Shown: positions 1-64,000 of the stretch, piece by piece
How positions within the stretch are numbered: position 1 is the stretch's first letter
Layout of the letters: every line of letters begins with the position of its first letter
Assembly: GCA_004138175.2 (NCBI GenBank)
Contig: RYFE02000003.1
Span: forward strand, 1 to 64,000
From: Chloroflexales bacterium ZM16-3
Lineage (GTDB): Bacteria; Chloroflexota; Chloroflexia; Chloroflexales; Chloroflexaceae
Reading direction: 5' to 3'
Length of the DNA: 64,000 bases
Position numbers and translations under genes: made by a program
The notes under the pieces: model-generated
What the model saw: only the letters and a program-made list of their open reading frames with translations
What the model was told of the DNA's origin: nothing
Databases searched by the model: none

Positions 1-23
1 TCGGCTATCGGCTATCGGCTATC
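1..23. repeat. Heptanucleotide tandem tract (TCGGCTA)
   Basis: Three tandem copies of TCGGCTA with a partial fourth run to the very edge of the window and abut the stop codon of the MFS exporter (stop at 22-24 on the minus strand). The tract may continue outside the window. It is one of several 7-bp-period tracts seen near stop codons here. Confidence 0.75.
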
Positions 24-1317
24 AGTGCGCCATGTGCTGCTCGGCATCCATGCTGACGCCGGTGCGGGCGGGCTCCAGAGGCGCCGCGCCGCCGAGCTCG
101 GGGCGGACGGCGGCCGAGATCACCAGGCCGGCGGCGGCGATCAGCATGGCGCCGCTGAAGTAGGGCGCGGCCGGGCCGATCAGGTCGAAGATCAGGCCGG
201 CGAAGAGCGGGCCGGCCACCATCATGAGGCTGTTGAATGCCTGGACCCCGCCCAGCGTACTGCCCTGCTCCTGGGGGGCTACGCGCCGCGAGATGAGGCT
301 GGTCAGCGAGGGCGTGGCCATGCCCGACCCGGAGGCGAGCACGCCCAGGGCTGGGTAGAGCACCCAGGCTGCCGGGGCCACGGCGATCATCGCGAAGCCG
401 ACCACCATCATGCCCAGGCCGGTGACGGCCAGGCGGGCCTCGCCGAAGATCGGCAGCAGCTTACGGATGAGGAAGCCCTGCATCAGCACCGCCATCAGGC
501 CGATGAAGGCGAAGACGAAGGCGTTCTCGGTCGGGCCGAAGCCGAAGCGCACATCGCTGAAGACGGCGAAGTTGTTCTGTAGTCCGGCGAAGGCGAAGTT
601 TAGCAGCAGCACGCCGGCCAGCAGCGGGCGGATGCTCGTCTTGCCCACCACGGCGCGCAGGCGCGTCACTGGGTTCATCTTGCGGAAGGGCACGTTGGTG
701 CGCCGCTCGACCGGCAGCGACTCGGGCAGGCGGAAAAAGCCGAAGATCACATTGCCGAAGGTGAGCGCGGCGGCGGCGAAGGCTGGCGTGGAGAGGCTGA
801 TCGTGCTGAGCAGCCCGCCGATTGCCGGGCCGAGCATAAAGCCGAGCCCGAATGCCGCGCCGATCAGGCCAAGGGACTTGGCGCGATCCTCGGGTGCGGT
901 GATATCGGCGATGTACGCCTGGGCCGTGCTGATATTCCCGCCGGTGATCCCGTCAAGGATGCGGGCGAAGAAGAGCACCGCCAGCACCGTGCCGATGCCC
1001 AGGGGCAGCAGCTGGTCGGCTAGGCCGAAGACGATATAGGAGATGCCCGTGCCCGCCAGGCTGATCAGCAGCACCGGCCGACGGCCGAAGCGGTCTGACA
1101 AGGCGCCCAGCACCGGCGAGAAGACAAACTGGAAGAGCGAGAAGCTGGCTGCCAGCGCGCCGACTAGCAGGGCGCGGTTGCTGGAGAGCCACGAGGCGTC
1201 GGCCTGTTCGATGATCTTCACGTAGTAGGGCAGCAGTGGAACCACGATGCCCACGCCGAGCAGGTCGATGAACACGGTCAGGAAGATGAAAATAAGAGGG
1301 GAGCGCTTGTTGCTCAC
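22..1317 (-). CDS. MFS drug/metabolite exporter, TetA-like (DHA1 family)
   Basis: A 431-residue inner-membrane proton antiporter of the major facilitator superfamily. The N-terminus (FLTVFIDLLGVGIVVPLLP) and the motif-A loop (GALSDRFGRRPVLL, about residue 70) are typical of the TetA/DHA1 branch, and hydrophobic segments fit 12 membrane helices. Start is GTG at 1317 with a GAGAGG-like ribosome site upstream. It is transcribed alone, away from dnaD, from a consensus promoter at 1365-1394 that overlaps an imperfect palindrome. Family membership is firm. The substrate is unknown: many TetA-like proteins do not confer tetracycline resistance, and no TetR-type gene is adjacent. Confidence 0.9.
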   Translation of the reverse strand: MSNKRSPLIFIFLTVFIDLLGVGIVVPLLPYYVKIIEQADASWLSSNRALLVGALAASFSLFQFVFSPVLGALSDRFGRRPVLLISLAGTGISYIVFGLADQLLPLGIGTVLAVLFFARILDGITGGNISTAQAYIADITAPEDRAKSLGLIGAAFGLGFMLGPAIGGLLSTISLSTPAFAAAALTFGNVIFGFFRLPESLPVERRTNVPFRKMNPVTRLRAVVGKTSIRPLLAGVLLLNFAFAGLQNNFAVFSDVRFGFGPTENAFVFAFIGLMAVLMQGFLIRKLLPIFGEARLAVTGLGMMVVGFAMIAVAPAAWVLYPALGVLASGSGMATPSLTSLISRRVAPQEQGSTLGGVQAFNSLMMVAGPLFAGLIFDLIGPAAPYFSGAMLIAAAGLVISAAVRPELGGAAPLEPARTGVSMDAEQHMAH

Positions 1318-1344
1318 GGGTTGTGCCTCTCGGGTTCTGCAAAT

Positions 1345-1378
1345 GAGTATATTTATTCACAAGGAATATACCATACTC
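1345..1378 (-). promoter_or_regulatory. Imperfect palindrome over the MFS -10 region
   Basis: Arms GAGTAT (1345-1350) and ATACTC (1373-1378) enclose inner ATTC/GAAT arms. The -10 box of the exporter promoter lies inside. This geometry is what a local repressor would use, but no regulator is encoded next door. Confidence 0.4.
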
Positions 1379-1394
1379 GTCACGTATTTGTCAA
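1365..1394 (-). promoter_or_regulatory. Sigma-70-type promoter for the MFS exporter
   Basis: On the minus strand, TTGACA (1394-1389), an 18-bp spacer and TATATT (1370-1365), about 50 bp upstream of the GTG start. Confidence 0.65.
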
Positions 1395-1500
1395 TGACTT
1401 GCACAGTTTTATGCACAGAATTGTTGAACACGGAGGCGATTGGAACACGAAGGACGCGAAGGCGCGCGGAGAATGCGAAGCAACCCAGGGCTAGTGCAAT

Positions 1501-1652
1501 GTCGCTGGCGGCTGAAGCCGCGTCACGAGGGCCTGCGGCCAGCCGCCCGCCTGCGCGGGCGGTTCCGGCGTCGGCGCAGGCCGACGCTCGGCGCAACGCG
1601 CCCCGTCGGCGCGACTTCCAGTCGCCAGCCGTGGGGCGCTCAGGACGTTGCA
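1501..1652. repeat. Dispersed repeat family A, copy 1
   Basis: A 152-bp GC-rich element also present at 27391-27541 and 60818-60953. The left end (GCTGGCGGCTGAAGCCGCG) and the right end read in reverse (GGCTGGCGACTGGAAGTCGCG-like) form imperfect terminal inverted repeats of about 20 bp, with internal short palindromes. TGCA flanks both ends. No coding capacity is apparent. Confidence 0.8.
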
Positions 1653-1833
1653 TCAGCCCTGCGAAGCAACCCAGGAATGATCCAAATGCCCCGCGCATGT
1701 GGTAACATGACATATATTGTGTCGCGAACGATCCGTCCACTCTCACCATGCGTCTCACGCTGTGAATGACCGCTTCGCGACATTCATGTTCGTGTCCTTC
1801 GCGCACCTTCTTGATCGAAACGGTGATCTCGCC

Positions 1834-2544
1834 ATGGCCTTCGCCGGCTTCTCAACCGATTCCCTGGTTAGCCTGCCGCCTGAGCTGTTCAGCGAGGTGC
1901 TGCCGGCGATCACCCTGGCCAGCGAGCTGAAGGTCACGCTGCACCTGTTCTACCGGCTGAGCCGTCAGCGCGGCACGCCGCGCCGCCTCAGCTGGGACGA
2001 ATTGCTGGCCGATAAGACGCTGCGCCGCTCGCTGCGGGCCGTCTCGAAGCTGCGCCCGGTGGAGGATCTGCTGTCCGAGGGGCTTGACGCGGCGGTTCAT
2101 CGGGGCAGCCTGCTGCACTTGGTGGCTCCGGCCGGCGGCCGGGTGAGCAGCTGGTACCTGGTTCACACGGCGGCGAACCGAGAGTGGGCTGAGCAGATGA
2201 ACCTGGCCCACGCCGCCCTCGCTCCCAACGAGGCATCCGCCGAGCGGGCCTCACTGATCGGGCTCTACGAGCAGAATATCGGCCTGGTGACGCCGATGCT
2301 GGTGGATGAGCTGCGCGAGGCCGAGGAGCGCTACCCGCGCGCGTGGGTCGAGGATGCTATGCGCGAGGCGGTGCGGGCCAACGCGCGCTCGTGGCGCTAT
2401 ATTCGCAAGGTCCTGGAGAGGTGGGCCACCAATGGACGAAACGATGCGCCGGATCGCGCCGGGCGACCTATCGATATCGAAAAGTACACCGGCGGACAGT
2501 TCGGCGGGATCTACCGGCGCGGCGGCGACGACACCGATCTCTGA
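1834..2544 (+). CDS. dnaD: DnaD-type primosome/replication-initiation protein
   Basis: A 236-residue protein. The C-terminal half (LYEQNIGLVTPMLVDEL, then WRYIRKVLERW) is the DnaD/phage-associated helical domain, and the tail KYTGGQFGGIY is typical of the family's DNA-binding end. In Firmicutes, DnaD cooperates with DnaB and DnaI to load replicative helicase. I chose ATG 1834; an upstream frame to 1717 is open but its 39 residues look non-coding. The gene overlaps the next one, a DnaC-type ATPase, by about 113 bp in another frame, which supports a coupled helicase-loading pair. Confidence 0.82.
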   Translation: MAFAGFSTDSLVSLPPELFSEVLPAITLASELKVTLHLFYRLSRQRGTPRRLSWDELLADKTLRRSLRAVSKLRPVEDLLSEGLDAAVHRGSLLHLVAPAGGRVSSWYLVHTAANREWAEQMNLAHAALAPNEASAERASLIGLYEQNIGLVTPMLVDELREAEERYPRAWVEDAMREAVRANARSWRYIRKVLERWATNGRNDAPDRAGRPIDIEKYTGGQFGGIYRRGGDDTDL

Positions 2545-3301
2545 GGGGGCGGGCGACCCTAACTGCCCGACCTGCTGCGGGGCTGGGTTCTATGTGCGCG
2601 ATGTCCACTACGGGCACCCGGACTTCGGCCAGCTCATCCCCTGCCACTGCAAGGATGATGAGATGCAGCGGCTGCGCAGCCAGAAGCTGCTCAAGATTAG
2701 CAATATCGAGCCCTTCCGCGACAAGACCTTCGAGAGCTTTGATCGCAACATCCCTGGCGTGGTGCGGGCCTTCTCGCGGGCCGTTGAGTTCGCCCGCAAC
2801 CCGCGCGGCTGGCTGATCTTCTACGGCAACTATGGCTGCGGGAAGACGCACCTGGCCGCCGCGATCGCCAACGAGGTGCTGAAGATGAACTCCGAGGTGC
2901 TCTTCACGGTTGTCCCTGACCTGCTCGACCACCTGCGCTCGACCTTTGGCCCTAACTCGGAGGTGGACTACGACGAGCGCTTTGACCAGGTGCGCCGGGC
3001 CAAGCTGCTTGTCCTGGACGATCTGGGCACCGAGAATGCTACCCCATGGGCCAGAGAGAAGCTTTACCAGATTATTAACCACCGCTATAATTATGCTCTC
3101 CCCACGGTGATCACCAGCAACCGTGAACCGAAGGAGATCGACCCGCGCATCCGCTCGCGCATGGAGGACGTGTCGCTCTGCCCCGAGCAGATCATGATCG
3201 AGGCGGCAGACTACCGTCGCCTGACGGTCGAGCAGCGCTCCGGCACCCGTAAGCGCAAGGCCGAGGGTCGCGCGGGGCCGACCGGGTCGCGGAATTGGTA
3301 G
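2432..3301 (+). CDS. dnaC: DnaC/DnaI-type helicase-loader AAA+ ATPase
   Basis: A 289-residue protein expected to load the replicative helicase. An N-terminal zinc-type cluster (CPTCCGAGF and later CHC, about residues 45-73) precedes the ATPase. Walker A is GNYGCGKTH and Walker B is LLVLDDLG, followed by ITSNREP. Start ATG 2432 has GGAGAGG about 10 bases upstream. That start lies 113 bp inside dnaD in a different frame; the Cys cluster begins at about 2566, so a much later start would lose it. An IstB transposition helper is unlikely because no transposase is adjacent and the partner is DnaD. Confidence 0.85.
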   Translation: MDETMRRIAPGDLSISKSTPADSSAGSTGAAATTPISEGAGDPNCPTCCGAGFYVRDVHYGHPDFGQLIPCHCKDDEMQRLRSQKLLKISNIEPFRDKTFESFDRNIPGVVRAFSRAVEFARNPRGWLIFYGNYGCGKTHLAAAIANEVLKMNSEVLFTVVPDLLDHLRSTFGPNSEVDYDERFDQVRRAKLLVLDDLGTENATPWAREKLYQIINHRYNYALPTVITSNREPKEIDPRIRSRMEDVSLCPEQIMIEAADYRRLTVEQRSGTRKRKAEGRAGPTGSRNW

Positions 3302-3341
3302 GGGCGGCTCGCATAACGCGGAGGGGCGGCTCGTGGGATTG

Positions 3342-3369
3342 GTAGGGGCGGCTCGTGAGCCGCCCCTAC
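3342..3369. terminator. Perfect 13-bp hairpin between dnaC and argF
   Basis: Arms 3342-3354 and 3357-3369 with a 2-nt loop and no U-tract. The left-arm sequence GTAGGGGCGGCTC also occurs at 3299-3311, and GGGGCGGCTC at 3323-3332, so the hairpin sits in a small cluster of the same unit. It probably ends the dnaDC transcript. Confidence 0.55.
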
Positions 3370-3414
3370 AGCCAGACATGTATAGGCTCCAAGAGTAAGA
3401 AAGTACTGCTCGAT

Positions 3415-4350
3415 ATGGTGAGACATTTTCTCTCTGTGACTGATCTGAGCCGGGCTGAGGCAGATGCGCTGCTCGACCGGGCCGCAGCCCTCAAGGCGGA
3501 GTGGCACGCTGGCGGTAAGGGCGTCCACCCTGGGCTGCCGATGCAGGGGAAGACCCTGGCGCTGGTGTTCGAGAAGCCCTCGCTGCGCACGCGTGTGGCC
3601 TTCGAGGCCGGTGTCACCCAGCTCGGCGGGCACCCGAGCTACCTCTCGGCAAATGACATCGACATGGGCGGGCGCGAGAGCGTGCCCGATGTGGCCCGCA
3701 ACCTGAGCCGCTGGGTGCAGGTGATCGCCGCCCGTGTCTTTAAGCGCAGCACCGTCGAGACCCTGGCCCGCTACGCCACCGTGCCGGTGATCAACGCCCT
3801 CTGCGATGTGGAGCACCCCTGCCAGGCGCTGGCCGATATGCTCACCTTGCGCGAGCGCTTCGGGCGCACCCAGGGTTTGAAGCTGGCCTATGTGGGCGAC
3901 GGCAACAATGTCTGCAACTCGCTGATGCTGCTCGGCGCGACCCTCGGCGTGAGCGTGGCGGTGGCCTCGCCGCCCGACTACCGGCCCGACCCGGAGTTCG
4001 TCGCGCGGGCCGAGGCGCTGGCCGCCAACAACGACGCCACGATCACGATCACCACGGCGCCGGGCGAGGCGGTTGCTGGCGCAGATGCCGTTTATACTGA
4101 TGTGTGGACATCGATGGGCCAGGAGCACGAGTCGTCTCGCCGCCGCCCCGTCTTCCAGCCCTACCAGGTTGATGCGGCCCTGCTGGCCCAGGCCGACCCA
4201 CGCGCGGTGGCGATGCACTGTCTGCCGGCCCACCGTGGCGAAGAGGTGACGGCCGAGGTGATCGATGGCCCCCGCTCGGTGATCTTCGAGCAGGCGGAGA
4301 ACCGGCTGCATGTCCAGAAGGCTCTTGTGCTGACGCTTCTAGAATTGTAG
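3415..4350 (+). CDS. argF: Ornithine carbamoyltransferase
   Basis: 311 residues. Cytosolic enzyme joining ornithine and carbamoyl phosphate to citrulline in arginine synthesis. The carbamoyl-phosphate loop FEKPSLRTR (residues 52-60) has SLRTR in place of the common STRTR. HPCQALADM and the ornithine-site HCLPAHRGEE are intact. Start ATG 3415 (or GTG 3418) gives MVRHFLSVTDLS, the usual N-terminus; the open frame back to 3355 runs through a hairpin and is rejected. argD lies far away near 61 kb, so the pathway is dispersed. Confidence 0.96.
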   Translation: MVRHFLSVTDLSRAEADALLDRAAALKAEWHAGGKGVHPGLPMQGKTLALVFEKPSLRTRVAFEAGVTQLGGHPSYLSANDIDMGGRESVPDVARNLSRWVQVIAARVFKRSTVETLARYATVPVINALCDVEHPCQALADMLTLRERFGRTQGLKLAYVGDGNNVCNSLMLLGATLGVSVAVASPPDYRPDPEFVARAEALAANNDATITITTAPGEAVAGADAVYTDVWTSMGQEHESSRRRPVFQPYQVDAALLAQADPRAVAMHCLPAHRGEEVTAEVIDGPRSVIFEQAENRLHVQKALVLTLLEL

Positions 4351-4356
4351 ATCGAA

Positions 4357-4401
4357 GGGGAGGGTTCACGGGAGGGCCAGGCCCTCCCGTGAACCCTCCC
4401 C
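4357..4401. terminator. Perfect 22-bp palindrome with 1-nt loop
   Basis: Arms 4357-4378 and 4380-4401 pair without mismatch around a single A. It follows the argF stop by 6 bp and precedes the TPR gene start by 14 bp. There is no U-tract, so it may act as a terminator, processing site or leader structure for the TPR gene. Confidence 0.6.
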
Positions 4402-4415
4402 GGATAACAAACGCT

Positions 4416-7400
4416 ATGGCAGGAAATCGCGCAATCTTCGAGCGAGCGATGGAGCAGAGCCGCGAGGCCGCACGCGGCGGGCGTTGGGATGACTCTCTCA
4501 AGAGTGCGATTCGCGCGCTCCAGGAGTTCTCCCAGGATACCGATGCCCGTATCGCCGCTGCTGTGGCCCTGTTCAACACTGGTAAGCTCGACCGGGCTCT
4601 CCAGATCTTTGAGGATCTGCGCGCGTCGGATCGGAACAACCCGTTCTTCTTGAGCTATATAGCCCAGTGCAATAGCCGCCAGGGGAACGTGTCCGCCGCA
4701 GTGGAGAGCTACCGTAGCCTGGCGGAGTTGCACATAAGCCAGCGTCGGCCCGCCCAGGCCGTCGAGCCGATGCGCGATCTGCTGGCCCTGCGGCCCGAGA
4801 TGGACGATCAGCGGCGACGCCTGGCACAGCTCTATGAGGATCTTGGCGCTGTCCGCGAGGCGGCTAACGAGCACCTGAACCTGGCCCGTCGCCTCTATGA
4901 TGCCCAGAAGTTCGATGCGGCCGCCGAGACCGCTGAGATAGCGCTGCGCCTCGAACCGAACTTCCGCGAGGCGAAGGATCTGATCGTCACCCTGCGCGAT
5001 GCGATGTCCCGCGCTGCTGGCATCCAGCCCGCGGCGCCTGCCGCCCCCGGCAGCGGCGATCTGCGGGTTAGCATGGGCGGGATGACCGGTGCCCTTCGCT
5101 CGCAGCAGTTCCAGATCGAGAAGCTGATCGAGCAGGCGATCAAGAAGCAGGAGGCCGGCGACTCCAACGGCGCGGCGGATCTGTACGAGCAGGCGGTCGA
5201 GGCCGGGCTTGAGCGGGCCGATGTGCTCTACTCGCTCGGCCTGATCTACCAGGAGCGGGGCGACCACCGGGCCGCCGTGGGTGTGCTCAACCGGGCCGCC
5301 TCCGACGCCGAGTACGCCCTCTCGTCGCACTTCGCCCTTGGCCAGAGCCACCGCGAGCTTGGCCAGTTGCCCCAGGCCGCCCAGGAGTTCGAGCAGACAA
5401 TTGAACTGGTTGACCTCTCCTCAATCGGGCGCTCCGAGGCCGACGACCTGATCAACATGTATGAGTCGGCGGCGACGATCTACTCCGAGATCGGCGATAT
5501 CGCCCGCGCCGCCGCCCTCTACTCCACCCTTAGCTCGTTCCTGGAGACGAAGCGCTGGGGCCGCGACCGGGCCGCCGAGTTTAAGAGCCGCGCCAAGGAG
5601 CTCTCTGAGCGCAATATGTTCGCCAAGCTGCGCACGCTTGGCACCGGCAGCCTGAGCCCGCAGTCTGAGCCGGACGCGGTCTTGCCGCCAGAAGAGGTGA
5701 TGCCGGAGAGCTGGGGTAAGATCCGGCCGATCACCGACTTTCTACGTAGCGACCGGCCGGCCACCACGTCGGGACTCAAGGCCCAGCCTGAGCCGAAGCC
5801 GATCTCCGAGCCGCTGTTGATCCTGGAGACGATGCCGACGGCGATCGAGCCGCGCTTTGCGCCGACTACCCCGATCGACACGACCGGCCTCGACCCTGAG
5901 ACTGAGGGCTGGGTTACCCTTAGCGGGAAGTACCTTGACCAGGGGCTGATCGAGGCGTCGCTGGACGCGTGCCTAGAGACGATCCGAGTGAATGTGGACT
6001 ATCTGCCCATTCATTTGCGCATGGGTGAGATCTACGAGCGCCAGGGCCGACCCGAGGAGGCGGTATCCAAGTATCAGCTGCTGATCGACACCTACCGGGT
6101 GCGTAATGAGCCCGAGAAGGCGATCGATGTCTACTTCCGCTTTATCGATCTGTCGCCTGACACGATCAACGCCCGCTCACGCCTCGCTGAGATCCTGAAG
6201 AATGCGGGCCGGGTTGACGAGGCGGTCGAGCAGTCTATCCATGTCGCCAACAACTACTACCGCCTCGGCCAGAGCAATAAGGCGCTAGAGGAGTATCGTC
6301 GCCTGCTCCAGTGGGCGCCGAAGAACCGCGATGTACACACTCAGTATGGGCTGGCGCTGCTCAAGCTGGAGCGATTCGAGGCCGCCCTCGGCGAGTTCCG
6401 CAAATCTATGGAGCTGGGCAGCCCCGACGACCTGGTCGCAATCTCTCGGCTGAATATCACGCTGGCCCTGATGGGCGACCAGCCCGCCGATGTGTGGGAC
6501 TCGCTGGCCACCCTGCTCGATCAGATCAAGCAGCGCCCCCAGGAGTTTAGCCATGTGCAGTCGGAGTATCGCTCGGCCCTGCTGATCTCCGACGCCAGCG
6601 TTCTGCACTATATCCTGGCGATCATTCAGCAGCAGTCTGGCCAGCACGGCTCAGCCCTGGCGGAGCTTGAGCAGGCCCAGGCGATGCTTGAAAGTGACGT
6701 TGACCCGCTGCTCCACCCGGTGCTGATCTATCAGGCCGCCGCAGATAGCTACATCGCTATGGGCAAAGCCGAGGAGGCGCTGGCCCAGCTGCACAAGGGG
6801 CAGGCGGTGGCCGGGCGCAGCCCCGCCGACCCGAATATTAAGCACGCCTTCGCCGTGCCCCTGGCCAAGGGCGAGCTGGCCCGGCGCATGGCCGAGGCAT
6901 ACGCCGCCACCGACGACCTTGCTGGCGCAGAGCAGGCCCTCGTCGAGGCCAAAAAGCTCGTCCCCTACGACCGAGCGATCCACACGAAGCTGGCCGATGT
7001 CTACTTCCGCCAGGGCAAGCTCGGCGAGGCGCTGGCCCAGCTAGAGGAGCTGGCCACCTATTACGAGGAGCGTCAGCAGCTTGACCGGGCGATTGAGATG
7101 CTGGAGTACGCCCTGAAGCTGGCGCCGAACCATATCCCGATCAGCAGTCGGCTGGCGCGCATGCAGCTGCGTCGCGGCTACCTCGATAAGGGCGTGGACG
7201 GGCTGATGCGCGCCGCCGAGCTCCAGCGCAAGGCTGGCCAGCTGAAGGACGCCGTCGCCTCGCTCCAAGAGGCCGCCCAGGTTCACTGGATGATGAGCGA
7301 GCACGAGAAGGCTCGCCATGTGTACGACAAGATCGTCCAGATCGCGCCAAATGATATTGAGGCCCGCCAGTGGCTGGCTCTGATGCACACGCTGGCCCGG

Positions 7401-7697
7401 CGCACCGACGAGGCTGTGGCCGAGAAGAAGCAGATCGCCCGCATCTTCGCCCAGCAGCGCGACTACGACGGCGCGATCGCTGAGCTGCACCAGATCATCG
7501 GCCTCGACCAGAAGGATCTCGATGCCTACTATCTGCTTGGCGATATGCTGATGCGCCGCGAGGAGTACGGCCAGGCCGTGCAGCTCTACGGGCGTATGCG
7601 CAAGATGGAGGGCGTCGATACGACCCGCGTTGAGGCGCTGGCGACAGCCGCCAACCGCATGCTTCAGCAGCGCCAGTCGCAGCAGATAAAGAGCTAG
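4416..7697 (+). CDS. Large TPR scaffold protein
   Basis: 1093 residues made largely of tetratricopeptide repeats in an N-terminal array (about 1-400) and a C-terminal array (about 480-1085), joined by a Pro/Ser/Glu-rich linker (about 400-480). Typical repeat strings are ALFNTGKLDRALQIFEDL and YFRQGKLGEALAQLEELA. There is no signal peptide or membrane segment, so it is probably a cytosolic protein-interaction scaffold. ATG 4416 was chosen because the alternative GTG at 4389 lies inside the 22-bp hairpin. Partners are unknown; a heptamer tract and repeat B follow. Confidence 0.88.
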   Translation: MAGNRAIFERAMEQSREAARGGRWDDSLKSAIRALQEFSQDTDARIAAAVALFNTGKLDRALQIFEDLRASDRNNPFFLSYIAQCNSRQGNVSAAVESYRSLAELHISQRRPAQAVEPMRDLLALRPEMDDQRRRLAQLYEDLGAVREAANEHLNLARRLYDAQKFDAAAETAEIALRLEPNFREAKDLIVTLRDAMSRAAGIQPAAPAAPGSGDLRVSMGGMTGALRSQQFQIEKLIEQAIKKQEAGDSNGAADLYEQAVEAGLERADVLYSLGLIYQERGDHRAAVGVLNRAASDAEYALSSHFALGQSHRELGQLPQAAQEFEQTIELVDLSSIGRSEADDLINMYESAATIYSEIGDIARAAALYSTLSSFLETKRWGRDRAAEFKSRAKELSERNMFAKLRTLGTGSLSPQSEPDAVLPPEEVMPESWGKIRPITDFLRSDRPATTSGLKAQPEPKPISEPLLILETMPTAIEPRFAPTTPIDTTGLDPETEGWVTLSGKYLDQGLIEASLDACLETIRVNVDYLPIHLRMGEIYERQGRPEEAVSKYQLLIDTYRVRNEPEKAIDVYFRFIDLSPDTINARSRLAEILKNAGRVDEAVEQSIHVANNYYRLGQSNKALEEYRRLLQWAPKNRDVHTQYGLALLKLERFEAALGEFRKSMELGSPDDLVAISRLNITLALMGDQPADVWDSLATLLDQIKQRPQEFSHVQSEYRSALLISDASVLHYILAIIQQQSGQHGSALAELEQAQAMLESDVDPLLHPVLIYQAAADSYIAMGKAEEALAQLHKGQAVAGRSPADPNIKHAFAVPLAKGELARRMAEAYAATDDLAGAEQALVEAKKLVPYDRAIHTKLADVYFRQGKLGEALAQLEELATYYEERQQLDRAIEMLEYALKLAPNHIPISSRLARMQLRRGYLDKGVDGLMRAAELQRKAGQLKDAVASLQEAAQVHWMMSEHEKARHVYDKIVQIAPNDIEARQWLALMHTLARRTDEAVAEKKQIARIFAQQRDYDGAIAELHQIIGLDQKDLDAYYLLGDMLMRREEYGQAVQLYGRMRKMEGVDTTRVEALATAANRMLQQRQSQQIKS

Positions 7698-7709
7698 GGA
7701 ATAGGGGGT

Positions 7710-7737
7710 ACAGGGGACAGGGGACAGGGGACAGGCA
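7710..7737. repeat. Heptanucleotide tandem tract (ACAGGGG)
   Basis: Three tandem ACAGGGG units plus a degenerate fourth, starting 13 bp after the TPR gene stop. Confidence 0.75.
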
Positions 7738-7747
7738 GTGTACCAAC

Positions 7748-7912
7748 GCGCCCGGTGCGGCGTCGCCCGGCGGCTGAAGCCGCGGGCTATGGTCTGCGAA
7801 GGCCGCCTGCGCGGCCTCAGGCAGGCCGCGCAGGCGGCCTTCGTCGGACAAGAGCCCGCCCGTTTACGGGCCGGGCACGCGCAGGGTCACAGGGTGAGTT
7901 TTGCGGTATTGC
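7748..7912. repeat. Dispersed repeat family B, copy 1
   Basis: A nested inverted-repeat element. Outer arms are GCCCGGCGGCTGAAGCCG and its near-complement ending in ACGGGCCGGGC. The core is a perfect 20-bp inverted repeat (7798-7817 and 7823-7842) with a 5-nt loop. Other copies are at 19459-19604 and 62190-62343 (opposite orientation), with a fragment at 15715-15773. Confidence 0.8.
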
Positions 7913-8059
7913 GGTTTTAGTTAATGGCGATGGCAGGGATTGTGATAGCGGGGATAAACCTCACCTTGCGCTCGCTCACTATTTCGTGTACCCTCCCTCT
8001 TGTATCCCATGTGTGCCAGCCAATGCTGTACCCCTTGTCCTGTGTACTGTACTCTGACT

Positions 8060-8881
8060 ATGGATCTTGCACGTCTCTGGTCGCGGCTTAACCCGCTCAC
8101 ATCGCCCTTCGCCTTCCTCGACATCCTGATCGTCGCCGTCCTGTTCTACTGGATCTTCGGCGTGATCCGCGGCACACGTGCCGTCCAGCTGCTGCGCGGC
8201 ATGGGGGTTGTCCTGGTAGCGGCGTTTGTGGTGGGCACGGTGGCCAACGGGCGGTTCACGACGCTGTCGTGGCTGCTGAGCAATATTATTAACCCGACCC
8301 TGATCGTCGGCGTGCCGGTGCTGTTTCAGCCTGAGCTGCGCCGGGCGCTTGAGAGTCTTGGCCGATCAAGCAACTTGATCAGCAGACCTTTTGGCGGGGC
8401 GAACCGCTCGGAGCTGCTGGAGACGATTACGGTGATCTGCCGGGCGGCATCCCAGCTCTCGCAGCAGGGCGTGGGTGCCCTGATTGTGATCGAGCGGGCC
8501 ACTCAGCTTCAGGAGTATGCCGACCGGGGCGTGATCCTCGACTCGCGCATCTCATCGCCGCTGCTGTTGAATATCTTCTACCCGAACTCGCCGCTCCACG
8601 ATATGGCGGTGATCGTGCGCGGCACACGCATCCTCGCGGCCAATGTGGTGATGCCTCTCAGCGAGGATGTGATCGGGCCGCGCCGCTACGGCACGCGCCA
8701 CCGCGCCGCCAAGGGGATCAGCGAGCAGACGGACGCGATCTCGGTGGTGGTCTCCGAGGAGACGGGGGCGATCTCGTTGGTAAATGACGGTCGTATGGCC
8801 AGCTATCTGAATGAGGCGCGCCTCCGCAGCATGCTCGCGGGTCTGCTGCGCGTGTCCCTCGACGGCGAGAAGAAGACATGA
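8060..8881 (+). CDS. cdaA: Membrane diadenylate cyclase (CdaA family)
   Basis: 273 residues. It makes c-di-AMP from two ATP. Hydrophobic helices (about residues 15-90) are followed by the DAC domain: GALIVIE, LLLNIFYPNSPLHD, then GTRHRAAKGISEQTDA, the RHR nucleotide motif. The usual LHDGAVI reads LHDMAVI here, so the Gly of the DGA motif is Met while the Asp is kept. ATG 8060 starts at the membrane domain. The gene is 10 bp upstream of cdaR, the standard cdaAR order; no glmM follows. Family is certain, but full activity is less so because of the DGA change. Confidence 0.92.
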   Translation: MDLARLWSRLNPLTSPFAFLDILIVAVLFYWIFGVIRGTRAVQLLRGMGVVLVAAFVVGTVANGRFTTLSWLLSNIINPTLIVGVPVLFQPELRRALESLGRSSNLISRPFGGANRSELLETITVICRAASQLSQQGVGALIVIERATQLQEYADRGVILDSRISSPLLLNIFYPNSPLHDMAVIVRGTRILAANVVMPLSEDVIGPRRYGTRHRAAKGISEQTDAISVVVSEETGAISLVNDGRMASYLNEARLRSMLAGLLRVSLDGEKKT

Positions 8882-8891
8882 TGGCGGCCTC

Positions 8892-10346
8892 ATGACAACG
8901 CTGCGCGCTACGATCCTGCGTGCCCTGCTGGCACTTGGCCTGAGCTTCTCCCTCTGGGCCTTTGTCTCGTTTAGCCAAAACCCTGAGGAGTTGGTGCCGT
9001 TTGAGGGACTCACGCCACAGGTGATCGGCCTGAGCAGTGACCTGGTGATTGTGGACGCCAATGGCCTGCCGAACCCTACCCTGCCCAGCGTGAATGTCAC
9101 CCTGCGCACCGACCGCAACCAGCGCACGGAGCTGCGGCCGGTCGACATCCGCACGGTGGTCGACCTGACTGGGCTCGGCCCCGGCGAGCATATTGTGCCA
9201 GTGAATGTGCAGGCCACCCGCAGCACGATCTCGTTTACGGTGCCGGCCGACGGCGTCACCCCCTCGGCCATCCCCTTCCGGCTTGAAGAGATCATAACGT
9301 CCACGGTTCCGATCGACTTGAAGGTCTCCGGCAACCTGCCCTTCAGCTTCGAGCGCGGCGAGCCACAGATCCTCTTTAGCGGCGTGTCCATCGCCGAGGT
9401 GCAGGTCAGCGGGCCGCAGAACCGGGTGCAGCGGGTGACGGCGGCCCAGACGACGGCGAATATCGAGCAGCTGCGGGCCAGCTACCAAGCGCCCCTGAAC
9501 CTGATAGCGGTTGATGAGAACGGCCAGACTGTCGATGGCGTGCAGATGAGCCCCGGCACGGTGAATGTGCGCATCCCGATCACCTCGGTGGTCGGCCTGA
9601 AGCTGGTGCCGGTGCAGGTCAGCGTCGTTGGCCTGCCAGCCCCCGGCTACGCCATCACGGCGGTGGAGGTGGATCCGCCGCTGCTTGCGCTCACCGGCAG
9701 CTCCGGCCCGCTCGACGCGGTGCTCGTGCTGAAGACAGAGGATATCGACATTGGCGGGGCGCGTAGCTCGCTGGTGCGCCAGGCGCGCATCATCTTCCCT
9801 ACCGGCACATCGCCGCAGGTTGGTCAGCCGGGCAACGTCCAGGTCACGGTGCTGATCTCTCAGATCAGCCAGTCGTTCAAGGTGGCACTGCCGGCACAGG
9901 TCACGACGAGCGGCGTGGGCGACGGTCTGCTGATCAGCATCAACCCAGATATTGTCACGGTAACTATTACAGGCAGCAGTTCGTTCCTTGATCAACTGGC
10001 ACAGCAGACGCTGCGGGTGAATGTGGATGTGAGCGGGCTGGGGCCGGGCAGCTACCAGCTCCCGGTGACGGTGATCCTCCCCGATGGCGCGCGTCTCGTG
10101 GGCGACCCGCCGTTGGTGGACATTGTGCTGCGGGTGCCGCCGCCCGCCCCGACGAATACCCCAACCGCCGAGCCGCCGGTTGATGTGACGGCCACGCTGC
10201 CGACCACAGGGACGCCCGAGGTCACGATGACGCCTGATACCGCTGCGCCGCCCGAGCCGACGGGGACGGCTGAGCCGACGACGATTGAGCCGACAACGCC
10301 GGAGCCACCGACACCCGAGCCGACGCCTCCTGAGCCGACGCCCTAG
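8892..10346 (+). CDS. cdaR: YbbR-domain protein, CdaA regulator (CdaR)
   Basis: 484 residues. An N-terminal membrane anchor (LALGLSFSLWAFVSF, about residues 10-25) is followed by several YbbR-type beta domains, recognisable as repeated strings such as VPVNVQATRSTISFTV and LPVTVILPDGARLVGDPP. The C-terminal 65 or so residues are a low-complexity Pro/Thr/Glu tail, likely extracytoplasmic and unstructured. CdaR homologues bind CdaA and modulate c-di-AMP synthesis. ATG 8892 is preferred over an upstream frame that overlaps cdaA. A GATTGCA heptamer tract begins 4 bp after the stop. Confidence 0.88.
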   Translation: MTTLRATILRALLALGLSFSLWAFVSFSQNPEELVPFEGLTPQVIGLSSDLVIVDANGLPNPTLPSVNVTLRTDRNQRTELRPVDIRTVVDLTGLGPGEHIVPVNVQATRSTISFTVPADGVTPSAIPFRLEEIITSTVPIDLKVSGNLPFSFERGEPQILFSGVSIAEVQVSGPQNRVQRVTAAQTTANIEQLRASYQAPLNLIAVDENGQTVDGVQMSPGTVNVRIPITSVVGLKLVPVQVSVVGLPAPGYAITAVEVDPPLLALTGSSGPLDAVLVLKTEDIDIGGARSSLVRQARIIFPTGTSPQVGQPGNVQVTVLISQISQSFKVALPAQVTTSGVGDGLLISINPDIVTVTITGSSSFLDQLAQQTLRVNVDVSGLGPGSYQLPVTVILPDGARLVGDPPLVDIVLRVPPPAPTNTPTAEPPVDVTATLPTTGTPEVTMTPDTAAPPEPTGTAEPTTIEPTTPEPPTPEPTPPEPTP

Positions 10347-10349
10347 TGC

Positions 10350-10378
10350 GATTGCAGATTGCAGATTGCAGATTGTAG
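10350..10378. repeat. Heptanucleotide tandem tract (GATTGCA)
   Basis: Three GATTGCA units and one GATTGTA immediately after the cdaR stop. The same unit recurs in reverse orientation at 16774-16798 and 62471-62513. Confidence 0.8.
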
Positions 10379-10475
10379 GCAGTATCTACTCATGCTACGA
10401 CTCGCCTGACCGATGTTCCAGCTCTTGTGTATTCGATAGCGTATGGAGCCCTCTGGGCTGATAAGGAGTGTAAAC

Positions 10476-11882
10476 GTGACGACTGAGCGACTAGGAACAG
10501 CTGCCCGCCCTCTGCGTGTTGCGATCATCGGCGCCGGGCCGGCCGGGTTCTACGCCGCCGATGCGCTGATCAAGCAAAAGGATCTGGTCTGCCAGATCGA
10601 CTTCTTCAACCGCCTGCCCACGCCCTATGGCCTGGTGCGCGAGGGCGTCGCCCCCGACCATGAGTCGATCAAGGCGGTGACGCGGGTCTACGACAAGGTG
10701 GCCGCCGCGCCGAACGTGCGCTACTTCGGCAATGTCACCTTTGGGCGCGATATCTTCCACGAGGATGTGAAGCAGCTCTACGACCAGATCATCTACGCGG
10801 TGGGCGCCCAGTCCGACCGTAAGATGGGCATCACTGGCGAGGATCTGGACGGCAGCTTCCCGGCGACGATCTTTGTGGGCTGGTTCAATGGCCACCCGGA
10901 CTACCGCGACCTGACCTTCAACCTCTCGCACGAGCGGGTGCTGGTGGTGGGCAATGGTAATGTGGCCATGGACGTGGCCCGCATCCTGGCGGCCGACCCG
11001 GAATATCTGGCGAAGACGGACATTGCCGACCACGCCCTGGAGGCGCTGCGCAAGAGCAAGGTCCGCGAGATAGTAATGCTCGGCAGGCGTGGGCCGGCCC
11101 AGGCCGCCTTCACCAACCCCGAGCTGAAGGAGTTCGGCGAGCTGGACGGCGTCGATGTGATCATCGACCCGACCGAAATGGAGCTTGACCCGGTGAGCGA
11201 GGCGTCGCTCGCCGACGATAAGACGGCGCGGAGGAATGTCGAGCTGATGCGGACCTACTCCGAGGGGGGCAGCACCGGCGCGCCCCGGCGGATCGTGATG
11301 CGCTTCCTGGTCTCCCCGGTGGGCGTGATCGGCTCCGGCAACCGGGTGGCGGCGGTGACGATTGAGCGCAATCAGCTGAAGCAGGCGGCCGACGGCAGCC
11401 TGAAGGCGATGGGCACCGGGAACTACGAGACGCTCCAGTGCGGCATGATCCTGCGCTCGGTGGGCTACCGCGGCTCGCCCATCCCCGGCGTGCCCTTCAG
11501 CGACTCCTCGGGCACGATCCCGAACGTGGCTGGCCGGGTGTTCCAAGATAGGGATGAAGTCTTGCCTGGTGAGTATGTGGTCGGCTGGGCCAAGCGCGGC
11601 CCCTCCGGCATCATCGGCACCAACAAGCCCGACTCGGTCTCGACGGTGGCCGCGATGATCGAGGATATCCCTGATCTGGAGGGGATCGCCGATGAGAATC
11701 GTGACCTGGGCGCAATCGAGAACCTGCTGCGCTCCCGCAACATCGACTTCGTCACCTACGCAGACTGGCAGATCCTCGACGCCTACGAGACGGCGGCCGG
11801 GGCCGCCCAGGGCCGCCCGCGCGTGAAGGTAACCAGCGTCGCCGAGATGATGGAGATCATCCGCGCCGGGCGCGAGGCATAG
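10476..11882 (+). CDS. fprA: Ferredoxin/adrenodoxin-NADP reductase (FprA-like)
   Basis: 468 residues. An FAD flavoenzyme moving electrons between NADP(H) and ferredoxin. The FAD motif is IIGAGPAGFYAADAL near the N-terminus; the NADP motif is VVGNGNVAMDVARIL; GYRGSPIPGVPF and GWAKRGPSGIIGTNKPDS are family signatures. GTG 10476 is chosen because AAGGAG sits 8 bases upstream and the protein then begins MTTERLG; the open frame extends to 10443 without a ribosome site. It appears to be a single-gene unit ending in the hairpin at 11895-11951. Confidence 0.93.
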   Translation: MTTERLGTAARPLRVAIIGAGPAGFYAADALIKQKDLVCQIDFFNRLPTPYGLVREGVAPDHESIKAVTRVYDKVAAAPNVRYFGNVTFGRDIFHEDVKQLYDQIIYAVGAQSDRKMGITGEDLDGSFPATIFVGWFNGHPDYRDLTFNLSHERVLVVGNGNVAMDVARILAADPEYLAKTDIADHALEALRKSKVREIVMLGRRGPAQAAFTNPELKEFGELDGVDVIIDPTEMELDPVSEASLADDKTARRNVELMRTYSEGGSTGAPRRIVMRFLVSPVGVIGSGNRVAAVTIERNQLKQAADGSLKAMGTGNYETLQCGMILRSVGYRGSPIPGVPFSDSSGTIPNVAGRVFQDRDEVLPGEYVVGWAKRGPSGIIGTNKPDSVSTVAAMIEDIPDLEGIADENRDLGAIENLLRSRNIDFVTYADWQILDAYETAAGAAQGRPRVKVTSVAEMMEIIRAGREA

Positions 11883-11894
11883 CCTACCGATAGC

Positions 11895-11951
11895 GCATAC
11901 CGCTTTCTATTGCGGCTTGGAGGAGCCAAGCCGTAATAGGAAGCGGTATGC
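11895..11951. terminator. 26-bp hairpin after fprA
   Basis: Arms 11895-11920 and 11926-11951 with a 5-nt loop and two non-Watson-Crick positions, 13 bp after the fprA stop. No U-tract follows. A probable terminator. Confidence 0.65.
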
Positions 11952-12055
11952 TGATAAAGCGTGAAGCTCCCCCAGCATAGGGTCAATCTGAGGCAGGACA
12001 ATCGAGCTATGGATGCGAGCCAGGTAGACTGCTAGCCTCATGCGTGGAGGTACCC

Positions 12056-13297
12056 ATGACTGCACCCGAGGCCCGCATCGCCCCCCTACCTGCTACACGC
12101 CTAGCCATCGACCTACGCCGCCCGGCGGGTGCTGCTATCGCCGCCCTGCTACTACGCCTGCTGTTCGGCCTCTTCGCTCTGCCGATCAGCGCCACCTTTC
12201 CCGAAACCAGTTTGGAAAAACAGATCGGGCTGCTGCCCGGTAGCACACCGTTGGGCATATGGCTCCAGCGCGTTGCTGTGGAGCCCTGGGTACGCTACGA
12301 TGCCTGGAACTACATCCGCATCGTTGATCACGGCTATCGGGTAGAGGAGGGCACTGCGGCGTTCCACCCGCTCTACCCGCTGATCAGTGCGCCCTTCGCG
12401 CTGCTGCTCGGCAACGCGCCCCTCGCGCTGTTGATTGTCGCCACGCTGGCGACGATCAGCGCCACGGTGATCTTCGCACGCTATGTCGAGCGATTCCACG
12501 GCGCTGATCTGGCCGTGCCGGCCGCTGCCGCGCTGCTGCTGGCCCCCCCCAGCTTTATCATGCTGGCACCCTATAACGAGGGTCTGTTCCTGCTGCTGGC
12601 CGTGGGCTGCCTCTGGGCCACCCGCGAGCAGCGCTGGTGGCTGGCTGGCACCTTGGGCGGGCTGGCCTGCCTGACCCGTCAGCAGGGATTGGCCCTGGCC
12701 CTGCCCCTGGCGTGGGCGCTGCTCGTGGCGCTGCGCGAGCGTCGTGTGCGCTGGTGGCAGCTGGCCGCAGTCGGACTGGTGCCGCTGGGCTACGCGCTCT
12801 TTGTGGCCTACCGCGCCGTTGCGCTGGGCGACCTAGCCCGCCTAGCGGGGGCCAGTAGCCCGGCGGACTTCCTGCGCGGTCTGTTGGTCTCCTCCTCATC
12901 GGAGCAGGTGGTCACCGGCCAGCGCATCGCCTGGCCGTGGGAGCCGCTGATCGATCAGGTACGGCTGCTGTTCAGCAAACCTAACAGCTACCACCTAGCG
13001 ATGGACCTGCTGCTAGGCTATGCCATGCTGGTGGTGGTGGCCCTGGGCTGGCGCTCTATGGACGCTCTGGAGCGGCTCTACTGTGCGGGTATTATCACTC
13101 TCTCGCTCGGCTACTACAACGGTGTGCTCGACCCCTACCTGAGCCTGCCGCGGCACATGCTGCTGGCCTTCCCGCTGTATGTGGCACTGGCGCGCATGTT
13201 GGGTACGGGGATGCGGCGGCGCTACGGCATGTATGCCCTGCTCTTGCTGAATGCCTTTTTGGCCGGTGCCTTTATTCGCCACGGGTGGGTTCCATGA
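12056..13297 (+). CDS. GT-C membrane mannosyltransferase, PIG-V-like
   Basis: 413 residues with about ten hydrophobic helices. The first periplasmic loop has RYDAWNYIRIVDHGY and FHPLYPLI, the acidic-residue pattern of PIG-V-like, polyprenyl-sugar-dependent GT-C mannosyltransferases. SSFIM-type and LTRQQG strings also fit that group. ATG 12056 has GGAGG 5 bases upstream. Its stop overlaps the next gene's start (ATGA), so the two GT-C genes are translationally coupled. The sugar and acceptor are not readable from sequence; envelope glycolipid or glycan assembly is inferred. Confidence 0.82.
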   Translation: MTAPEARIAPLPATRLAIDLRRPAGAAIAALLLRLLFGLFALPISATFPETSLEKQIGLLPGSTPLGIWLQRVAVEPWVRYDAWNYIRIVDHGYRVEEGTAAFHPLYPLISAPFALLLGNAPLALLIVATLATISATVIFARYVERFHGADLAVPAAAALLLAPPSFIMLAPYNEGLFLLLAVGCLWATREQRWWLAGTLGGLACLTRQQGLALALPLAWALLVALRERRVRWWQLAAVGLVPLGYALFVAYRAVALGDLARLAGASSPADFLRGLLVSSSSEQVVTGQRIAWPWEPLIDQVRLLFSKPNSYHLAMDLLLGYAMLVVVALGWRSMDALERLYCAGIITLSLGYYNGVLDPYLSLPRHMLLAFPLYVALARMLGTGMRRRYGMYALLLLNAFLAGAFIRHGWVP

Positions 13298-14409
13298 ACA
13301 CTCTGATCAATGCTCACCCCTCTGCCTCCACGCTGCGCCGACTCTGCATGGCTCTGCTGCTGGCTCTGTCCGTCTGGGCCATCCTGATCACGCCCGAGTC
13401 AGACTTTGTACAGGACTACGCCGCCGCAAAGGGCTGGATGCTTGGCCTTGACCCGAATGGGCCGACAGACGATCTGCTGGCGGCCTGCTGTTCTGACGCG
13501 CCACCGAACCAGATCCCGCAGACGGCCCACCCGCCCCTGGCCACGCTGCTGGCGCTACCCTTTGCCCTGCTGCCCTGGACCGCCGCACGCTGGGCCTGGA
13601 TGCTCGTTAGCTGGCTGTTGATCACGTTGACATGGGAGTGGCTCCAGTTGCCGCCTCTGGCCTGTCTGCTCAGCATCCCCTTCTGGGTGATCGGGATCTC
13701 GCTAGGTGCCCTGGAGCCGCTACTGCTACTGTTGGTTGCCACGACACTGCAGGATCTGGAGCGGGCACCGCTGCGCGCCGGTGCGGCCCTCGGCCTCGCC
13801 ATGGCCCTGAAGGTCTACCCTGGCATGCTGGTTCTCGGCCTGCTGCTGGGCCGACGCTGGCGCCCGCTGCTGGCCGCCGGCACCGCTGCCCTGCTGGCCA
13901 CCGCCGGGGCTGAGATCATCCTCGGCCCCGGCGTCACCCGTGATTGGCTAGCCTTCTCGCAGGTGAACGCCACGCTTCATGTAGGGTCGGTGAGAAATGT
14001 CTCACTTGTCCGTATCGCCCATACCCTGCTCCCCGCGCTTTCGGCGAACATGACTGGAGTGCTGCTGGCGCTGCTGCTGACAATACCTCTCGTGCCGTTG
14101 CTGCGCTGCGAGCCTATTAGAGCTATGCTGCCGGTGATGCTGCTGTCCAGCCCAATTTGTTGGGAGCTGTACTTTGTCTTTCTTTCGCTTGTGCCCCTTG
14201 GCCGCGCCGAGCGCGCCCTGTTGGCTCTCAGCGGGCTGGTGGGACTCGCGGTCTGGATGCGCCTGATATCGGGTGTGGGCATGGCTCTGCCTGGCTATGG
14301 GCCACTGTTCGTCGCAGCGATGCTGGCCTGGTATCGCTGGGCCCGCGCCGGCTTGGCCGCCGCACGTCCCGCCGCTGGCTCGCCGGATGCGGGGAACACG
14401 CTACAATAG
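13294..14409 (+). CDS. GT87-type (DUF2029) membrane glycosyltransferase
   Basis: 371 residues, about ten membrane helices. SDFVQDYAAAKGWMLGLDP near the N-terminus, AHPPLATLLALPFALLP and ALKVYPGMLVLGLLLGRRW are the hallmarks of the GT87/DUF2029 polyprenyl-phosphate-mannose-dependent group. The start ATG 13294 overlaps the preceding GT-C stop by 4 bp. It likely acts with its neighbours in assembling a surface polysaccharide or lipoglycan at the outer face of the cytoplasmic membrane. Specific activity unknown. Confidence 0.8.
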   Translation: MNTLINAHPSASTLRRLCMALLLALSVWAILITPESDFVQDYAAAKGWMLGLDPNGPTDDLLAACCSDAPPNQIPQTAHPPLATLLALPFALLPWTAARWAWMLVSWLLITLTWEWLQLPPLACLLSIPFWVIGISLGALEPLLLLLVATTLQDLERAPLRAGAALGLAMALKVYPGMLVLGLLLGRRWRPLLAAGTAALLATAGAEIILGPGVTRDWLAFSQVNATLHVGSVRNVSLVRIAHTLLPALSANMTGVLLALLLTIPLVPLLRCEPIRAMLPVMLLSSPICWELYFVFLSLVPLGRAERALLALSGLVGLAVWMRLISGVGMALPGYGPLFVAAMLAWYRWARAGLAAARPAAGSPDAGNTLQ

Positions 14410-14439
14410 CGGTCGGACACTGTCGATCTGGAGAGCCCC

Positions 14440-15711
14440 TTGCTGGCAAAATCAGCCCTCCCCTTGCGAATCGTGATGATTGCGCCCTTCGGCATTCGGC
14501 CGAAGGGCACCTTGCTGGCCCGTATGCTGCCCTTGGCCCAGGCCCTCGCTCGGCGTGGCCATGAGCTGGCGATTGTCGCCCCGCCGGTGCAGAACCCCGA
14601 GGACGCTGGCTTGCGCGCTGTCTACGATGGTGTTCCAGTGAGCCATACCCGCCTGCCGCGCCTGCCCGGCCCCGCCGCCGTGGCCGAGCAGAGTCTTAGC
14701 TTGCTGCGCCTGGCCCTGGCCGAGCGGCCCGACCTGCTCCATATCTTTAAGCCCAAGGGCTACGGCGGCCTGGCCGCCCTGGCCGCCCGCGCCCTGCGCC
14801 CGCGCCTGCCCCTGGTGGTCGACACCGACGACTGGGAGGGCTGGGGCGGCTGGAACGACCTGCTGCCCTACCCCGCCTCGGCCAAGGCGCTCTTCGCCTG
14901 GCAGGAGCGCGACCTGCCCCGCCGCGCCGATGCGGTGACGGTGGTCAGCCGCACCCTGGAGAGCCTGGCCTGGAGCTTTGGCGTGCCGCCGGGGAGGGTC
15001 TTCTTCCTGCCGAATGGGACAGGAGTCGGGCCTCAGGAGTCAGGAGTCAGATCCCCGACTCCTGAGGAACGAGACCACCTCGCAGCCAGCAATCTGCGAC
15101 AGCCTCAGGAGTCGGGAGTCAGATCCCCGACTCCTGAGGCCCGACTCCTGACTCCTACCATGCTGCTCTACACCCGCTTCTGGGAGATCGATCTGCCCGA
15201 GCTGGTGGCGGCGCTGGTGGCCATCCATCAAGCTCGACCGGACGCGCGCCTGGTGGTGGTGGGGCGGGGCGAGGGCGGCGAGGAGCGCCAGCTGTTGGCC
15301 CTTGCCGGGCGGGCGGGCATCGGCGCGATGATTGACTACCGGGGCTGGCTCCAGCCCGCCCAGATCCCATCGGTGCTGGCCGAGGCCGACATAGCCCTCT
15401 CGCCGCTCCAGGATACGCTGATCAACCGGGCGCGCGGCCTGGCCAAGCTGCTTGAGCTGATGGGCGCCGGCCTGCCGATTGTGGCCAGCGATGTGGGCCA
15501 GGCCGGCGAGTACCTGGAGCATGGGCGCAGCGGGCTGCTCTGCCCGCCCGGCGACCCGGCCGCCCTAGCCGCCGCCACGCTGCGCCTGCTCAATGATGAC
15601 GCCCTGCGCGCCAGGATCGCGGCGGGCGCCCGCGCCGCCGCCGCCCGCTTCTCTTGGGACTCCCTGGCCGACATCGCCGAGGCCGCCTACCACGCGGCGA
15701 TGAGGAGGTAG
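14440..15711 (+). CDS. GT4-family glycosyltransferase with in-frame repeat insertion
   Basis: 423 residues, GT-B fold. The N-domain starts LRIVMIAPFGIRPKGTLLARMLP. The C-domain has MLLYTRFWEIDLPELVAAL, YRGWLQPAQIPSVLAEADIALSP and GLAKLLELMGAGLPIVASDVG, the sugar-nucleotide-binding region. Start is TTG 14440 with GGAGAG upstream; ATG 14476 would drop 12 residues. Between the linker string VFFLPNGT and the C-domain there are about 45 extra residues (roughly 194-239) encoded by two copies of a 34-bp repeat, in frame and without stops. Probably cytoplasmic and feeding the same envelope glycan pathway as the two GT-C genes. Confidence 0.85.
   Translation: MLAKSALPLRIVMIAPFGIRPKGTLLARMLPLAQALARRGHELAIVAPPVQNPEDAGLRAVYDGVPVSHTRLPRLPGPAAVAEQSLSLLRLALAERPDLLHIFKPKGYGGLAALAARALRPRLPLVVDTDDWEGWGGWNDLLPYPASAKALFAWQERDLPRRADAVTVVSRTLESLAWSFGVPPGRVFFLPNGTGVGPQESGVRSPTPEERDHLAASNLRQPQESGVRSPTPEARLLTPTMLLYTRFWEIDLPELVAALVAIHQARPDARLVVVGRGEGGEERQLLALAGRAGIGAMIDYRGWLQPAQIPSVLAEADIALSPLQDTLINRARGLAKLLELMGAGLPIVASDVGQAGEYLEHGRSGLLCPPGDPAALAAATLRLLNDDALRARIAAGARAAAARFSWDSLADIAEAAYHAAMRR
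15019..15158. repeat. Repeat DNA inserted in the GT4 gene
   Basis: Two 34-bp copies (15034-15067 and 15106-15139) with one mismatch, 72 bp apart, so in phase with codons. Each contains 7-bp CAGGAGT units and inverted arms (TCAGGAGTC and GACTCCTGA). Both copies encode QESGVRSPTPE. Confidence 0.85.
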
Positions 15712-15714
15712 CTC

Positions 15715-15773
15715 CGCCCGGCGGCTGAAGCCGCGGGCTATGGTCTGCGAAGGTCGCCTGCGCGACCTCATTA
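15715..15773. repeat. Repeat family B, half element
   Basis: The left part of family B only (GCCCGGCGGCTGAAGCCG through a short inverted repeat AGGTCGCCTGCGCGACCT). It fills the 74-bp gap after the GT4 stop and stops just before the next gene's ribosome site. Confidence 0.7.
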
Positions 15774-15785
15774 TGGGAGGTAGCC

Positions 15786-16757
15786 ATGCTTAACTGGCTG
15801 TTTGGGCGCGGCGAGGCCACGCAGGTGCCGCAGATTGTGCGCGGCGACCGCGCCGCCGCCGAGCCCTTCGACCTACAGGTGGCCGTAGTCATCCACAACC
15901 CGCTGATCGAGGCCGCCGGCGGGCGTCGGCTCAGCGAGCTGATGGGCTGGCAGAACCCGGACGACCTGGCGAGCCAGTACATTGCCGACATGCGCGCGTG
16001 CAGCGGCGGCATGGCCCGCTACACCATCGCCGAGCGCCACGAGCTGGACGGCTACCCGCCGAAGGCCGACGGCTTCGCCTACGACGATGCGGGCTACATG
16101 GCCGCATGGCAGCGCCGCGCCGGATTCCACCAGCCCGACGCGGCCGACTACCGGCGTATCCTGGCCGAGCACCGCCTGGTGGAGAAGGTCGAGTCCGGCG
16201 AGATCGACGAGGTCTGGCTGTTCGCCTTCCCCTACCCCGGCTACTACGAGAGCCAGATGGCGGGCGCCGGCGCGGTCTGGTGCAACGCGCCTCCCCTGGC
16301 GCTGCCGGGCGCGCGCCGGCGCTTCGTGATCATGGGCTTCAACTTCGAGCGCGATGTGGGCTGCATGCTGGAGAACTTCGGCCACCGGGTCGAGTCGATC
16401 ATGGCCCACGTCTACCGGGGACAGCGGGGCGAGGCCAACCTCTGGGAGCGCTTCACCCGCTACGACGAGAGCGCGCCGGGGCGATCCGAGTGCGGCAATG
16501 TCCACTTTGCGCCGAGCAGCCAGCGTGACTACGACTGGGGCAACCGCCGCGAGGTGATCTCGGGGGGCGACGCATGGTACGCATTTCCCGACCTGAGCGC
16601 GCCGCCGCGCCCGATGCGCTGCGCCGAGTGGGGCGGCGGCGATATGCGCCTGCACCACCTCTGGTGGCTCGATCACCTGCCGCGCGCGGCGGGCAGCACC
16701 GGCGGCGTGCTCAACAACTGGTGGGCCTACGCCCTGCGGCCCGACCGGTTGTTGTGA
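15786..16757 (+). CDS. Uncharacterised protein, aromatic-rich
   Basis: 323 residues; I do not recognise the family. ATG 15786 has a strong GGGAGG ribosome site 5 bases upstream, and the codon use matches its neighbours, so it is a real gene. It has no signal peptide or membrane helix. It is rich in Trp, Tyr and His, with strings such as VVIHNPLIEAAGGRRL, DEVWLFAFPYPGYYESQ, FGHRVESIMAHVYRGQ, CGNVHFAPSS and MRLHHLWWLDHLPRAAG. Conserved-looking Asp/Glu/His clusters hint at an enzyme, but no catalytic motif can be named. It follows the glycosyltransferase cluster and may be co-transcribed with GT4. Confidence 0.75.
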   Translation: MLNWLFGRGEATQVPQIVRGDRAAAEPFDLQVAVVIHNPLIEAAGGRRLSELMGWQNPDDLASQYIADMRACSGGMARYTIAERHELDGYPPKADGFAYDDAGYMAAWQRRAGFHQPDAADYRRILAEHRLVEKVESGEIDEVWLFAFPYPGYYESQMAGAGAVWCNAPPLALPGARRRFVIMGFNFERDVGCMLENFGHRVESIMAHVYRGQRGEANLWERFTRYDESAPGRSECGNVHFAPSSQRDYDWGNRREVISGGDAWYAFPDLSAPPRPMRCAEWGGGDMRLHHLWWLDHLPRAAGSTGGVLNNWWAYALRPDRLL

Positions 16758-16798
16758 TTGGAGATTGCCTGCTCAATCTGCAATCTCCAATCTCCAAT
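16756..16798. repeat. Heptamer-built hairpin between convergent genes
   Basis: GATTGGA/GATTGCC units (16756-16769) and, after a short spacer, CAATCTG and CAATCTC units (16774-16798). ATTGGAGATTG and CAATCTCCAAT pair perfectly (11 bp). It starts inside the upstream stop codon and ends 4 bp before the stop of the minus-strand gene, so it likely terminates both. Confidence 0.7.
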
Positions 16799-16801
16799 GC
16801 G

Positions 16802-19372
16802 CTACTCCTTCCAGGTCGGCCCCGGCAGGTGATCGTCGCGGAGCAGGTGCTCGAAGAGCACCTGCGGCAGCGGCTCGCTGTAGAAGTAGCCCTGGATCAT
16901 GTCGCAGCCAGCGCTGTGCAGAAAGTCGCGCTGCGTAACCGTCTCCACACCCTCGGCCACAACACGCATGCCGAGCTGGTGGGCCAGGTTCATGATCGCG
17001 TTAATGATCGCCCGCCCGCTGTCATCGCGCTCTGTGCCGATGTCGAAGACAAAGGAGCGGTCGATCTTCAGGATGCTGATCGGCAGGCGCCGCAGGTAGG
17101 CCAGGGACGAGTAGCCCGTGCCGAAGTCGTCGATGGCCAGGGTGAGACCGATGTCACATAGCTTGTTAAGCATCTGGGCGACGCTGGACTGGTCGCCGAT
17201 CAACATGCTCTCGGTCAGCTCAAGCACGATCAGGCTCGGGTCGAGGCCGCTCTCGGCCACGATGGCGCTCAGGCTCTCGACAAAGTCAGGCTGCGAGAAC
17301 TGGATGATCGAGACATTCGCCGATATGAAGAGGGGCCGGTCGGGGCGCTGCCAGCGCCGCGCCTGGCGGAAGGCGTTGGCCATGCACCAGGCGTTGAAGG
17401 GGATGATCAGGCCGAGATCCTCGGCGAGCGGGATGAAACGGCTCGGCGGGATGATGCCCATGTCCGGGTGCTTCCAGCGCAGCAGCGACTCCATCCCCAC
17501 GATGCGGCCAGATCGGTCCACCTTGGGCTGGTAATAGGTGTCAAGCTCGTTGCGCTCTAGGGCACGGCGCAGGTAGTTCTCCAGGCGCAGGTGCTCCAGG
17601 GCGGTGCGATTCGTGGCCGAGTCGAAGAACTGGAAGCTGTTGCGCATCGTGCTCTTGGCGCGATACATCGCCACGTCGGCGCAGCGCTGGAGGCTATCGG
17701 CGTCCTCGCCGTCGGCGGGGTACATGCTTGCGCCGATGCTGGCGCTGACGAAGAGCTCGTTGCCGGCAATATGGAATGGCGGGTGGAGCAGCTCGTGGAG
17801 GCGGTGTGCCACCTTCGACACCTGTAGTGATCCGGTGATCTCGGTGAGCACCATCATAAACTCATCGCCGCCGCGGCGGGCAATCGTGTCGGCGCTGCGG
17901 ACGTAGCTCTCGAAGCGGCGGGCCAGCTGGATGAGCAGCGCGTCGCCGATGGTGTGGCCGAGCGTGTCGTTGATCTGCTTGAAGCGGTCGAGGTCGATGA
18001 ACAGCACGGCGATCATCCGGCCAGAGCGGCGGGTGGCCTCGATCGCCTGGTGCAGGCGCTCCTCGAAGAGCAGCCGGTTCGGCAGTCCGGTCAGGGCATC
18101 GTGGTGGGCCTGATAGGCCATCTGGCGCGTGTGCTCCTGCTGCTCCAGGGCGATCATCAGTAGCTGCTCGGCCAGCTCGATCACCTGGGTGTCATCCGCC
18201 CCTATGTGGGTGATCTCATGATGCGCGAGTACCAGGACGCCATCGACCTGGCCGGTGTGGGTGCGGATTGGCGCGATCCAGCAGTCTGCCACGCCGATGT
18301 CGGCGACAATCGCATTGATCTCGGCCCAGCGCGCATTGCCGGGCAGGTAGCGTTCGATTTTCCTGTGGCTTAGGCTATCACCGACGCGTGCGCGCGCCCA
18401 CACCTCCAGTTGCTCCAGCATATCGGCGGAGAGATCGGGGCTGGCGATGTGCTGCACCGGAGCCTCGGAGAACACTAGCGCCATGTAGATCATGCCGGGG
18501 TAGCGATGGGAGATCATCGTGAGAATCTGCTGGCTCACCACGTCGATCTTCTGGCTGCGGGCCACCAGTTCAAGCACCTGCCGACGCTCGTTGCTGAGGA
18601 TCTCGGCCTGCATGCGGCGGGTAATGTCCTCGTGGGCTGCCACCACGCGAACATGCTCGTCATCGCCGAAGCGGGTGACGCGGAGTGTGAACCACATCTG
18701 ACGATCCCGGAAGTGACAGGGGTAGTCTAGGTGGAAGTGCGTCTGCGTGCCTGCGATCACCGCGCGGATGCCAGCCGCCGCCGCGTGGGCGATGAGCGCG
18801 TCCTCGCCCTCGGATACGGCGTCACAGACGGACAGGTAGTTGTAGCCCACGCCGCTGCTGTAGGGGTTGTGGCCTGCGCTGCGGGCAAACGCCTGCCAGG
18901 CGTGGTTCACCGCCATAATCGTGCCTGCACCGTCGAGGATGGCGATATGGGCCGAGAGGGCGTCGAGCGTCGAGCGGAGGAACTGCTGCGACTCGATCAG
19001 CAGCTGCTCGGTGCGCTTGCGCTCGGTAATATCGTAGAGGGTCGCCAGGAAGGCGGGTCCGCCTTCCAGCGTGATCGACTGGATGTGCATCGCCACCATG
19101 ACCACGCTGCCGCTAGGGCGGATGATCTCTAGGTCAGTCGTCTCATGGGTGACAATAGGGAAGCCAAAGGTGAAACCGACGAGATGATCGCGGCTGCGCC
19201 CGAACAGTGCCTCTGCGGCGGGGTTGGCGAAGCGCACAATGCCGTCTGAGTCGAGAACCAGAAGCGAGTCGTCACTCTGCGTGGTGATTGCACGGAGGAC
19301 AGCGCTTTCATCAATAGGAGTTTCATTAAGTGGGACGATCTGGTTTGTAATACTTGAATAGCCCTCTTTCAT
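16802..19372 (-). CDS. PAS-PAS-GAF-GGDEF-EAL c-di-GMP signalling protein
   Basis: 856 residues. PAS1 (about 20-115), PAS2 (about 130-250, with YPCH and WFTLRV), GAF-like (about 262-412), GGDEF (about 420-580) and EAL (about 598-850). GGDEF is intact at 501-505 with an inhibitory-site RSAD at 492-495. The EAL motif reads ESL (628-630), but DDFGTGYSSLAYL, KIDRSF and AEGVET are kept. Thus it can plausibly make and perhaps degrade c-di-GMP. ATG 19372 has GGAG 7 bases upstream. It lies downstream of kaiC on the same strand, separated by repeat B, and shares its two-PAS module with the gene that heads the locus. Confidence 0.92.
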   Translation of the reverse strand: MKEGYSSITNQIVPLNETPIDESAVLRAITTQSDDSLLVLDSDGIVRFANPAAEALFGRSRDHLVGFTFGFPIVTHETTDLEIIRPSGSVVMVAMHIQSITLEGGPAFLATLYDITERKRTEQLLIESQQFLRSTLDALSAHIAILDGAGTIMAVNHAWQAFARSAGHNPYSSGVGYNYLSVCDAVSEGEDALIAHAAAAGIRAVIAGTQTHFHLDYPCHFRDRQMWFTLRVTRFGDDEHVRVVAAHEDITRRMQAEILSNERRQVLELVARSQKIDVVSQQILTMISHRYPGMIYMALVFSEAPVQHIASPDLSADMLEQLEVWARARVGDSLSHRKIERYLPGNARWAEINAIVADIGVADCWIAPIRTHTGQVDGVLVLAHHEITHIGADDTQVIELAEQLLMIALEQQEHTRQMAYQAHHDALTGLPNRLLFEERLHQAIEATRRSGRMIAVLFIDLDRFKQINDTLGHTIGDALLIQLARRFESYVRSADTIARRGGDEFMMVLTEITGSLQVSKVAHRLHELLHPPFHIAGNELFVSASIGASMYPADGEDADSLQRCADVAMYRAKSTMRNSFQFFDSATNRTALEHLRLENYLRRALERNELDTYYQPKVDRSGRIVGMESLLRWKHPDMGIIPPSRFIPLAEDLGLIIPFNAWCMANAFRQARRWQRPDRPLFISANVSIIQFSQPDFVESLSAIVAESGLDPSLIVLELTESMLIGDQSSVAQMLNKLCDIGLTLAIDDFGTGYSSLAYLRRLPISILKIDRSFVFDIGTERDDSGRAIINAIMNLAHQLGMRVVAEGVETVTQRDFLHSAGCDMIQGYFYSEPLPQVLFEHLLRDDHLPGPTWKE

Positions 19373-19458
19373 GAGGCTTCTCCGACCGCAGCAGGTGGTG
19401 TGTTATCACGAAACTACCGCTGAGTCCGTTGCGTTTCTGGTGTTGAATATGATTAATA

Positions 19459-19604
19459 GCAATACCGCAGAAGTCGCCCTGCGTGGCGTCGCCCGGAGGC
19501 TGAAGCTGCGGGCTAGCGGTCTGCGAAGGCCGCATGCGGCCTTCGTCGGAGAGAGCCCGCCCGTTTACGGGCTGGGGCGCCCTGGGTGACTTTTGAGGTG
19601 TTGC
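19459..19604. repeat. Dispersed repeat family B, copy 2
   Basis: 146 bp between kaiC and the GGDEF-EAL gene. Outer ends GCAATACCGCAGAAGTC and, reversed, GCAACACCTCAAAAGTC are terminal inverted repeats; inside are the GCCCGG...CTGAAG arm, a shorter core palindrome (AAGGCCGCATGCGGCCTT) and the CCCGTTTACGGG arm. This copy shows the element ends best. Confidence 0.8.
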
Positions 19605-19642
19605 CATTAATAGCAGGGGGAGGCGCGTCATCACGACGTGCC

Positions 19643-21172
19643 TCAGCTCCCGGCATCATCTTTGAACAGGTTGCCGAGGCGCTCGATCTCGCTTGGGGCG
19701 GTATGGATGAATTGCCCGGAGAGAATGCCTGAGATCGTGCGAAAGGGCTTGCCAATATGCAGGCCGTGGCCGTCGATCATGAACTCACGAATCTCTTTAT
19801 CGTGAGCTGATCCGCGCATCTTCAGCACCGTCAGGCCGCGGCGCATCTCGCCGAAGAGCTCGACGTAGCGCATAAGAATGATCGAGTCGGTGATCGTCGA
19901 GATATGTGCCTCAGTGATCGAGGTGCCGCCCAGCAGCGTCGGCGTGGTGGAGGTGAACAGCCCGACCACCTCTTGGTGCTTGATGAACGAGGTCAGCCCG
20001 ATCACAAACTCGCGGAAGCCCTTCATCGTCGAGACCCGCTCAAGGGCCGAGAGGCTATCGATCGCCACGCGCTGCGGTCGGAAGGTCTCGATCTCCTTCT
20101 TCATGAGGATCAGCTGATCTTCCAGGCTGGCCGACTCGGGGTAGTTGCAGATAACCCGCATCTGGCCGGTGGACTCATACTCCTCAAAGTCGAACCCCCA
20201 GCCCGTCGCGTTGCGGAAGAGCTGGTCGCGGCTCTCCTCAAAGGCGAAGAGCAGCACGCGCTCGCCCTGGGCCGCCCCCGAGGCCAGGAAGGTCGTGGCC
20301 ATGAGCGTTTTGCCGGTGCCGGTCGCCCCCGACACAAGGATGACCGAGTCGCGGAAGAATCCGCCGCCGCACATATGGTCGATGTCCGAGTTGCCAGATT
20401 GCATGCGCAGGTTCGAGGAGCGCTGCTTGAGCTCGATCGCCGAGAGCGGGATGACAACCACCCCCTCGCCGGGGATGACGGTGAAGGGGAAGCTGCCCTT
20501 CTGGTGCGAGGTGCCGCGAAACTTGAGAATCTCGATCGTGCGTCGGCGCTTCTCCTCCTCGATCGGGTTGCGCAGGATCACCACATCATCGGTGACAAAC
20601 TCCTCCACGCCGTAGCGCCCGATCTCGCCATACTCCTGGGTGCGCTCAGCGGTGAGGATGGCCGTCACCCCCATGCGGCGCATTGCGGCGACGATCCGCA
20701 GCAGCTCGCTACGGATCATCTGGCTATTCTCCATACGCGCAAAGATCGCCCCCAGCGAGTCGAGGACAACCCGGACGGCGCCCACCCGCGCCACGGCATA
20801 GGTGATGCGGGACAGCAGGCCGCCCAGATCGTACGCGCCGCGCACGATCTCCTCGGACTCGGGCTGCGGCGACACATCGACGAAGGCCCACTTGTTCTGC
20901 GCCTCCCAGGCGGCGATATCCCAGCCGAAGCCGACCATATTGCGCCGTAGGGCGTCGGGCGACTCCTCGAAGGTGATGAAGACGCCAGACTCGTTGAACT
21001 GCTGGATGCCCGCAGCGAGGAACTGCGTGGCAAAGACCGTCTTCGCGCTGCCGGCGGTTCCCGAGACGAGCGTGGTGCGGCCGCGCGGCAGCCCGCCGTT
21101 GGCGATGTGGTCGAACCCTGTGATGCCAGTGGGAAGCTTGGCGATAGGAAATGTCGAGGTTGATACTGTCAT
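19643..21172 (-). CDS. kaiC: Circadian clock ATPase/autokinase KaiC
   Basis: 509 residues, two RecA-like halves as in cyanobacterial KaiC (519). CI: P-loop GTAGSAKT (38-45) and FEES (68-71). CII: GATGTGKT (282-289) and FEES (311-314). The phosphorylation segment SITEAHISTITDSIILMRYVE places Ser425/Thr426 at the positions of Ser431/Thr432 of Synechococcus KaiC, and Thr420 at Thr426. The tail PFRTISGILSG resembles the KaiA-binding A-loop. ATG 21172 is used. It follows kaiB by 226 bp on the same strand. Genuine KaiC rather than a distant RadA/KaiC-like ATPase, judging by the CII phospho-segment and tail. Confidence 0.95.
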   Translation of the reverse strand: MTVSTSTFPIAKLPTGITGFDHIANGGLPRGRTTLVSGTAGSAKTVFATQFLAAGIQQFNESGVFITFEESPDALRRNMVGFGWDIAAWEAQNKWAFVDVSPQPESEEIVRGAYDLGGLLSRITYAVARVGAVRVVLDSLGAIFARMENSQMIRSELLRIVAAMRRMGVTAILTAERTQEYGEIGRYGVEEFVTDDVVILRNPIEEEKRRRTIEILKFRGTSHQKGSFPFTVIPGEGVVVIPLSAIELKQRSSNLRMQSGNSDIDHMCGGGFFRDSVILVSGATGTGKTLMATTFLASGAAQGERVLLFAFEESRDQLFRNATGWGFDFEEYESTGQMRVICNYPESASLEDQLILMKKEIETFRPQRVAIDSLSALERVSTMKGFREFVIGLTSFIKHQEVVGLFTSTTPTLLGGTSITEAHISTITDSIILMRYVELFGEMRRGLTVLKMRGSAHDKEIREFMIDGHGLHIGKPFRTISGILSGQFIHTAPSEIERLGNLFKDDAGS

Positions 21173-21276
21173 AGTTTTATGTGCGAGTTACCGGGTTAGT
21201 GCGAGATATGAGCACTGATTTTCGGGCATTCGCTGTTGGTGTGAATAAGTACTGAAGACAGACAACTGCTAACTGC

Positions 21277-21294
21277 GGTCGGTGGTCGGTGGTT
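21277..21294. repeat. Heptamer tract (GGTCGGT) between kaiB and kaiC
   Basis: Two exact GGTCGGT units and a degenerate third in the 226-bp gap. A small GGGAGGG-type inverted repeat lies nearby at about 21347-21365. Confidence 0.55.
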
Positions 21295-21398
21295 GAACAG
21301 GAAACCTTCTTCTGGAATGGTGTACGAGCAGTAGGTATCTGTTCGGGGAGGGGCAAGCCCTCCCATCGGACATCTGGCACATGGGCAGTGGTGAGCCG

Positions 21399-21686
21399 CT
21401 AGGACATAGACACAGGAGGAAGGTTCAATGCGGTGAGCAGCCCTTCAGTATCGGCGAGATCGCCAATGATTCGGCGCTGCGGCAGGGGCGACTCTTTGAT
21501 CAGTGTTGGTGTCGCAAAGATCTGACGCTCCTCGGCCTGCTGTGGATCGGTGATTACATCAATGATAACAAGCTCACACGGGTAGTCGCCGAGGCGATCC
21601 GTGATAAGCTGCTGCAACGTGGCGATGGCGCGCTCCGTACGCGGCGTGCGCCCGGCAATAAAAAGCTGAAGAACAATAGTGCTCAC
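21399..21686 (-). CDS. kaiB: Circadian clock protein KaiB
   Basis: 95 residues, thioredoxin-like KaiB fold. LQLFIAGRTPRTERAIATL, the acidic VIDVITDPQQAEE segment, FATPTLIKESPLPQRRIIGDL and the terminal LLTAL match KaiB closely, including the ATPTL and RRIIGDL signatures. Start is GTG 21686; no strong ribosome site is visible. KaiB binds the CI ring of phosphorylated KaiC and antagonises KaiA in cyanobacteria. It is 64 bp downstream of the PAS/KaiA-RsbU-fold gene and may also have its own promoter (21719-21747). Confidence 0.95.
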   Translation of the reverse strand: MSTIVLQLFIAGRTPRTERAIATLQQLITDRLGDYPCELVIIDVITDPQQAEERQIFATPTLIKESPLPQRRIIGDLADTEGLLTALNLPPVSMS

Positions 21687-21714
21687 GGATGTCAGCCTAT
21701 CACATTCATCGCGA

Positions 21715-21747
21715 GGTTATCATAACCGAATCTTGATGATATGCAAA
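21715..21747 (-). promoter_or_regulatory. Possible kaiB promoter with palindromic -10
   Basis: Minus strand: TTTGCA (21747-21742), 17-bp spacer, TATGAT (21724-21719). The -10 is the centre of a perfect palindrome GGTTATCATAACC (21715-21727), so a bound protein would block it. Confidence 0.45.
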
Positions 21748-21750
21748 TAT

Positions 21751-22947
21751 TCATAGCGTAACCTCATCACGATAGTATGCCACAAGATAGCCCATCAGCT
21801 GAAGCGCGAGAACTCTACCCTCCTCAAGGTATGCCTGCTGCCGCTCAAGCGAAGCACCAAAGCTTCGGCTACGCAGCGACGCCAGATGCATCTCGACCAC
21901 ATCGCGGGCTGCGGCGTGCTGTTGGCCCAGGTAGGTTGCCAGGGTGCGCGTGGGGAGATCAACATCGGGGACGAGCGCAAAGCCGCGCGCGTCGACGGCT
22001 TTCTCTAGTATATCGCTGTAGCGGTTGATACAGATCTGGAAGGTGTCGGGGTTATCTGTGCGCAGCGACGAGTCGGCGCGCTGCGGGCGGGCGATGGAGC
22101 GCGCGCGCTGCGCGCTCGATATCGCGCTGACGGCGAGCAGCTCGCGCTCGCGAGCCTGGAGCTGCTCGCGCAGTGTCTCGGCCTCGGCGATGGCCCAGGC
22201 GTGACGCCGCTGCTCGGTAATATCTGTGTGCGAGATCACGAGGCCGCGCCGCTGGCCGTAGAGCGGCACCGCTCGCATATGGAACCAGCGCTCTGTATCG
22301 GGGCTGTTGCACGGATACTCCAGCTCGAAGATGGGCAGATCGCCGTGCAGGACACGGCGCATCCCATCCAGCACCGTGGGCACCTCCACCGACTCATCGC
22401 TTGAGGATGTGGCGCAGATAGAAAAGTAGTTCGCGCCCACGCCAGTGGTGAGCAGCTGAGGGTCGCCATTCTCGACTGCAAACTGACGCCAAGCGTCATT
22501 CGCCATAACAATGGTGCCGTTCTCATCGAGCACGGCAATATGATGCGAGAGCGAGTTGAGGATCGCCCGGCTAAAGCCCTCCGCGTCGCGCAGGGTCTCC
22601 TGGATGCGGTGCTGCTCCGTCAGGTCGCGCAGCACGATCAGCTGCGCTGGCGCGCCCATCCATGTGATGGATGCCGCCCGCATCTCGGCCGCGATCAGCG
22701 CGCCGTTCGCCTGGAGCAGGCTGATCTCTGCCACCTCGCCAACCATAAAGGGCAGGCCAAACGGCTGCCCGAGCAGGTTGCTTGCCTTGCGGCGCAACAG
22801 AACCTCGGCGGTAGCGTTCACCACGCACACGCGGCCATCATCATCGACGATAATCATCCCGTCGAGGCTGGTATTCACCACTGCCTGAAGTCGGGCGTCC
22901 GCATCAGCATCGATAGCCGTCGGCGGCTGGTAGTTTGTTTCTTCCAT
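21751..22947 (-). CDS. PAS-PAS protein with KaiA/RsbU-type helical C-domain
   Basis: 398 residues from ATG 22947 (TTG 22953 would add two). PAS1 (about 18-115) and PAS2 (about 120-250; YPCNSPDTERWFHMR) are followed by a short coiled segment (about 250-275) and a helical domain (about 309-398). That domain, from RYSDILEKAV through VVEMHLASLRSRSF to LALQLMGYLVAYYRDEV, has the spacing of hydrophobic and Glu/His residues seen in the KaiA C-terminal domain and in the RsbU N-terminal domain, which share a fold. No kinase, phosphatase or GGDEF domain is present. Sitting first in a kaiB-kaiC locus, it is a candidate KaiA analogue carrying light, redox or metabolite sensing by PAS. Family assignment of the C-domain is by eye; an RsbU-like RsbT-binding role is the alternative. 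Confidence 0.72.
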   Translation of the reverse strand: MEETNYQPPTAIDADADARLQAVVNTSLDGMIIVDDDGRVCVVNATAEVLLRRKASNLLGQPFGLPFMVGEVAEISLLQANGALIAAEMRAASITWMGAPAQLIVLRDLTEQHRIQETLRDAEGFSRAILNSLSHHIAVLDENGTIVMANDAWRQFAVENGDPQLLTTGVGANYFSICATSSSDESVEVPTVLDGMRRVLHGDLPIFELEYPCNSPDTERWFHMRAVPLYGQRRGLVISHTDITEQRRHAWAIAEAETLREQLQARERELLAVSAISSAQRARSIARPQRADSSLRTDNPDTFQICINRYSDILEKAVDARGFALVPDVDLPTRTLATYLGQQHAAARDVVEMHLASLRSRSFGASLERQQAYLEEGRVLALQLMGYLVAYYRDEVTL

Positions 22948-23006
22948 TCGCAATTCTTTGTAGGGGCAGCGGGAACCGCCCAGCGCCGAAGATACGGAAT
23001 ATTACC

Positions 23007-23035
23007 ATGATGATAGATGCTGACATACCTGTCAA
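23007..23035 (-). promoter_or_regulatory. Promoter of the kai locus
   Basis: Minus strand TTGACA (23035-23030), 17-bp spacer, CATCAT (23012-23007), about 55 bp upstream of the PAS/KaiA-RsbU gene. Confidence 0.65.
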
Positions 23036-23058
23036 GGGTAGTGCATAGAGGTAATCAA

Positions 23059-23093
23059 AAGGGCGGGGGCGGCTGAGCCGCCCCCGCGCCCTT
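23059..23093. terminator. Terminator hairpin of the pot operon
   Basis: Core arms GGGGGCGGCT and AGCCGCCCCC (23065-23074, 23076-23085) with outer AAGGGC/GCCCTT pairing, just downstream of the potD stop on the minus strand. Confidence 0.7.
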
Positions 23094-23113
23094 CCTAGTG
23101 CTATGCGTCTGGG

Positions 23114-24265
23114 CTACTCACCCTTCACCACAGTCCAGAGATCCGTGAATGCGGTGGTCTTCTCGTTGCGCACGGCCCACTCCAGGCGCTTGATCATCTC
23201 CGCGTCGGGGGCGAAGCCCTGGGCGTAGAGATCCTTAATATCCTGCGAGAGTAGGTCGACCGCATCCTTATTGGGCGAGAGATAGCCGATATACTCGGTA
23301 TTGCGCGCGGCGATGTCTGGGCGCATTAGGAAGTTGATAAAGACGTGAGCGGTGTAGGCGTTGGGCGAGTCCTTGAGGATGGCCAGGTTGTCCATCCAGA
23401 TCATACCGCCCTCTTTTGGCATGGTGAACATAATATCCGCATTGCCCGAGAACTCGTCGCCCAGGCCGTTGTGGGCCTGGATGGCCTGGCCGCTCCATGC
23501 GTGGGCGATCACATACTCGCCCGAGGCCAGCTTACGGTTTACGTCCGAGCTGTTGTATGCGGCCAGGAAGGGTTTCTGGGCGATCAGCAGATCCTCGGCG
23601 GCTTTCAGGTCGGCCGGGTCGGTGTCGTTGAGTGACTTGCCGAGGTACTTGAGGGCTGCGCCCGGCGACTCGCGCTCGTCATCGAGCATGCTGAACTTGC
23701 CCTTGTACTTCTCGATCTGGGCCGGGTCGAACAGGGCCGCCCAGCTGTCCACCCCATCGGGGAAGTCCTGCTTGTTGTAGGCGATCCCGCTGATCCCGTA
23801 CATGTAGGGCACCGAGTTGACATTGCCCTCGTCGAAGTACTTGTTCAGCAGGTCGGGGTTCATGTGGCTGATGTTGGGCAGCAGGCTCTTGTCGAGCGGG
23901 ATGATCAGCCCCTCGGCGGCCATCGTCGTCACCGCATAGTCCGAGGGCACCACAAGGTCGTAGCCGGAGTTGCCGGCGCGCACCTTGGCGATCATATCCT
24001 CGTTCTGGTCGTAGGTGTCGAGCGTCACCTTGACGCCGTACTCCTTCTCGAAGTCGTCGAGGATGCTCGGGTCGATGTAGTCCGACCAGTTGTAGAAGAA
24101 CAGCTCCTTAGCGAGCTTGCTCGTGTCCACATCGCCGCTGGCGGCCGCGCCGCTTGGGGAATCTGTCGAGGCTGCCGGGGCGCTGGCCGGGGCGCTGGCC
24201 GGGGCGGAGCCACAGGCACTAAGCATAACCAGGGCCATCGCGAGTAGTGGGATCCAACGTTTCAT
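23114..24265 (-). CDS. potD: Spermidine/putrescine-binding lipoprotein
   Basis: 383 residues. A lipoprotein signal with lipobox LSAC (Cys18) and an Ala/Ser/Pro linker (to about 50) lead into a PotD/PotF-type periplasmic-binding fold: LFFYNWSDYIDPSILDDFEKEYGV, YDLVVPSDYAV, YMYGISGIAYNKQDFP, and a C-lobe with WSGQAIQA and PKEGGMIWMDNLAILKDSP. It captures polyamine for PotABC. It is the last gene of the operon, 75 bp after potC with a 19-bp hairpin in the gap, an arrangement that often gives the binding protein its own mRNA stability. Polyamine specificity is inferred from family. Confidence 0.92.
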   Translation of the reverse strand: MKRWIPLLAMALVMLSACGSAPASAPASAPAASTDSPSGAAASGDVDTSKLAKELFFYNWSDYIDPSILDDFEKEYGVKVTLDTYDQNEDMIAKVRAGNSGYDLVVPSDYAVTTMAAEGLIIPLDKSLLPNISHMNPDLLNKYFDEGNVNSVPYMYGISGIAYNKQDFPDGVDSWAALFDPAQIEKYKGKFSMLDDERESPGAALKYLGKSLNDTDPADLKAAEDLLIAQKPFLAAYNSSDVNRKLASGEYVIAHAWSGQAIQAHNGLGDEFSGNADIMFTMPKEGGMIWMDNLAILKDSPNAYTAHVFINFLMRPDIAARNTEYIGYLSPNKDAVDLLSQDIKDLYAQGFAPDAEMIKRLEWAVRNEKTTAFTDLWTVVKGE

Positions 24266-24298
24266 CGGGGGGTCTCCTCCTGAACAAGAACACCATCT

Positions 24299-24339
24299 GG
24301 ATGGCTTGAGGGAGGGCTTTGCCCTCCCTCAAGCCATCC
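24299..24339. terminator. 19-bp perfect hairpin between potC and potD
   Basis: Arms 24299-24317 and 24321-24339 with loop TTT, inside the operon. No long U-tract on the transcribed strand, so it may be a partial terminator or a 3' stabiliser for potABC mRNA. Confidence 0.65.
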
Positions 24340-24340
24340 C

Positions 24341-25201
24341 CTACCGTCTCCGCTGGGCGAGCTGTGAGAGTCCGACGAGGGCAATCGAGATGATCAGCAT
24401 GAGCGTGGAGATCGCGTTGATCTCGGGGGTGACGGCGCGGCGTACCTTGTTGTAGACCTCAACGGGCAGCAGCGAGGTGCCGGGGCCAGAGAGAAACAGG
24501 CTGATGATGAAGTCGTCGAGCGAGAGCGTGAAGGCCAGCAACGCCCCGCCGATGATGCCGGGCAGGATGAGCGGGAAGGTGATCCGCCAGAAGGTCTGCC
24601 AGCCGCTGGCCCCGAGGTCCTGGGCGGCCTCCTCAAGCCGACGGTCGAAGTTCTTCAGGCTGGTGCGCACCACCACCACCACAAATGAGATGCTGAAGGC
24701 GATATGCGCGATGATCACCGTGGTCAGATTGCGGCGGATGGGCGTGCCGGTGATCGACTGGATAAGGTCAAAGGCGAAGGCCGAGAAGGCCAGCAGCGCC
24801 ACGGCCATGACGATCTCGGGGATGACGATTGGCAGGTAGAGCAGGGCGTCCATACCAGAGCGGCCAGGGAAGCGGTAGCGCTCCATCGCCAGGGCGGTGA
24901 GCGTGCCGATGATCGTGGATGCCACCGTGGAGATGAGGGCCACATACAGCGTGTTGAGGGCCGCGCCCATCAGGCGCTCATTGGCGAAGAGGCGGGCGTA
25001 CCAGTCCAGGGTGAAGCCCGTCCAGCGCACGCCAAACTGGTCGCTGGTGAAGGAGAAGATCACCAGGATGGCGATCGGCACATAGAGGAAGGTGTAGAGC
25101 AGCACGGCGTTAGCGAGGAGGGCAAACCCGCCCAGCGAGGTGCGCTCGCTGGCGCTGGCGGGGCGGGCGACCGTCTTCGTCTGCGAGGTGGCCTCGATCA
25201 T
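24341..25201 (-). CDS. potC: Polyamine ABC transporter permease PotC
   Basis: 286 residues with six membrane helices. The ABC-permease EAA loop reads EEAAQDLGASGWQTFWRITFPLILPG, the ATPase docking site. FTLDWYARLFANERL and LSLDDFIISLFLSGPG are typical of PotC/PotI. Its start overlaps the potB stop (ATGA at 25198-25201), showing coupled translation. Confidence 0.93.
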   Translation of the reverse strand: MIEATSQTKTVARPASASERTSLGGFALLANAVLLYTFLYVPIAILVIFSFTSDQFGVRWTGFTLDWYARLFANERLMGAALNTLYVALISTVASTIIGTLTALAMERYRFPGRSGMDALLYLPIVIPEIVMAVALLAFSAFAFDLIQSITGTPIRRNLTTVIIAHIAFSISFVVVVVRTSLKNFDRRLEEAAQDLGASGWQTFWRITFPLILPGIIGGALLAFTLSLDDFIISLFLSGPGTSLLPVEVYNKVRRAVTPEINAISTLMLIISIALVGLSQLAQRRR

Positions 25202-26073
25202 CGATCTTCCTCCGTGGTCGAGCGGAAGTAGAGCATAATCAGGATCATCAGCACGCCCATCATCACCACGGCCATCGCCGAGCCGAGCGGCCAGTTGGGC
25301 GGGTTGGAGCGCAGGAAGAGCCGCTGGAGCAGGTTGCCGATATAGTCAACCTTGGCGCCGCCGAGCAGCTCGGAGACGACGAACTGGCCGATGGTAGGGA
25401 TGAAGACTAGCACCGAGCCGGCGGCGATGCCGGGCATCGTGATCGGCAGCATAACGCGCAGGAAGGCCCGCCAGCGGCTAGCCCCAAGGTCGGCCGCCGC
25501 CTCCATCAGCGTGAAGTCGAAGCGGTCGAGCGAGGCGTAGAGCGGCAGCACCATAAAGGGCAGCTCGCCATAGACCAGGCCAAGCAGGGTGGCGTTCTCG
25601 GTGTAGAGCAGGGTCTGCGTAGGCAGGCCGAGCGCCTGGAAGGCGCTGTTGATCAGGCCGTTGTTCGAGAGGATGATCTGCCAGGCGTAGATCCGCACCA
25701 GGAAGTTCGTCCAGAACGGGATGAGGATCAGGAAGAGCAGGGGGGTGCGCCATGCCTGCGGGCTGCGGGCGATGAACAGGGCCAGGGGGTAGCCGATCAG
25801 CAGACAGATCAGGGTGGTGAGGACGCTGGCCCAGATCGAGCGGGTGTAGGCGTTGACGTAGATATCTTTGGTGAAGAGGGTGGTGTACTGCTCAAAGGTC
25901 GCCTGCCAGATCACATTCCCACGCGGGCCGGCGGTCATGAAGCTGTAGAGCAGGATGATCACCAGGGGCATGGCGAAGAAGAGGGTGAGCCAGAACGCCC
26001 CGGGGCCAAGCAGCCCGGCCAGGCGCAGGCGGCTGCTGCGCTGGCGCTGTTTCTGAAGGGTGTCGAGGGCCAT
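25198..26073 (-). CDS. potB: Polyamine ABC transporter permease PotB
   Basis: 291 residues with six membrane helices. FFAMPLVIILLYSFM begins the first helix; the EAA loop is MEAAADLGASRWRAFLRVMLPITMPG; IPTIGQFVVSELLGG is a PotB signature. ATG 26073 is chosen over the longer frame to 26115 because GGAGG sits 7 bases upstream. It pairs with PotC to form the polyamine channel driven by PotA. Confidence 0.93.
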   Translation of the reverse strand: MALDTLQKQRQRSSRLRLAGLLGPGAFWLTLFFAMPLVIILLYSFMTAGPRGNVIWQATFEQYTTLFTKDIYVNAYTRSIWASVLTTLICLLIGYPLALFIARSPQAWRTPLLFLILIPFWTNFLVRIYAWQIILSNNGLINSAFQALGLPTQTLLYTENATLLGLVYGELPFMVLPLYASLDRFDFTLMEAAADLGASRWRAFLRVMLPITMPGIAAGSVLVFIPTIGQFVVSELLGGAKVDYIGNLLQRLFLRSNPPNWPLGSAMAVVMMGVLMILIMLYFRSTTEEDR

Positions 26074-26127
26074 GGTGGGTCCTCCGTGGGTAAGCGGCGG
26101 GCCGTAGGGGCGCATCGCGATGCGCCT

Positions 26128-27231
26128 CTACTCCGTCAACACCAGGGCGTTATCGGCGGGGCAGACAAGCAGGGACTCCTCGCCGGGCTGCCAGTAGGCG
26201 TTGCGGTCGACGGTGCTGCGGTCGTTCTGCTCCCATGCGTTGAGGGTACGCTCATCGCTGATGCGCACGGTGATGCGCGTGTCGCTGCCGATATAGTTGA
26301 TCCGCTCGACGCGCACGGGCAGGGCGTTCTCGGCGGAGGGGTTGCCCTCGCCCTGGGGCAGCAGGCGCACCTTCTCGGGGCGGATGGAGAGCGTGGCGAC
26401 GGTGCCGCTGCTGAGCGGGCGGGCGCTACAGCCGCGCAGGCGGATGCCGTCGGATGTCTCGATCGTCGCGTAGCCGCCCGCGCTCTCGACGACCCGGCCC
26501 TCGACGAAGTTCGTCTCGCCGATAAAGTCAGCCACAAAGCGGCAGGAGGGCCGCTCGTAGATCTCAGTGGGCGTGCCGACCTGGAGCACCTTGCCGTGGC
26601 TCATCACCGCGATCCGGTCAGACATCGTCAGGGCCTCTTCCTGGTCGTGGGTGACGAAGATAAAGGTGATGCCCACGCGCTCCTGGAGCCCCTTGAGCTC
26701 CAGCTGCATCTCCTTGCGCAGCTTCTGGTCGAGGGCGCCGAGCGGCTCATCGAGCAGGAGCACCTCGGGGCGGTTGACCAGGGCGCGGGCGAGGGCGACG
26801 CGCTGCTGCTGGCCGCCGGAGAGCTGGCGCGGTCGGCGGGCGCCGTAGCCGCTGAGGCGCACCATCTCCAATGCCTCCTGGACGCGCGGCCCAAGCTCGG
26901 CCTTGGGGACGCGCTTCATCTCCAGGCCGAAGGCAACATTTTGCTCAACCGACATATGGGGGAAGAGGGCGTAGGACTGGAAGACCGTGTTGACCGGGCG
27001 CTGGTAGGGCGGGGTGCTGCTCATCTCGCGGCCGTGGATGAGGATCTTACCGCTGGTGGGGTACTCGAACCCAGCGATCATACGCAAGCTCGTCGTCTTC
27101 CCACAGCCGCTGGGGCCAAGCAGCGAAAAAAACTCACCGTCGCGGATCTGGAGTGAGACGTGGTCTACCGCGTGAACATCGCCGAAGGCTTTCACGACGT
27201 CGCGCAGCTCAATCGCGATCCCGTCACTCAA
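26128..27231 (-). CDS. potA: Polyamine ABC transporter ATPase PotA
   Basis: 367 residues. Walker [11 protein letters not shown]-loop [10 protein letters not shown], signature [15 protein letters not shown], Walker [13 protein letters not shown], His-switch FVTHDQ, then a C-terminal TOBE domain. Start is TTG 27231 ([17 protein letters not shown]) with AGGAG 7 bases upstream. The open frame continues to 27486 only because it reads through repeat A. It is the first gene of potABCD; a small hairpin with GGCGCATCGCGATGCGCC lies between its stop and potB. Confidence 0.94.
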
Positions 27232-27646
27232 GGCGATCTCCTGGGAAGCATATACGGACAGCCAGAGCGGCATACGTGGCCGCCAGGGTGCAATCGCTGC
27301 ATATTTAACCCGTTCTGTGGGATAGTTCAGTATACCATAAATTAACCGAGGAGTCTGGATCGCACACTGGATCACGAGGGCTGTTGCATAGTCGCTGGCG
27401 GCTGAAGCCGCGTCACCAGGGCCTGCGGCCAGCCGCCCGCAGAGGCGGGCGGCTCCGGCGTCGGCGCAGGCCGACGCCCGGCGCAACGCGCCCCATCGGC
27501 GCGACTTCCAGTCGCCAGCCGGGGGCGCGCAGGACGGTGCAACCGCTCTGGCTAGACCCGCACAATACCTGTGTTACAACATGATACAATACGGCGCGCA
27601 ATGGCCCAGAGGGGCTGTTGTCCAGGCGCGGCAGCAGGAGGCACTT
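27232..27646. other. Divergent intergenic region potA/deoC
   Basis: A 415-bp gap. It has a short lower-GC stretch (27300-27365) with a TATACT box on the minus strand (27329-27334) that may serve potA, repeat A copy 2 (27391-27541), and a TACAAT box near 27584 before deoC. Neither promoter has a good -35. No gene is seen. Confidence 0.5.
27391..27541. repeat. Dispersed repeat family A, copy 2
   Basis: About 90% identical by eye to copy 1 (1501-1652), same orientation, preceded like copy 3 by GGGCTGTTGCA. It lies within the divergent potA/deoC promoter region. Confidence 0.82.
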
Positions 27647-28435
27647 ATGGACGATCTGATCGAGCGCGTGGCCCAGCGCATTGCGGCCATCCCCGGCCTT
27701 CCCGCCAGCGTGCGCCTTGCTGATGCGGCGCTCGCGCCTCTGTCCGACACCCCGATCTCAGGCTACATCGACCACACCCTGCTCAAGCCCGAGGCCACCC
27801 CGGAGCAGATCGCGCAGATCTGCGCCGAGGCGATCCAGTACCGCTTCGCCAGCGTCTGCGTCAACCCCTCCTTCGTCCCGCTCTGCGCCAGCCTGCTCGC
27901 TGGCACGCCGGTGGCCGTCTGCACGGTGATCGGCTTTCCGCTAGGCGCGACCACCACGAAGACGAAGGTCTTCGAGGCGAACCAGGCCGCCGTCAACGGC
28001 GCGCGCGAGCTCGACATGGTGATCGCGGTGGGCCAACTGAAGGCCGGGCGCTACCCCGAGGTGGCCGAGGATATCCGCCAGGTGGTGGATGCAGGCCACG
28101 CCCAGCGCGCGCTGGTGAAGGTGATCATCGAGACGGCGCTGCTTAGCGACGAGGAGAAGGTGGCGGCCTGTCTGCTGGCCAAACGTGCCGGGGCCGACTT
28201 CGTGAAGACCAGCACCGGCTTCTCGGGCGGCGGGGCCACCGCCGCCGATATCGCCCTCATGCGCCGCGCTGTCGGCCCAGATGTTGGCGTGAAGGCGTCG
28301 GGCGGCGTGCGCTGCCTGGCCGACGCCCAGGTGATGATCGCCGCCGGGGCCAGCCGAATCGGCGCTAGCGCCGGGGTAGCGATTGTCCGCGAGGCGGAGG
28401 GCGGGGCTGCTACCCCACGCGGCACAGGATATTAA
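27647..28435 (+). CDS. deoC: Deoxyribose-phosphate aldolase
   Basis: 262 residues, TIM barrel. It cleaves 2-deoxyribose-5-phosphate to glyceraldehyde-3-phosphate and acetaldehyde in deoxynucleoside salvage. [22 protein letters not shown], the Schiff-base lysine in FVKTSTGF and the second lysine in VKASGGVR are all present. ATG 27647 has AGGAGG 5 bases upstream. The C-terminal extension after the barrel is only a few residues. A GC hairpin with a T-run separates it from sucD. Confidence 0.96.
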
Positions 28436-28447
28436 GAGACGCCGTAG

Positions 28448-28470
28448 AGACGCCCCGCCGGGGCGTCTTT
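28448..28470 (+). terminator. Intrinsic terminator after deoC
   Basis: AGACGCCCC and GGGGCGTCT arms around a short loop, followed by TTT, 13 bp after the deoC stop. Confidence 0.65.
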
Positions 28471-28488
28471 ACCCTTAAGGAGGTTCCG

Positions 28489-29364
<876 letters not shown>

Positions 29365-29399
29365 AATCTGGAATGCAAAGGGAGGCTGTGACGTTTACC

Positions 29400-29459
29400 T
29401 GTCATTCTGAGCGAAGCGAAGAATCCCGACCGGGATTCTTCGCTTCGCTCAGGGTGACA
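29400..29459. terminator. 29-bp hairpin of the TGTCATTCTGAGCGAAGCG type
   Basis: Arms 29400-29428 and 29431-29459 pair with two mismatches and a 2-nt loop. It lies between the convergent sucD and histidine-kinase genes and so probably terminates both. The arm sequence is a repeat I have seen in many unrelated bacterial genomes. Confidence 0.7.
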
Positions 29460-29490
29460 GCGTTCCTTTTGCTCTACCGCGTATTTTGCA

Positions 29491-31134
29491 TTACGACAGC
29501 GGGATGCGCAGTTCCACCGTCGTGCCCTGCTCGGGCTCCGAGCGGATGCGCAGGTCGGCGCCGATCAGGCGGGCGCGCTCCTTCATGTTCAGCAGGCCCA
29601 GGCTGCCCCGGCTATTGTAGGTTCCCTCGACCGCCGCCACATTGAAGCCCCTGCCACGGTCGCGCACGCTGGCCACAAACGCATCCTCCTCCACATAGAG
29701 GTAGATCGTGATCACGTCGCTATGGGCGTGCTTGCGGGCGTTGTTCACCGCCTCCTGGACGATGATAAACGCGGCGGCCTCGATCTCGGAGGGCAGGCGC
29801 GGCACATTTACCGGTGCCTCAAGGCGCAGGCGCGTCGTGTTACCGGAGGGGTCGCGCCAGCGATCCACATACTGCTGAAGCGTCATCACGAGGCCCTGGG
29901 TCTCTAATCCGAGGGGGCGCAGCTCGAAGAGCAGGGTGCGGATGTCGTTCGTCGTCTTGATCACCAGCTCAGACAGGGTATCAAGCTCGGCGGGCACGCG
30001 CTCGGGCATGGCTCGAAACAGCTTCTTAATGAACTCGATGTTCATTGCGATCGCCGCCACGCTCTGGGTTGGGCCGTCGTGCAGGTCGCGGGCGATCGCG
30101 TGGCGCGTCTCGGCCTCTTTGCTGAGCAGGCGGTCGCGCTCCTGCTTGAGGCTCTGGTAGAGGCGGGCGTTCTCGATAGCGATGGCGGCCTGGGCGGCCA
30201 GCGTGGTGAGCAGCTGCATGTCCTGGTCGCTGAATGCCTTGCCATCGACCTTATTGAGCAGCTGCATCACGCCGCTCACCCGATCCTTAATCCGCATCGG
30301 CACGCAGAGGATCGAGCGGGTGATGAATTCGGCCTCGCGGCCGATCGCATCGTACCAGCGGCCATCCTGCTCAACATCGTTGACGATCTGGCCGACGCCG
30401 TGGGTGGCCACCCATCCGGCGATGCCCCGGTCGGCGGGCATACGGTACTGGCGGTTCTCGCCGGGGATCTCCAGGATTAGCTCGTTGCGGGCCTCATCGA
30501 TCAGGAAGATCGAGCAGCGCTCGGCCCCAACAACCTTGGGCGCGCGCAGCTTGATGTCGTTGAGCAAGCTGGACAGGTCGAGGTTGATCGAGAGGGACTG
30601 GCCGATCTCGTAGAGCAGGTTCAGCTCGCGCAGGTCTCGCTCGGCGCGGCGCAGCATCGAGAGCTTGTCGGCCTCGCCGCCGATGGCCCGCACCAGTAGC
30701 ACCATCAGGTCCTCATCGGCATTGACCGGGCTCGGGCCGCCTTTACCGTCGGTTCCAAGCTCCTGGCCGTCCACTACAAGGTGCAGCAGGCCGACCCCCT
30801 GGCCGCCGCTCTGGAGCGGCAGCTCGATTAGGTCGCGGCTGCCCTCCAGCGAGTAGGAGCCAAGCATCGGCTCGCTGCCGTCATCGCGACGCATAAAGCC
30901 GCCGCGCGCCTGCTCGATCAGCGTGCTGGTCTCTTCGTCGATGGCACCGTGGACAAGCCGCACCGTCTCTCCGTAGGGCGTGATGTAGAGCAGCGCCCCG
31001 GCCTGAGCTGGCCAGAAGGCGACAAGACGCTCCAGCGAGGCGGCCAGCAGCCCGGAGACATCGTGGTGTCCGCCGGCGATCAGGAGCTGGCTAAGTGTCT
31101 CCAGCTGGCGCTGGTTGATGGCGATTGGCGACAT
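29491..31134 (-). CDS. GAF-domain histidine kinase, NarL/DegS type
   Basis: 547 residues, soluble. An N-terminal GAF-like region (about 15-155), a second GAF (about 180-330; CSIFLIDEARNELIL, CVPMRIKDRVSGVMQLLNK), a HisKA_3 dimerisation helix with the phospho-His in AIARDLHDGPTQSVAAIAM, and an HATPase domain (IVQEAVNNARKHAHS, DRGRGF, GLLNMKERA). No membrane helix, so it senses a cytosolic cue. Its cognate NarL-type regulator is not adjacent. It has its own promoter at 31174-31203. Confidence 0.92.
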   Translation of the reverse strand: MSPIAINQRQLETLSQLLIAGGHHDVSGLLAASLERLVAFWPAQAGALLYITPYGETVRLVHGAIDEETSTLIEQARGGFMRRDDGSEPMLGSYSLEGSRDLIELPLQSGGQGVGLLHLVVDGQELGTDGKGGPSPVNADEDLMVLLVRAIGGEADKLSMLRRAERDLRELNLLYEIGQSLSINLDLSSLLNDIKLRAPKVVGAERCSIFLIDEARNELILEIPGENRQYRMPADRGIAGWVATHGVGQIVNDVEQDGRWYDAIGREAEFITRSILCVPMRIKDRVSGVMQLLNKVDGKAFSDQDMQLLTTLAAQAAIAIENARLYQSLKQERDRLLSKEAETRHAIARDLHDGPTQSVAAIAMNIEFIKKLFRAMPERVPAELDTLSELVIKTTNDIRTLLFELRPLGLETQGLVMTLQQYVDRWRDPSGNTTRLRLEAPVNVPRLPSEIEAAAFIIVQEAVNNARKHAHSDVITIYLYVEEDAFVASVRDRGRGFNVAAVEGTYNSRGSLGLLNMKERARLIGADLRIRSEPEQGTTVELRIPLS

Positions 31135-31170
31135 AGGGCACCTCGCGAGGCTGCATATGAATAGAGTCCT

Positions 31171-31203
31171 GTTACTGTAACCTATTCGCAGGGGCTATGT
31201 CAA
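31171..31203 (-). promoter_or_regulatory. Promoter of the GAF histidine kinase
   Basis: Minus strand TTGACA (31203-31198), 18-bp spacer, TACAGT (31179-31174). The -10 lies in the perfect palindrome GTTACTGTAAC (31171-31181), a possible operator. Confidence 0.55.
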
Positions 31204-31254
31204 TTTAGATCACTGAGGTGTTGAGGCGTTGAGTCACTGAGATGGGTGATCGGA

Positions 31255-31581
31255 TCAGGCATCAGGCCAGTCGATGGCGATGAAGATCTGGCCATCCTCG
31301 ATCTGCGTGGGGTAGACGGGGATGCGCAGGCCAATCGGCGGGACGATGCTCTTGCCGGTGCGGATGCTGTAGGCCCAGCCGTGCCAGGGGCAGGTCACCG
31401 TCTCGCCGATCAGGGTGCCGGCCGAGAGCGGGCCGCCCTCGTGGCGGCAGACATCGCTGAAGGCGTAGATCTCCCCCCCTATGTTCGCCAGGGCCACCGG
31501 CAGCCCGTCCACATCCACGAAGGTCATCTGGCCCGGCCTGATCTCGTGGGTGGCGAGCACGCGTACCCACTCACGGGCCAT
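31255..31581 (-). CDS. Rieske-type [2Fe-2S] ferredoxin
   Basis: 108 residues. Cluster ligands are Cys45-x-His47 (CRHEGGPLSAG) and Cys64-x-x-His67 (CPWHGW), the single-domain Rieske ferredoxin pattern. It is too short to be an oxygenase and has no membrane anchor, so it is a soluble electron carrier for an unknown partner. Its ATG overlaps the upstream methyltransferase stop (ATGA), so the two are translationally coupled. Confidence 0.93.
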   Translation of the reverse strand: MAREWVRVLATHEIRPGQMTFVDVDGLPVALANIGGEIYAFSDVCRHEGGPLSAGTLIGETVTCPWHGWAYSIRTGKSIVPPIGLRIPVYPTQIEDGQIFIAIDWPDA

Positions 31582-32264
31582 CAGTGCCCCACTTTCGCTA
31601 CGGCGATGATGTGGCCGGGCACGCGCTCGATGCTCACCCGCGTGGCCCCGTGGGCGCGCAGCAGATCGGTCAGCTGCGGCGCGCTGAAAACGTGAAGGTG
31701 CGCCGGGCTATCGTCCTTCTTGTGCGAGGGCACCGAGAGGATGGCGAAGCGCCGGGCCACGCGCAGGGTCGAGCGAAGCGCGGCCGCCGTGTCGGCGATA
31801 TGCTCCAGCACATCGAGCATCGTCACCACATCGAAGCTGTGTTCGGCGAAGGGCAGGTCGGTCGCATCGGCGCGGGCCGCGTTGAGCGTAAGGATGCCGC
31901 CATCGGCGACGCGCTGGATCTCGCTCACCCGATTGGCCATGGCGTCGGTCGCGGTGACGGGGAGCCATGGCATGGCGTCGAGCAGCGGCCAGAGGAAGGC
32001 ACCGCGCCCGCTGCCGATGTCGAGCAGCTCGGCGGGGCCGATCTCGCGCAGCAGGCCGAGCACGGCCTGGACGCGCGCAATGCCCGTCGTGCGCTTGAAG
32101 CGGTGCAGCCGAAGGCCGCGGGCCAGCCCGAGCGTGACGAGCGCGGCGCGCTGATCGGCGCTGAGCGAGTCCAGGGGCGACTCCTGGCTTCCGGCATCGT
32201 CGCCCAACGATCCGCGCACATAGGCGGCGGCAAGTCGGGTGAACAGCGGTGTCTCGGCAGACAT
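31581..32264 (-). CDS. Class I SAM-dependent methyltransferase
   Basis: 227 residues. Motif I LLDIGSGRGAFLWPLL (SAM loop), motif II near TATDA, and FDVVTMLDVLEHI form a Methyltransf_11/25-type Rossmann fold. ATG 32264 with GGGAG upstream is used; the frame to 32369 is not needed. The substrate is unknown. Coupling to a Rieske ferredoxin suggests a shared small-molecule pathway, but nothing more specific can be read. Confidence 0.85.
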   Translation of the reverse strand: MSAETPLFTRLAAAYVRGSLGDDAGSQESPLDSLSADQRAALVTLGLARGLRLHRFKRTTGIARVQAVLGLLREIGPAELLDIGSGRGAFLWPLLDAMPWLPVTATDAMANRVSEIQRVADGGILTLNAARADATDLPFAEHSFDVVTMLDVLEHIADTAAALRSTLRVARRFAILSVPSHKKDDSPAHLHVFSAPQLTDLLRAHGATRVSIERVPGHIIAVAKVGH

Positions 32265-32363
32265 GTGGCGCTCCCAGCGGGAATTGCAGATATCAGATTG
32301 TGCTTCGTACATATCGTAGCATAATCCAGACGGGCAGTACGCGCGGGTGTGTCCGTCCGTTAT

Positions 32364-32392
32364 TTGCACGCCTTGCCCTGCGCTGCTATGAT
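32364..32392 (+). promoter_or_regulatory. Promoter of the metallophosphoesterase gene
   Basis: TTGCAC (32364-32369), 17-bp spacer, TATGAT (32387-32392), about 50 bp before the ATG. Confidence 0.7.
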
Positions 32393-32440
32393 GCTACAAA
32401 TCAGTCATTACGCATCATACATTACATAACGTATTTCATC

Positions 32441-33145
32441 ATGATCTGGACTATCTCCGATTTACATCTCTCCTTCGCCCACCCCAAGCCGATGGATATC
32501 TTCGGGCCTCACTGGAAAGATCACCCGGAGCGCATCGCTAGGGGCTGGCGTGATCTTGTTGCCCCCGATGACTGGGTGCTGATCGCCGGCGATATCTCCT
32601 GGGCCATGAAGCTTAAGGACGCGCTGGTTGATCTGCGCTGGATCGATGCCCTCCCCGGCCGCAAGGTGATCATCCGTGGCAACCACGACTACTGGTGCTC
32701 GCGCCGGGTCACTCCCATCCGCCCCCAGCTCCCGCCCTCGATCAGCCTGCTCAGCGCCGATGCTATCGATATCGGCGAGGCCGTTGTCTGCGGCACCCGT
32801 GGCTGGATGACGCCCGAGACCCCCGGCTATGACCCGGCTACCGATGCGCAGATCTACCAGCGCGAGCTCGGCATGCTCGACCGCGCCCTCGCTCATGCCG
32901 CGCAGCTGGCCGCCGGTCGGCTCCCGATCATCGTGATGATCCACTACCCGCCCTTCGTTAACCGCCAGCCGAGCGAGTTCGCCCGCCGCATTGCCGCCGC
33001 TGGGGCGAGCGCCTGCATCTACGGCCACCTCCATCGCCGTCAGGATCACGCCAACGCGGTTGATAAGACCGTCGATGGCGTCTCCTATCAGCTTACGGCC
33101 TGCGATTACCTCGACTTCGGGCCGGTCGGTGTACGTGGTCTGTAG
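32441..33145 (+). CDS. Calcineurin-like metallophosphoesterase
   Basis: 234 residues. The five metal-binding blocks are in order: ISDLHLSF, AGDISWAM, RGNHDYWCS, MIHYPPF and YGHLHRRQ. This pattern fits the uncharacterised YpbG-like branch of binuclear metal phosphohydrolases. ATG 32441 begins MIWTISDLHL; the longer frame runs through the promoter and is rejected. Substrate unknown. A stem with a T-rich tail (33176-33203) ends the transcript. Confidence 0.9.
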   Translation: MIWTISDLHLSFAHPKPMDIFGPHWKDHPERIARGWRDLVAPDDWVLIAGDISWAMKLKDALVDLRWIDALPGRKVIIRGNHDYWCSRRVTPIRPQLPPSISLLSADAIDIGEAVVCGTRGWMTPETPGYDPATDAQIYQRELGMLDRALAHAAQLAAGRLPIIVMIHYPPFVNRQPSEFARRIAAAGASACIYGHLHRRQDHANAVDKTVDGVSYQLTACDYLDFGPVGVRGL

Positions 33146-33175
33146 GCTAGGTCTCTACTGGTTTGATGTTCGATG

Positions 33176-33203
33176 ACAACCTCAAAGGTTGTTCTATTTT
33201 TGT
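33176..33203 (+). terminator. Intrinsic terminator after metallophosphoesterase
   Basis: ACAACC/GGTTGT stem with loop TCAAA followed by a T-rich run, one of the few classical U-tract terminators in this window. Confidence 0.7.
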
Positions 33204-33231
33204 TGTATTTGAATATATTATAACTGATAAT
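33203..33231 (+). promoter_or_regulatory. Possible promoter of the 706-residue membrane protein
   Basis: TTGTAT (33203-33208), 17-bp spacer, GATAAT (33226-33231) in AT-rich DNA just before the gene. The predicted transcript start is only a few bases from the initiation codon. Confidence 0.4.
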
Positions 33232-33242
33232 ATGGAGTGAAT

Positions 33243-35360
33243 ATGCTGTATCATAAGAAAGATGAAATAACAATCAAAAGAGATTTAAAAAAGATAGCGA
33301 TATTCCGGGAGTTGATATTGATAACAGCCAGTGCATTGATAGCAGTGCTTTGGCTATTTAGCCGTGTGCTCGGCTCACTCAATAGCGTGGTCGCCGCTGA
33401 CACCTATATAGGTATGAATGACGGCTATCAAAATGTGTGGATGCTCTGGTGGACATCTGAAGCCATCCGCCACGGTTCCAATCCCTTCTTTACAACGATG
33501 ATTTTTTATCCGCTGCGAACCAACTTGTTCTGGGAGACGTTGAATATCACAAATGGGCTGCTTGCGCTGCCTATAACGTACCTATTCGGTTCAGTGACCT
33601 CATACAACGTCGTGGCGATGGTAAGCTTTATCGGCAGCACGCTCGCTATGTACTGGTTAGCACGTACGATGACCGGCTCTCCATTTGGGGCGGTCTGTGC
33701 AGCCATGCTCTACGCATTCTCGCCGTTTCATGTGAGCAAATTGTATGATGGTCAGTTGGAAGTAATGAGCATTCAATACTTCCCGCTCCTGACCCTCGGC
33801 TTATTTTCTAGTGTTATCAGAAAGTCCTGGCGTGCATCACTCCTGAGCGGTTTGCTCATCGGGTGGATTATCTTGACTAGCTTGTACTATGGCTTGTTTG
33901 TGTTGATCTATGTTGGTCTATTTGGTGCGGCGTTTGTGCTGATCTATCGGCCATCCTACCGTGAGTATGGCAACCTGGCTGCTCGACTGCTGGTGATCAT
34001 ACTCCCGGCTGGGATTCTTCTTCTCCCGCAGATGATCGGCACGTCCGTAGGGCATAGCCAGAGCGAGGTACGCCAGATCCTGCACTCAGCTATGCTGATC
34101 GATTTCTTCCTGCCAAGCCCACACCATCCGCTGTGGGGTGATGCTATAGCGACGATCCAGGCCCGCCTGCACCCAGGAGCGGGCATGATCAATATCTCGC
34201 TTGGCATTCTGATCTGGCCACTGGCACTGATTGGGGCGATCACGATGATCCGGCAGAAGTCAGCGCAGATGCATATCGTGCTGATCGCGACCTTTTTACT
34301 ATTAGCGATGGGCCCCTGGCTTATCTGGGATTCCCAGCCTACCCGCATCCCGCTACCATATGCGATCCTGAACCTTCTGCCAGGTGTCCGCGCTGGGCAG
34401 CGGCCAAACCACATTATCATTATTGCTGCGGTTCATCTCTGCTTACTCGCAGCCTTTGGTGTCAAGTGGTTGCTTGCCTCACGCCCGGTCGCCCAGAAGG
34501 CAACCCTGATCAGCGCGCTCTCGGCTCTGCTGATCATTGATCTTGTGCCAATGCCAGTTCCTGGTGTGACCTATCAACTGCTGCCGGTCTACGATGCGAT
34601 CCCTGCTGGCTCAGGCGCCCTGCTGGAGGTGCCATTTCAAATTGATAAAGGCGCCCCGCTCTTTGCGCAGATGACGCACTACCGACCGCTGCTTGGCGGC
34701 TACCTTGCTCGTATGCCGAAGTACCCATTTAATCATGTGCCTGGTATCTATGAACTCTGGTTTGGTCAATCAGAGAGGACGATACTCAGTGATGACTGGC
34801 TGCAATCGCTGGTTTCTACGATGAGCGCACAAAATATTGAGTATATCCTGGTTCATCATGATCTGATCGCTCCAAGCTATAGTCCATTCGTTGATCGTCT
34901 TGCAGAACGCCTCACCGTTGTCTATAGCGATGCGCAGACGACTCTCTATCAACTGCCAACTACGCCACAGTTGCAGTTTACGATTGCCCTCGGCACGGGT
35001 TGGTATGGGTTTGAGGACGCAGGCGATCAGCGTCGGCAATGGACGAGCAACAGTGCAATGATCGACGTGTTCAATCCTTACCCAGAAGCCAGAATTGCCC
35101 AGTTCGAGGTGAGCATGCGCTCGTACGCTATCGTTAAAGATATGACAGTATCGCTCAAGCAAGATGGGGGGCAGCCAGTTGCTATGAGCACGATCTCAAT
35201 AGACCCCGGCTATCGTATGTACCGCCTCCTCCTTCCCGTATCCCCCGGCTACACGCAAATTCAGCTAGACACTGAGCAGGCGGAGCAGATTTTGCCTGAT
35301 CAGCGCCAACTCGGGGCGGTGGTTCAGTCGATCCGTCTGCGCGATCTTTCCGCTCCCTGA
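33243..35360 (+). CDS. Large multi-pass membrane protein, GT-C-like, AT-richer than neighbours
   Basis: 705 residues. Roughly eleven membrane helices fill residues about 20-440, followed by a soluble extracytoplasmic C-domain (about 450-705) rich in beta-strand. The first loop has ADTYIGMNDGYQNVWMLWW and later HGSNPFFTTMIFYPLRTNLFW, a layout like GT-C or YfhO-type glycan membrane proteins, but no family can be named confidently. ATG 33243 has GGAG upstream. Codon use is noticeably less GC-rich than neighbours (many ATA, AAA, TTA codons at the start), suggesting recent acquisition. It has its own promoter and terminator-bounded context. Confidence 0.75.
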   Translation: MLYHKKDEITIKRDLKKIAIFRELILITASALIAVLWLFSRVLGSLNSVVAADTYIGMNDGYQNVWMLWWTSEAIRHGSNPFFTTMIFYPLRTNLFWETLNITNGLLALPITYLFGSVTSYNVVAMVSFIGSTLAMYWLARTMTGSPFGAVCAAMLYAFSPFHVSKLYDGQLEVMSIQYFPLLTLGLFSSVIRKSWRASLLSGLLIGWIILTSLYYGLFVLIYVGLFGAAFVLIYRPSYREYGNLAARLLVIILPAGILLLPQMIGTSVGHSQSEVRQILHSAMLIDFFLPSPHHPLWGDAIATIQARLHPGAGMINISLGILIWPLALIGAITMIRQKSAQMHIVLIATFLLLAMGPWLIWDSQPTRIPLPYAILNLLPGVRAGQRPNHIIIIAAVHLCLLAAFGVKWLLASRPVAQKATLISALSALLIIDLVPMPVPGVTYQLLPVYDAIPAGSGALLEVPFQIDKGAPLFAQMTHYRPLLGGYLARMPKYPFNHVPGIYELWFGQSERTILSDDWLQSLVSTMSAQNIEYILVHHDLIAPSYSPFVDRLAERLTVVYSDAQTTLYQLPTTPQLQFTIALGTGWYGFEDAGDQRRQWTSNSAMIDVFNPYPEARIAQFEVSMRSYAIVKDMTVSLKQDGGQPVAMSTISIDPGYRMYRLLLPVSPGYTQIQLDTEQAEQILPDQRQLGAVVQSIRLRDLSAP

Positions 35361-35394
35361 GCTGCTTTCGTAAGAACCTGTGTTCGTAAATTCC

Positions 35395-35423
35395 TTGCGA
35401 AAACCGTCCCAATGAGGTATAAT
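35395..35423 (+). promoter_or_regulatory. Strong sigma-70 promoter of gyrA
   Basis: TTGCGA (35395-35400), exactly 17 bp, then perfect TATAAT (35418-35423). The implied leader is about 100 nt. Confidence 0.82.
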
Positions 35424-35458
35424 ACAAGGAGCATGTAGCGCTTTATGAAGCGTAATAC

Positions 35459-35506
35459 GAGGGCAACGTAGGGACGGAGCGCGCTCCGTCCCTACGCTAC
35501 GCCCTC
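35459..35506 (+). promoter_or_regulatory. Hairpin in the gyrA leader
   Basis: Inner 14-bp perfect stem (35467-35480 with 35483-35496, loop GC) and outer GAGGGC/GCCCTC pairing, between the promoter and the gyrA start. It would be in the 5' UTR and could attenuate or stabilise the message. Confidence 0.55.
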
Positions 35507-35529
35507 ATCGATGATTCCAGGAGAGTGGT

Positions 35530-37995
<2,466 letters not shown>

Positions 37996-38007
37996 CGGCA
38001 CGTAGAA

Positions 38008-38043
38008 GGGTGCAGCAGTCGCATAGCGACTGCTGCGCCCTTT
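38008..38043. terminator. Terminator between gyrA and HD-GYP gene
   Basis: 15-bp stem (38008-38022 with 38026-38040, one G-U pair, loop ATA) followed by TTT, serving gyrA and possibly the convergent gene. Confidence 0.75.
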
Positions 38044-38056
38044 CAGATCTCAGATC
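38042..38056. repeat. Short heptamer repeat (CAGATCT/CAGATCC)
   Basis: Two adjacent 7-bp units just after the gyrA terminator; listed because it matches the 7-bp period of other tracts. Confidence 0.35.
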
Positions 38057-38061
38057 CCCAC

Positions 38062-39594
38062 CTAATCCCTCACATCCCCGATAGGTATTGCCTGGTGCCC
38101 CTTGATCAGCGGCACGAGGTTCTGTTGCAGGGTCTTCGTACCGATCTTCAGCTGGTCGCCCTCGCGGCGGATCAGCTCCACGAAGCGATCTACCAGATCC
38201 GGCTCCCAGTGGGTGCCCCGCCCGTCGAGCAGAATCTTCAGCGCTCGCTCCAGCTCCATCGCCGGGCGGTAGGCGCGGTCAGCCGTCATCGCCTCGAACG
38301 CATCGGCGATCGCCAGGATGCGCGCCTCAAGCGGGATCTCATCGCTCTTCAGGCCGTTCGGGTAGCCCTTGCCGTCCACCCGCTCGTGGTGCCCCTCAAT
38401 GATCGGCAAGGTCGCCCGCAGGCCGTGAACCCGCTCGATAATCTTCACCCCAATCGCCGGGTGGCGCTTCATCACATCAAACTCCTCGTCGGAGAGCGCG
38501 CCCGGCTTCAGCAGCACATAGTCGCGGATGCCGATCTTACCCACATCGTGCAGCAGCCCGGCATAGTCCATCAGCTCGATCTGCTCCTGGGGCAGCCCGA
38601 TCTCCTGGGCCAGGCGCACCGCGTAGCGCGTCACCTGGCGCGAGTGGCCGTAGGTATAGGCGTCGCGGGCCTCGATCGCCTCGGCCAGCGCCTCGATCGT
38701 CTGGCGGTTCTGGTCCTTGAGCGCCTGGTAGAGCCGCGCGTTGTCGAGCGAGGCGGCCACCTGGGTGGCGAAGATGCCCAGCAGGCGCCGCTCGTCGGCG
38801 TCGAACGGCGGCTGCTCGGCGCGGCGGGCCATGTGCAGGTAGCCGATCGGCGTGTCGTGGCTGCGCAGCAGCGCACCGGCGAACTGGCTCTCCGCATTGG
38901 TGCCGGGGCCGCCCACCAGGCGCATGTGGGCCGCGAGCATCTGCTGGTCGCTACAGTCGGAAGCTAGGGCGATGCTACTCGGCTCGCTCCAGCCGGCCGC
39001 CGAGCGGGCCGCGAGGAGCTCCAGCTGCTCGGCCTCCAGGCGGTGCATCGACAGGGCCAGCGACTCTGGGGCGAAGCGCTGCCAGAGGAACTCGACGATC
39101 TGACCCACCTGCGTCTCGATGTCTAGCGAGGTGGCGATCATCTGGCTGAACTGGTACATGAACACCAGGTCCGACAGGCGCTCCTTCTCTTGGCGCACCC
39201 GACGAAATTCCAGACTGGTGCGCACCATCCGCTCCAGCTGCTCGGCCTCCATTGGCTTCGCCAGGTAGTCGAGCGCGCCGAGCTTCAGCGCCTGGCGGGC
39301 CGTGTCAACCGTGGCGAAGGCGGTCAGCATCACCACGTCGATGTCCGGGTGGTTCTGGCGGATGTGTTGCAGCAGCTGCATCCCGTCCATCTGCGGCATC
39401 TGCATATCGGTCAGCACGAGGTCAAAGGGCTGCTGCTGGATCATCTCGGCCGCCACTGCGCCGTTCTCCGCCGTGGAGACATCGTAGGTGAGCCGCAGGA
39501 GCCGCTGACAGAAGGTGCGGATGTAGGTGTCGTCCTCAACGACCAGAATGCGAGCACGCTGCGGTGTCGATGCGCCAGTCAGCAGGTCGGCCAT
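38062..39594 (-). CDS. REC-GAF-HD-GYP c-di-GMP phosphodiesterase
   Basis: 510 residues. A receiver domain (about 14-130; VVEDDTYI, phospho-Asp in LVLTDMQMPQMDG, and KPME), a GAF-like region (about 150-320) and an HD-GYP domain (about 330-500) with YGHSRQVTRYAVRLA, LLHDVGKIGI, HP...GVKII and GHHERVDGKGYP. It is predicted to hydrolyse c-di-GMP on phosphorylation by an unlinked kinase. ATG 39594 with GAGGAG upstream is chosen; the frame to 39741 is not supported. It counterbalances the GGDEF-EAL enzyme at 17-19 kb. Confidence 0.93.
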   Translation of the reverse strand: MADLLTGASTPQRARILVVEDDTYIRTFCQRLLRLTYDVSTAENGAVAAEMIQQQPFDLVLTDMQMPQMDGMQLLQHIRQNHPDIDVVMLTAFATVDTARQALKLGALDYLAKPMEAEQLERMVRTSLEFRRVRQEKERLSDLVFMYQFSQMIATSLDIETQVGQIVEFLWQRFAPESLALSMHRLEAEQLELLAARSAAGWSEPSSIALASDCSDQQMLAAHMRLVGGPGTNAESQFAGALLRSHDTPIGYLHMARRAEQPPFDADERRLLGIFATQVAASLDNARLYQALKDQNRQTIEALAEAIEARDAYTYGHSRQVTRYAVRLAQEIGLPQEQIELMDYAGLLHDVGKIGIRDYVLLKPGALSDEEFDVMKRHPAIGVKIIERVHGLRATLPIIEGHHERVDGKGYPNGLKSDEIPLEARILAIADAFEAMTADRAYRPAMELERALKILLDGRGTHWEPDLVDRFVELIRREGDQLKIGTKTLQQNLVPLIKGHQAIPIGDVRD

Positions 39595-39957
39595 ACCATC
39601 TCTCCTCGTGTGCAGGCAAACACTCTGGGGCAGTGTGCCAACATCCCCCCGGATGTCCCCCGACACATCGCGTGTGCGGGCTGCTTGGCGTAGCGCTGTG
39701 CGCGCGTGTCGCCGTGGCGGCTGGCGGGGTGTGGCCCACAAAGGTGCGTCGCGCTTCGTCTTAACTTTCTCTCGACAATTGTAACAGCAAAACCTGTCAT
39801 GCCGACTACAGTGAGTCGTAGAATGGTTGCATTTTGTTCATCGCGATGGGGTGTGGTACGGAGGGGGGGCGGGGCTGCTGGCAGAGACGCAAACCCGGGC
39901 CGGCGTGAGGTAGCCGGCGCGGGGTGGCTAGTAATGCGATGAGGGGCGGGCCGACGT
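39595..39957. other. Intergenic region between HD-GYP and receiver genes
   Basis: A 363-bp gap. It contains an extended -10 (TGTTACAAT on the minus strand, 39778-39786) in a short AT-richer stretch, likely serving the HD-GYP gene. The remaining GC-rich sequence holds no supported gene. Confidence 0.5.
39778..39786 (-). promoter_or_regulatory. Extended -10 element upstream of HD-GYP gene
   Basis: TG-T-TACAAT on the minus strand without a clear -35. Confidence 0.4.
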
Positions 39958-40332
39958 TCAGTCGTTTGGCTTACGAGCGAAGAAGGTCTCGACGCGTCGC
40001 TCAAGCTCCTCAAAGTCGAAGGGCTTGGTAAGGTACTCATTTACTCCTGCGCGATAGGCGAGCTTCTCGGTGTCTGGCGTGCCGAACGCCGTCACCATGA
40101 TCACATAGACGTTAGCGTTCTTCTGCCGCAGGGTGCGCACCAGGTCGATCCCACCCATACGCGGCATATTCATATCTGTGACGATCACATCGCAGGGCTG
40201 CTCTGCGAGGCGCTCAAGGGCGGCCATCCCATCCTCAGCCTCGAAGACGGTATAGCCGCTGCTCGTCAGCAGAAAACGATAGAGACGGCGGGTTGCCGGA
40301 TCATCTTCAACGATCATCACCGAGGAAGACAC
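39958..40332 (-). CDS. Stand-alone response-regulator receiver
   Basis: 124 residues, CheY-like with no output domain. VMIVEDDPATRRLY gives the acidic pocket, phospho-Asp is in VIVTDMNMPRMGG, the Thr/Ala switch is MVTAFG and the conserved Lys is in LTKPFD. It precedes the HD-GYP gene on the same strand and could act in the same pathway as a phosphate carrier or by protein contact. Confidence 0.9.
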   Translation of the reverse strand: MSSSVMIVEDDPATRRLYRFLLTSSGYTVFEAEDGMAALERLAEQPCDVIVTDMNMPRMGGIDLVRTLRQKNANVYVIMVTAFGTPDTEKLAYRAGVNEYLTKPFDFEELERRVETFFARKPND

Positions 40333-40424
40333 GTTTGCCTCGCTTCGCTACAATCCAAAGATACGTTTCACCTACACGAACGAATATTGGCCGTGATCTC
40401 GCGCACATTTTGCCGGTGCATCTC

Positions 40425-41375
40425 TTAGCTGATGCTGGCGAGATTATCACGCAGCACCTGTGCCGACTGTTGGAGCCCTGCGAGCTCATCATCGGCGAGG
40501 GGCAGCGCGAGCACCTCCTCGATCCCGTGCCGCCCGACGATCGTGGGCAGGCTGATCGCGATATTGCTCACTCCATACTGGCCGCTTAGTGGGCTGCTCA
40601 CGGTGAGCACCGTATGCTGATTGCGCAGGACTGCCTCGGCGATCGCCAGCAGCCCGAGCCCGATCGCATAGTAGGTGGCGCGCTTCCGCTTGATGATCTC
40701 ATAGGCGGCGCCGCGCGTCTGCTCGAAGATCTGGTTGAGCGCCTGCTGGTCGTACCCCTGCCCATTGGCCCCGACAAAGTCGGCCAGCCGCACCCCGGCA
40801 ATATTCGCCAGGCTCCACAGGGCCAGCTCGCTATCGCCATGCTCTCCAATAATATAGGCGTGGACGCTGCGCGAGTCAACCCCGTAGTGCTCGCCGAGCA
40901 TATAGCGGAAGCGGGCGGTGTCGAGGATCGTCCCCGAGCCGATCACGCGCTGGCTGGTTGGCCCGGCGATCTCGGCGCTGATATAGGTGAGAATATCGAC
41001 CGGGTTTGTGGCGATCACGATCACGCAGTCATCGCTGGCGGCCAGCACCTTCGGGATGATCTCGCGGAAGATCGCCGCATTCTTCGTCAGCAAATCCAGC
41101 CGCGTCTCGCCAGGCTTCTGGTTTGCCCCGGCGGCGATCACCACCAGATCAGCCCCCTTCAGGTCGTTGTAGTCCCCGGCGCGGATGCGCATCGGGTGGA
41201 CAAAGGGGATACCGTGGTTGAGATCCATCGCCTCGCCCTCGGCGCGGGCCGAGTCGGCGTCGACGAGGACGAGATCATTGGCCAGGCTGCGCTGGATGAG
41301 GGCGTAGGCGAACGAGGTGCCCACCATGCCGGTGCCCACCAGCCCAACTTTCCCGCTGCGCTTCCCATCCGCCAT
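40425..41375 (-). CDS. ldh: L-lactate dehydrogenase
   Basis: 316 residues. NAD-binding GLVGTGMVGTSFAYAL, the substrate loop ANQKPGETRLDLL with Gln86 and Arg92 (Gln, not Arg, at the specificity position points to lactate rather than malate), IATNPVDILTY and the catalytic His in IGEHGDSE. It interconverts pyruvate and L-lactate. ATG 41375 with GAGGAG upstream is chosen over 41426. Malate dehydrogenase is the only realistic alternative and is disfavoured by the loop. Confidence 0.93.
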   Translation of the reverse strand: MADGKRSGKVGLVGTGMVGTSFAYALIQRSLANDLVLVDADSARAEGEAMDLNHGIPFVHPMRIRAGDYNDLKGADLVVIAAGANQKPGETRLDLLTKNAAIFREIIPKVLAASDDCVIVIATNPVDILTYISAEIAGPTSQRVIGSGTILDTARFRYMLGEHYGVDSRSVHAYIIGEHGDSELALWSLANIAGVRLADFVGANGQGYDQQALNQIFEQTRGAAYEIIKRKRATYYAIGLGLLAIAEAVLRNQHTVLTVSSPLSGQYGVSNIAISLPTIVGRHGIEEVLALPLADDELAGLQQSAQVLRDNLASIS

Positions 41376-41475
41376 GCACACTCCTCGCCGATGACATTGT
41401 ATCGTCGCCCCCTTATGATACCACACCCTGAGCCGTGTTTACAGGTGCTATTCCGGGAGTGGCGTTACCGCAGAA

Positions 41476-41510
41476 CAGCACGATACGCGCCCTGGGCGCG
41501 TATCGTGCTG
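41476..41510. terminator. Perfect 17-bp palindrome with 1-nt loop
   Basis: Arms 41476-41492 and 41494-41510 downstream of the STAS gene. An 8-bp-period tract (CTCAGTGC-type, 41511-41541) separates it from the STAS stop. Confidence 0.65.
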
Positions 41511-41543
41511 CTCAGTGCCTCAGTGCCTCAGTGTCTCAGCGCT

Positions 41544-41870
41544 CTAGCGGTACTCTGCCAGATCGCGCTCCTCAATCGTCGGCATAAAGCGCGACATCTC
41601 AACCATCTTGAAGATCTTCTGGTGGTGCGGGCTTACGTGCATGGCGAAGAGCTTATAGCCCGATTTGCGCGCCGAGACGACAAACTTCAGCAGGGCCGAT
41701 ATCCCGGCCGAGTTGATGAACGAGACCTCGTTGAAGTCGAGTACCGTGATCGGGCGCATCTGCTCGTTCTCGGTAGCGATCGCCGCCGCCGAGATCGCAT
41801 CGACGCTGGTGCTCGTGATATGAAGAATGGCGACATCGCCGAACTCCTCGCGCCTGATGATATCGTTCAT
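41544..41870 (-). CDS. STAS-domain anti-sigma-factor antagonist
   Basis: 108 residues, SpoIIAA/RsbV-like. Phosphorylatable Ser lies in VSFINSAGISALLKFV. It would be phosphorylated by the adjacent HATPase protein and dephosphorylated by a PP2C enzyme such as the RsbU-like one at 44.1-45.2 kb. ATG overlaps the kinase stop by 4 bp. No sigma factor gene is in the window, so the final target is unknown. Confidence 0.9.
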   Translation of the reverse strand: MNDIIRREEFGDVAILHITSTSVDAISAAAIATENEQMRPITVLDFNEVSFINSAGISALLKFVVSARKSGYKLFAMHVSPHHQKIFKMVEMSRFMPTIEERDLAEYR

Positions 41871-42295
41871 GGCTGCTCTTGTCTCCGGTAGAGCCGTAGG
41901 GTGAGCATGGTGCCCTTCTGCGAGGAGCTCACCTCGTAGTCATCTACAAGCTCGCTGATCAGGTACATGCCAAATCCGCGCAGCTGACCTGTCTCAAGGC
42001 TCTGCTCATCGATCACATGGCGCGAGACATCGTGCCGCTCCATGCCGGAGCCCTGGTCGCTGATCCGAATCTCCAGCTTCTCGCCATCGATCTCGAAGAC
42101 CACCGCTACCAGCTTTGTCACCTCGCCCCGGTTGCCGTGGTCGATCGCGTTACTCACCGCCTCGCTGATTGCCAGCTTCAGATCTTCGACGCGCTCGTCG
42201 GAGAACCCAAATGCCACGCCCACCTCGGCGGCACTGGCCCGTACGACGCGCTCGAAGATCGGGTGGGAGGGGATGCTAAGCTCTACGCGCTGCAT
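41867..42295 (-). CDS. Anti-sigma regulatory factor, RsbW/SpoIIAB-like kinase
   Basis: 142 residues, HATPase_c_2 fold. The N-box is LAISEAVSNAIDHGNR, the G1 box is ISDQGSGM and the G2 region is LRGFGMYLISELVDDYEV. It binds a partner and phosphorylates a STAS protein, here encoded immediately downstream with ATGA overlap. It is a partner-switching module of the Rsb type. Confidence 0.9.
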   Translation of the reverse strand: MQRVELSIPSHPIFERVVRASAAEVGVAFGFSDERVEDLKLAISEAVSNAIDHGNRGEVTKLVAVVFEIDGEKLEIRISDQGSGMERHDVSRHVIDEQSLETGQLRGFGMYLISELVDDYEVSSSQKGTMLTLRLYRRQEQP

Positions 42296-42437
42296 GCGGC
42301 ACCCTATTCCGCTATCGAGTGATAGCGCGCCGTTGGGTGCGCGCCGCCACTAGCATAACAAACGGGAGGAACCAGGGAAATTGCCTGTCGGGGATGGTTG
42401 TTACGGCAGTTGCTGTCTGCCGTGTTGGGGGTGGCAC

Positions 42438-42460
42438 GGGGGAGGGCTTGTCCCTCCCCC
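42438..42460. terminator. Hairpin after the TPR gene
   Basis: GGGGGAGGG and CCCTCCCCC arms with loop CTTGT, 12 bp downstream of the minus-strand TPR stop. Confidence 0.6.
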
Positions 42461-42471
42461 GCAACCCCGTA

Positions 42472-44046
42472 CTAGCGCCCAGGCGTTGCCGCCGCAGGCA
42501 GCGTGCGCCGACGCGTGCCGGAGAGGTTCGCTAGGGTATCGCTCTGGCGGGCGAGGTGGTCGTAGCGCCGCAGGTACGCCTTGCCCAGCGAGGTGTTGCC
42601 GATCTGGAGGTAGCAGGCACCCAGATAGTAGAGCGCCTGGGCGTGGCGCGGGTTGCGGCGCAGCACCTTCTCGAAGAGCGGGATCGAGCGGCCCGGCTCG
42701 CTCAGCTCCTTGTAGCAGAGGCCGAGCATAAAGTTCGTCTCTACATCGTCGGGCCAGTGCTCAAGCACATGGGCGAACTCGGTGACGGCCAGGTCGAATC
42801 GGCTGCGCCGCACATACATGTAGCCCAGGTCGTAGCGCAGCGAGTGGGCGTTGGGGGCCAGTTCCACCGCCTTGCGCCAGGCGGCCAGCGCCCAGCCCTC
42901 GCGGCCAAGCACATTGTAGATGAATCCGAGCAGATAGTTGGCCTGCGGGTCGTTGGGCAGCAGCTGCACGGCCCGCTCGAAGGCGCGGGCGGCGGCCGGG
43001 TTCAGCCCCATGTCGTAGAGCAGCTTGCCCATGTTCAGGAAGAGTGACCCGTTCCCAGGGTTCAGCCGGGCGCACTCAAAGAGCAAGTCGTATGCCTGCT
43101 TGGGCCGCTTCAGTAGGCGCAGCACCGCGCTCATGCGCAGGCGCACATTGACATAATGCTTGTCTTGCGGCGGCACCTGGCCGTACTCATCCAGCGACTC
43201 GTCCCAGCGGCGCTGCCGAGCCAGCAGGTTGCCCAGCAGGTAGCGGGCGTGGTACTCCTGGGGCCGCCACTGGAGCAGGGCGCGGTAGATTCGCTCGGCC
43301 TCCTCCTCGTAGCTCTGCGACTTCAGCGCCTGGCTCAGCCGGTAGTACCACTGGGACACCTCCTCCTCGGAGCGGCTCACCAGGGCGTCCTCGAAGATCC
43401 CGACATCGGGCGAGATAAAGGTCGGCTCAACGCGCAGCGCCTCGGCGAAGCACTTCTGGGCCAGCTCGTGGGCGCCGTGGCTCTGGTGCATCAGGCCCAT
43501 ATAGTAGCGCGGCTCGGCGGCCTGGGGGCGGGCGTTGCAGGCGCTGCTGTAGTGGATATAGGCCCGGCCCGCGTCATCGATCTTCTGGTAGCAGCGCCCC
43601 AGGGCGAAGTGGGCCTCGTAGAGGTTGGGGTTGTGCTCCAACGTCTCGCGGAAGGCGGAGACTGCCCGGTCGATCTGGCCACGGGCGGCGAAGGCCACGC
43701 CGAGGTTGTAGTGGGCCTCGGCCAGCTGGTGGTCGGTCTGCACCGCCTCAAGGTACTCGCGTAGCGAGCCCTCCCAGTCATCCTGGAAGGCCAGGGCGTT
43801 GCCAATATACAGGTAGATGATCGCGCGCTCGCGCTCGAAGATTTGGGCCTGCTCCTCGCCGTCCACATAGGCGGCGATCAGGGCGGCCTTAAAATGCTCG
43901 ATCGCCTCGGCGTAGGCGGCCCGCAGGTATGATCGCATGCCCTGGCTAAACGCCGCACCCAGGCGCGTGCCGGTCATAAACCGCTCGCTGCCAGCGAAGG
44001 TGTCTAGGTCTAAGGGCATAAAGTGCAGCTGGTCGTTCGCAGCCAT
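42472..44046 (-). CDS. TPR-repeat protein
   Basis: 524 residues, mostly consecutive TPRs from about residue 36 to 500. Examples are AHYNLGVAFAARGQIDRAV and FMLGLCYKELSEPGRSIPLFEKVLRRNP. No signal peptide or membrane segment. It is flanked on the same strand by the RsbU-type phosphatase and the RsbW/STAS pair, so it may scaffold that partner-switching system. That link rests only on position. Confidence 0.88.
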   Translation of the reverse strand: MAANDQLHFMPLDLDTFAGSERFMTGTRLGAAFSQGMRSYLRAAYAEAIEHFKAALIAAYVDGEEQAQIFERERAIIYLYIGNALAFQDDWEGSLREYLEAVQTDHQLAEAHYNLGVAFAARGQIDRAVSAFRETLEHNPNLYEAHFALGRCYQKIDDAGRAYIHYSSACNARPQAAEPRYYMGLMHQSHGAHELAQKCFAEALRVEPTFISPDVGIFEDALVSRSEEEVSQWYYRLSQALKSQSYEEEAERIYRALLQWRPQEYHARYLLGNLLARQRRWDESLDEYGQVPPQDKHYVNVRLRMSAVLRLLKRPKQAYDLLFECARLNPGNGSLFLNMGKLLYDMGLNPAAARAFERAVQLLPNDPQANYLLGFIYNVLGREGWALAAWRKAVELAPNAHSLRYDLGYMYVRRSRFDLAVTEFAHVLEHWPDDVETNFMLGLCYKELSEPGRSIPLFEKVLRRNPRHAQALYYLGACYLQIGNTSLGKAYLRRYDHLARQSDTLANLSGTRRRTLPAAATPGR

Positions 44047-44135
44047 AGGTATCTCCGCATCACCTGTTAATGGCCCGGGCGCAGCCGGGTTTCATACTAT
44101 AGCACGCTGATCTGCACATGTGTATAACGGTCCTG

Positions 44136-45233
44136 TCACGCGCGGTAGTCTTCCAGCGTCAGTCGCAGCTGCTGGTTGAGCTCGCGGGCCAGCCCTCGCC
44201 CCAGGCGGGACTGCGCTCGCTTCATGATCTCAGGGAGGGCGGCGATCCAGATCTCAGCGTTGGCCTCGGCCAGCGGTGCCAGCTCCTCGTCCCAGAACGG
44301 GGCCGCTGGCTCCGCGCCGAGGACATCTTCGACGATGCTGCGCAGCTCTGCGCCCAGGTCGGTCAGGCGGCGTCGGAGCACCACCATGGTTACGTCATCG
44401 GTCTGGAGCGTGTCGCCGGACCAGGTTCGTAGCTCGTGCAGCATGAGCGCCACCATGGCTCGCGGCTTGAGCTGACGGTTTGCCGCGATCAGCGCCTCCA
44501 GACGCTCATAGGTGAAGATCTCGCCGGCCGCGTTCTCGGCCTCCAGCACGCCGTCGGTATAGAGCACCACACTGTCGCCCGGCCCAAGCTGCGCCGTCGC
44601 CTCGCGGTAGTCGCTGTCGGCGTCCACACCCAGGGGCAGCCCCGAGAGCTCAATCTCGCTCACCGTGCAGTTGACGATCAGGGGGAAGGTGTGGCCGGCG
44701 TTGGCCAGATGCAGCTCGCCGCGCGCGGTGTCGAGCCGGGCGTAGAGCATCGTCACCATGCCCTGCGGGATCTCGCTCAGAATCCCGCGATTCACGGCGG
44801 CCAGCGTGCTCGCCGGTGCCTCGTCGCGGCGGGCCTCGTGCCGGAAGACGGTGCGGGCCACCGCCATGCGTAGGGCCGCCGGCAGCCCCTTACCGCTCAC
44901 ATCCCCGATCATAATGCCCTGGATGCCGCCTCCGAGGTTCAGGAAGTCGTACAGATCGCCTCCCAGGTCGCGCGCGGGCATAGAGATGGCGGTCAGCTCC
45001 CAGCCCGCAAGCCGTGGCGCTGCTTCTAGCAGCAGGCCCTGCTGGATGTCGCGAGCCAGCTGCAAGTCCTGCTGGAGCTCGTCGGCCCGGCGCTGCTGCT
45101 CGCTCGATATTGCCGGGGCCGACGGCGGCGCGGCGGCGGGCTCGGGGCGCGCGCGTCGACGCCCACCCAGCCGGGCCGGTGGTCGGTGGCCAAGGAACGA
45201 GACCCAAGATGTGTGTGTGTGGCGTTGGCCCAT
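44136..45233 (-). CDS. RsbU/SpoIIE-type PP2C phosphatase
   Basis: 365 residues. After a basic, Pro-rich N-terminus (about 1-45), the coiled segment RADELQQDLQLARDIQQGLL leads into a SpoIIE domain: RDLGGDLYDFLNL, MIGDVSGKGLPAALRMA, LANAGHTFPLI, VLYTDGVLEAEN and LQTDDVTMVVL, with the metal-binding Asp residues kept. It is expected to dephosphorylate a STAS antagonist, possibly the one 2.3 kb downstream. ATG 45233 is preferred; the frame to 45269 starts within a small hairpin after cheR. It ends the chemosensory gene run. Confidence 0.88.
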   Translation of the reverse strand: MGQRHTHTSWVSFLGHRPPARLGGRRRARPEPAAAPPSAPAISSEQQRRADELQQDLQLARDIQQGLLLEAAPRLAGWELTAISMPARDLGGDLYDFLNLGGGIQGIMIGDVSGKGLPAALRMAVARTVFRHEARRDEAPASTLAAVNRGILSEIPQGMVTMLYARLDTARGELHLANAGHTFPLIVNCTVSEIELSGLPLGVDADSDYREATAQLGPGDSVVLYTDGVLEAENAAGEIFTYERLEALIAANRQLKPRAMVALMLHELRTWSGDTLQTDDVTMVVLRRRLTDLGAELRSIVEDVLGAEPAAPFWDEELAPLAEANAEIWIAALPEIMKRAQSRLGRGLARELNQQLRLTLEDYRA

Positions 45234-45273
45234 TGTCGTACTAAAGAAGATAGTAAAAGGGGCTTTCACCCCT

Positions 45274-46719
45274 TTATGCTCGCCCGTTGCTCAGTGTGCT
45301 CAGATACCGTTGACAGGTCTCGGCCAGCCATCCGACGGCTACCCCATCGATCAAGTTATCTGGCGGCTGGCCAGAGAGCTTCTGGATCGTGTTCCAGTAC
45401 TCGCGCCGGGCGGCCTCGGTGCGGCCAACCTGGCGGTAGCACTCGGCCAGATGGAATGAGATCAGCGGTGCCGTTGTGTCCAGGTAGCGCGCCCGCTCAA
45501 GCTGGCGGATGGCCTCGGTGGGTTGGTCCTGCCGGGCGTAGATCATGCCGATCAACAGGTGCGCCTCCATCGTCAGCGGATCGAGATCAAGCGCCCGGCG
45601 CGCCTCCGCCGCCGCCAGGTCGAGGTCTCCACGGTTGGCGTGGGCGCGGGCGGCCAGGGCCAGGATCTGCGGTGCCTGCTCGCCCCGCAGCGGCGCGGCG
45701 TACAGCGTCTCTAGGGCCGCATCTGCATTGCCTTGATCAATCAGCTCCCGGCCACGCTCAGTGATCGTGTCTCCCCCAGCCCGTGGGATTTCTCCAATAG
45801 ACCTGGGTCGCTGCCGGGGGAGGGGCGGGCTCGCCGGGAGCGGTGGCAGTGGGGCCGTTGGCGGAAGCGCGGCGCGCTGCGATTCCTTATAGTAAACGTA
45901 TGTGCCACTGACTTCTCGCCAGCGGAAGCGGCTAAAAATATTCCAGAGCGTCTCAGAGAAGCCGAGGAAGAGCCCGCCGCCCTCGGCGAGCGCCGCGTAG
46001 AAGCGGCCCATCAGCTCGCGGCATGTCTCTACCTGAAAGTAGATCGTCACATTCTGACAGAAGATCAGGTGGACGCCCGCGATCTCGGGCGGGATTGGCT
46101 CAAGCAGGTTCCGCCGCTCGAAGCGCACCAGCCGGCGCAGCTGGTCGCCGACGACCAGGCTATCGCCACGGGCGGTGAAGAAGCGCTGGCGCTGGGCATC
46201 GCTCAGGTTGCCCAGGGTGCGGCCCCGGTAGATGCCGGCGCGCGCGCGGGACAGCGCCTCCTCGCTAATGTCACTGCCCAGGATCTCGACCGGGCGGGCC
46301 GGTCGGTCGCCAAATGCCTCGCTGGCGGCGATGGCGATCGAGTATGCCTCCTCGCCGGTGGCGCAGCCGGCACTCCAGATGCGGATGGGCTCGCCGGGCG
46401 GCAGGCTGCGGTGCAGGCTGGGCAAGATCGCGTCGCGGAGGGCCGTCATATGCGGTCGGTTGCGGAAGAAGACTGTCTCGTGGTTGAGCAGCAGCTCAGC
46501 CAGCGCCTGGAGCTCCTGGCCTGCCTCTGGGGCGGCGAGGTTGCCAGCGTAGGTGCGGACCGGCAGGCCCAGCAGATTCGCCCGGCGCAGCACCGCACCG
46601 CGCAGAGTCGGGTGGCGCGAGTCATCCAGGTAGACGCCACAGTAGCTCGCCAGCAGGTCGCGCAGGGCGACGATCTGCTCGGCGCTGAGATCTTCGACTA
46701 TGGCGGTAGGATTGCTCAC
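45274..46719 (-). CDS. cheR: CheR methyltransferase fused to TPRs
   Basis: 481 residues. The CheR domain (about 1-270) has NHETVFFRN, WSAGCATGEEAYSIAI (SAM loop) and IFCQNVTIYF. A Pro-rich linker (about 285-310) joins three or more TPRs (about 320-450), which typically recruit partner proteins. It methylates chemoreceptor glutamates. Its start overlaps the cheB stop by 4 bp. CheR-TPR fusions are typical of alternative chemosensory systems that control pili or development. Confidence 0.92.
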   Translation of the reverse strand: MSNPTAIVEDLSAEQIVALRDLLASYCGVYLDDSRHPTLRGAVLRRANLLGLPVRTYAGNLAAPEAGQELQALAELLLNHETVFFRNRPHMTALRDAILPSLHRSLPPGEPIRIWSAGCATGEEAYSIAIAASEAFGDRPARPVEILGSDISEEALSRARAGIYRGRTLGNLSDAQRQRFFTARGDSLVVGDQLRRLVRFERRNLLEPIPPEIAGVHLIFCQNVTIYFQVETCRELMGRFYAALAEGGGLFLGFSETLWNIFSRFRWREVSGTYVYYKESQRAALPPTAPLPPLPASPPLPRQRPRSIGEIPRAGGDTITERGRELIDQGNADAALETLYAAPLRGEQAPQILALAARAHANRGDLDLAAAEARRALDLDPLTMEAHLLIGMIYARQDQPTEAIRQLERARYLDTTAPLISFHLAECYRQVGRTEAARREYWNTIQKLSGQPPDNLIDGVAVGWLAETCQRYLSTLSNGRA

Positions 46720-47819
46720 AGGATATGCTCTCGCTTGACGCTGACGCGGGCGGTCAGGGCTTCGATGATCCGGTCTGGCGGAAGCACCTCGTGGGCCGCG
46801 CCGAGGTCGATCGCCGCCTTCGGCATACCGAAGATCGTACAGCTGGCCTCGTCCTGGGCGATGGTGTAGCCACCGGCGCGGCGGATCGAGCGCATACCGA
46901 TGGCACCGTCGCGGCCCATCCCGGTGAGCAGCACGCCGGTGGCCAGCGGGCCGTAGGCATCGGCCACCGACTGCATGGTGATATCGATCGCCGGGCGCTG
47001 AAGCAGCAGCGGATGTGCGCTCAGCTTCACTCGCCCGTTAGCGTCGATCAGAAGGTCGAAGCGGTCCGGGGCGACGAGCACCTTCCCCGGCTGGAGCTTG
47101 CCCCCCGCTTCGGCCAGGCTGATCGGCAGAGCTGAGTTGAGCGACATCCACTCGACCATGCCGGCGCTGAAGCCCTGGGCGATATGCTGCACGACGATCA
47201 CCGCAGCGCCGTAGCTCTGGGGCAGGCCGGTGAGGATCTGCTGCACCACACGCGGGCCGCCGGTGGACGCGCCGATCACCACCACCGGGAATGTTGAAGG
47301 CGGAATGTTGAATGTTGCATGTGGCGGCGCTGCTATCTTGTTCGGCAATGCAACATTCAACATTGATAGTTCAACATTCGGCTTCCGTCGTCCGCGCAGG
47401 TGTGTGACGACCTTCACTCGCGCCAGGAGCTTGATCTTACGGATCAGGGCGATCTGCGTTCGCGCCAGGGCCGCGCTGTCGCTTAGCAGAGGCTTCTCCA
47501 TCACATCGAGGGCACCCGCGCCGAGCATCTGGAAGGTGATGTCGACGTCGTAGCGCGAGAGCGAGGCGGTGAGCACCAGGATGGGCGTGGGCTGGTAGGC
47601 CATAATCTGGCGGGTTGTCTCGACGCCGTCCATCACCGGCATGCGCACATCGAGGGTGATCAGATTCGGTCGCAGCTCAGTGACGCGAGCCAGCGCCTCA
47701 CGCCCGTCGGCGGCCTCACCGACAACCGTCAGGTCTGGGTCGTGCTCAAGCATCGCACGGATCACCCGCCGCATCAATGCGGAGTCATCGACAATGAGAA
47801 TACGCAGCGGCTGGCCCAT
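46716..47819 (-). CDS. cheB: CheB methylesterase with repeat-encoded linker
   Basis: 367 residues. Receiver (about 1-125; IVDDSALMRRVI, TLDVRMPVMDG, MEKP), a variable linker, then the methylesterase (about 175-365) with catalytic Ser in VIGASTGG, His in VVQHIAQGF and Asp in TGMGRDGAIG. It demethylates or deamidates receptors. Linker residues about 145-178 are encoded by an inverted repeat built from GAATGTT heptamers (47286-47386). ATG 47819 is chosen, 5 bp after the upstream receiver stop. Confidence 0.93.
   Translation of the reverse strand: MGQPLRILIVDDSALMRRVIRAMLEHDPDLTVVGEAADGREALARVTELRPNLITLDVRMPVMDGVETTRQIMAYQPTPILVLTASLSRYDVDITFQMLGAGALDVMEKPLLSDSAALARTQIALIRKIKLLARVKVVTHLRGRRKPNVELSMLNVALPNKIAAPPHATFNIPPSTFPVVVIGASTGGPRVVQQILTGLPQSYGAAVIVVQHIAQGFSAGMVEWMSLNSALPISLAEAGGKLQPGKVLVAPDRFDLLIDANGRVKLSAHPLLLQRPAIDITMQSVADAYGPLATGVLLTGMGRDGAIGMRSIRRAGGYTIAQDEASCTIFGMPKAAIDLGAAHEVLPPDRIIEALTARVSVKREHIL
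47286..47386. repeat. Heptamer inverted repeat inside cheB
   Basis: GAATGTT units form a perfect 17-bp inverted repeat (47304-47320 and 47348-47364) with an outer AATGTTGAA/TTCAACATT pair. It stays in frame and encodes the inter-domain linker. Confidence 0.82.
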
Positions 47820-47823
47820 AAGG

Positions 47824-48183
47824 TCACATCTCAAGGATCATCTTCACGCGGTTCGGCAGGTTCAGCAGGTCGATATCTTTGTTCAGATAGTCGTCCACAC
47901 CGGCCTCAAACGCGGCATGCTTATCGTCGCTGGAGGTGAGCATAATGATCCGCAGATCGTCGAGGAGCGGGTTGTCGCGCAGGCGGCGGCAGACCTCGTA
48001 GCCGTCGATGCCGGGCATCTGCACATCGAGCACCATCAGATCCGGCACCTCACTGGCGATCGCATCGAGGGCGTCCTCGCCGCTGTGGGCCAGTCGCACC
48101 TGGAAGCCGAACATCTCCAGGCGGAGTTTGACAATATCGGTAACAAGCTTGCTATCGTCGACGACAAGAATTTTTCCTGGCAT
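47824..48183 (-). CDS. CheY-like response regulator
   Basis: 119 residues, single receiver. ILVVDDSKLVTDIV acidic pocket, phospho-Asp in LMVLDVQMPGIDG, switch MLTSSDD and Lys in YLNKDID. ATG 48183 follows GAGGAT. It lies between cheA and cheB in the operon, so it is the likely phosphate acceptor of this system. With no flagellar genes nearby, the output is unknown; PilG/PilH-type control of pili is one possibility. Confidence 0.9.
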   Translation of the reverse strand: MPGKILVVDDSKLVTDIVKLRLEMFGFQVRLAHSGEDALDAIASEVPDLMVLDVQMPGIDGYEVCRRLRDNPLLDDLRIIMLTSSDDKHAAFEAGVDDYLNKDIDLLNLPNRVKMILEM

Positions 48184-48344
48184 AGCATCCTCAAATGGTG
48201 CCCGGCGGGTTGCCGGGATGTGGGCTGATATGGAGCGGGATAGGGTAGCGCTACGCTGTGGCCAGTGTAGAAACTGCTTGGGAGTGCGCCAGATGATAGA
48301 TCGTGTCTGAACGCGCTGCGTCTAACCTACAATCTGTAATCGCA

Positions 48345-50576
48345 TTAGGGTTCGGGGCCAAGGAGTTGCTGGATCACTTCGAGCAGGCTGCCCTGGTTGA
48401 ACTGGCTTTTGACGATGTATGCCTGGGCACCTGCCTCTAGGCCACGGCGGCGATGATCATCGGAGGACAGGCTGGTGATCAGCACCACGGGGAGTTCGTG
48501 CAGTGCGAGCTCGCTGCGGATGCGTGCGGTAAGCTGGAAGCCATCGACCTGTGGCATCTCGACATCGCTCACGACGAGATCGTAGGCTTCCGCACGCAGT
48601 TTGTCAAGGGCATCGGCACCGTCAACTGCAGCCATCACTTCGTACCCGGCCGACTGGAGGATGCTGCGGATGAGCTCGCGGGTGGTGAAGCTGTCATCGC
48701 ACACGAGCAGGCGCGGTCGGCGGCGCGGGACTGGCGCGGCTCCTGTCGATGTCTGATGGGGGGCGCTGGCCGTCTGGATGATGGTGAGGGGGTTGAGCAG
48801 CAGCACTAGGCTGCCATCGCCAAGCTGGATGGCCCCGCTGTAGCTGCGCTGCCGGGCCAGAAGCGGCCCGAGGGGCTTCACTACCGCCTCGCGCTCATCG
48901 AGGAGTGCGTCAACCAGCAGCGCGACCACGCGCTGTGGGCTGCCAACCAGCACGGCCGGCATGCGATCTTCGTTCCTGCGGTTCTTGTCTGGCGCAACTC
49001 CGATCAGGTCGGCCATCGGTCGCACCACGATGTCTCTGCCGTCGTGGCTCACCGTCGGCTGGCCCTCGATGCTGCGCAGCCTATTCTGGTGTATCCAGAT
49101 TGTACCCTGGCAGCCGCTGGCCGGCAGGGCGAAGCTTGTCTGGCCCAGACGCACCAGCAGCACCCGCGTTGTCACCAGGGTTAGGGGCAAGGTAAGCACG
49201 ATCTGTGTGCCGTGGCTCGGCTGTGACTCGACAAGCACATGGCCGCTCAGCTCGTTGATATTCGAGCGCACCACATCAAGCCCAACCCCGCGCCCAGAGA
49301 TGTCGGTGACCATGGGCGCGGTGGAGAACCCTGGCAGGAAGATCAGGTCGAGCGCCTCGTGGTCGGGCAGGCGGGCGGCATCCTCGGCGCGGAGCAGACC
49401 CATACGCACGGCGCGGTCGCGCAGCTTCGCGGGGTCGATGCCGCGCCCATCGTCGCTGATCGTCACCCGCACTTCGCCGCCGATCGCCTCGGCGCTGATC
49501 TCGACGCTCCCGGCTTCCGGCTTTCCCCCTGCCGCACGCTCGGCCAGCGGCTCGATGCCGTGGTCCACCGCGTTGCGTACCAGGTGCAGCAGCGGGTCCT
49601 GGAGCAGTTCAAGCACCTTGCGATCCAGCTCGACCGTCTCGCCGCGCAGCTGGATCTTGACCGACTTGCCTGTGGCCTCGGCGATATCGCGCACTGTCCG
49701 GGGCAGCCCGGCGTAGATTGAGCTGATCGGGATGAGTCGGGCGGCCATCACCTCTTGCTCCAGGTCGCGCACGAGCATGTCGCTCTGGCCAATATGGCGA
49801 CCGAAGTGCTCGGCCTGGCGCTGCGTGAGACCCTGGATCTGCCCGGCGACGCCCTTAACGGCGACGATCCGCTGGTTGATCGTATGGCGCTGGGACGCCG
49901 AGAATCGCAGGCGGTTAAGCTCCTCCTCTAGCTCCTCGACCGCCCGCTCGTGCCGCCGGGCGAGCTGGCGCAGCGCGGTGAGCTGGTCGGCGTGGTTGGC
50001 GAGCACCTGCTGGCCGATCATCAGTTCGCCGGCGAGGTTGAGCATGCGGTCGAGCCGATCAACGCGCACGCGGACGGTGCGCGGGCCGACGCCGCGCGGG
50101 GCGGGGGCCTTGGGCGTGGGGAATTCCTCGGGTGTGAGGGTGACATCCGGCAGGGTCGAGACATCTTGCTGGGGTGTCTCTCCGGGAGCGGGCTGCGGTG
50201 CGCCGCCAAACAGGGCAATCACCGCGTCCACATCCACGGCGGCGGCGCGGCCCTCCACGGCGGCAGCGCTCAGCTCTAGCAGCGCGTCGCCGCCACGCAG
50301 CAGCCGACCCGCCAGGTCGCTGTCGGGGACGCGCCGACCCTGGCGCAGCTCGCCGAGGACGCTCTCGATCTCGTGGGCCAGGCGGGCCACCGCCTCGAAG
50401 CCGAGCATTCGCGCCGAGCCCTTGATCGTGTGGGCCGCGCGGAAGATCCGGTCGATCTCGGCGCGGCGCGCCTGCTCATCGGCCTGTCCCTCAATCGCCA
50501 GCAGCCCATCGCTGAGCACGCGCACGTTCTCGGCGGTCTCCTCGCGAAACTGGTTGTAGAAGGTGGAGAGATCCAT
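48345..50576 (-). CDS. cheA: Hybrid chemotaxis kinase CheA-REC
   Basis: 743 residues. HPt (about 1-110, phospho-His49 in RAAHTIKGSARMLGF), a Pro-rich linker, dimerisation helices, HATPase (HLVRNAVDHGIEPLAER, DDGRGID, GRGVGLDVVRSNI), CheW-like domain (about 460-600) and a C-terminal receiver (about 625-743; LLVCDDSFTTREL, VVSDVEMPQVDG). There is a single HPt, unlike PilL/ChpA. The fused receiver is typical of alternative systems such as Frz or Chp rather than flagellar CheA. A double hairpin precedes it, so it may have reduced read-through from mcp. Confidence 0.94.
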   Translation of the reverse strand: MDLSTFYNQFREETAENVRVLSDGLLAIEGQADEQARRAEIDRIFRAAHTIKGSARMLGFEAVARLAHEIESVLGELRQGRRVPDSDLAGRLLRGGDALLELSAAAVEGRAAAVDVDAVIALFGGAPQPAPGETPQQDVSTLPDVTLTPEEFPTPKAPAPRGVGPRTVRVRVDRLDRMLNLAGELMIGQQVLANHADQLTALRQLARRHERAVEELEEELNRLRFSASQRHTINQRIVAVKGVAGQIQGLTQRQAEHFGRHIGQSDMLVRDLEQEVMAARLIPISSIYAGLPRTVRDIAEATGKSVKIQLRGETVELDRKVLELLQDPLLHLVRNAVDHGIEPLAERAAGGKPEAGSVEISAEAIGGEVRVTISDDGRGIDPAKLRDRAVRMGLLRAEDAARLPDHEALDLIFLPGFSTAPMVTDISGRGVGLDVVRSNINELSGHVLVESQPSHGTQIVLTLPLTLVTTRVLLVRLGQTSFALPASGCQGTIWIHQNRLRSIEGQPTVSHDGRDIVVRPMADLIGVAPDKNRRNEDRMPAVLVGSPQRVVALLVDALLDEREAVVKPLGPLLARQRSYSGAIQLGDGSLVLLLNPLTIIQTASAPHQTSTGAAPVPRRRPRLLVCDDSFTTRELIRSILQSAGYEVMAAVDGADALDKLRAEAYDLVVSDVEMPQVDGFQLTARIRSELALHELPVVLITSLSSDDHRRRGLEAGAQAYIVKSQFNQGSLLEVIQQLLGPEP

Positions 50577-50586
50577 GTGTGGTGGG

Positions 50587-50613
50587 GTGTGGGGCGGCTT
50601 CGCCGCCCCACAC
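50587..50613. terminator. Hairpin 1 between mcp and cheA
   Basis: Perfect 12-bp stem (50587-50598 with 50602-50613), loop TTC. Confidence 0.65.
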
Positions 50614-50620
50614 CGTACTT

Positions 50621-50665
50621 TTTTTGGTAGGTCTGGGCGGCGAAGCCGCCCAGACCTACCAAAAA
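50621..50665. terminator. Hairpin 2 between mcp and cheA, U-flanked
   Basis: Perfect 21-bp stem (50621-50641 with 50645-50665), loop GAA, bounded by T5 and A5, so a T-run follows the GC stem on either strand. It should terminate much of the cheW-mcp transcript. Confidence 0.75.
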
Positions 50666-50683
50666 GCAGGTGGGGGCGCAGCC

Positions 50684-52165
50684 CTACTCGTCATTGACGA
50701 CGATCCCGTGGAGCCTATCGGCGATGGCGGTGAGCGTGGCGGCGGACTCGGCCATCTGGCGGGCGCCGAGGGCCGACTGGCGGGCCACCTCGGCCACCTC
50801 GCGCATCGTCTCGACCACCTGCTCGCTGGCGCTCTGCTGCTGGGCAGTGGCCAGGCCGATCTCGGCGGCCGACTGGGCGGTGCGCTCGGCCACCATCACA
50901 ATATTGTCCATCACCTGGCCGGCGCGGTGGGCAAGCTCGACGCCGCGCTCGACGGCCTTGCTGCCCTCCTCGGCGGCCAGCACCGCCGCGCTGGTGGCCT
51001 GGCGGATCTCGGCGATCACACCCTTGACCTCTTTGGCGGCGGCGAGGGTGCGGTTGGCCAGGCTCTTCACCTCGGCGGCCACCACGGCGAAGCGGCGGCC
51101 GTGCTCGCCCGCCCCGGCCGCCTCGATCGCCGCGTTGAGCGCCAGCAGATGCGTCTCGTCGGAGATGTCGTCGATCAGGTCGATGATCTCGCCGATCTGC
51201 TGCGAGCGCTCGCCCAGGCTGAGCACCCGCGTGCTCACATCCTGCACCCGCCCGCGGATGCGCTCCATCGCCTGGATGCTCTCGTCCACCGCGCCCTGCC
51301 CGCTGCTCAGGTTCTCCAAGGTCTGTTGGGCGGCCATGGCCACATGCTCGCTGGCCTGGGCGATCTGTCGCGCCGTGCTGCCTAGCTCCTCAATCGTGGT
51401 CGAGACCTGCGAGACGGCGCTGGCCTGCTCGGAGGCTCCTCCGGCCTGCTGCTGCGAGGTGACCTGCATCTCGGCGGCGGCGGCGGCCAGGTCGCTTCCT
51501 AGCTCGACCTGCTGGATACTCTTCTCCATCAGCTGCTCGGTCTTATTCATTAGCTCCTGGGCCCGCTCCTGCGACTGGGTCAGGGCGCTGTTTAGGTCGT
51601 GCCCGCTCAGCCAGGCCAGCAGGGCCAGCAGCGTGGTGGCGATGCTGAAGACCAGCAAGGTCATTCCGGCGCTTGAGGGAACCGGCGCACTGTATCTGAG
51701 CATCTGCTCGGCGGCCAGCAGCGAGGCCACGCACAGCACCGACACAATCGCGATCAGGATGCTGTCGCGGCCCCGGCCGAGCAGGCCCGCGCTGATGATC
51801 GGGATGAAGAAGCTCAGGATGAGCGGGCCGGACGGGCCGCCGAAGAGGTAGGTTCCTAGGGCGCAGCCGAGCACCATGCCGTAGAAGAGCAGCCGGCTGC
51901 CCAGCGTGGTGCGCCTGCGCTGGAGCAGCATGTAGGCCGCCCCGTAGGCACCCAGTGCGCCCACGGAGATCAGCGAGGTGATGCCCACCGCGCTGTCGCT
52001 GATCCGTGAGGCGACCCGTAGGGTGATGCCTGTGGCCCAGAAGATCGCCACCACCGCCACGCCGACGGCGATCAGCAGGCTCAGTGTGCCCAGGTTGTCT
52101 TTGAGCAGGCTGGCCTGCTCGTCGTTATTGGATGTGCCTCGCATGCGCCGCGCAATCTCTGCCAT
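50684..52165 (-). CDS. Methyl-accepting chemotaxis protein, membrane-bound
   Basis: 493 residues. An N-terminal block of about six hydrophobic helices (residues about 25-200) with little periplasmic sequence replaces the usual ligand domain and HAMP, so it probably senses within or across the membrane. The signalling domain has the hairpin tip [23 protein letters not shown] and [23 protein letters not shown] 52165 has GGGAGAG upstream. It is 42 bp after a CheW-like gene. Confidence 0.9.
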
Positions 52166-52207
52166 TGTCGACTCTCCCGCACAACACGCTGGCCTGGCCA
52201 GCAATAA

Positions 52208-52630
52208 TCACACCGCGCCTATCGCCACATCGGTGGCGATCCGGCGCAGATCGAGCAGCAGCAGCGGCTCGCCCTGGTAGACAACTGCGCCGAGAAACCA
52301 GGGCCGGGCCAGATGACGTGATAGCAGTGGTGCGAGGGGCTGGATCTCCAGCGGCCCCTCGCCGTCTAGGCTATCGATCCGGTCGATCATAAGAGCCACG
52401 CTGCGCCTGCGCAGAGAAACGGTGATCGCGTGGTATCGGCCTGCGATAGTTGTGGCATCGCCGCCGAGCAGCGGCCCCAGATCTCGGCAGATCAGCATCC
52501 GACCGTGCTGGTCGCTCGGCTCGCCTTTGGGGTCAAGCAGGCCGATATGATCGACCTGGGCCGGGGTGATCGCATAGCGCCGCCGCCCTGTCTCCACCCC
52601 TAAGATTGTGCTGTCGTGGCTGACGCTCAT
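52208..52630 (-). CDS. CheW-like coupling protein (divergent)
   Basis: 140 residues. The CheW beta-barrel pattern is visible in YAITPAQVDHIGLLDP, LPLL-type and VALMIDRIDSLDG and GAVVYQGEPLLLLDLRRI, but it is more divergent than its neighbour. It probably couples the receptor to CheA. Six bp separate it from the upstream CheW gene, so they are one operon. Confidence 0.8.
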   Translation of the reverse strand: MSVSHDSTILGVETGRRRYAITPAQVDHIGLLDPKGEPSDQHGRMLICRDLGPLLGGDATTIAGRYHAITVSLRRRSVALMIDRIDSLDGEGPLEIQPLAPLLSRHLARPWFLGAVVYQGEPLLLLDLRRIATDVAIGAV

Positions 52631-52636
52631 GGCGGG

Positions 52637-53089
52637 CTAGGCGCTTTCTTGGATCGCTGTGATCAGGGCTGCCAGATCGATTACGAGGAGTGGCTGCCCT
52701 TCGTGCTGGGCGATCGCGCTGAGCAGCCGCGCATGCTGCGGGTCGAGCCCCGCAGGCACCCTGGCCAGATCTGTGCTGGTCAGGTGACACAGGTCGAGTG
52801 TCGCATCGACCATCAGGGCGACGTCGACAGGCTCCTGGCGCACAATCACAAAGCGCGATGATCGATCTGGCTCGGCGGCAGGCATGCCGAGCAGCTGCCG
52901 CAGATCGACCGCCGGTAGAACGACCCCGCGCTGGCTGATGATGCCCGGCAGCAGCGGCGGTGCTCCAGGTACCGGGGTCGGCGCGCGCCAGCGCGTCACC
53001 TCGCGGATCGCTGCGCTGGGCAGCGCGTAGTACTCTGTCCCTACCCGCACGATCAGATAGTCCTCGCTTGATTGTTCGCTGGTGCGCAT
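52637..53089 (-). CDS. cheW: CheW coupling protein
   Basis: 150 residues. DYLIVRVGTEYYALPSAAIREVTRW, LLPGIISQRGVVLPAVDLRQLLG and VALMVDATLDLCHL are the CheW signature strings. ATG 53089 is used; TTG 53095 would add two residues. First gene of the chemosensory operon, running cheW-cheW2-mcp-cheA-receiver-cheB-cheR-phosphatase. Confidence 0.9.
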   Translation of the reverse strand: MRTSEQSSEDYLIVRVGTEYYALPSAAIREVTRWRAPTPVPGAPPLLPGIISQRGVVLPAVDLRQLLGMPAAEPDRSSRFVIVRQEPVDVALMVDATLDLCHLTSTDLARVPAGLDPQHARLLSAIAQHEGQPLLVIDLAALITAIQESA

Positions 53090-53438
53090 GGTCAATCTGG
53101 GATAAGCCTGTCGGCTTCATTCTGATGCGAGATATCCTAGATCGCAGCATACACCGAAAGATGGAGCAGGGTCAAGCCGGTCGGTGGTACATCAGTCGTT
53201 ATTTAGACCGTACTTTTAGCCTCCTACAAAGTGCTGGAAACTCTTCCCCACCGTAACGCTGGCATCTCGGGAGGGACTACCTGTGTGTCCAGCTTTACAA
53301 ACAGGGGCTGCCAACGTAGAATCATCTGCTGTTGTCATGATTGCGAGGAGAGTCGGCGCGTCTGCCGATGATCGCTGGTCGCCTGTCTGCCAGCACATGG
53401 CGCGCGCCCGTGTGAGTCAACTGAAAGGTCAGAGCACT
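53090..53438. other. Divergent intergenic region cheW/ino1
   Basis: About 350 bp holding the start regions of the chemosensory operon and ino1. It has an AT-richer centre (53190-53235), but I cannot pick convincing -35/-10 pairs on either strand. The open frame upstream of ino1 is not supported as coding. Confidence 0.4.
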
Positions 53439-54518
53439 GTGAGCAAGAAGATCCGTGTGGCGATTATCGGCGTGGGGAACTGTGCCTCATCCCTTGTCCA
53501 GGGCGTGCAGTACTACAAGAACGCGAGCGAGACCGACGACGTGCCTGGTCTGATGCACGTGAATCTGGGCGGCTACCATATCCGCGATATCGAGTTCTCG
53601 GCGGCCTTTGACATCGCCGACACCAAGGTCGATAAAGATCTGTCCGAGGCGATCTTCGCCCACCCAAACAACACCTACAAGTTCTGCGACGTGCCGCGTC
53701 TGGGTGTGCCTGTCTCGCGCGGCATGACCCACGACGGCATCGGCAAGTATCTGAGCACGGTCATCCACAAGTCACCCCGCTCGACCGACGACATCGTTGG
53801 CATCCTGCGCGAGACGAAGACCGATGTGGTCGTCTCGTACCTGCCGGTGGGCAGCGAGATGGCCACCAAGTGGTATGTCGAGCAGATCCTGGAGGCAGGC
53901 TGCGCCTTCATCAACTGCGTGCCCGTCTTCATCGCCAGCCAGGAGTACTGGCGCAAGCGCTTCGAGGAGAAGGGGCTGCCGATCATCGGCGACGATATTA
54001 AGAGCCAGGTGGGCGCCACGATCACGCACCGCGTGCTGACGACGCTGTTCAAGGAGCGCGGCGTGCGACTGGACCGCACCTACCAGCTCAACTTCGGCGG
54101 CAACACCGACTTCCTGAACATGCTTGAGCGCGAGCGCCTGGAGAGCAAGAAGATCAGCAAGACCAACGCTGTCACCAGCCAGTTGCCCTACGAGATGCCC
54201 GCCGACAACGTCCACGTCGGCCCGAGCGACTACGTGCCCTGGCTGGGCGATCGCAAGTGGGCCTACATCCGCATGGAGGGCACCACCTTCGGCGACGTGC
54301 CGCTGAACATTGAGCTGAAGCTGGAGGTCTGGGACTCGCCGAACTCGGCGGGCGTGGTGATCGACGCCGTGCGCTGCGCCAAGCTGGCCCTCGACCGGCG
54401 CATCTCCGGCGCCCTCTACGCGCCCAGCAGCTACTTCATGAAGACGCCGCCGAAGCAGTACACCGACTACGAGGCCCGTGATCTGACTGAGGAGTTTATT
54501 CGCGGCGACGCGAAGTAG
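53439..54518 (+). CDS. ino1: Inositol-3-phosphate synthase, actinobacterial/archaeal type
   Basis: 359 residues. Converts glucose-6-phosphate to myo-inositol-3-phosphate using NAD. The Rossmann start is [61 protein letters not shown] and the [13 protein letters not shown] string fit the short Ino1 family. GTG 53439 gives the usual N-terminus. A 20-bp hairpin separates it from a GT2 gene. Inositol may feed phosphoinositide or other inositol lipids here, which is an inference. Confidence 0.94.
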
Positions 54519-54522
54519 ACAG

Positions 54523-54565
54523 TTTTATTGTGTGCGTGTGGCTTTGCCACACGCACACAATAAAA
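54523..54565. terminator. 20-bp perfect hairpin after ino1
   Basis: Arms 54523-54542 and 54546-54565, loop TTT, 4 bp after the ino1 stop, with TTTT/AAAA ends. Confidence 0.75.
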
Positions 54566-54591
54566 AGTCCTATGCTACAATAGCCCCCACT

Positions 54592-55653
54592 ATGAGCGAT
54601 CAGAGCAACAAGCCCCCGCTGCGGCTGATTGTCCAGATCCCCGCGCTAAACGAGAGCGAGACGATTGCGTCGGTGATCGCGGACATCCCACGGCAGATTG
54701 CCGGGGTTGGCAGCGTCGAGGTGCTGATCATCGACGATGGCAGCACTGATGACACCGTTTTGGTGGCCCTGCGCGCCGGGGCCAACCATGTGGTGCGCCA
54801 CACCTCAAACAAGGGCCTCGCCACCGCCTACCAGACCGGCATCGACACCGCGCTGCGCCTGGGCGCCGATATTATTGTCAACACCGACGCCGATAACCAG
54901 TACCCTGGCAGCGAGATCGCGCGCCTGGTTGAGCCGATCGTCTCCGGGCGGGCCGATATTGTGGTCGGCGACCGTCAGGTGCAGACGATTGAGCACTTCT
55001 CGGCGCTGAAGCGGGTGCTCCAGCACCTCGGCAGCTCGGTTGTGCGCTGGGCCTCGGAGACCGACGTGCCCGACACGGTGAGCGGCTTTCGCGCACTCTC
55101 GCGTGAGGCCGCCCTGCGCACCTTCGTCACCACCGACTTCTCATACACCGTCGAGAACCTCATCCAGGCCGGCAAGCGCCGCCTGACGATCACGGCGGTG
55201 CCCATCCGCACCAACCTGGTGGATCGGCCCTCGCGGCTGCACCGTGGCAACTGGAACTTCATCAAGCGTCAGGCCGCGATCATCGCCCGCACCTACGCCA
55301 CCTACGAGCCCCTGAAGGTGTTTAGCTACCTGGCGGCGATCTTCTTTGTGCCCGGCGCCCTGCTGCTGCTGCGCGCGGCCTATGTCTACATCGCGCGCAA
55401 CTTCGGCCTTGAGGCCGATAACCTTCAGTCGCTCCAGCTGGGGAGCCTGCTGATGGTGATGGCCCTGGTGACGTTCCTGATCGGCCTGCTGGCCGACCGA
55501 GTGGGCGGGGTGCGCCGGGTGCAAGAGGAGATCCTCTACCGGGTGCGCTCGATGCAGGTGGAGGACGACGCATGGCGGCGCGGGGTCACGCTGCGTCTCG
55601 ATCAGATCGAGCGCGATCTGCGTGAAGATCCGGTGGTTGGGCCTGAGTCCTGA
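54592..55653 (+). CDS. GT2 glycosyltransferase with membrane tail
   Basis: 353 residues. A GT-A domain (about 10-235): IVQIPALNESETIASVI, LIIDDGSTDDT, NKGLATAYQTGI, TDADNQYPGSEI (DxD-type) and the SGFRALSREA string. Two C-terminal membrane helices (about 260-320) and a short cytosolic tail follow. The layout resembles dolichol/polyprenyl-phosphate sugar synthases. It could supply polyprenyl-phosphate sugar to the GT-C enzymes at 12-14 kb; that is speculative. ATG 54592 is used, since the upstream frame runs through the ino1 hairpin. Confidence 0.88.
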   Translation: MSDQSNKPPLRLIVQIPALNESETIASVIADIPRQIAGVGSVEVLIIDDGSTDDTVLVALRAGANHVVRHTSNKGLATAYQTGIDTALRLGADIIVNTDADNQYPGSEIARLVEPIVSGRADIVVGDRQVQTIEHFSALKRVLQHLGSSVVRWASETDVPDTVSGFRALSREAALRTFVTTDFSYTVENLIQAGKRRLTITAVPIRTNLVDRPSRLHRGNWNFIKRQAAIIARTYATYEPLKVFSYLAAIFFVPGALLLLRAAYVYIARNFGLEADNLQSLQLGSLLMVMALVTFLIGLLADRVGGVRRVQEEILYRVRSMQVEDDAWRRGVTLRLDQIERDLREDPVVGPES

Positions 55654-55690
55654 CGCTGCGCGGGTGCCCTTACAATTCTTGCCAAAATGA

Positions 55691-55722
55691 AGCAGGCCGG
55701 GGAGCGAACTCCCTGGCCTGCT
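55691..55722. terminator. Hairpin between convergent GT2 and small gene
   Basis: 14-bp stem with one G-U pair (55691-55704 with 55709-55722), loop CGAA. Confidence 0.65.
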
Positions 55723-55753
55723 CATCATCGAGAGGTGCTACGCCCTGCGGCGG

Positions 55754-57050
<1,297 letters not shown>

Positions 57051-57052
<2 letters not shown>

Positions 57053-57506
57053 GACAGAGTCGCTTCACAGGCGCATTGCGCAACGACGGGTTGAGGGAGG
57101 TTGGACCCAGCAGGAGATCGCGGGGCGGCTCGCGATCTCGCGGGTGGCCGTCTCGCACGTGGAGGCGGGGCTTTCGGTTCCGAGCGAGCGTACGGTGACG
57201 CTGCTTGCGGGCATCTTCAAGTGCGAGCCGGGTGAGCTTGTGTCTGGCACCAGCTACCCTGATGCGAAGGCGGATCGGCTACCTGCGGTGGCCTGCCGAT
57301 ATACCGAGGTTGAGCTTCAGCTAGCGCTGCTTACGCGTGATCTTGATTGGTTATGCCAGATCGCTGATTCTCCAGGTTACACGACACTTGCTCGTACGCT
57401 GCGTGATCGATGGGCGCTCATCATTGATGATCTCAGCCGCTCGTATGGCGATCATCGTCAGCAGGAGTTGATCGCGCGCGCCCGTCAGCTGGTTGACAGA
57501 TTCTAG
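57051..57506 (+). CDS. XRE-family transcriptional regulator
   Basis: 151 residues. An N-terminal helix-turn-helix (about 8-60; WTQQEIAGRLAISRVAVSHVEAG) is followed by a helical C-domain of about 90 residues (ELQLALLTRDLDWLCQIA, RARQLVDRF) with no recognised ligand site. ATG 57051 is chosen since the earlier frame crosses the repeat sites. Divergent from gmd, with palindromic sites between, so it probably regulates itself and gmd. Confidence 0.85.
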
Positions 57507-57592
57507 GCAAGATTCAGAGATAAACGAGGCGCAGTGACACAGCACACCATCGGGCTGCGTCATTGCACCTCTTCGTCATCGATTGACCAGGC

Positions 57593-58729
<1,137 letters not shown>

Positions 58730-58879
58730 GGGTTCTGGCGCGCTCCTCTGCATTCGACGAGCGCCGAACGCAGGCCAAATAGAAAGTATTTTCTCATAGC
58801 CTCGTGCGCCATTGCACGTGGCACATACAGCAAGACGGGACGGGATCACAACCACTTTTAACGAAATCCTGATTTTGAT

Positions 58880-58909
58880 ATGGTAGCATAGTGGAGTTGG
58901 GGATGTCAA
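58880..58909 (-). promoter_or_regulatory. sucC promoter
   Basis: Minus strand TTGACA (58909-58904), 18-bp spacer, TACCAT (58885-58880). Confidence 0.6.
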
Positions 58910-58995
58910 ACGTTAACAGGTGTGCAAAGTGCGTGCAATTGATAAAAAAAGCCGTTAAATAACATATCGATCTGATGTTATTGCGCAACTGCATC

Positions 58996-59004
58996 TGCTA
59001 TAAT
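58996..59004 (+). promoter_or_regulatory. Extended -10 promoter of the glutaredoxin-like gene
   Basis: TG-C-TATAAT with no good -35, about 55 bp before the ATG at 59060; AAGGAT precedes the start. Confidence 0.55.
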
Positions 59005-59059
59005 GAGTATGTGCATGGTTATATCTTAGAAACCGCTATACTGTAAGGATTATGTTAAT

Positions 59060-59305
59060 ATGGAGAGTCAGGAGATCGTTGTTTACGGAACGGCGTGGTG
59101 CCCCGATTGTCGGCGGGCCCAGCGCGTGCTCGATCAAGTTGGTCGGCCCTACACCTACGTTAATATTGAGACAGATGCGCAGGCGGCCGCCTATGTGATG
59201 CAGGTCAACCGGGGAAATCAGAGCGTCCCGACGATCATCTTCCCTGACGGCTCGATCCTGGTCGAGCCATCGAACGCGGAGCTACAGGCTAAGCTGATCG
59301 GGTAG
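59060..59305 (+). CDS. Glutaredoxin/mycoredoxin-like thiol reductase
   Basis: 81 residues, thioredoxin fold. Active site Cys14-Pro-Asp-Cys17 (TAWCPDCRRAQRVLD), cis-Pro in SVPTIIFPDGSILVEPS. The WCPDC and VPTIIFPDG strings resemble mycoredoxins, which use mycothiol, more than classical glutaredoxins with CPYC. Whether this organism makes mycothiol cannot be told here; it does make inositol phosphate (ino1), a mycothiol precursor. Confidence 0.88.
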   Translation: MESQEIVVYGTAWCPDCRRAQRVLDQVGRPYTYVNIETDAQAAAYVMQVNRGNQSVPTIIFPDGSILVEPSNAELQAKLIG

Positions 59306-59349
59306 GGTTGGGGGTTGGGGGTTGGGGGTTGAACCAACCCCCAACCCCT
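59305..59349. terminator. Heptamer-built hairpin (GGGTTGG) between convergent genes
   Basis: Three GGGTTGG units and a GGGTTGA (59305-59332) pair with CCAACCCCCAACCCC (59335-59349), followed by TTT. It begins in the glutaredoxin-like stop codon and ends just before the purA stop, so it likely terminates both. Confidence 0.75.
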
Positions 59350-59355
59350 TTATGT

Positions 59356-60648
59356 TTAGAACACCTCGGCGGCCATAATTGTCTGGTCGCGGTCGGGGCC
59401 GACCGAGATGATCCCGAGGCGGGCACCGATGAGTTGGCAGATGCGGGCGACATATGCCTGGGCGGCTTCGGGGAGATCCTGGAAGCGACGGATGGCGGTG
59501 GTGGGTGTCATCCAGCCCTGCATCTCTTCGTAGATAGGCTCAACCTGTTCGAGGACGGCGGTGGTGGCGGGCGGGAACTCCAGGTTCGTCTCGTGGAGCT
59601 TATAGGATGTGCAGATCTTGATCGTCTGGACGCCATCGAGGACATCGAGCTTGGTGATCGCCACTGTGTCGACCCCGTTCACCTGAGCCGCGTAGCGGGC
59701 CATCACCGCATCGAACCAGCCGACCCGGCGCATCCGGCCGGTGGTGGTGCCCACCTCAGCCCAGGGGGTGCCGATCTGGCGCAGGGCATCGGCCTCGGGG
59801 CCATCGATCTCGGTGGGGAACGGCCCCTCTCCGACGCGGGTGGTGTACGCCTTATACACGCCGATCACCGAGTCGATGCGGGTCGGCCCGATCCCAGCCC
59901 CCTGGCATGCCCCGGCCGCGCCGGGCGGTGAGGACGTGACATAGGGGTAGGTGCCGTGATCGACATCGAGCAGGCTGCCCTGGGCACCCTCCAGCAGGAT
60001 GGGCAGATCCTTCTCTAGGGCGCGCAGGACGATCGGGTGCGTGTCGGCGATATGGTCGGCCAGCTTATGCCCGAAGTCGAGGTAGCGCAGGTAGGTGTCG
60101 TGGAGCGAGAGCGGCTTGATGCCGTAGAGCTTGGTGAGCAGGCGGTTCTTCTCCTCAAGGACGCCGCGCAGCCGGTTGAGCAGCGTCTCCTCGTGGAGCA
60201 GGTCGGCCATACGGATGCCGGTGCGGCTCATCTTATCGGCGTAGGCCGGGCCGATCCCGCGTCCGGTGGTGCCGATCTTACCCTCGCCACGAGCTTCTTC
60301 CTGGAGCTTATCGAGCATCACGTGGTAGGGCATCACCACGTGGGCGCGTTCGCTAATGAAGAGCTTACTGGTGTTCACACCACGGCTCTCTAGCTCCTCG
60401 ATCTCCTTCAGCAGCGCATCGGGGCTCACCACCACGCCGCTGCCGATTACGTTGACAGTGGCCGGGTCGAAGATCCCGGAGGGGATCAGGTGGAGCTTGA
60501 AGGTGCCGAGGTGGTTCACCACCGTGTGGCCGGCGTTATTGCCGCCGCCGTAGCGGATCACCAGGCGGGCTTTGCTCGCGAGCAGATCGACAAGGTGACC
60601 CTTGCCCTCATCACCCCATTGGGCGCCGATGAGTGCGACGACTGTCAT
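59356..60648 (-). CDS. purA: Adenylosuccinate synthetase
   Basis: 430 residues. GTP-dependent first step from IMP to AMP. VVALIGAQWGDEGKGHLVDLL (P-loop with catalytic Asp), GGGNNAGHTVV (catalytic His), GTTGRGIGPAYADKMSR and TTTGRMRRVGWFDAV are all typical. ATG 60648 with AAGGGA upstream is chosen; a start at 60663 would add five residues. A hairpin is present in the leader. Confidence 0.96.
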   Translation of the reverse strand: MTVVALIGAQWGDEGKGHLVDLLASKARLVIRYGGGNNAGHTVVNHLGTFKLHLIPSGIFDPATVNVIGSGVVVSPDALLKEIEELESRGVNTSKLFISERAHVVMPYHVMLDKLQEEARGEGKIGTTGRGIGPAYADKMSRTGIRMADLLHEETLLNRLRGVLEEKNRLLTKLYGIKPLSLHDTYLRYLDFGHKLADHIADTHPIVLRALEKDLPILLEGAQGSLLDVDHGTYPYVTSSPPGAAGACQGAGIGPTRIDSVIGVYKAYTTRVGEGPFPTEIDGPEADALRQIGTPWAEVGTTTGRMRRVGWFDAVMARYAAQVNGVDTVAITKLDVLDGVQTIKICTSYKLHETNLEFPPATTAVLEQVEPIYEEMQGWMTPTTAIRRFQDLPEAAQAYVARICQLIGARLGIISVGPDRDQTIMAAEVF

Positions 60649-60714
60649 GGCCGTCCCTTTCATGTGGAGCTCCCGGTATTGTCGGCGAGCGACGTTCCCG
60701 GGGGCTGGCAAAGC

Positions 60715-60764
60715 AGAAGGGCAAGGACTCCCTTGTCGGGGGCTCTTGCCCTGCAATTGTAGCA
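60715..60764 (-). promoter_or_regulatory. purA extended -10 and leader hairpin
   Basis: TG-C-TACAAT on the minus strand (60764-60756) would start transcription near 60749. The leader then folds GGGCAAG with CTTGCCC (about 60718-60752). It does not match a purine riboswitch. Confidence 0.45.
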
Positions 60765-60817
60765 GATATCGCGATGGCTGCTGCGGCGGCAGCGCCTAGC
60801 GCCAGGGCTGTTGCAAC

Positions 60818-60953
60818 GTCGCTGGCGGCTGAAGCCGCGCCGCAGGGGCCTGCGGCCAGCCGCCCGCCTGCGCGGGCGGTTCCGGCGTCGGCCTGCGCCG
60901 ACGCCTGGCGCAACGGCCCCGTCGGCGAGACTTCCCGTCGCCAGCCGTGGGGC
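60818..60953. repeat. Dispersed repeat family A, copy 3
   Basis: A 136-bp copy, same orientation, preceded by GGGCTGTTGCA. Its right end runs directly into the argD stop codon (60954-60956). Confidence 0.82.
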
Positions 60954-62153
60954 CTAGCGCAGCACCTCGCGCAGCGTTGCGATGGCGGCGTCGACGTGCT
61001 GGGTGTCGATCACCAGGGGCGGCAGCAGGCGCAGCACATCGTCGCCTGCGGTGACCAGCAGCAGCCCGTGGCTATGGGCCGCCTCGCGGATTGCGCTAGC
61101 CGAGCCGGCGATGCGGATGCCGCGCATCAGGCCGCGCCCGCGCAGCTCAAGGATGGTGTCGGGCATATCGGCGATCAGATCCTGGAGCGACTCGTCGAGG
61201 TAGCTGCTCACCTGGCGGACGTGGGCGAGGAAGTCGGGGTCGTTGATCTTGCGGAAGACCACGCCGGCCACGGCGGTGGCCAGGGGGTTGCCGCCGAAGG
61301 TGGTGCCGTGATCGCCGGGGTGTATCGTGTCGGCGATGCGCTGGTTGAGCAGCACGGCGCCGATCGGCAGGCCGCCGGCCAGGGGCTTGGCAACCGTCAT
61401 CATATCGGGCTTCACACCGCTGGGCTCGTGACCCCAGAGCGTGCCGGTGCGGCCCATGCCGCACTGGATCTCGTCGAAGATCAGGAGGGCGCCGTGCTTG
61501 TCGCAGAGGTCGCGGGCCGCCTGGAGGAATGCCTCATCGGCCACGCGCAGGCCGCCCTCGCCCTGGATTGGCTCCAGGATGACGGCGCAGACATCGTCGC
61601 CCATCGCCGACTCCAGCGAGGCCACATCGTTATAGCTAGCGAAGCGCACGCCGGGCATCACCGGCATAAACGGCTCGCGGTACTTCTCGCGGGCGGTGAC
61701 GGCCACCGCGCCCATGGTGCGCCCGTGGAATGACCCATCGAAGGCGACGATGGTCGTCTTTCCCTCGCCGACGTGCTCGCGGGCGTAGCGGCGGGCGAAC
61801 TTGATCGCCCCCTCGACCGCCTCGGCCCCGCTGTTGCTGAAGAAGGCTTTGTCGAAGGCGGGGCTGCTCTCGACGAGCAGGCGGGCCAACTCGCCACCTG
61901 GGGCGGTGTGGTAGAGGTTCGAGACGTGGATCAGCCGGGCGGCCTGCTCGGCTATCACCTTCGTCACGTCCGGGTCGCCGTAGCCGAGGGCGTTGACCGC
62001 AATCCCGGCGACGAAGTCGAGGTACTGTTTCCCGTCAGTGTCGTAGAGGTACACCCCCTCGCCGCGCTCGATCACAAAGTCGGGGCGGGCGTAGGTCTGT
62101 AGAATATACTCCCGGTCGGCCTGCACCACGGCCTCTGTCGTGTCGGCTGCCAT
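60954..62153 (-). CDS. argD: Acetylornithine aminotransferase
   Basis: 399 residues, class III PLP aminotransferase. FSNSGAEAVEGAIKFARRYA (PLP phosphate), DGSFHGRTMG, LIFDEIQCGMGRTG, the PLP lysine in TVAKPLAGGLPIGA and HGTTFGGNPLA. It transaminates N-acetylglutamate semialdehyde in arginine synthesis and may also handle succinylornithine or GABA-type substrates. ATG 62153 follows AAAGGA. argF is elsewhere (3.4 kb). Confidence 0.92.
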   Translation of the reverse strand: MAADTTEAVVQADREYILQTYARPDFVIERGEGVYLYDTDGKQYLDFVAGIAVNALGYGDPDVTKVIAEQAARLIHVSNLYHTAPGGELARLLVESSPAFDKAFFSNSGAEAVEGAIKFARRYAREHVGEGKTTIVAFDGSFHGRTMGAVAVTAREKYREPFMPVMPGVRFASYNDVASLESAMGDDVCAVILEPIQGEGGLRVADEAFLQAARDLCDKHGALLIFDEIQCGMGRTGTLWGHEPSGVKPDMMTVAKPLAGGLPIGAVLLNQRIADTIHPGDHGTTFGGNPLATAVAGVVFRKINDPDFLAHVRQVSSYLDESLQDLIADMPDTILELRGRGLMRGIRIAGSASAIREAAHSHGLLLVTAGDDVLRLLPPLVIDTQHVDAAIATLREVLR

Positions 62154-62189
62154 CGGCGATCCTTTCTTAGCGCACTGAGCGGAGTGATT

Positions 62190-62343
62190 GAGTCGCGGCC
62201 CCGGCCCGTGAACGGGCGGGCTCCTATCGACGAAGGCCGCCTGCGCGGCCTCATACAGGCCGCGCAGGCGGCCTTTGCAGAACCGTAGCCCGCGGCTTTA
62301 GCCGCCGGGCGATGCGGCACAGGGTGCCTTTTGCGCTACTGCG
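62190..62343. repeat. Dispersed repeat family B, copy 3 (inverted)
   Basis: Opposite orientation to copies 1 and 2. Core perfect inverted repeat of 19 bp (62233-62251 and 62257-62275), then CCCGCGGCTTTAGCCGCCGGG at the other side (with one pairing bulge). Confidence 0.8.
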
Positions 62344-62386
62344 TTGTGGGGATTATAGCATCACTCGGCTGACGACCAACCACCTC

Positions 62387-62415
62387 TTGCGCACAAGAAA
62401 CATATGTGCTACAAT
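62387..62415 (+). promoter_or_regulatory. Promoter of the two-repeat protein gene
   Basis: TTGCGC (62387-62392), exactly 17 bp, TACAAT (62410-62415) with TG one base before it. The implied leader is about 190 nt and contains the heptamer tract. Confidence 0.7.
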
Positions 62416-62470
62416 GACATTGCTCCTGCTGCAAGGCCGAGCGACAGAGCAGCGGGTGCCTTGGCGCGGA

Positions 62471-62513
62471 ATCTGCAATTTGCAATCTGCAATCTGCAAT
62501 CTACAATCTGCCA
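62471..62513. repeat. Heptanucleotide tandem tract (CAATCTG)
   Basis: Six 7-bp units (CAATTTG, CAATCTG, CAATCTA variants). It is the reverse complement of the GATTGCA tract at 10350. Confidence 0.8.
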
Positions 62514-62608
62514 GGCACCCCAGATACAGACGGGACGAACACCTACGATCAGTCGAGCAAAGCAGGCCGAACGCGCGCTACGGCCAGCGCCTTCGGCGAG
62601 GAGATCAT

Positions 62609-63289
62609 ATGCCCACCCCCAAGCCCACCCCCAGCGAGCGCAGCGTCACCCGCACCTACCGCGCCGCGATCCGCCTTGGCGAGGACTTTATCACCCTTGA
62701 GGAGACGATCACGCTGCCGCTTGAGGCAAGCGATGAGGATGTCCAGCGCGCTGTCGATCTCGGCTGGCGGATCTACGCGGCCCAGCGCGAGGCGGTGGCC
62801 CAGCAGATCGCTGGCGCGCGCGAGGGCCATGGACATGCCACGCCGATCACCGTGCGCGACCCGGACGCACCTGCCAGCGACAAGCAGCGCAACTATATCG
62901 CCGCCCTCCAGGACGACCTGAGCTGGACGAACGATCAGCTCGGCAGCTACGCCGGCGAGCAGAGCGTCGATCTGGTGACGATGACCAAGGGCCAGGCATC
63001 CAGCTTTATCGACAGCTTGAAGAAGGTTGCTGAGGAGCGCCCCCGCTACAGCGCCGAACACAGCCGTGCGCGGGCTGTCGCCGAGTCGTCCCCAGCCACG
63101 GGCCAGCCGGCCAGCGAGAAGCAGCTCCAGGCCCTGGCCCGGATCGCCCAGACCCGCGCCATCAACCTTGACGCGGAGACGAGCCAGCGCTTCGGGGTTT
63201 CTAGCGAGTCTCTGACCGACGATCAGGCCCGCGCACTGCTCAGCGAGTGGCAGGCACGCCCGCGTCCGCAGCGCATGGTGCAGAGCTAG
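62609..63289 (+). CDS. Uncharacterised protein with two ASxKQ-type repeats
   Basis: 226 residues. The N-domain (about 1-75; TRTYRAAIRLGEDFITLEETITLPL) is beta-rich and of no known function. Two related helical repeats follow: ASDKQRNYIAALQDDL to KGQASSFIDSL (about 87-145) and ASEKQLQALARIAQT to DQARALLSEW (about 167-217). Such modules occur at the ends of phage-type single-strand annealing and other DNA-metabolism proteins, but I cannot assign a role. ATG 62609 has GAGGAG upstream. Its stop overlaps the convergent kinase stop within CTAG. Confidence 0.78.
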   Translation: MPTPKPTPSERSVTRTYRAAIRLGEDFITLEETITLPLEASDEDVQRAVDLGWRIYAAQREAVAQQIAGAREGHGHATPITVRDPDAPASDKQRNYIAALQDDLSWTNDQLGSYAGEQSVDLVTMTKGQASSFIDSLKKVAEERPRYSAEHSRARAVAESSPATGQPASEKQLQALARIAQTRAINLDAETSQRFGVSSESLTDDQARALLSEWQARPRPQRMVQS

Positions 63290-64000
63290 ACAATGGGCTG
63301 AATGAAGGAGTTGATGATCTGTAGCAGGTGGCGCATACCAATGGGCTTGCTGATATAGTCATTGGCCCCGGCCTCAAGGCAGCGCTCGCGGTCGCCCGGC
63401 ATTGCCAGAGCCGTCAGGGCAATGATTGGCGTGCCGCGCAGCTCGGGGAGCGTACGGATCTGACGGGTTGCTGCCAGGCCGTCGATCTGCGGCATCTGCA
63501 CATCCATCAGGATCATGGCCGGGTGGATGTCGGTCGCCAGTTGCACGGCCTCAGTGCCGTTGTGGGCCACAATAGTGCGCAGGCCGTGAAACTCAAGGTA
63601 GCTGCTGATCAGGTTGATTGAATCTTCGTTATCCTCGGCCAGCAAGATCAGCGGCCCGTCCTGGTCATCGTGAGCCTGAGGCTGCGCGGGTGTCTCGATG
63701 TCTTTGGGAATCGCCGCCGCCACCTCTGCCTCGACCTTAGGGCTACGCCACGGCAGGGTGACGGTAAAGCAGCTGCCCTGGCCGACCTCGGTGTTGACGG
63801 TGACGCTGCCGCCGTGCAGCTTCGCCAGGCTTAGGACAAGGTTCAGCCCGAGTCCGGTGCCCTCGTGGGCCCGCGAGAGGCTGCTGTCGACCTGCACAAA
63901 GGGCTGAAATAGGCGCGGCAGATGCTCTTCCGCAATGCCGATCCCCGTGTCCCAGACGCTGAACGAGACTATCTCGCGTTCGCGGTTGCCCACAACCTCA
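63286..64000 (-). CDS. Hybrid histidine kinase, C-terminal part (5' end outside window)
   Basis: The frame is open to the window edge, so the N-terminus is missing. The visible part has the end of an HATPase domain (WDTGIGIAEEHLPRLFQPF, GTGLGLNLVLSLAKLHGG) and a receiver (LLAEDNEDSINLI, phospho-Asp in MILMDVQMPQIDG, ALTALAM, ISKPIG) ending the protein. It is a hybrid sensor kinase; the sensor domain cannot be seen. The stop codon overlaps that of the convergent gene. Confidence 0.92.
   Translation of the reverse strand, partial: EVVGNREREIVSFSVWDTGIGIAEEHLPRLFQPFVQVDSSLSRAHEGTGLGLNLVLSLAKLHGGSVTVNTEVGQGSCFTVTLPWRSPKVEAEVAAAIPKDIETPAQPQAHDDQDGPLILLAEDNEDSINLISSYLEFHGLRTIVAHNGTEAVQLATDIHPAMILMDVQMPQIDGLAATRQIRTLPELRGTPIIALTALAMPGDRERCLEAGANDYISKPIGMRHLLQIINSFIQPIV

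Follow-up and report, generated by a model that had tools for sequence, protein, structure and literature searches.

Which protein, if any, takes the part of KaiA at a kaiB-kaiC locus outside cyanobacteria? We addressed this question in a stretch of 64,000 nucleotides from Chloroflexales bacterium ZM16-3 (hereafter the window), whose minus strand carries, in this order, a gene for a PAS-PAS-KaiA_C protein, kaiB, kaiC and a gene for a PAS-PAS-GGDEF-EAL protein. According to the original prediction, the gene just upstream of kaiB encodes two PAS domains and a helical end domain; the Pfam matches to PAS in this protein, with kaiB and kaiC on the same strand behind it, agree with this layout.

Gene order and domain architecture

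The first gene of the kai operon (21751..22947, minus strand) encodes the PAS-PAS-KaiA_C protein of 398 aa. Its ORF was listed with a TTG start at 22953, and the in-frame ATG at 22947, which gives the 398 aa, is the likelier start. The span 21399-22953 that had been assigned to the KaiA analogue does contain this gene and takes in kaiB as well (95 aa, GTG start, 21399..21686, minus strand), which was identified with PF07689 (E-value 4e-22) and also matched the NCBIfam KaiB models, below their cut-offs. The two-domain kaiC (509 aa, 19643..21172, minus strand) was detected above cut-off by NCBIfam circ_KaiC (616 bits) and PRK09302. The PAS-PAS-GGDEF-EAL gene, fourth in the row (16802..19372, minus strand) and annotated with Pfam, is a candidate output gene, and in many relatives it is found about 3 kb from the homologue of the first gene on the same contig. 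Its PAS pair aligned with the PAS pair of the PAS-PAS-KaiA_C protein at 35% identity (blastp, 264 aa, E-value 5e-41), so that both proteins probably respond to one type of signal. The joint presence of this gene and a KaiA-type gene with related PAS pairs suggests, at the level of sequence, that the Kai system is linked to cyclic-di-GMP.

A Pfam scan of the PAS-PAS-KaiA_C protein yielded two PAS domains (PAS_4, E-value 3.7e-13; PAS, E-value 3.1e-12). Domain 1 covers residues about 18-110 (22618..22896, minus strand; Pfam PAS/PAS_9, with strands at residues 30-108 in the AlphaFold model) and domain 2 residues about 130-248 (22204..22560, minus strand; PAS_4, conservation and the AlphaFold model), the latter with conserved cysteines in NYFxxC and YPC; the conserved cysteines of the PAS pair are C178 and C213. 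In the AlphaFold model they are followed by a long helix (residues 244-283; 22099..22218, minus strand), probably a coiled-coil signalling linker, and by a disordered hinge (residues 281-290) between this helix and the terminal bundle. As modelled, the tandem PAS, 40-residue helix, hinge and bundle have the anatomy of a dimeric sensor, and the tandem PAS of the full-length model showed structural likeness to DosP, PpsR and FixL. Heme and flavin were considered as cofactors of the PAS pair; inspection by eye revealed neither a LOV cysteine motif nor a histidine in the helix that usually binds heme, and we assign no ligand to the pair.

Fold and sequence relationships of the C-terminal domain

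The KaiA-type C-terminal bundle was delimited to residues 294-398 (21754..22068, minus strand) using the predicted structure, its structural matches, profile-profile comparison and a residue map. It had been described as a helical domain of some 90 residues; it is helical, with a true size of about 105 residues in four helices, and the landmarks RYSDIL, VVEMHLASL and LMGYLVAYYRDEV are all present. The AlphaFold model of this domain (pLDDT 95.7, pTM 0.87) was searched with Foldseek, for which the best match was the KaiA C-domain 1q6a (prob 0.99, TM 0.66, with a weak E-value of 0.2). Re-ranking with VIA placed KaiA C-domains at all of ranks 1-8, with 90-98 of 105 residues aligned, an rmsd of 2.4-2.8 and Z-scores of 10.9-11.9, all below the VIA caution level for helical bundles (Z about 13), so that we base the fold claim on fold, sequence register and linkage agreeing with one another. 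The list used for the fold search was without RsbU structures, and their absence from the top matches carries no weight. According to the model, the domain is a four-helix bundle with the fold of the KaiA C-domain.

Plain profiles did not detect this relationship. Pfam KaiA (PF07688) gave no match at cut-off in the protein, in its own genome or in 35 genomes, nor around the 'Obscuribacterium' locus (a locus that is not cyanobacterial); RsbU_N (PF08673) gave none in the protein at cut-off, and the last 100 residues matched no Pfam family above cut-off. That the PF07688 model misses the whole family would give one reason for the failure of KaiA searches outside cyanobacteria. The check that had been suggested with these two profiles was thus negative, and the relationship comes from profile-profile comparison and structure. 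The RsbU_N HMM produced sub-threshold matches to the C-domains of several relatives (E-values 0.007-0.8). Using hhalign, we then compared 59 C-domains with a KaiA profile built from two PDB sequences only, obtaining a score of 24.3 (maximum of 19.3 in 100 column shuffles), and with an RsbU_N profile of two sequences (B. subtilis and L137), obtaining 28.4 (reached by 0 of 100 shuffles). With eight bridging sequences from a Magnetococcales phylum search added, the KaiA score rose to 26.2 (null maximum 16.1). The hhalign probability was low (18-39%), in part because of the two-sequence KaiA profile; viral contigs and plasmids held no further KaiA sequences with which to deepen it. That scores unmatched by 100 shuffles each were obtained on both sides supports the predicted kinship of the domain with the KaiA C-domain and the RsbU N-terminal domain. 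A match of the C-domain alone to FIGL1_N (E-value 0.0004) and matches to apolipoprotein/SHERP were discarded as sub-threshold or generic helical matches.

To map residues, we combined the hhalign register with the residue table of PMC8113500 (Table 1) across the 59 C-domains. Among the KaiA dimer-interface positions, D260 is occupied by E (59/59), R262 by R (59/59), I269 by M (58/59), A270 by G (59/59), L272 by L (56/59), Y276 by Y (59/59) and R277 by R (58/59), and E274 is not kept; seven of the eight are therefore near-invariant, with identical or conservative residues. The equivalents of R262 and Y276 in the window protein are R378 and Y392. The position of H237 holds H in 51 of 59 domains and that of H271 mostly Tyr, His or Asn. 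At the KaiC-contact position D242, Arg or Lys is found in 45 of 59, and the contact positions M241 and I266 are mostly hydrophobic. Judged from these sequences, the dimer surface looks conserved in the family and the KaiC-contact surface looks changed, which leaves room for a different mode or sign of binding. The eight top KaiA matches of the predicted fold and the retained dimer-interface positions together bear out the description of this domain as KaiA-like.

Linkage to kaiB and kaiC

Full-length homologues of the PAS-PAS-KaiA_C protein were found in 27 of the 61 genomes searched (own genome included), with 37-66% identity when the window's own copy is left out. kaiB lies directly 3' of the homologue in 25 of these 27 genomes, and in the other two the contig ends there; chance is far from accounting for this recurrence. 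Across 301 Chloroflexota genomes, the C-domain was present in 23 and a canonical two-domain KaiC in 23, with both in 22, or 22 of the 24 genomes holding either (Fisher p about 4e-31, uncorrected for kinship); the genomes with both belong to five families. The gene is thus tied to kaiBC in related genomes, a point on which the original prediction had asked for a check. A REC-type paralogue in Chloroflexales, which carries the domain away from kaiBC, counts against the KaiA-type role proposed below. One genome (G126, locus L053) holds a PAS-PAS-KaiA_C protein without a close KaiC; this MAG may be incomplete or mixed.

A single scan of genome contigs for the C-domain yielded 68 loci, of which 53 have kaiB and/or kaiC directly downstream, in about ten phyla; the remainder are mainly the lone REC-type paralogue of Chloroflexales, plus contig ends. 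By record title, the loci come from Chloroflexota, Pseudomonadota, Acidobacteriota, Armatimonadota, Gemmatimonadota, Planctomycetota, Verrucomicrobiota, Spirochaetota, Nitrospirota and others, and because most are MAGs, single phylum placements may be binning errors. The N-termini of 56 representatives comprise a receiver (REC) in 31, the commonest form, and PAS in about 23; single forms are PAS alone, three PAS and MEDS-PAS-PAS, the last of these in a Spirochaetales locus (L096) ahead of the KaiA-type domain. At L083/L050, the gene in front of kaiB-kaiC encodes a KaiA-type protein with 180 N-terminal residues that are without Pfam match and GAF-like by eye. On a quick KaiC tree, the distribution of PAS versus REC amounts to five changes, with fewer forced by the well-supported branches alone; with moderate support (80, SH-aLRT only), the PAS-PAS form clusters in Chloroflexaceae/Oscillochloridaceae together with two Anaerolineae-type MAGs.

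In the Magnetococcales phylum search, we observed a second, diverged KaiA-type gene beside kaiB-kaiC (L181-L188). Its product has a first helix that is shorter and a DARL motif like that of KaiA, and the tail of the KaiC beside it is different (PSEVEQLGAMF). Several genomes from this search have both KaiA-type genes beside kaiB-kaiC, with differing KaiC tails.

Phosphosite and tail of the neighbouring KaiC

The KaiC of the window has two P-loop domains, a Ser-Thr phosphosite, an A-loop and a tail. Its closest solved relative is 8zn5, followed by cyanobacterial KaiC, and its nearest named relatives are from uncultured Oscillochloris, which puts the genome of the window among Oscillochloris-like Chloroflexales. 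The phosphosite was placed at Ser425-Thr426 (HISTITD; 19895..19900, minus strand), which we take to be the equivalent of the Ser431-Thr432 dual phosphosite of S. elongatus; a Ser-Thr (or Ser-Ser) dyad occurs in nearly all KaiCs linked to the domain. The A-loop and C-terminal tail, GILSGQFIHTAPSEIERLGNLFKDDAGS (residues 482-509; 19646..19729, minus strand), carry a tail motif and are the proposed docking site. This motif (E-hydrophobic-x-R-hydrophobic-x-x-[LMG]-[FVM]) is found in 47 of 50 linked KaiCs and in about 0.1% of shuffled tails; as it was drawn from the same tails, the count of 47/50 describes conservation and is no independent test. It also occurs in S. elongatus KaiC, whose tail we checked against PDB sequences. 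More distant KaiC paralogues end in coiled-coil or unrelated tails. In the sole Chloroflexota genome with KaiC only (G205), the KaiC (L161, 1486-3174, 55% identity) has a degraded C-terminal tail that has lost the motif, and no kaiB or KaiA-type gene was found in the 3.8 kb around it; G190, from the same genus, has the complete set of genes.

Proposed mechanism and alternative explanations

We consider it likely that the gene product is a dimeric, KaiA-type activator of KaiC, with a tandem PAS in place of the pseudo-receiver of KaiA or the receiver of KaiA3, which binds the KaiC tail and thereby promotes autophosphorylation; dimerisation, tail binding and the direction of the effect on phosphorylation are what we infer in this reading. 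The PAS pair would sense a cytoplasmic cue, such as a small molecule, oxygen or redox state, and the long helix would relay the signal to the four-helix bundle. A dimer of the bundle would then bind the neighbouring KaiC at its C-terminal tail and draw out the A-loop, the release of which would promote autophosphorylation at Ser425/Thr426, and KaiB on phosphorylated KaiC would in turn hold the KaiA-type protein off. The resulting system may be an oscillator or else a timer of the hourglass kind.

Other explanations give the bundle a different partner or none. RsbU_N binds RsbT, and an RsbU_N-like bundle could recruit a different kinase or switch protein, the proximity to kaiBC reflecting a shared signal only. 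Such a role would be consistent with the hhalign score for RsbU_N, which is slightly above that for KaiA, and with the sub-threshold RsbU_N matches; we nevertheless regard it as very unlikely, given that 22 of the 24 genomes with either the C-domain or KaiC have both, that the C-domain precedes kaiB in about ten phyla, and that it is not joined to a PP2C phosphatase. Alternatively, the domain might be a mere dimerisation or transmitter bundle of the PAS sensor that makes no direct contact with KaiC, its linkage to kaiBC being operon co-regulation. Helical bundles often serve dimerisation in PAS proteins, and the most conserved positions here are those of the dimer interface. However, the bundle occurs with REC, PAS or MEDS at the N-terminus, and with unassigned N-termini, and its kaiB-kaiC neighbours are constant throughout; Magnetococcia have a pair of diverged copies, both accompanied by kaiB-kaiC and by KaiC tails that differ. 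This makes the explanation very improbable in our view.

A KaiA-type fold with KaiC as its partner could also have another effect, in which the protein keeps KaiC dephosphorylated or targets the KaiB-KaiC CI complex (as CikA/SasA), and the PAS pair resets the clock instead of driving it. The charge reversal at the KaiC-contact position D242 means that binding may differ from that of KaiA, PAS domains are typical of input sensors, and synteny and co-occurrence fit any partner of KaiC or KaiB. We judge this version unlikely: KaiCs linked to the gene retain the tail motif and the KaiC that lacks the gene has a degraded one, an indication of tail binding, and the REC-bearing sister KaiA3 supports KaiC3 phosphorylation (PMC11372060).

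Relation to known systems and exchange of sensor domains

The premise that KaiA is largely cyanobacterial is out of date: KaiA3 (Synechocystis Sll0485), which consists of a receiver and a KaiA-type C-domain, is known from Roseiflexus, Chloroflexus and others and in vitro supports rhythmic phosphorylation of KaiC3 (PMC11372060). Regarding the predicted KaiA analogue with fused PAS, both the KaiA-type domain and the PAS part stand, and the protein belongs with the described KaiA3 group, the receiver being replaced by PAS. The two types share an N-terminal signalling domain joined to a KaiA-type C-domain, and in both the gene comes first in the row, followed by kaiB and in most cases kaiC, whereas KaiA3 has a NarL-type receiver and the window protein two PAS domains and a long helix; at its N-terminus, Pfam detected PAS-PAS and no NarL-type receiver with a phospho-Asp. 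With cyanobacterial KaiA, of which the N-terminal domains vary (Dvornyk and Mei 2021; PMC8113500), it has in common the four-helix C-domain fold, the dimer-interface positions and the operon order A-B-C, but it is without a pseudo-receiver, lies beyond the reach of PF07688 and keeps neither D242 nor E274. KaiA and RsbU share a fold (PMC11372060), and the window protein has detectable profile similarity to the RsbU N-terminal domain; unlike RsbU, it contains no PP2C phosphatase by Pfam, the bundle forming its C-terminus, and its partner by linkage is KaiC and not RsbT. PAS histidine kinases adjoin kaiBC in purple bacteria (PMC10931921), which likewise places a PAS sensor gene beside kaiBC, although the window protein joins PAS to a KaiA-type domain and has no kinase domain. 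We found no report of a PAS-KaiA fusion in open-licence papers, an earlier report elsewhere being possible, and the word 'PAS' is absent from the text of PMC11372060 and PMC8113500. A KaiA analogue with a receiver was already known outside cyanobacteria; the branch with fused PAS seems new, as does the wide range of sensors exchanged on one KaiA-type domain.

We lean towards the broader view that KaiA-type regulation of KaiC is a widespread modular device. In this view, a single C-domain, combined with a sensor that can be exchanged (receiver, pseudo-receiver, between one and three PAS, or MEDS-PAS-PAS), stands at the head of kaiBC operons across about ten phyla, and Chloroflexales would use a PAS pair, in place of a phosphorelay or a pseudo-receiver that binds quinone, to pass cell state directly to a three-protein KaiABC timer of anoxygenic phototrophs. 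If so, a non-cyanobacterial filamentous phototroph would have a complete three-part KaiABC-type system with the sensor fused to the activator, environmental input would be swappable on a conserved clock core, and one could test whether KaiABC-type oscillation predates cyanobacteria or extends beyond them.

Within Chloroflexus, the PAS-PAS type stands before kaiB in three loci (L115, L116, L119), and a lone REC-KaiA_C paralogue was observed away from kaiBC in three others (L107, L108, L112). Koebler et al. noted that Chloroflexus aggregans breaks KaiA3 synteny (PMC11372060); a REC type standing alone together with a PAS-PAS type before kaiB would explain this exception. The lone REC-KaiA_C paralogue was also seen in other Chloroflexales (L101, L102, L113, L114, L118, L122, L123), and several Chloroflexales with this paralogue also hold the PAS-PAS form before kaiB. 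The lone REC-KaiA_C gene of L108 is followed by a gene for a PAS-like protein (4269-5468).
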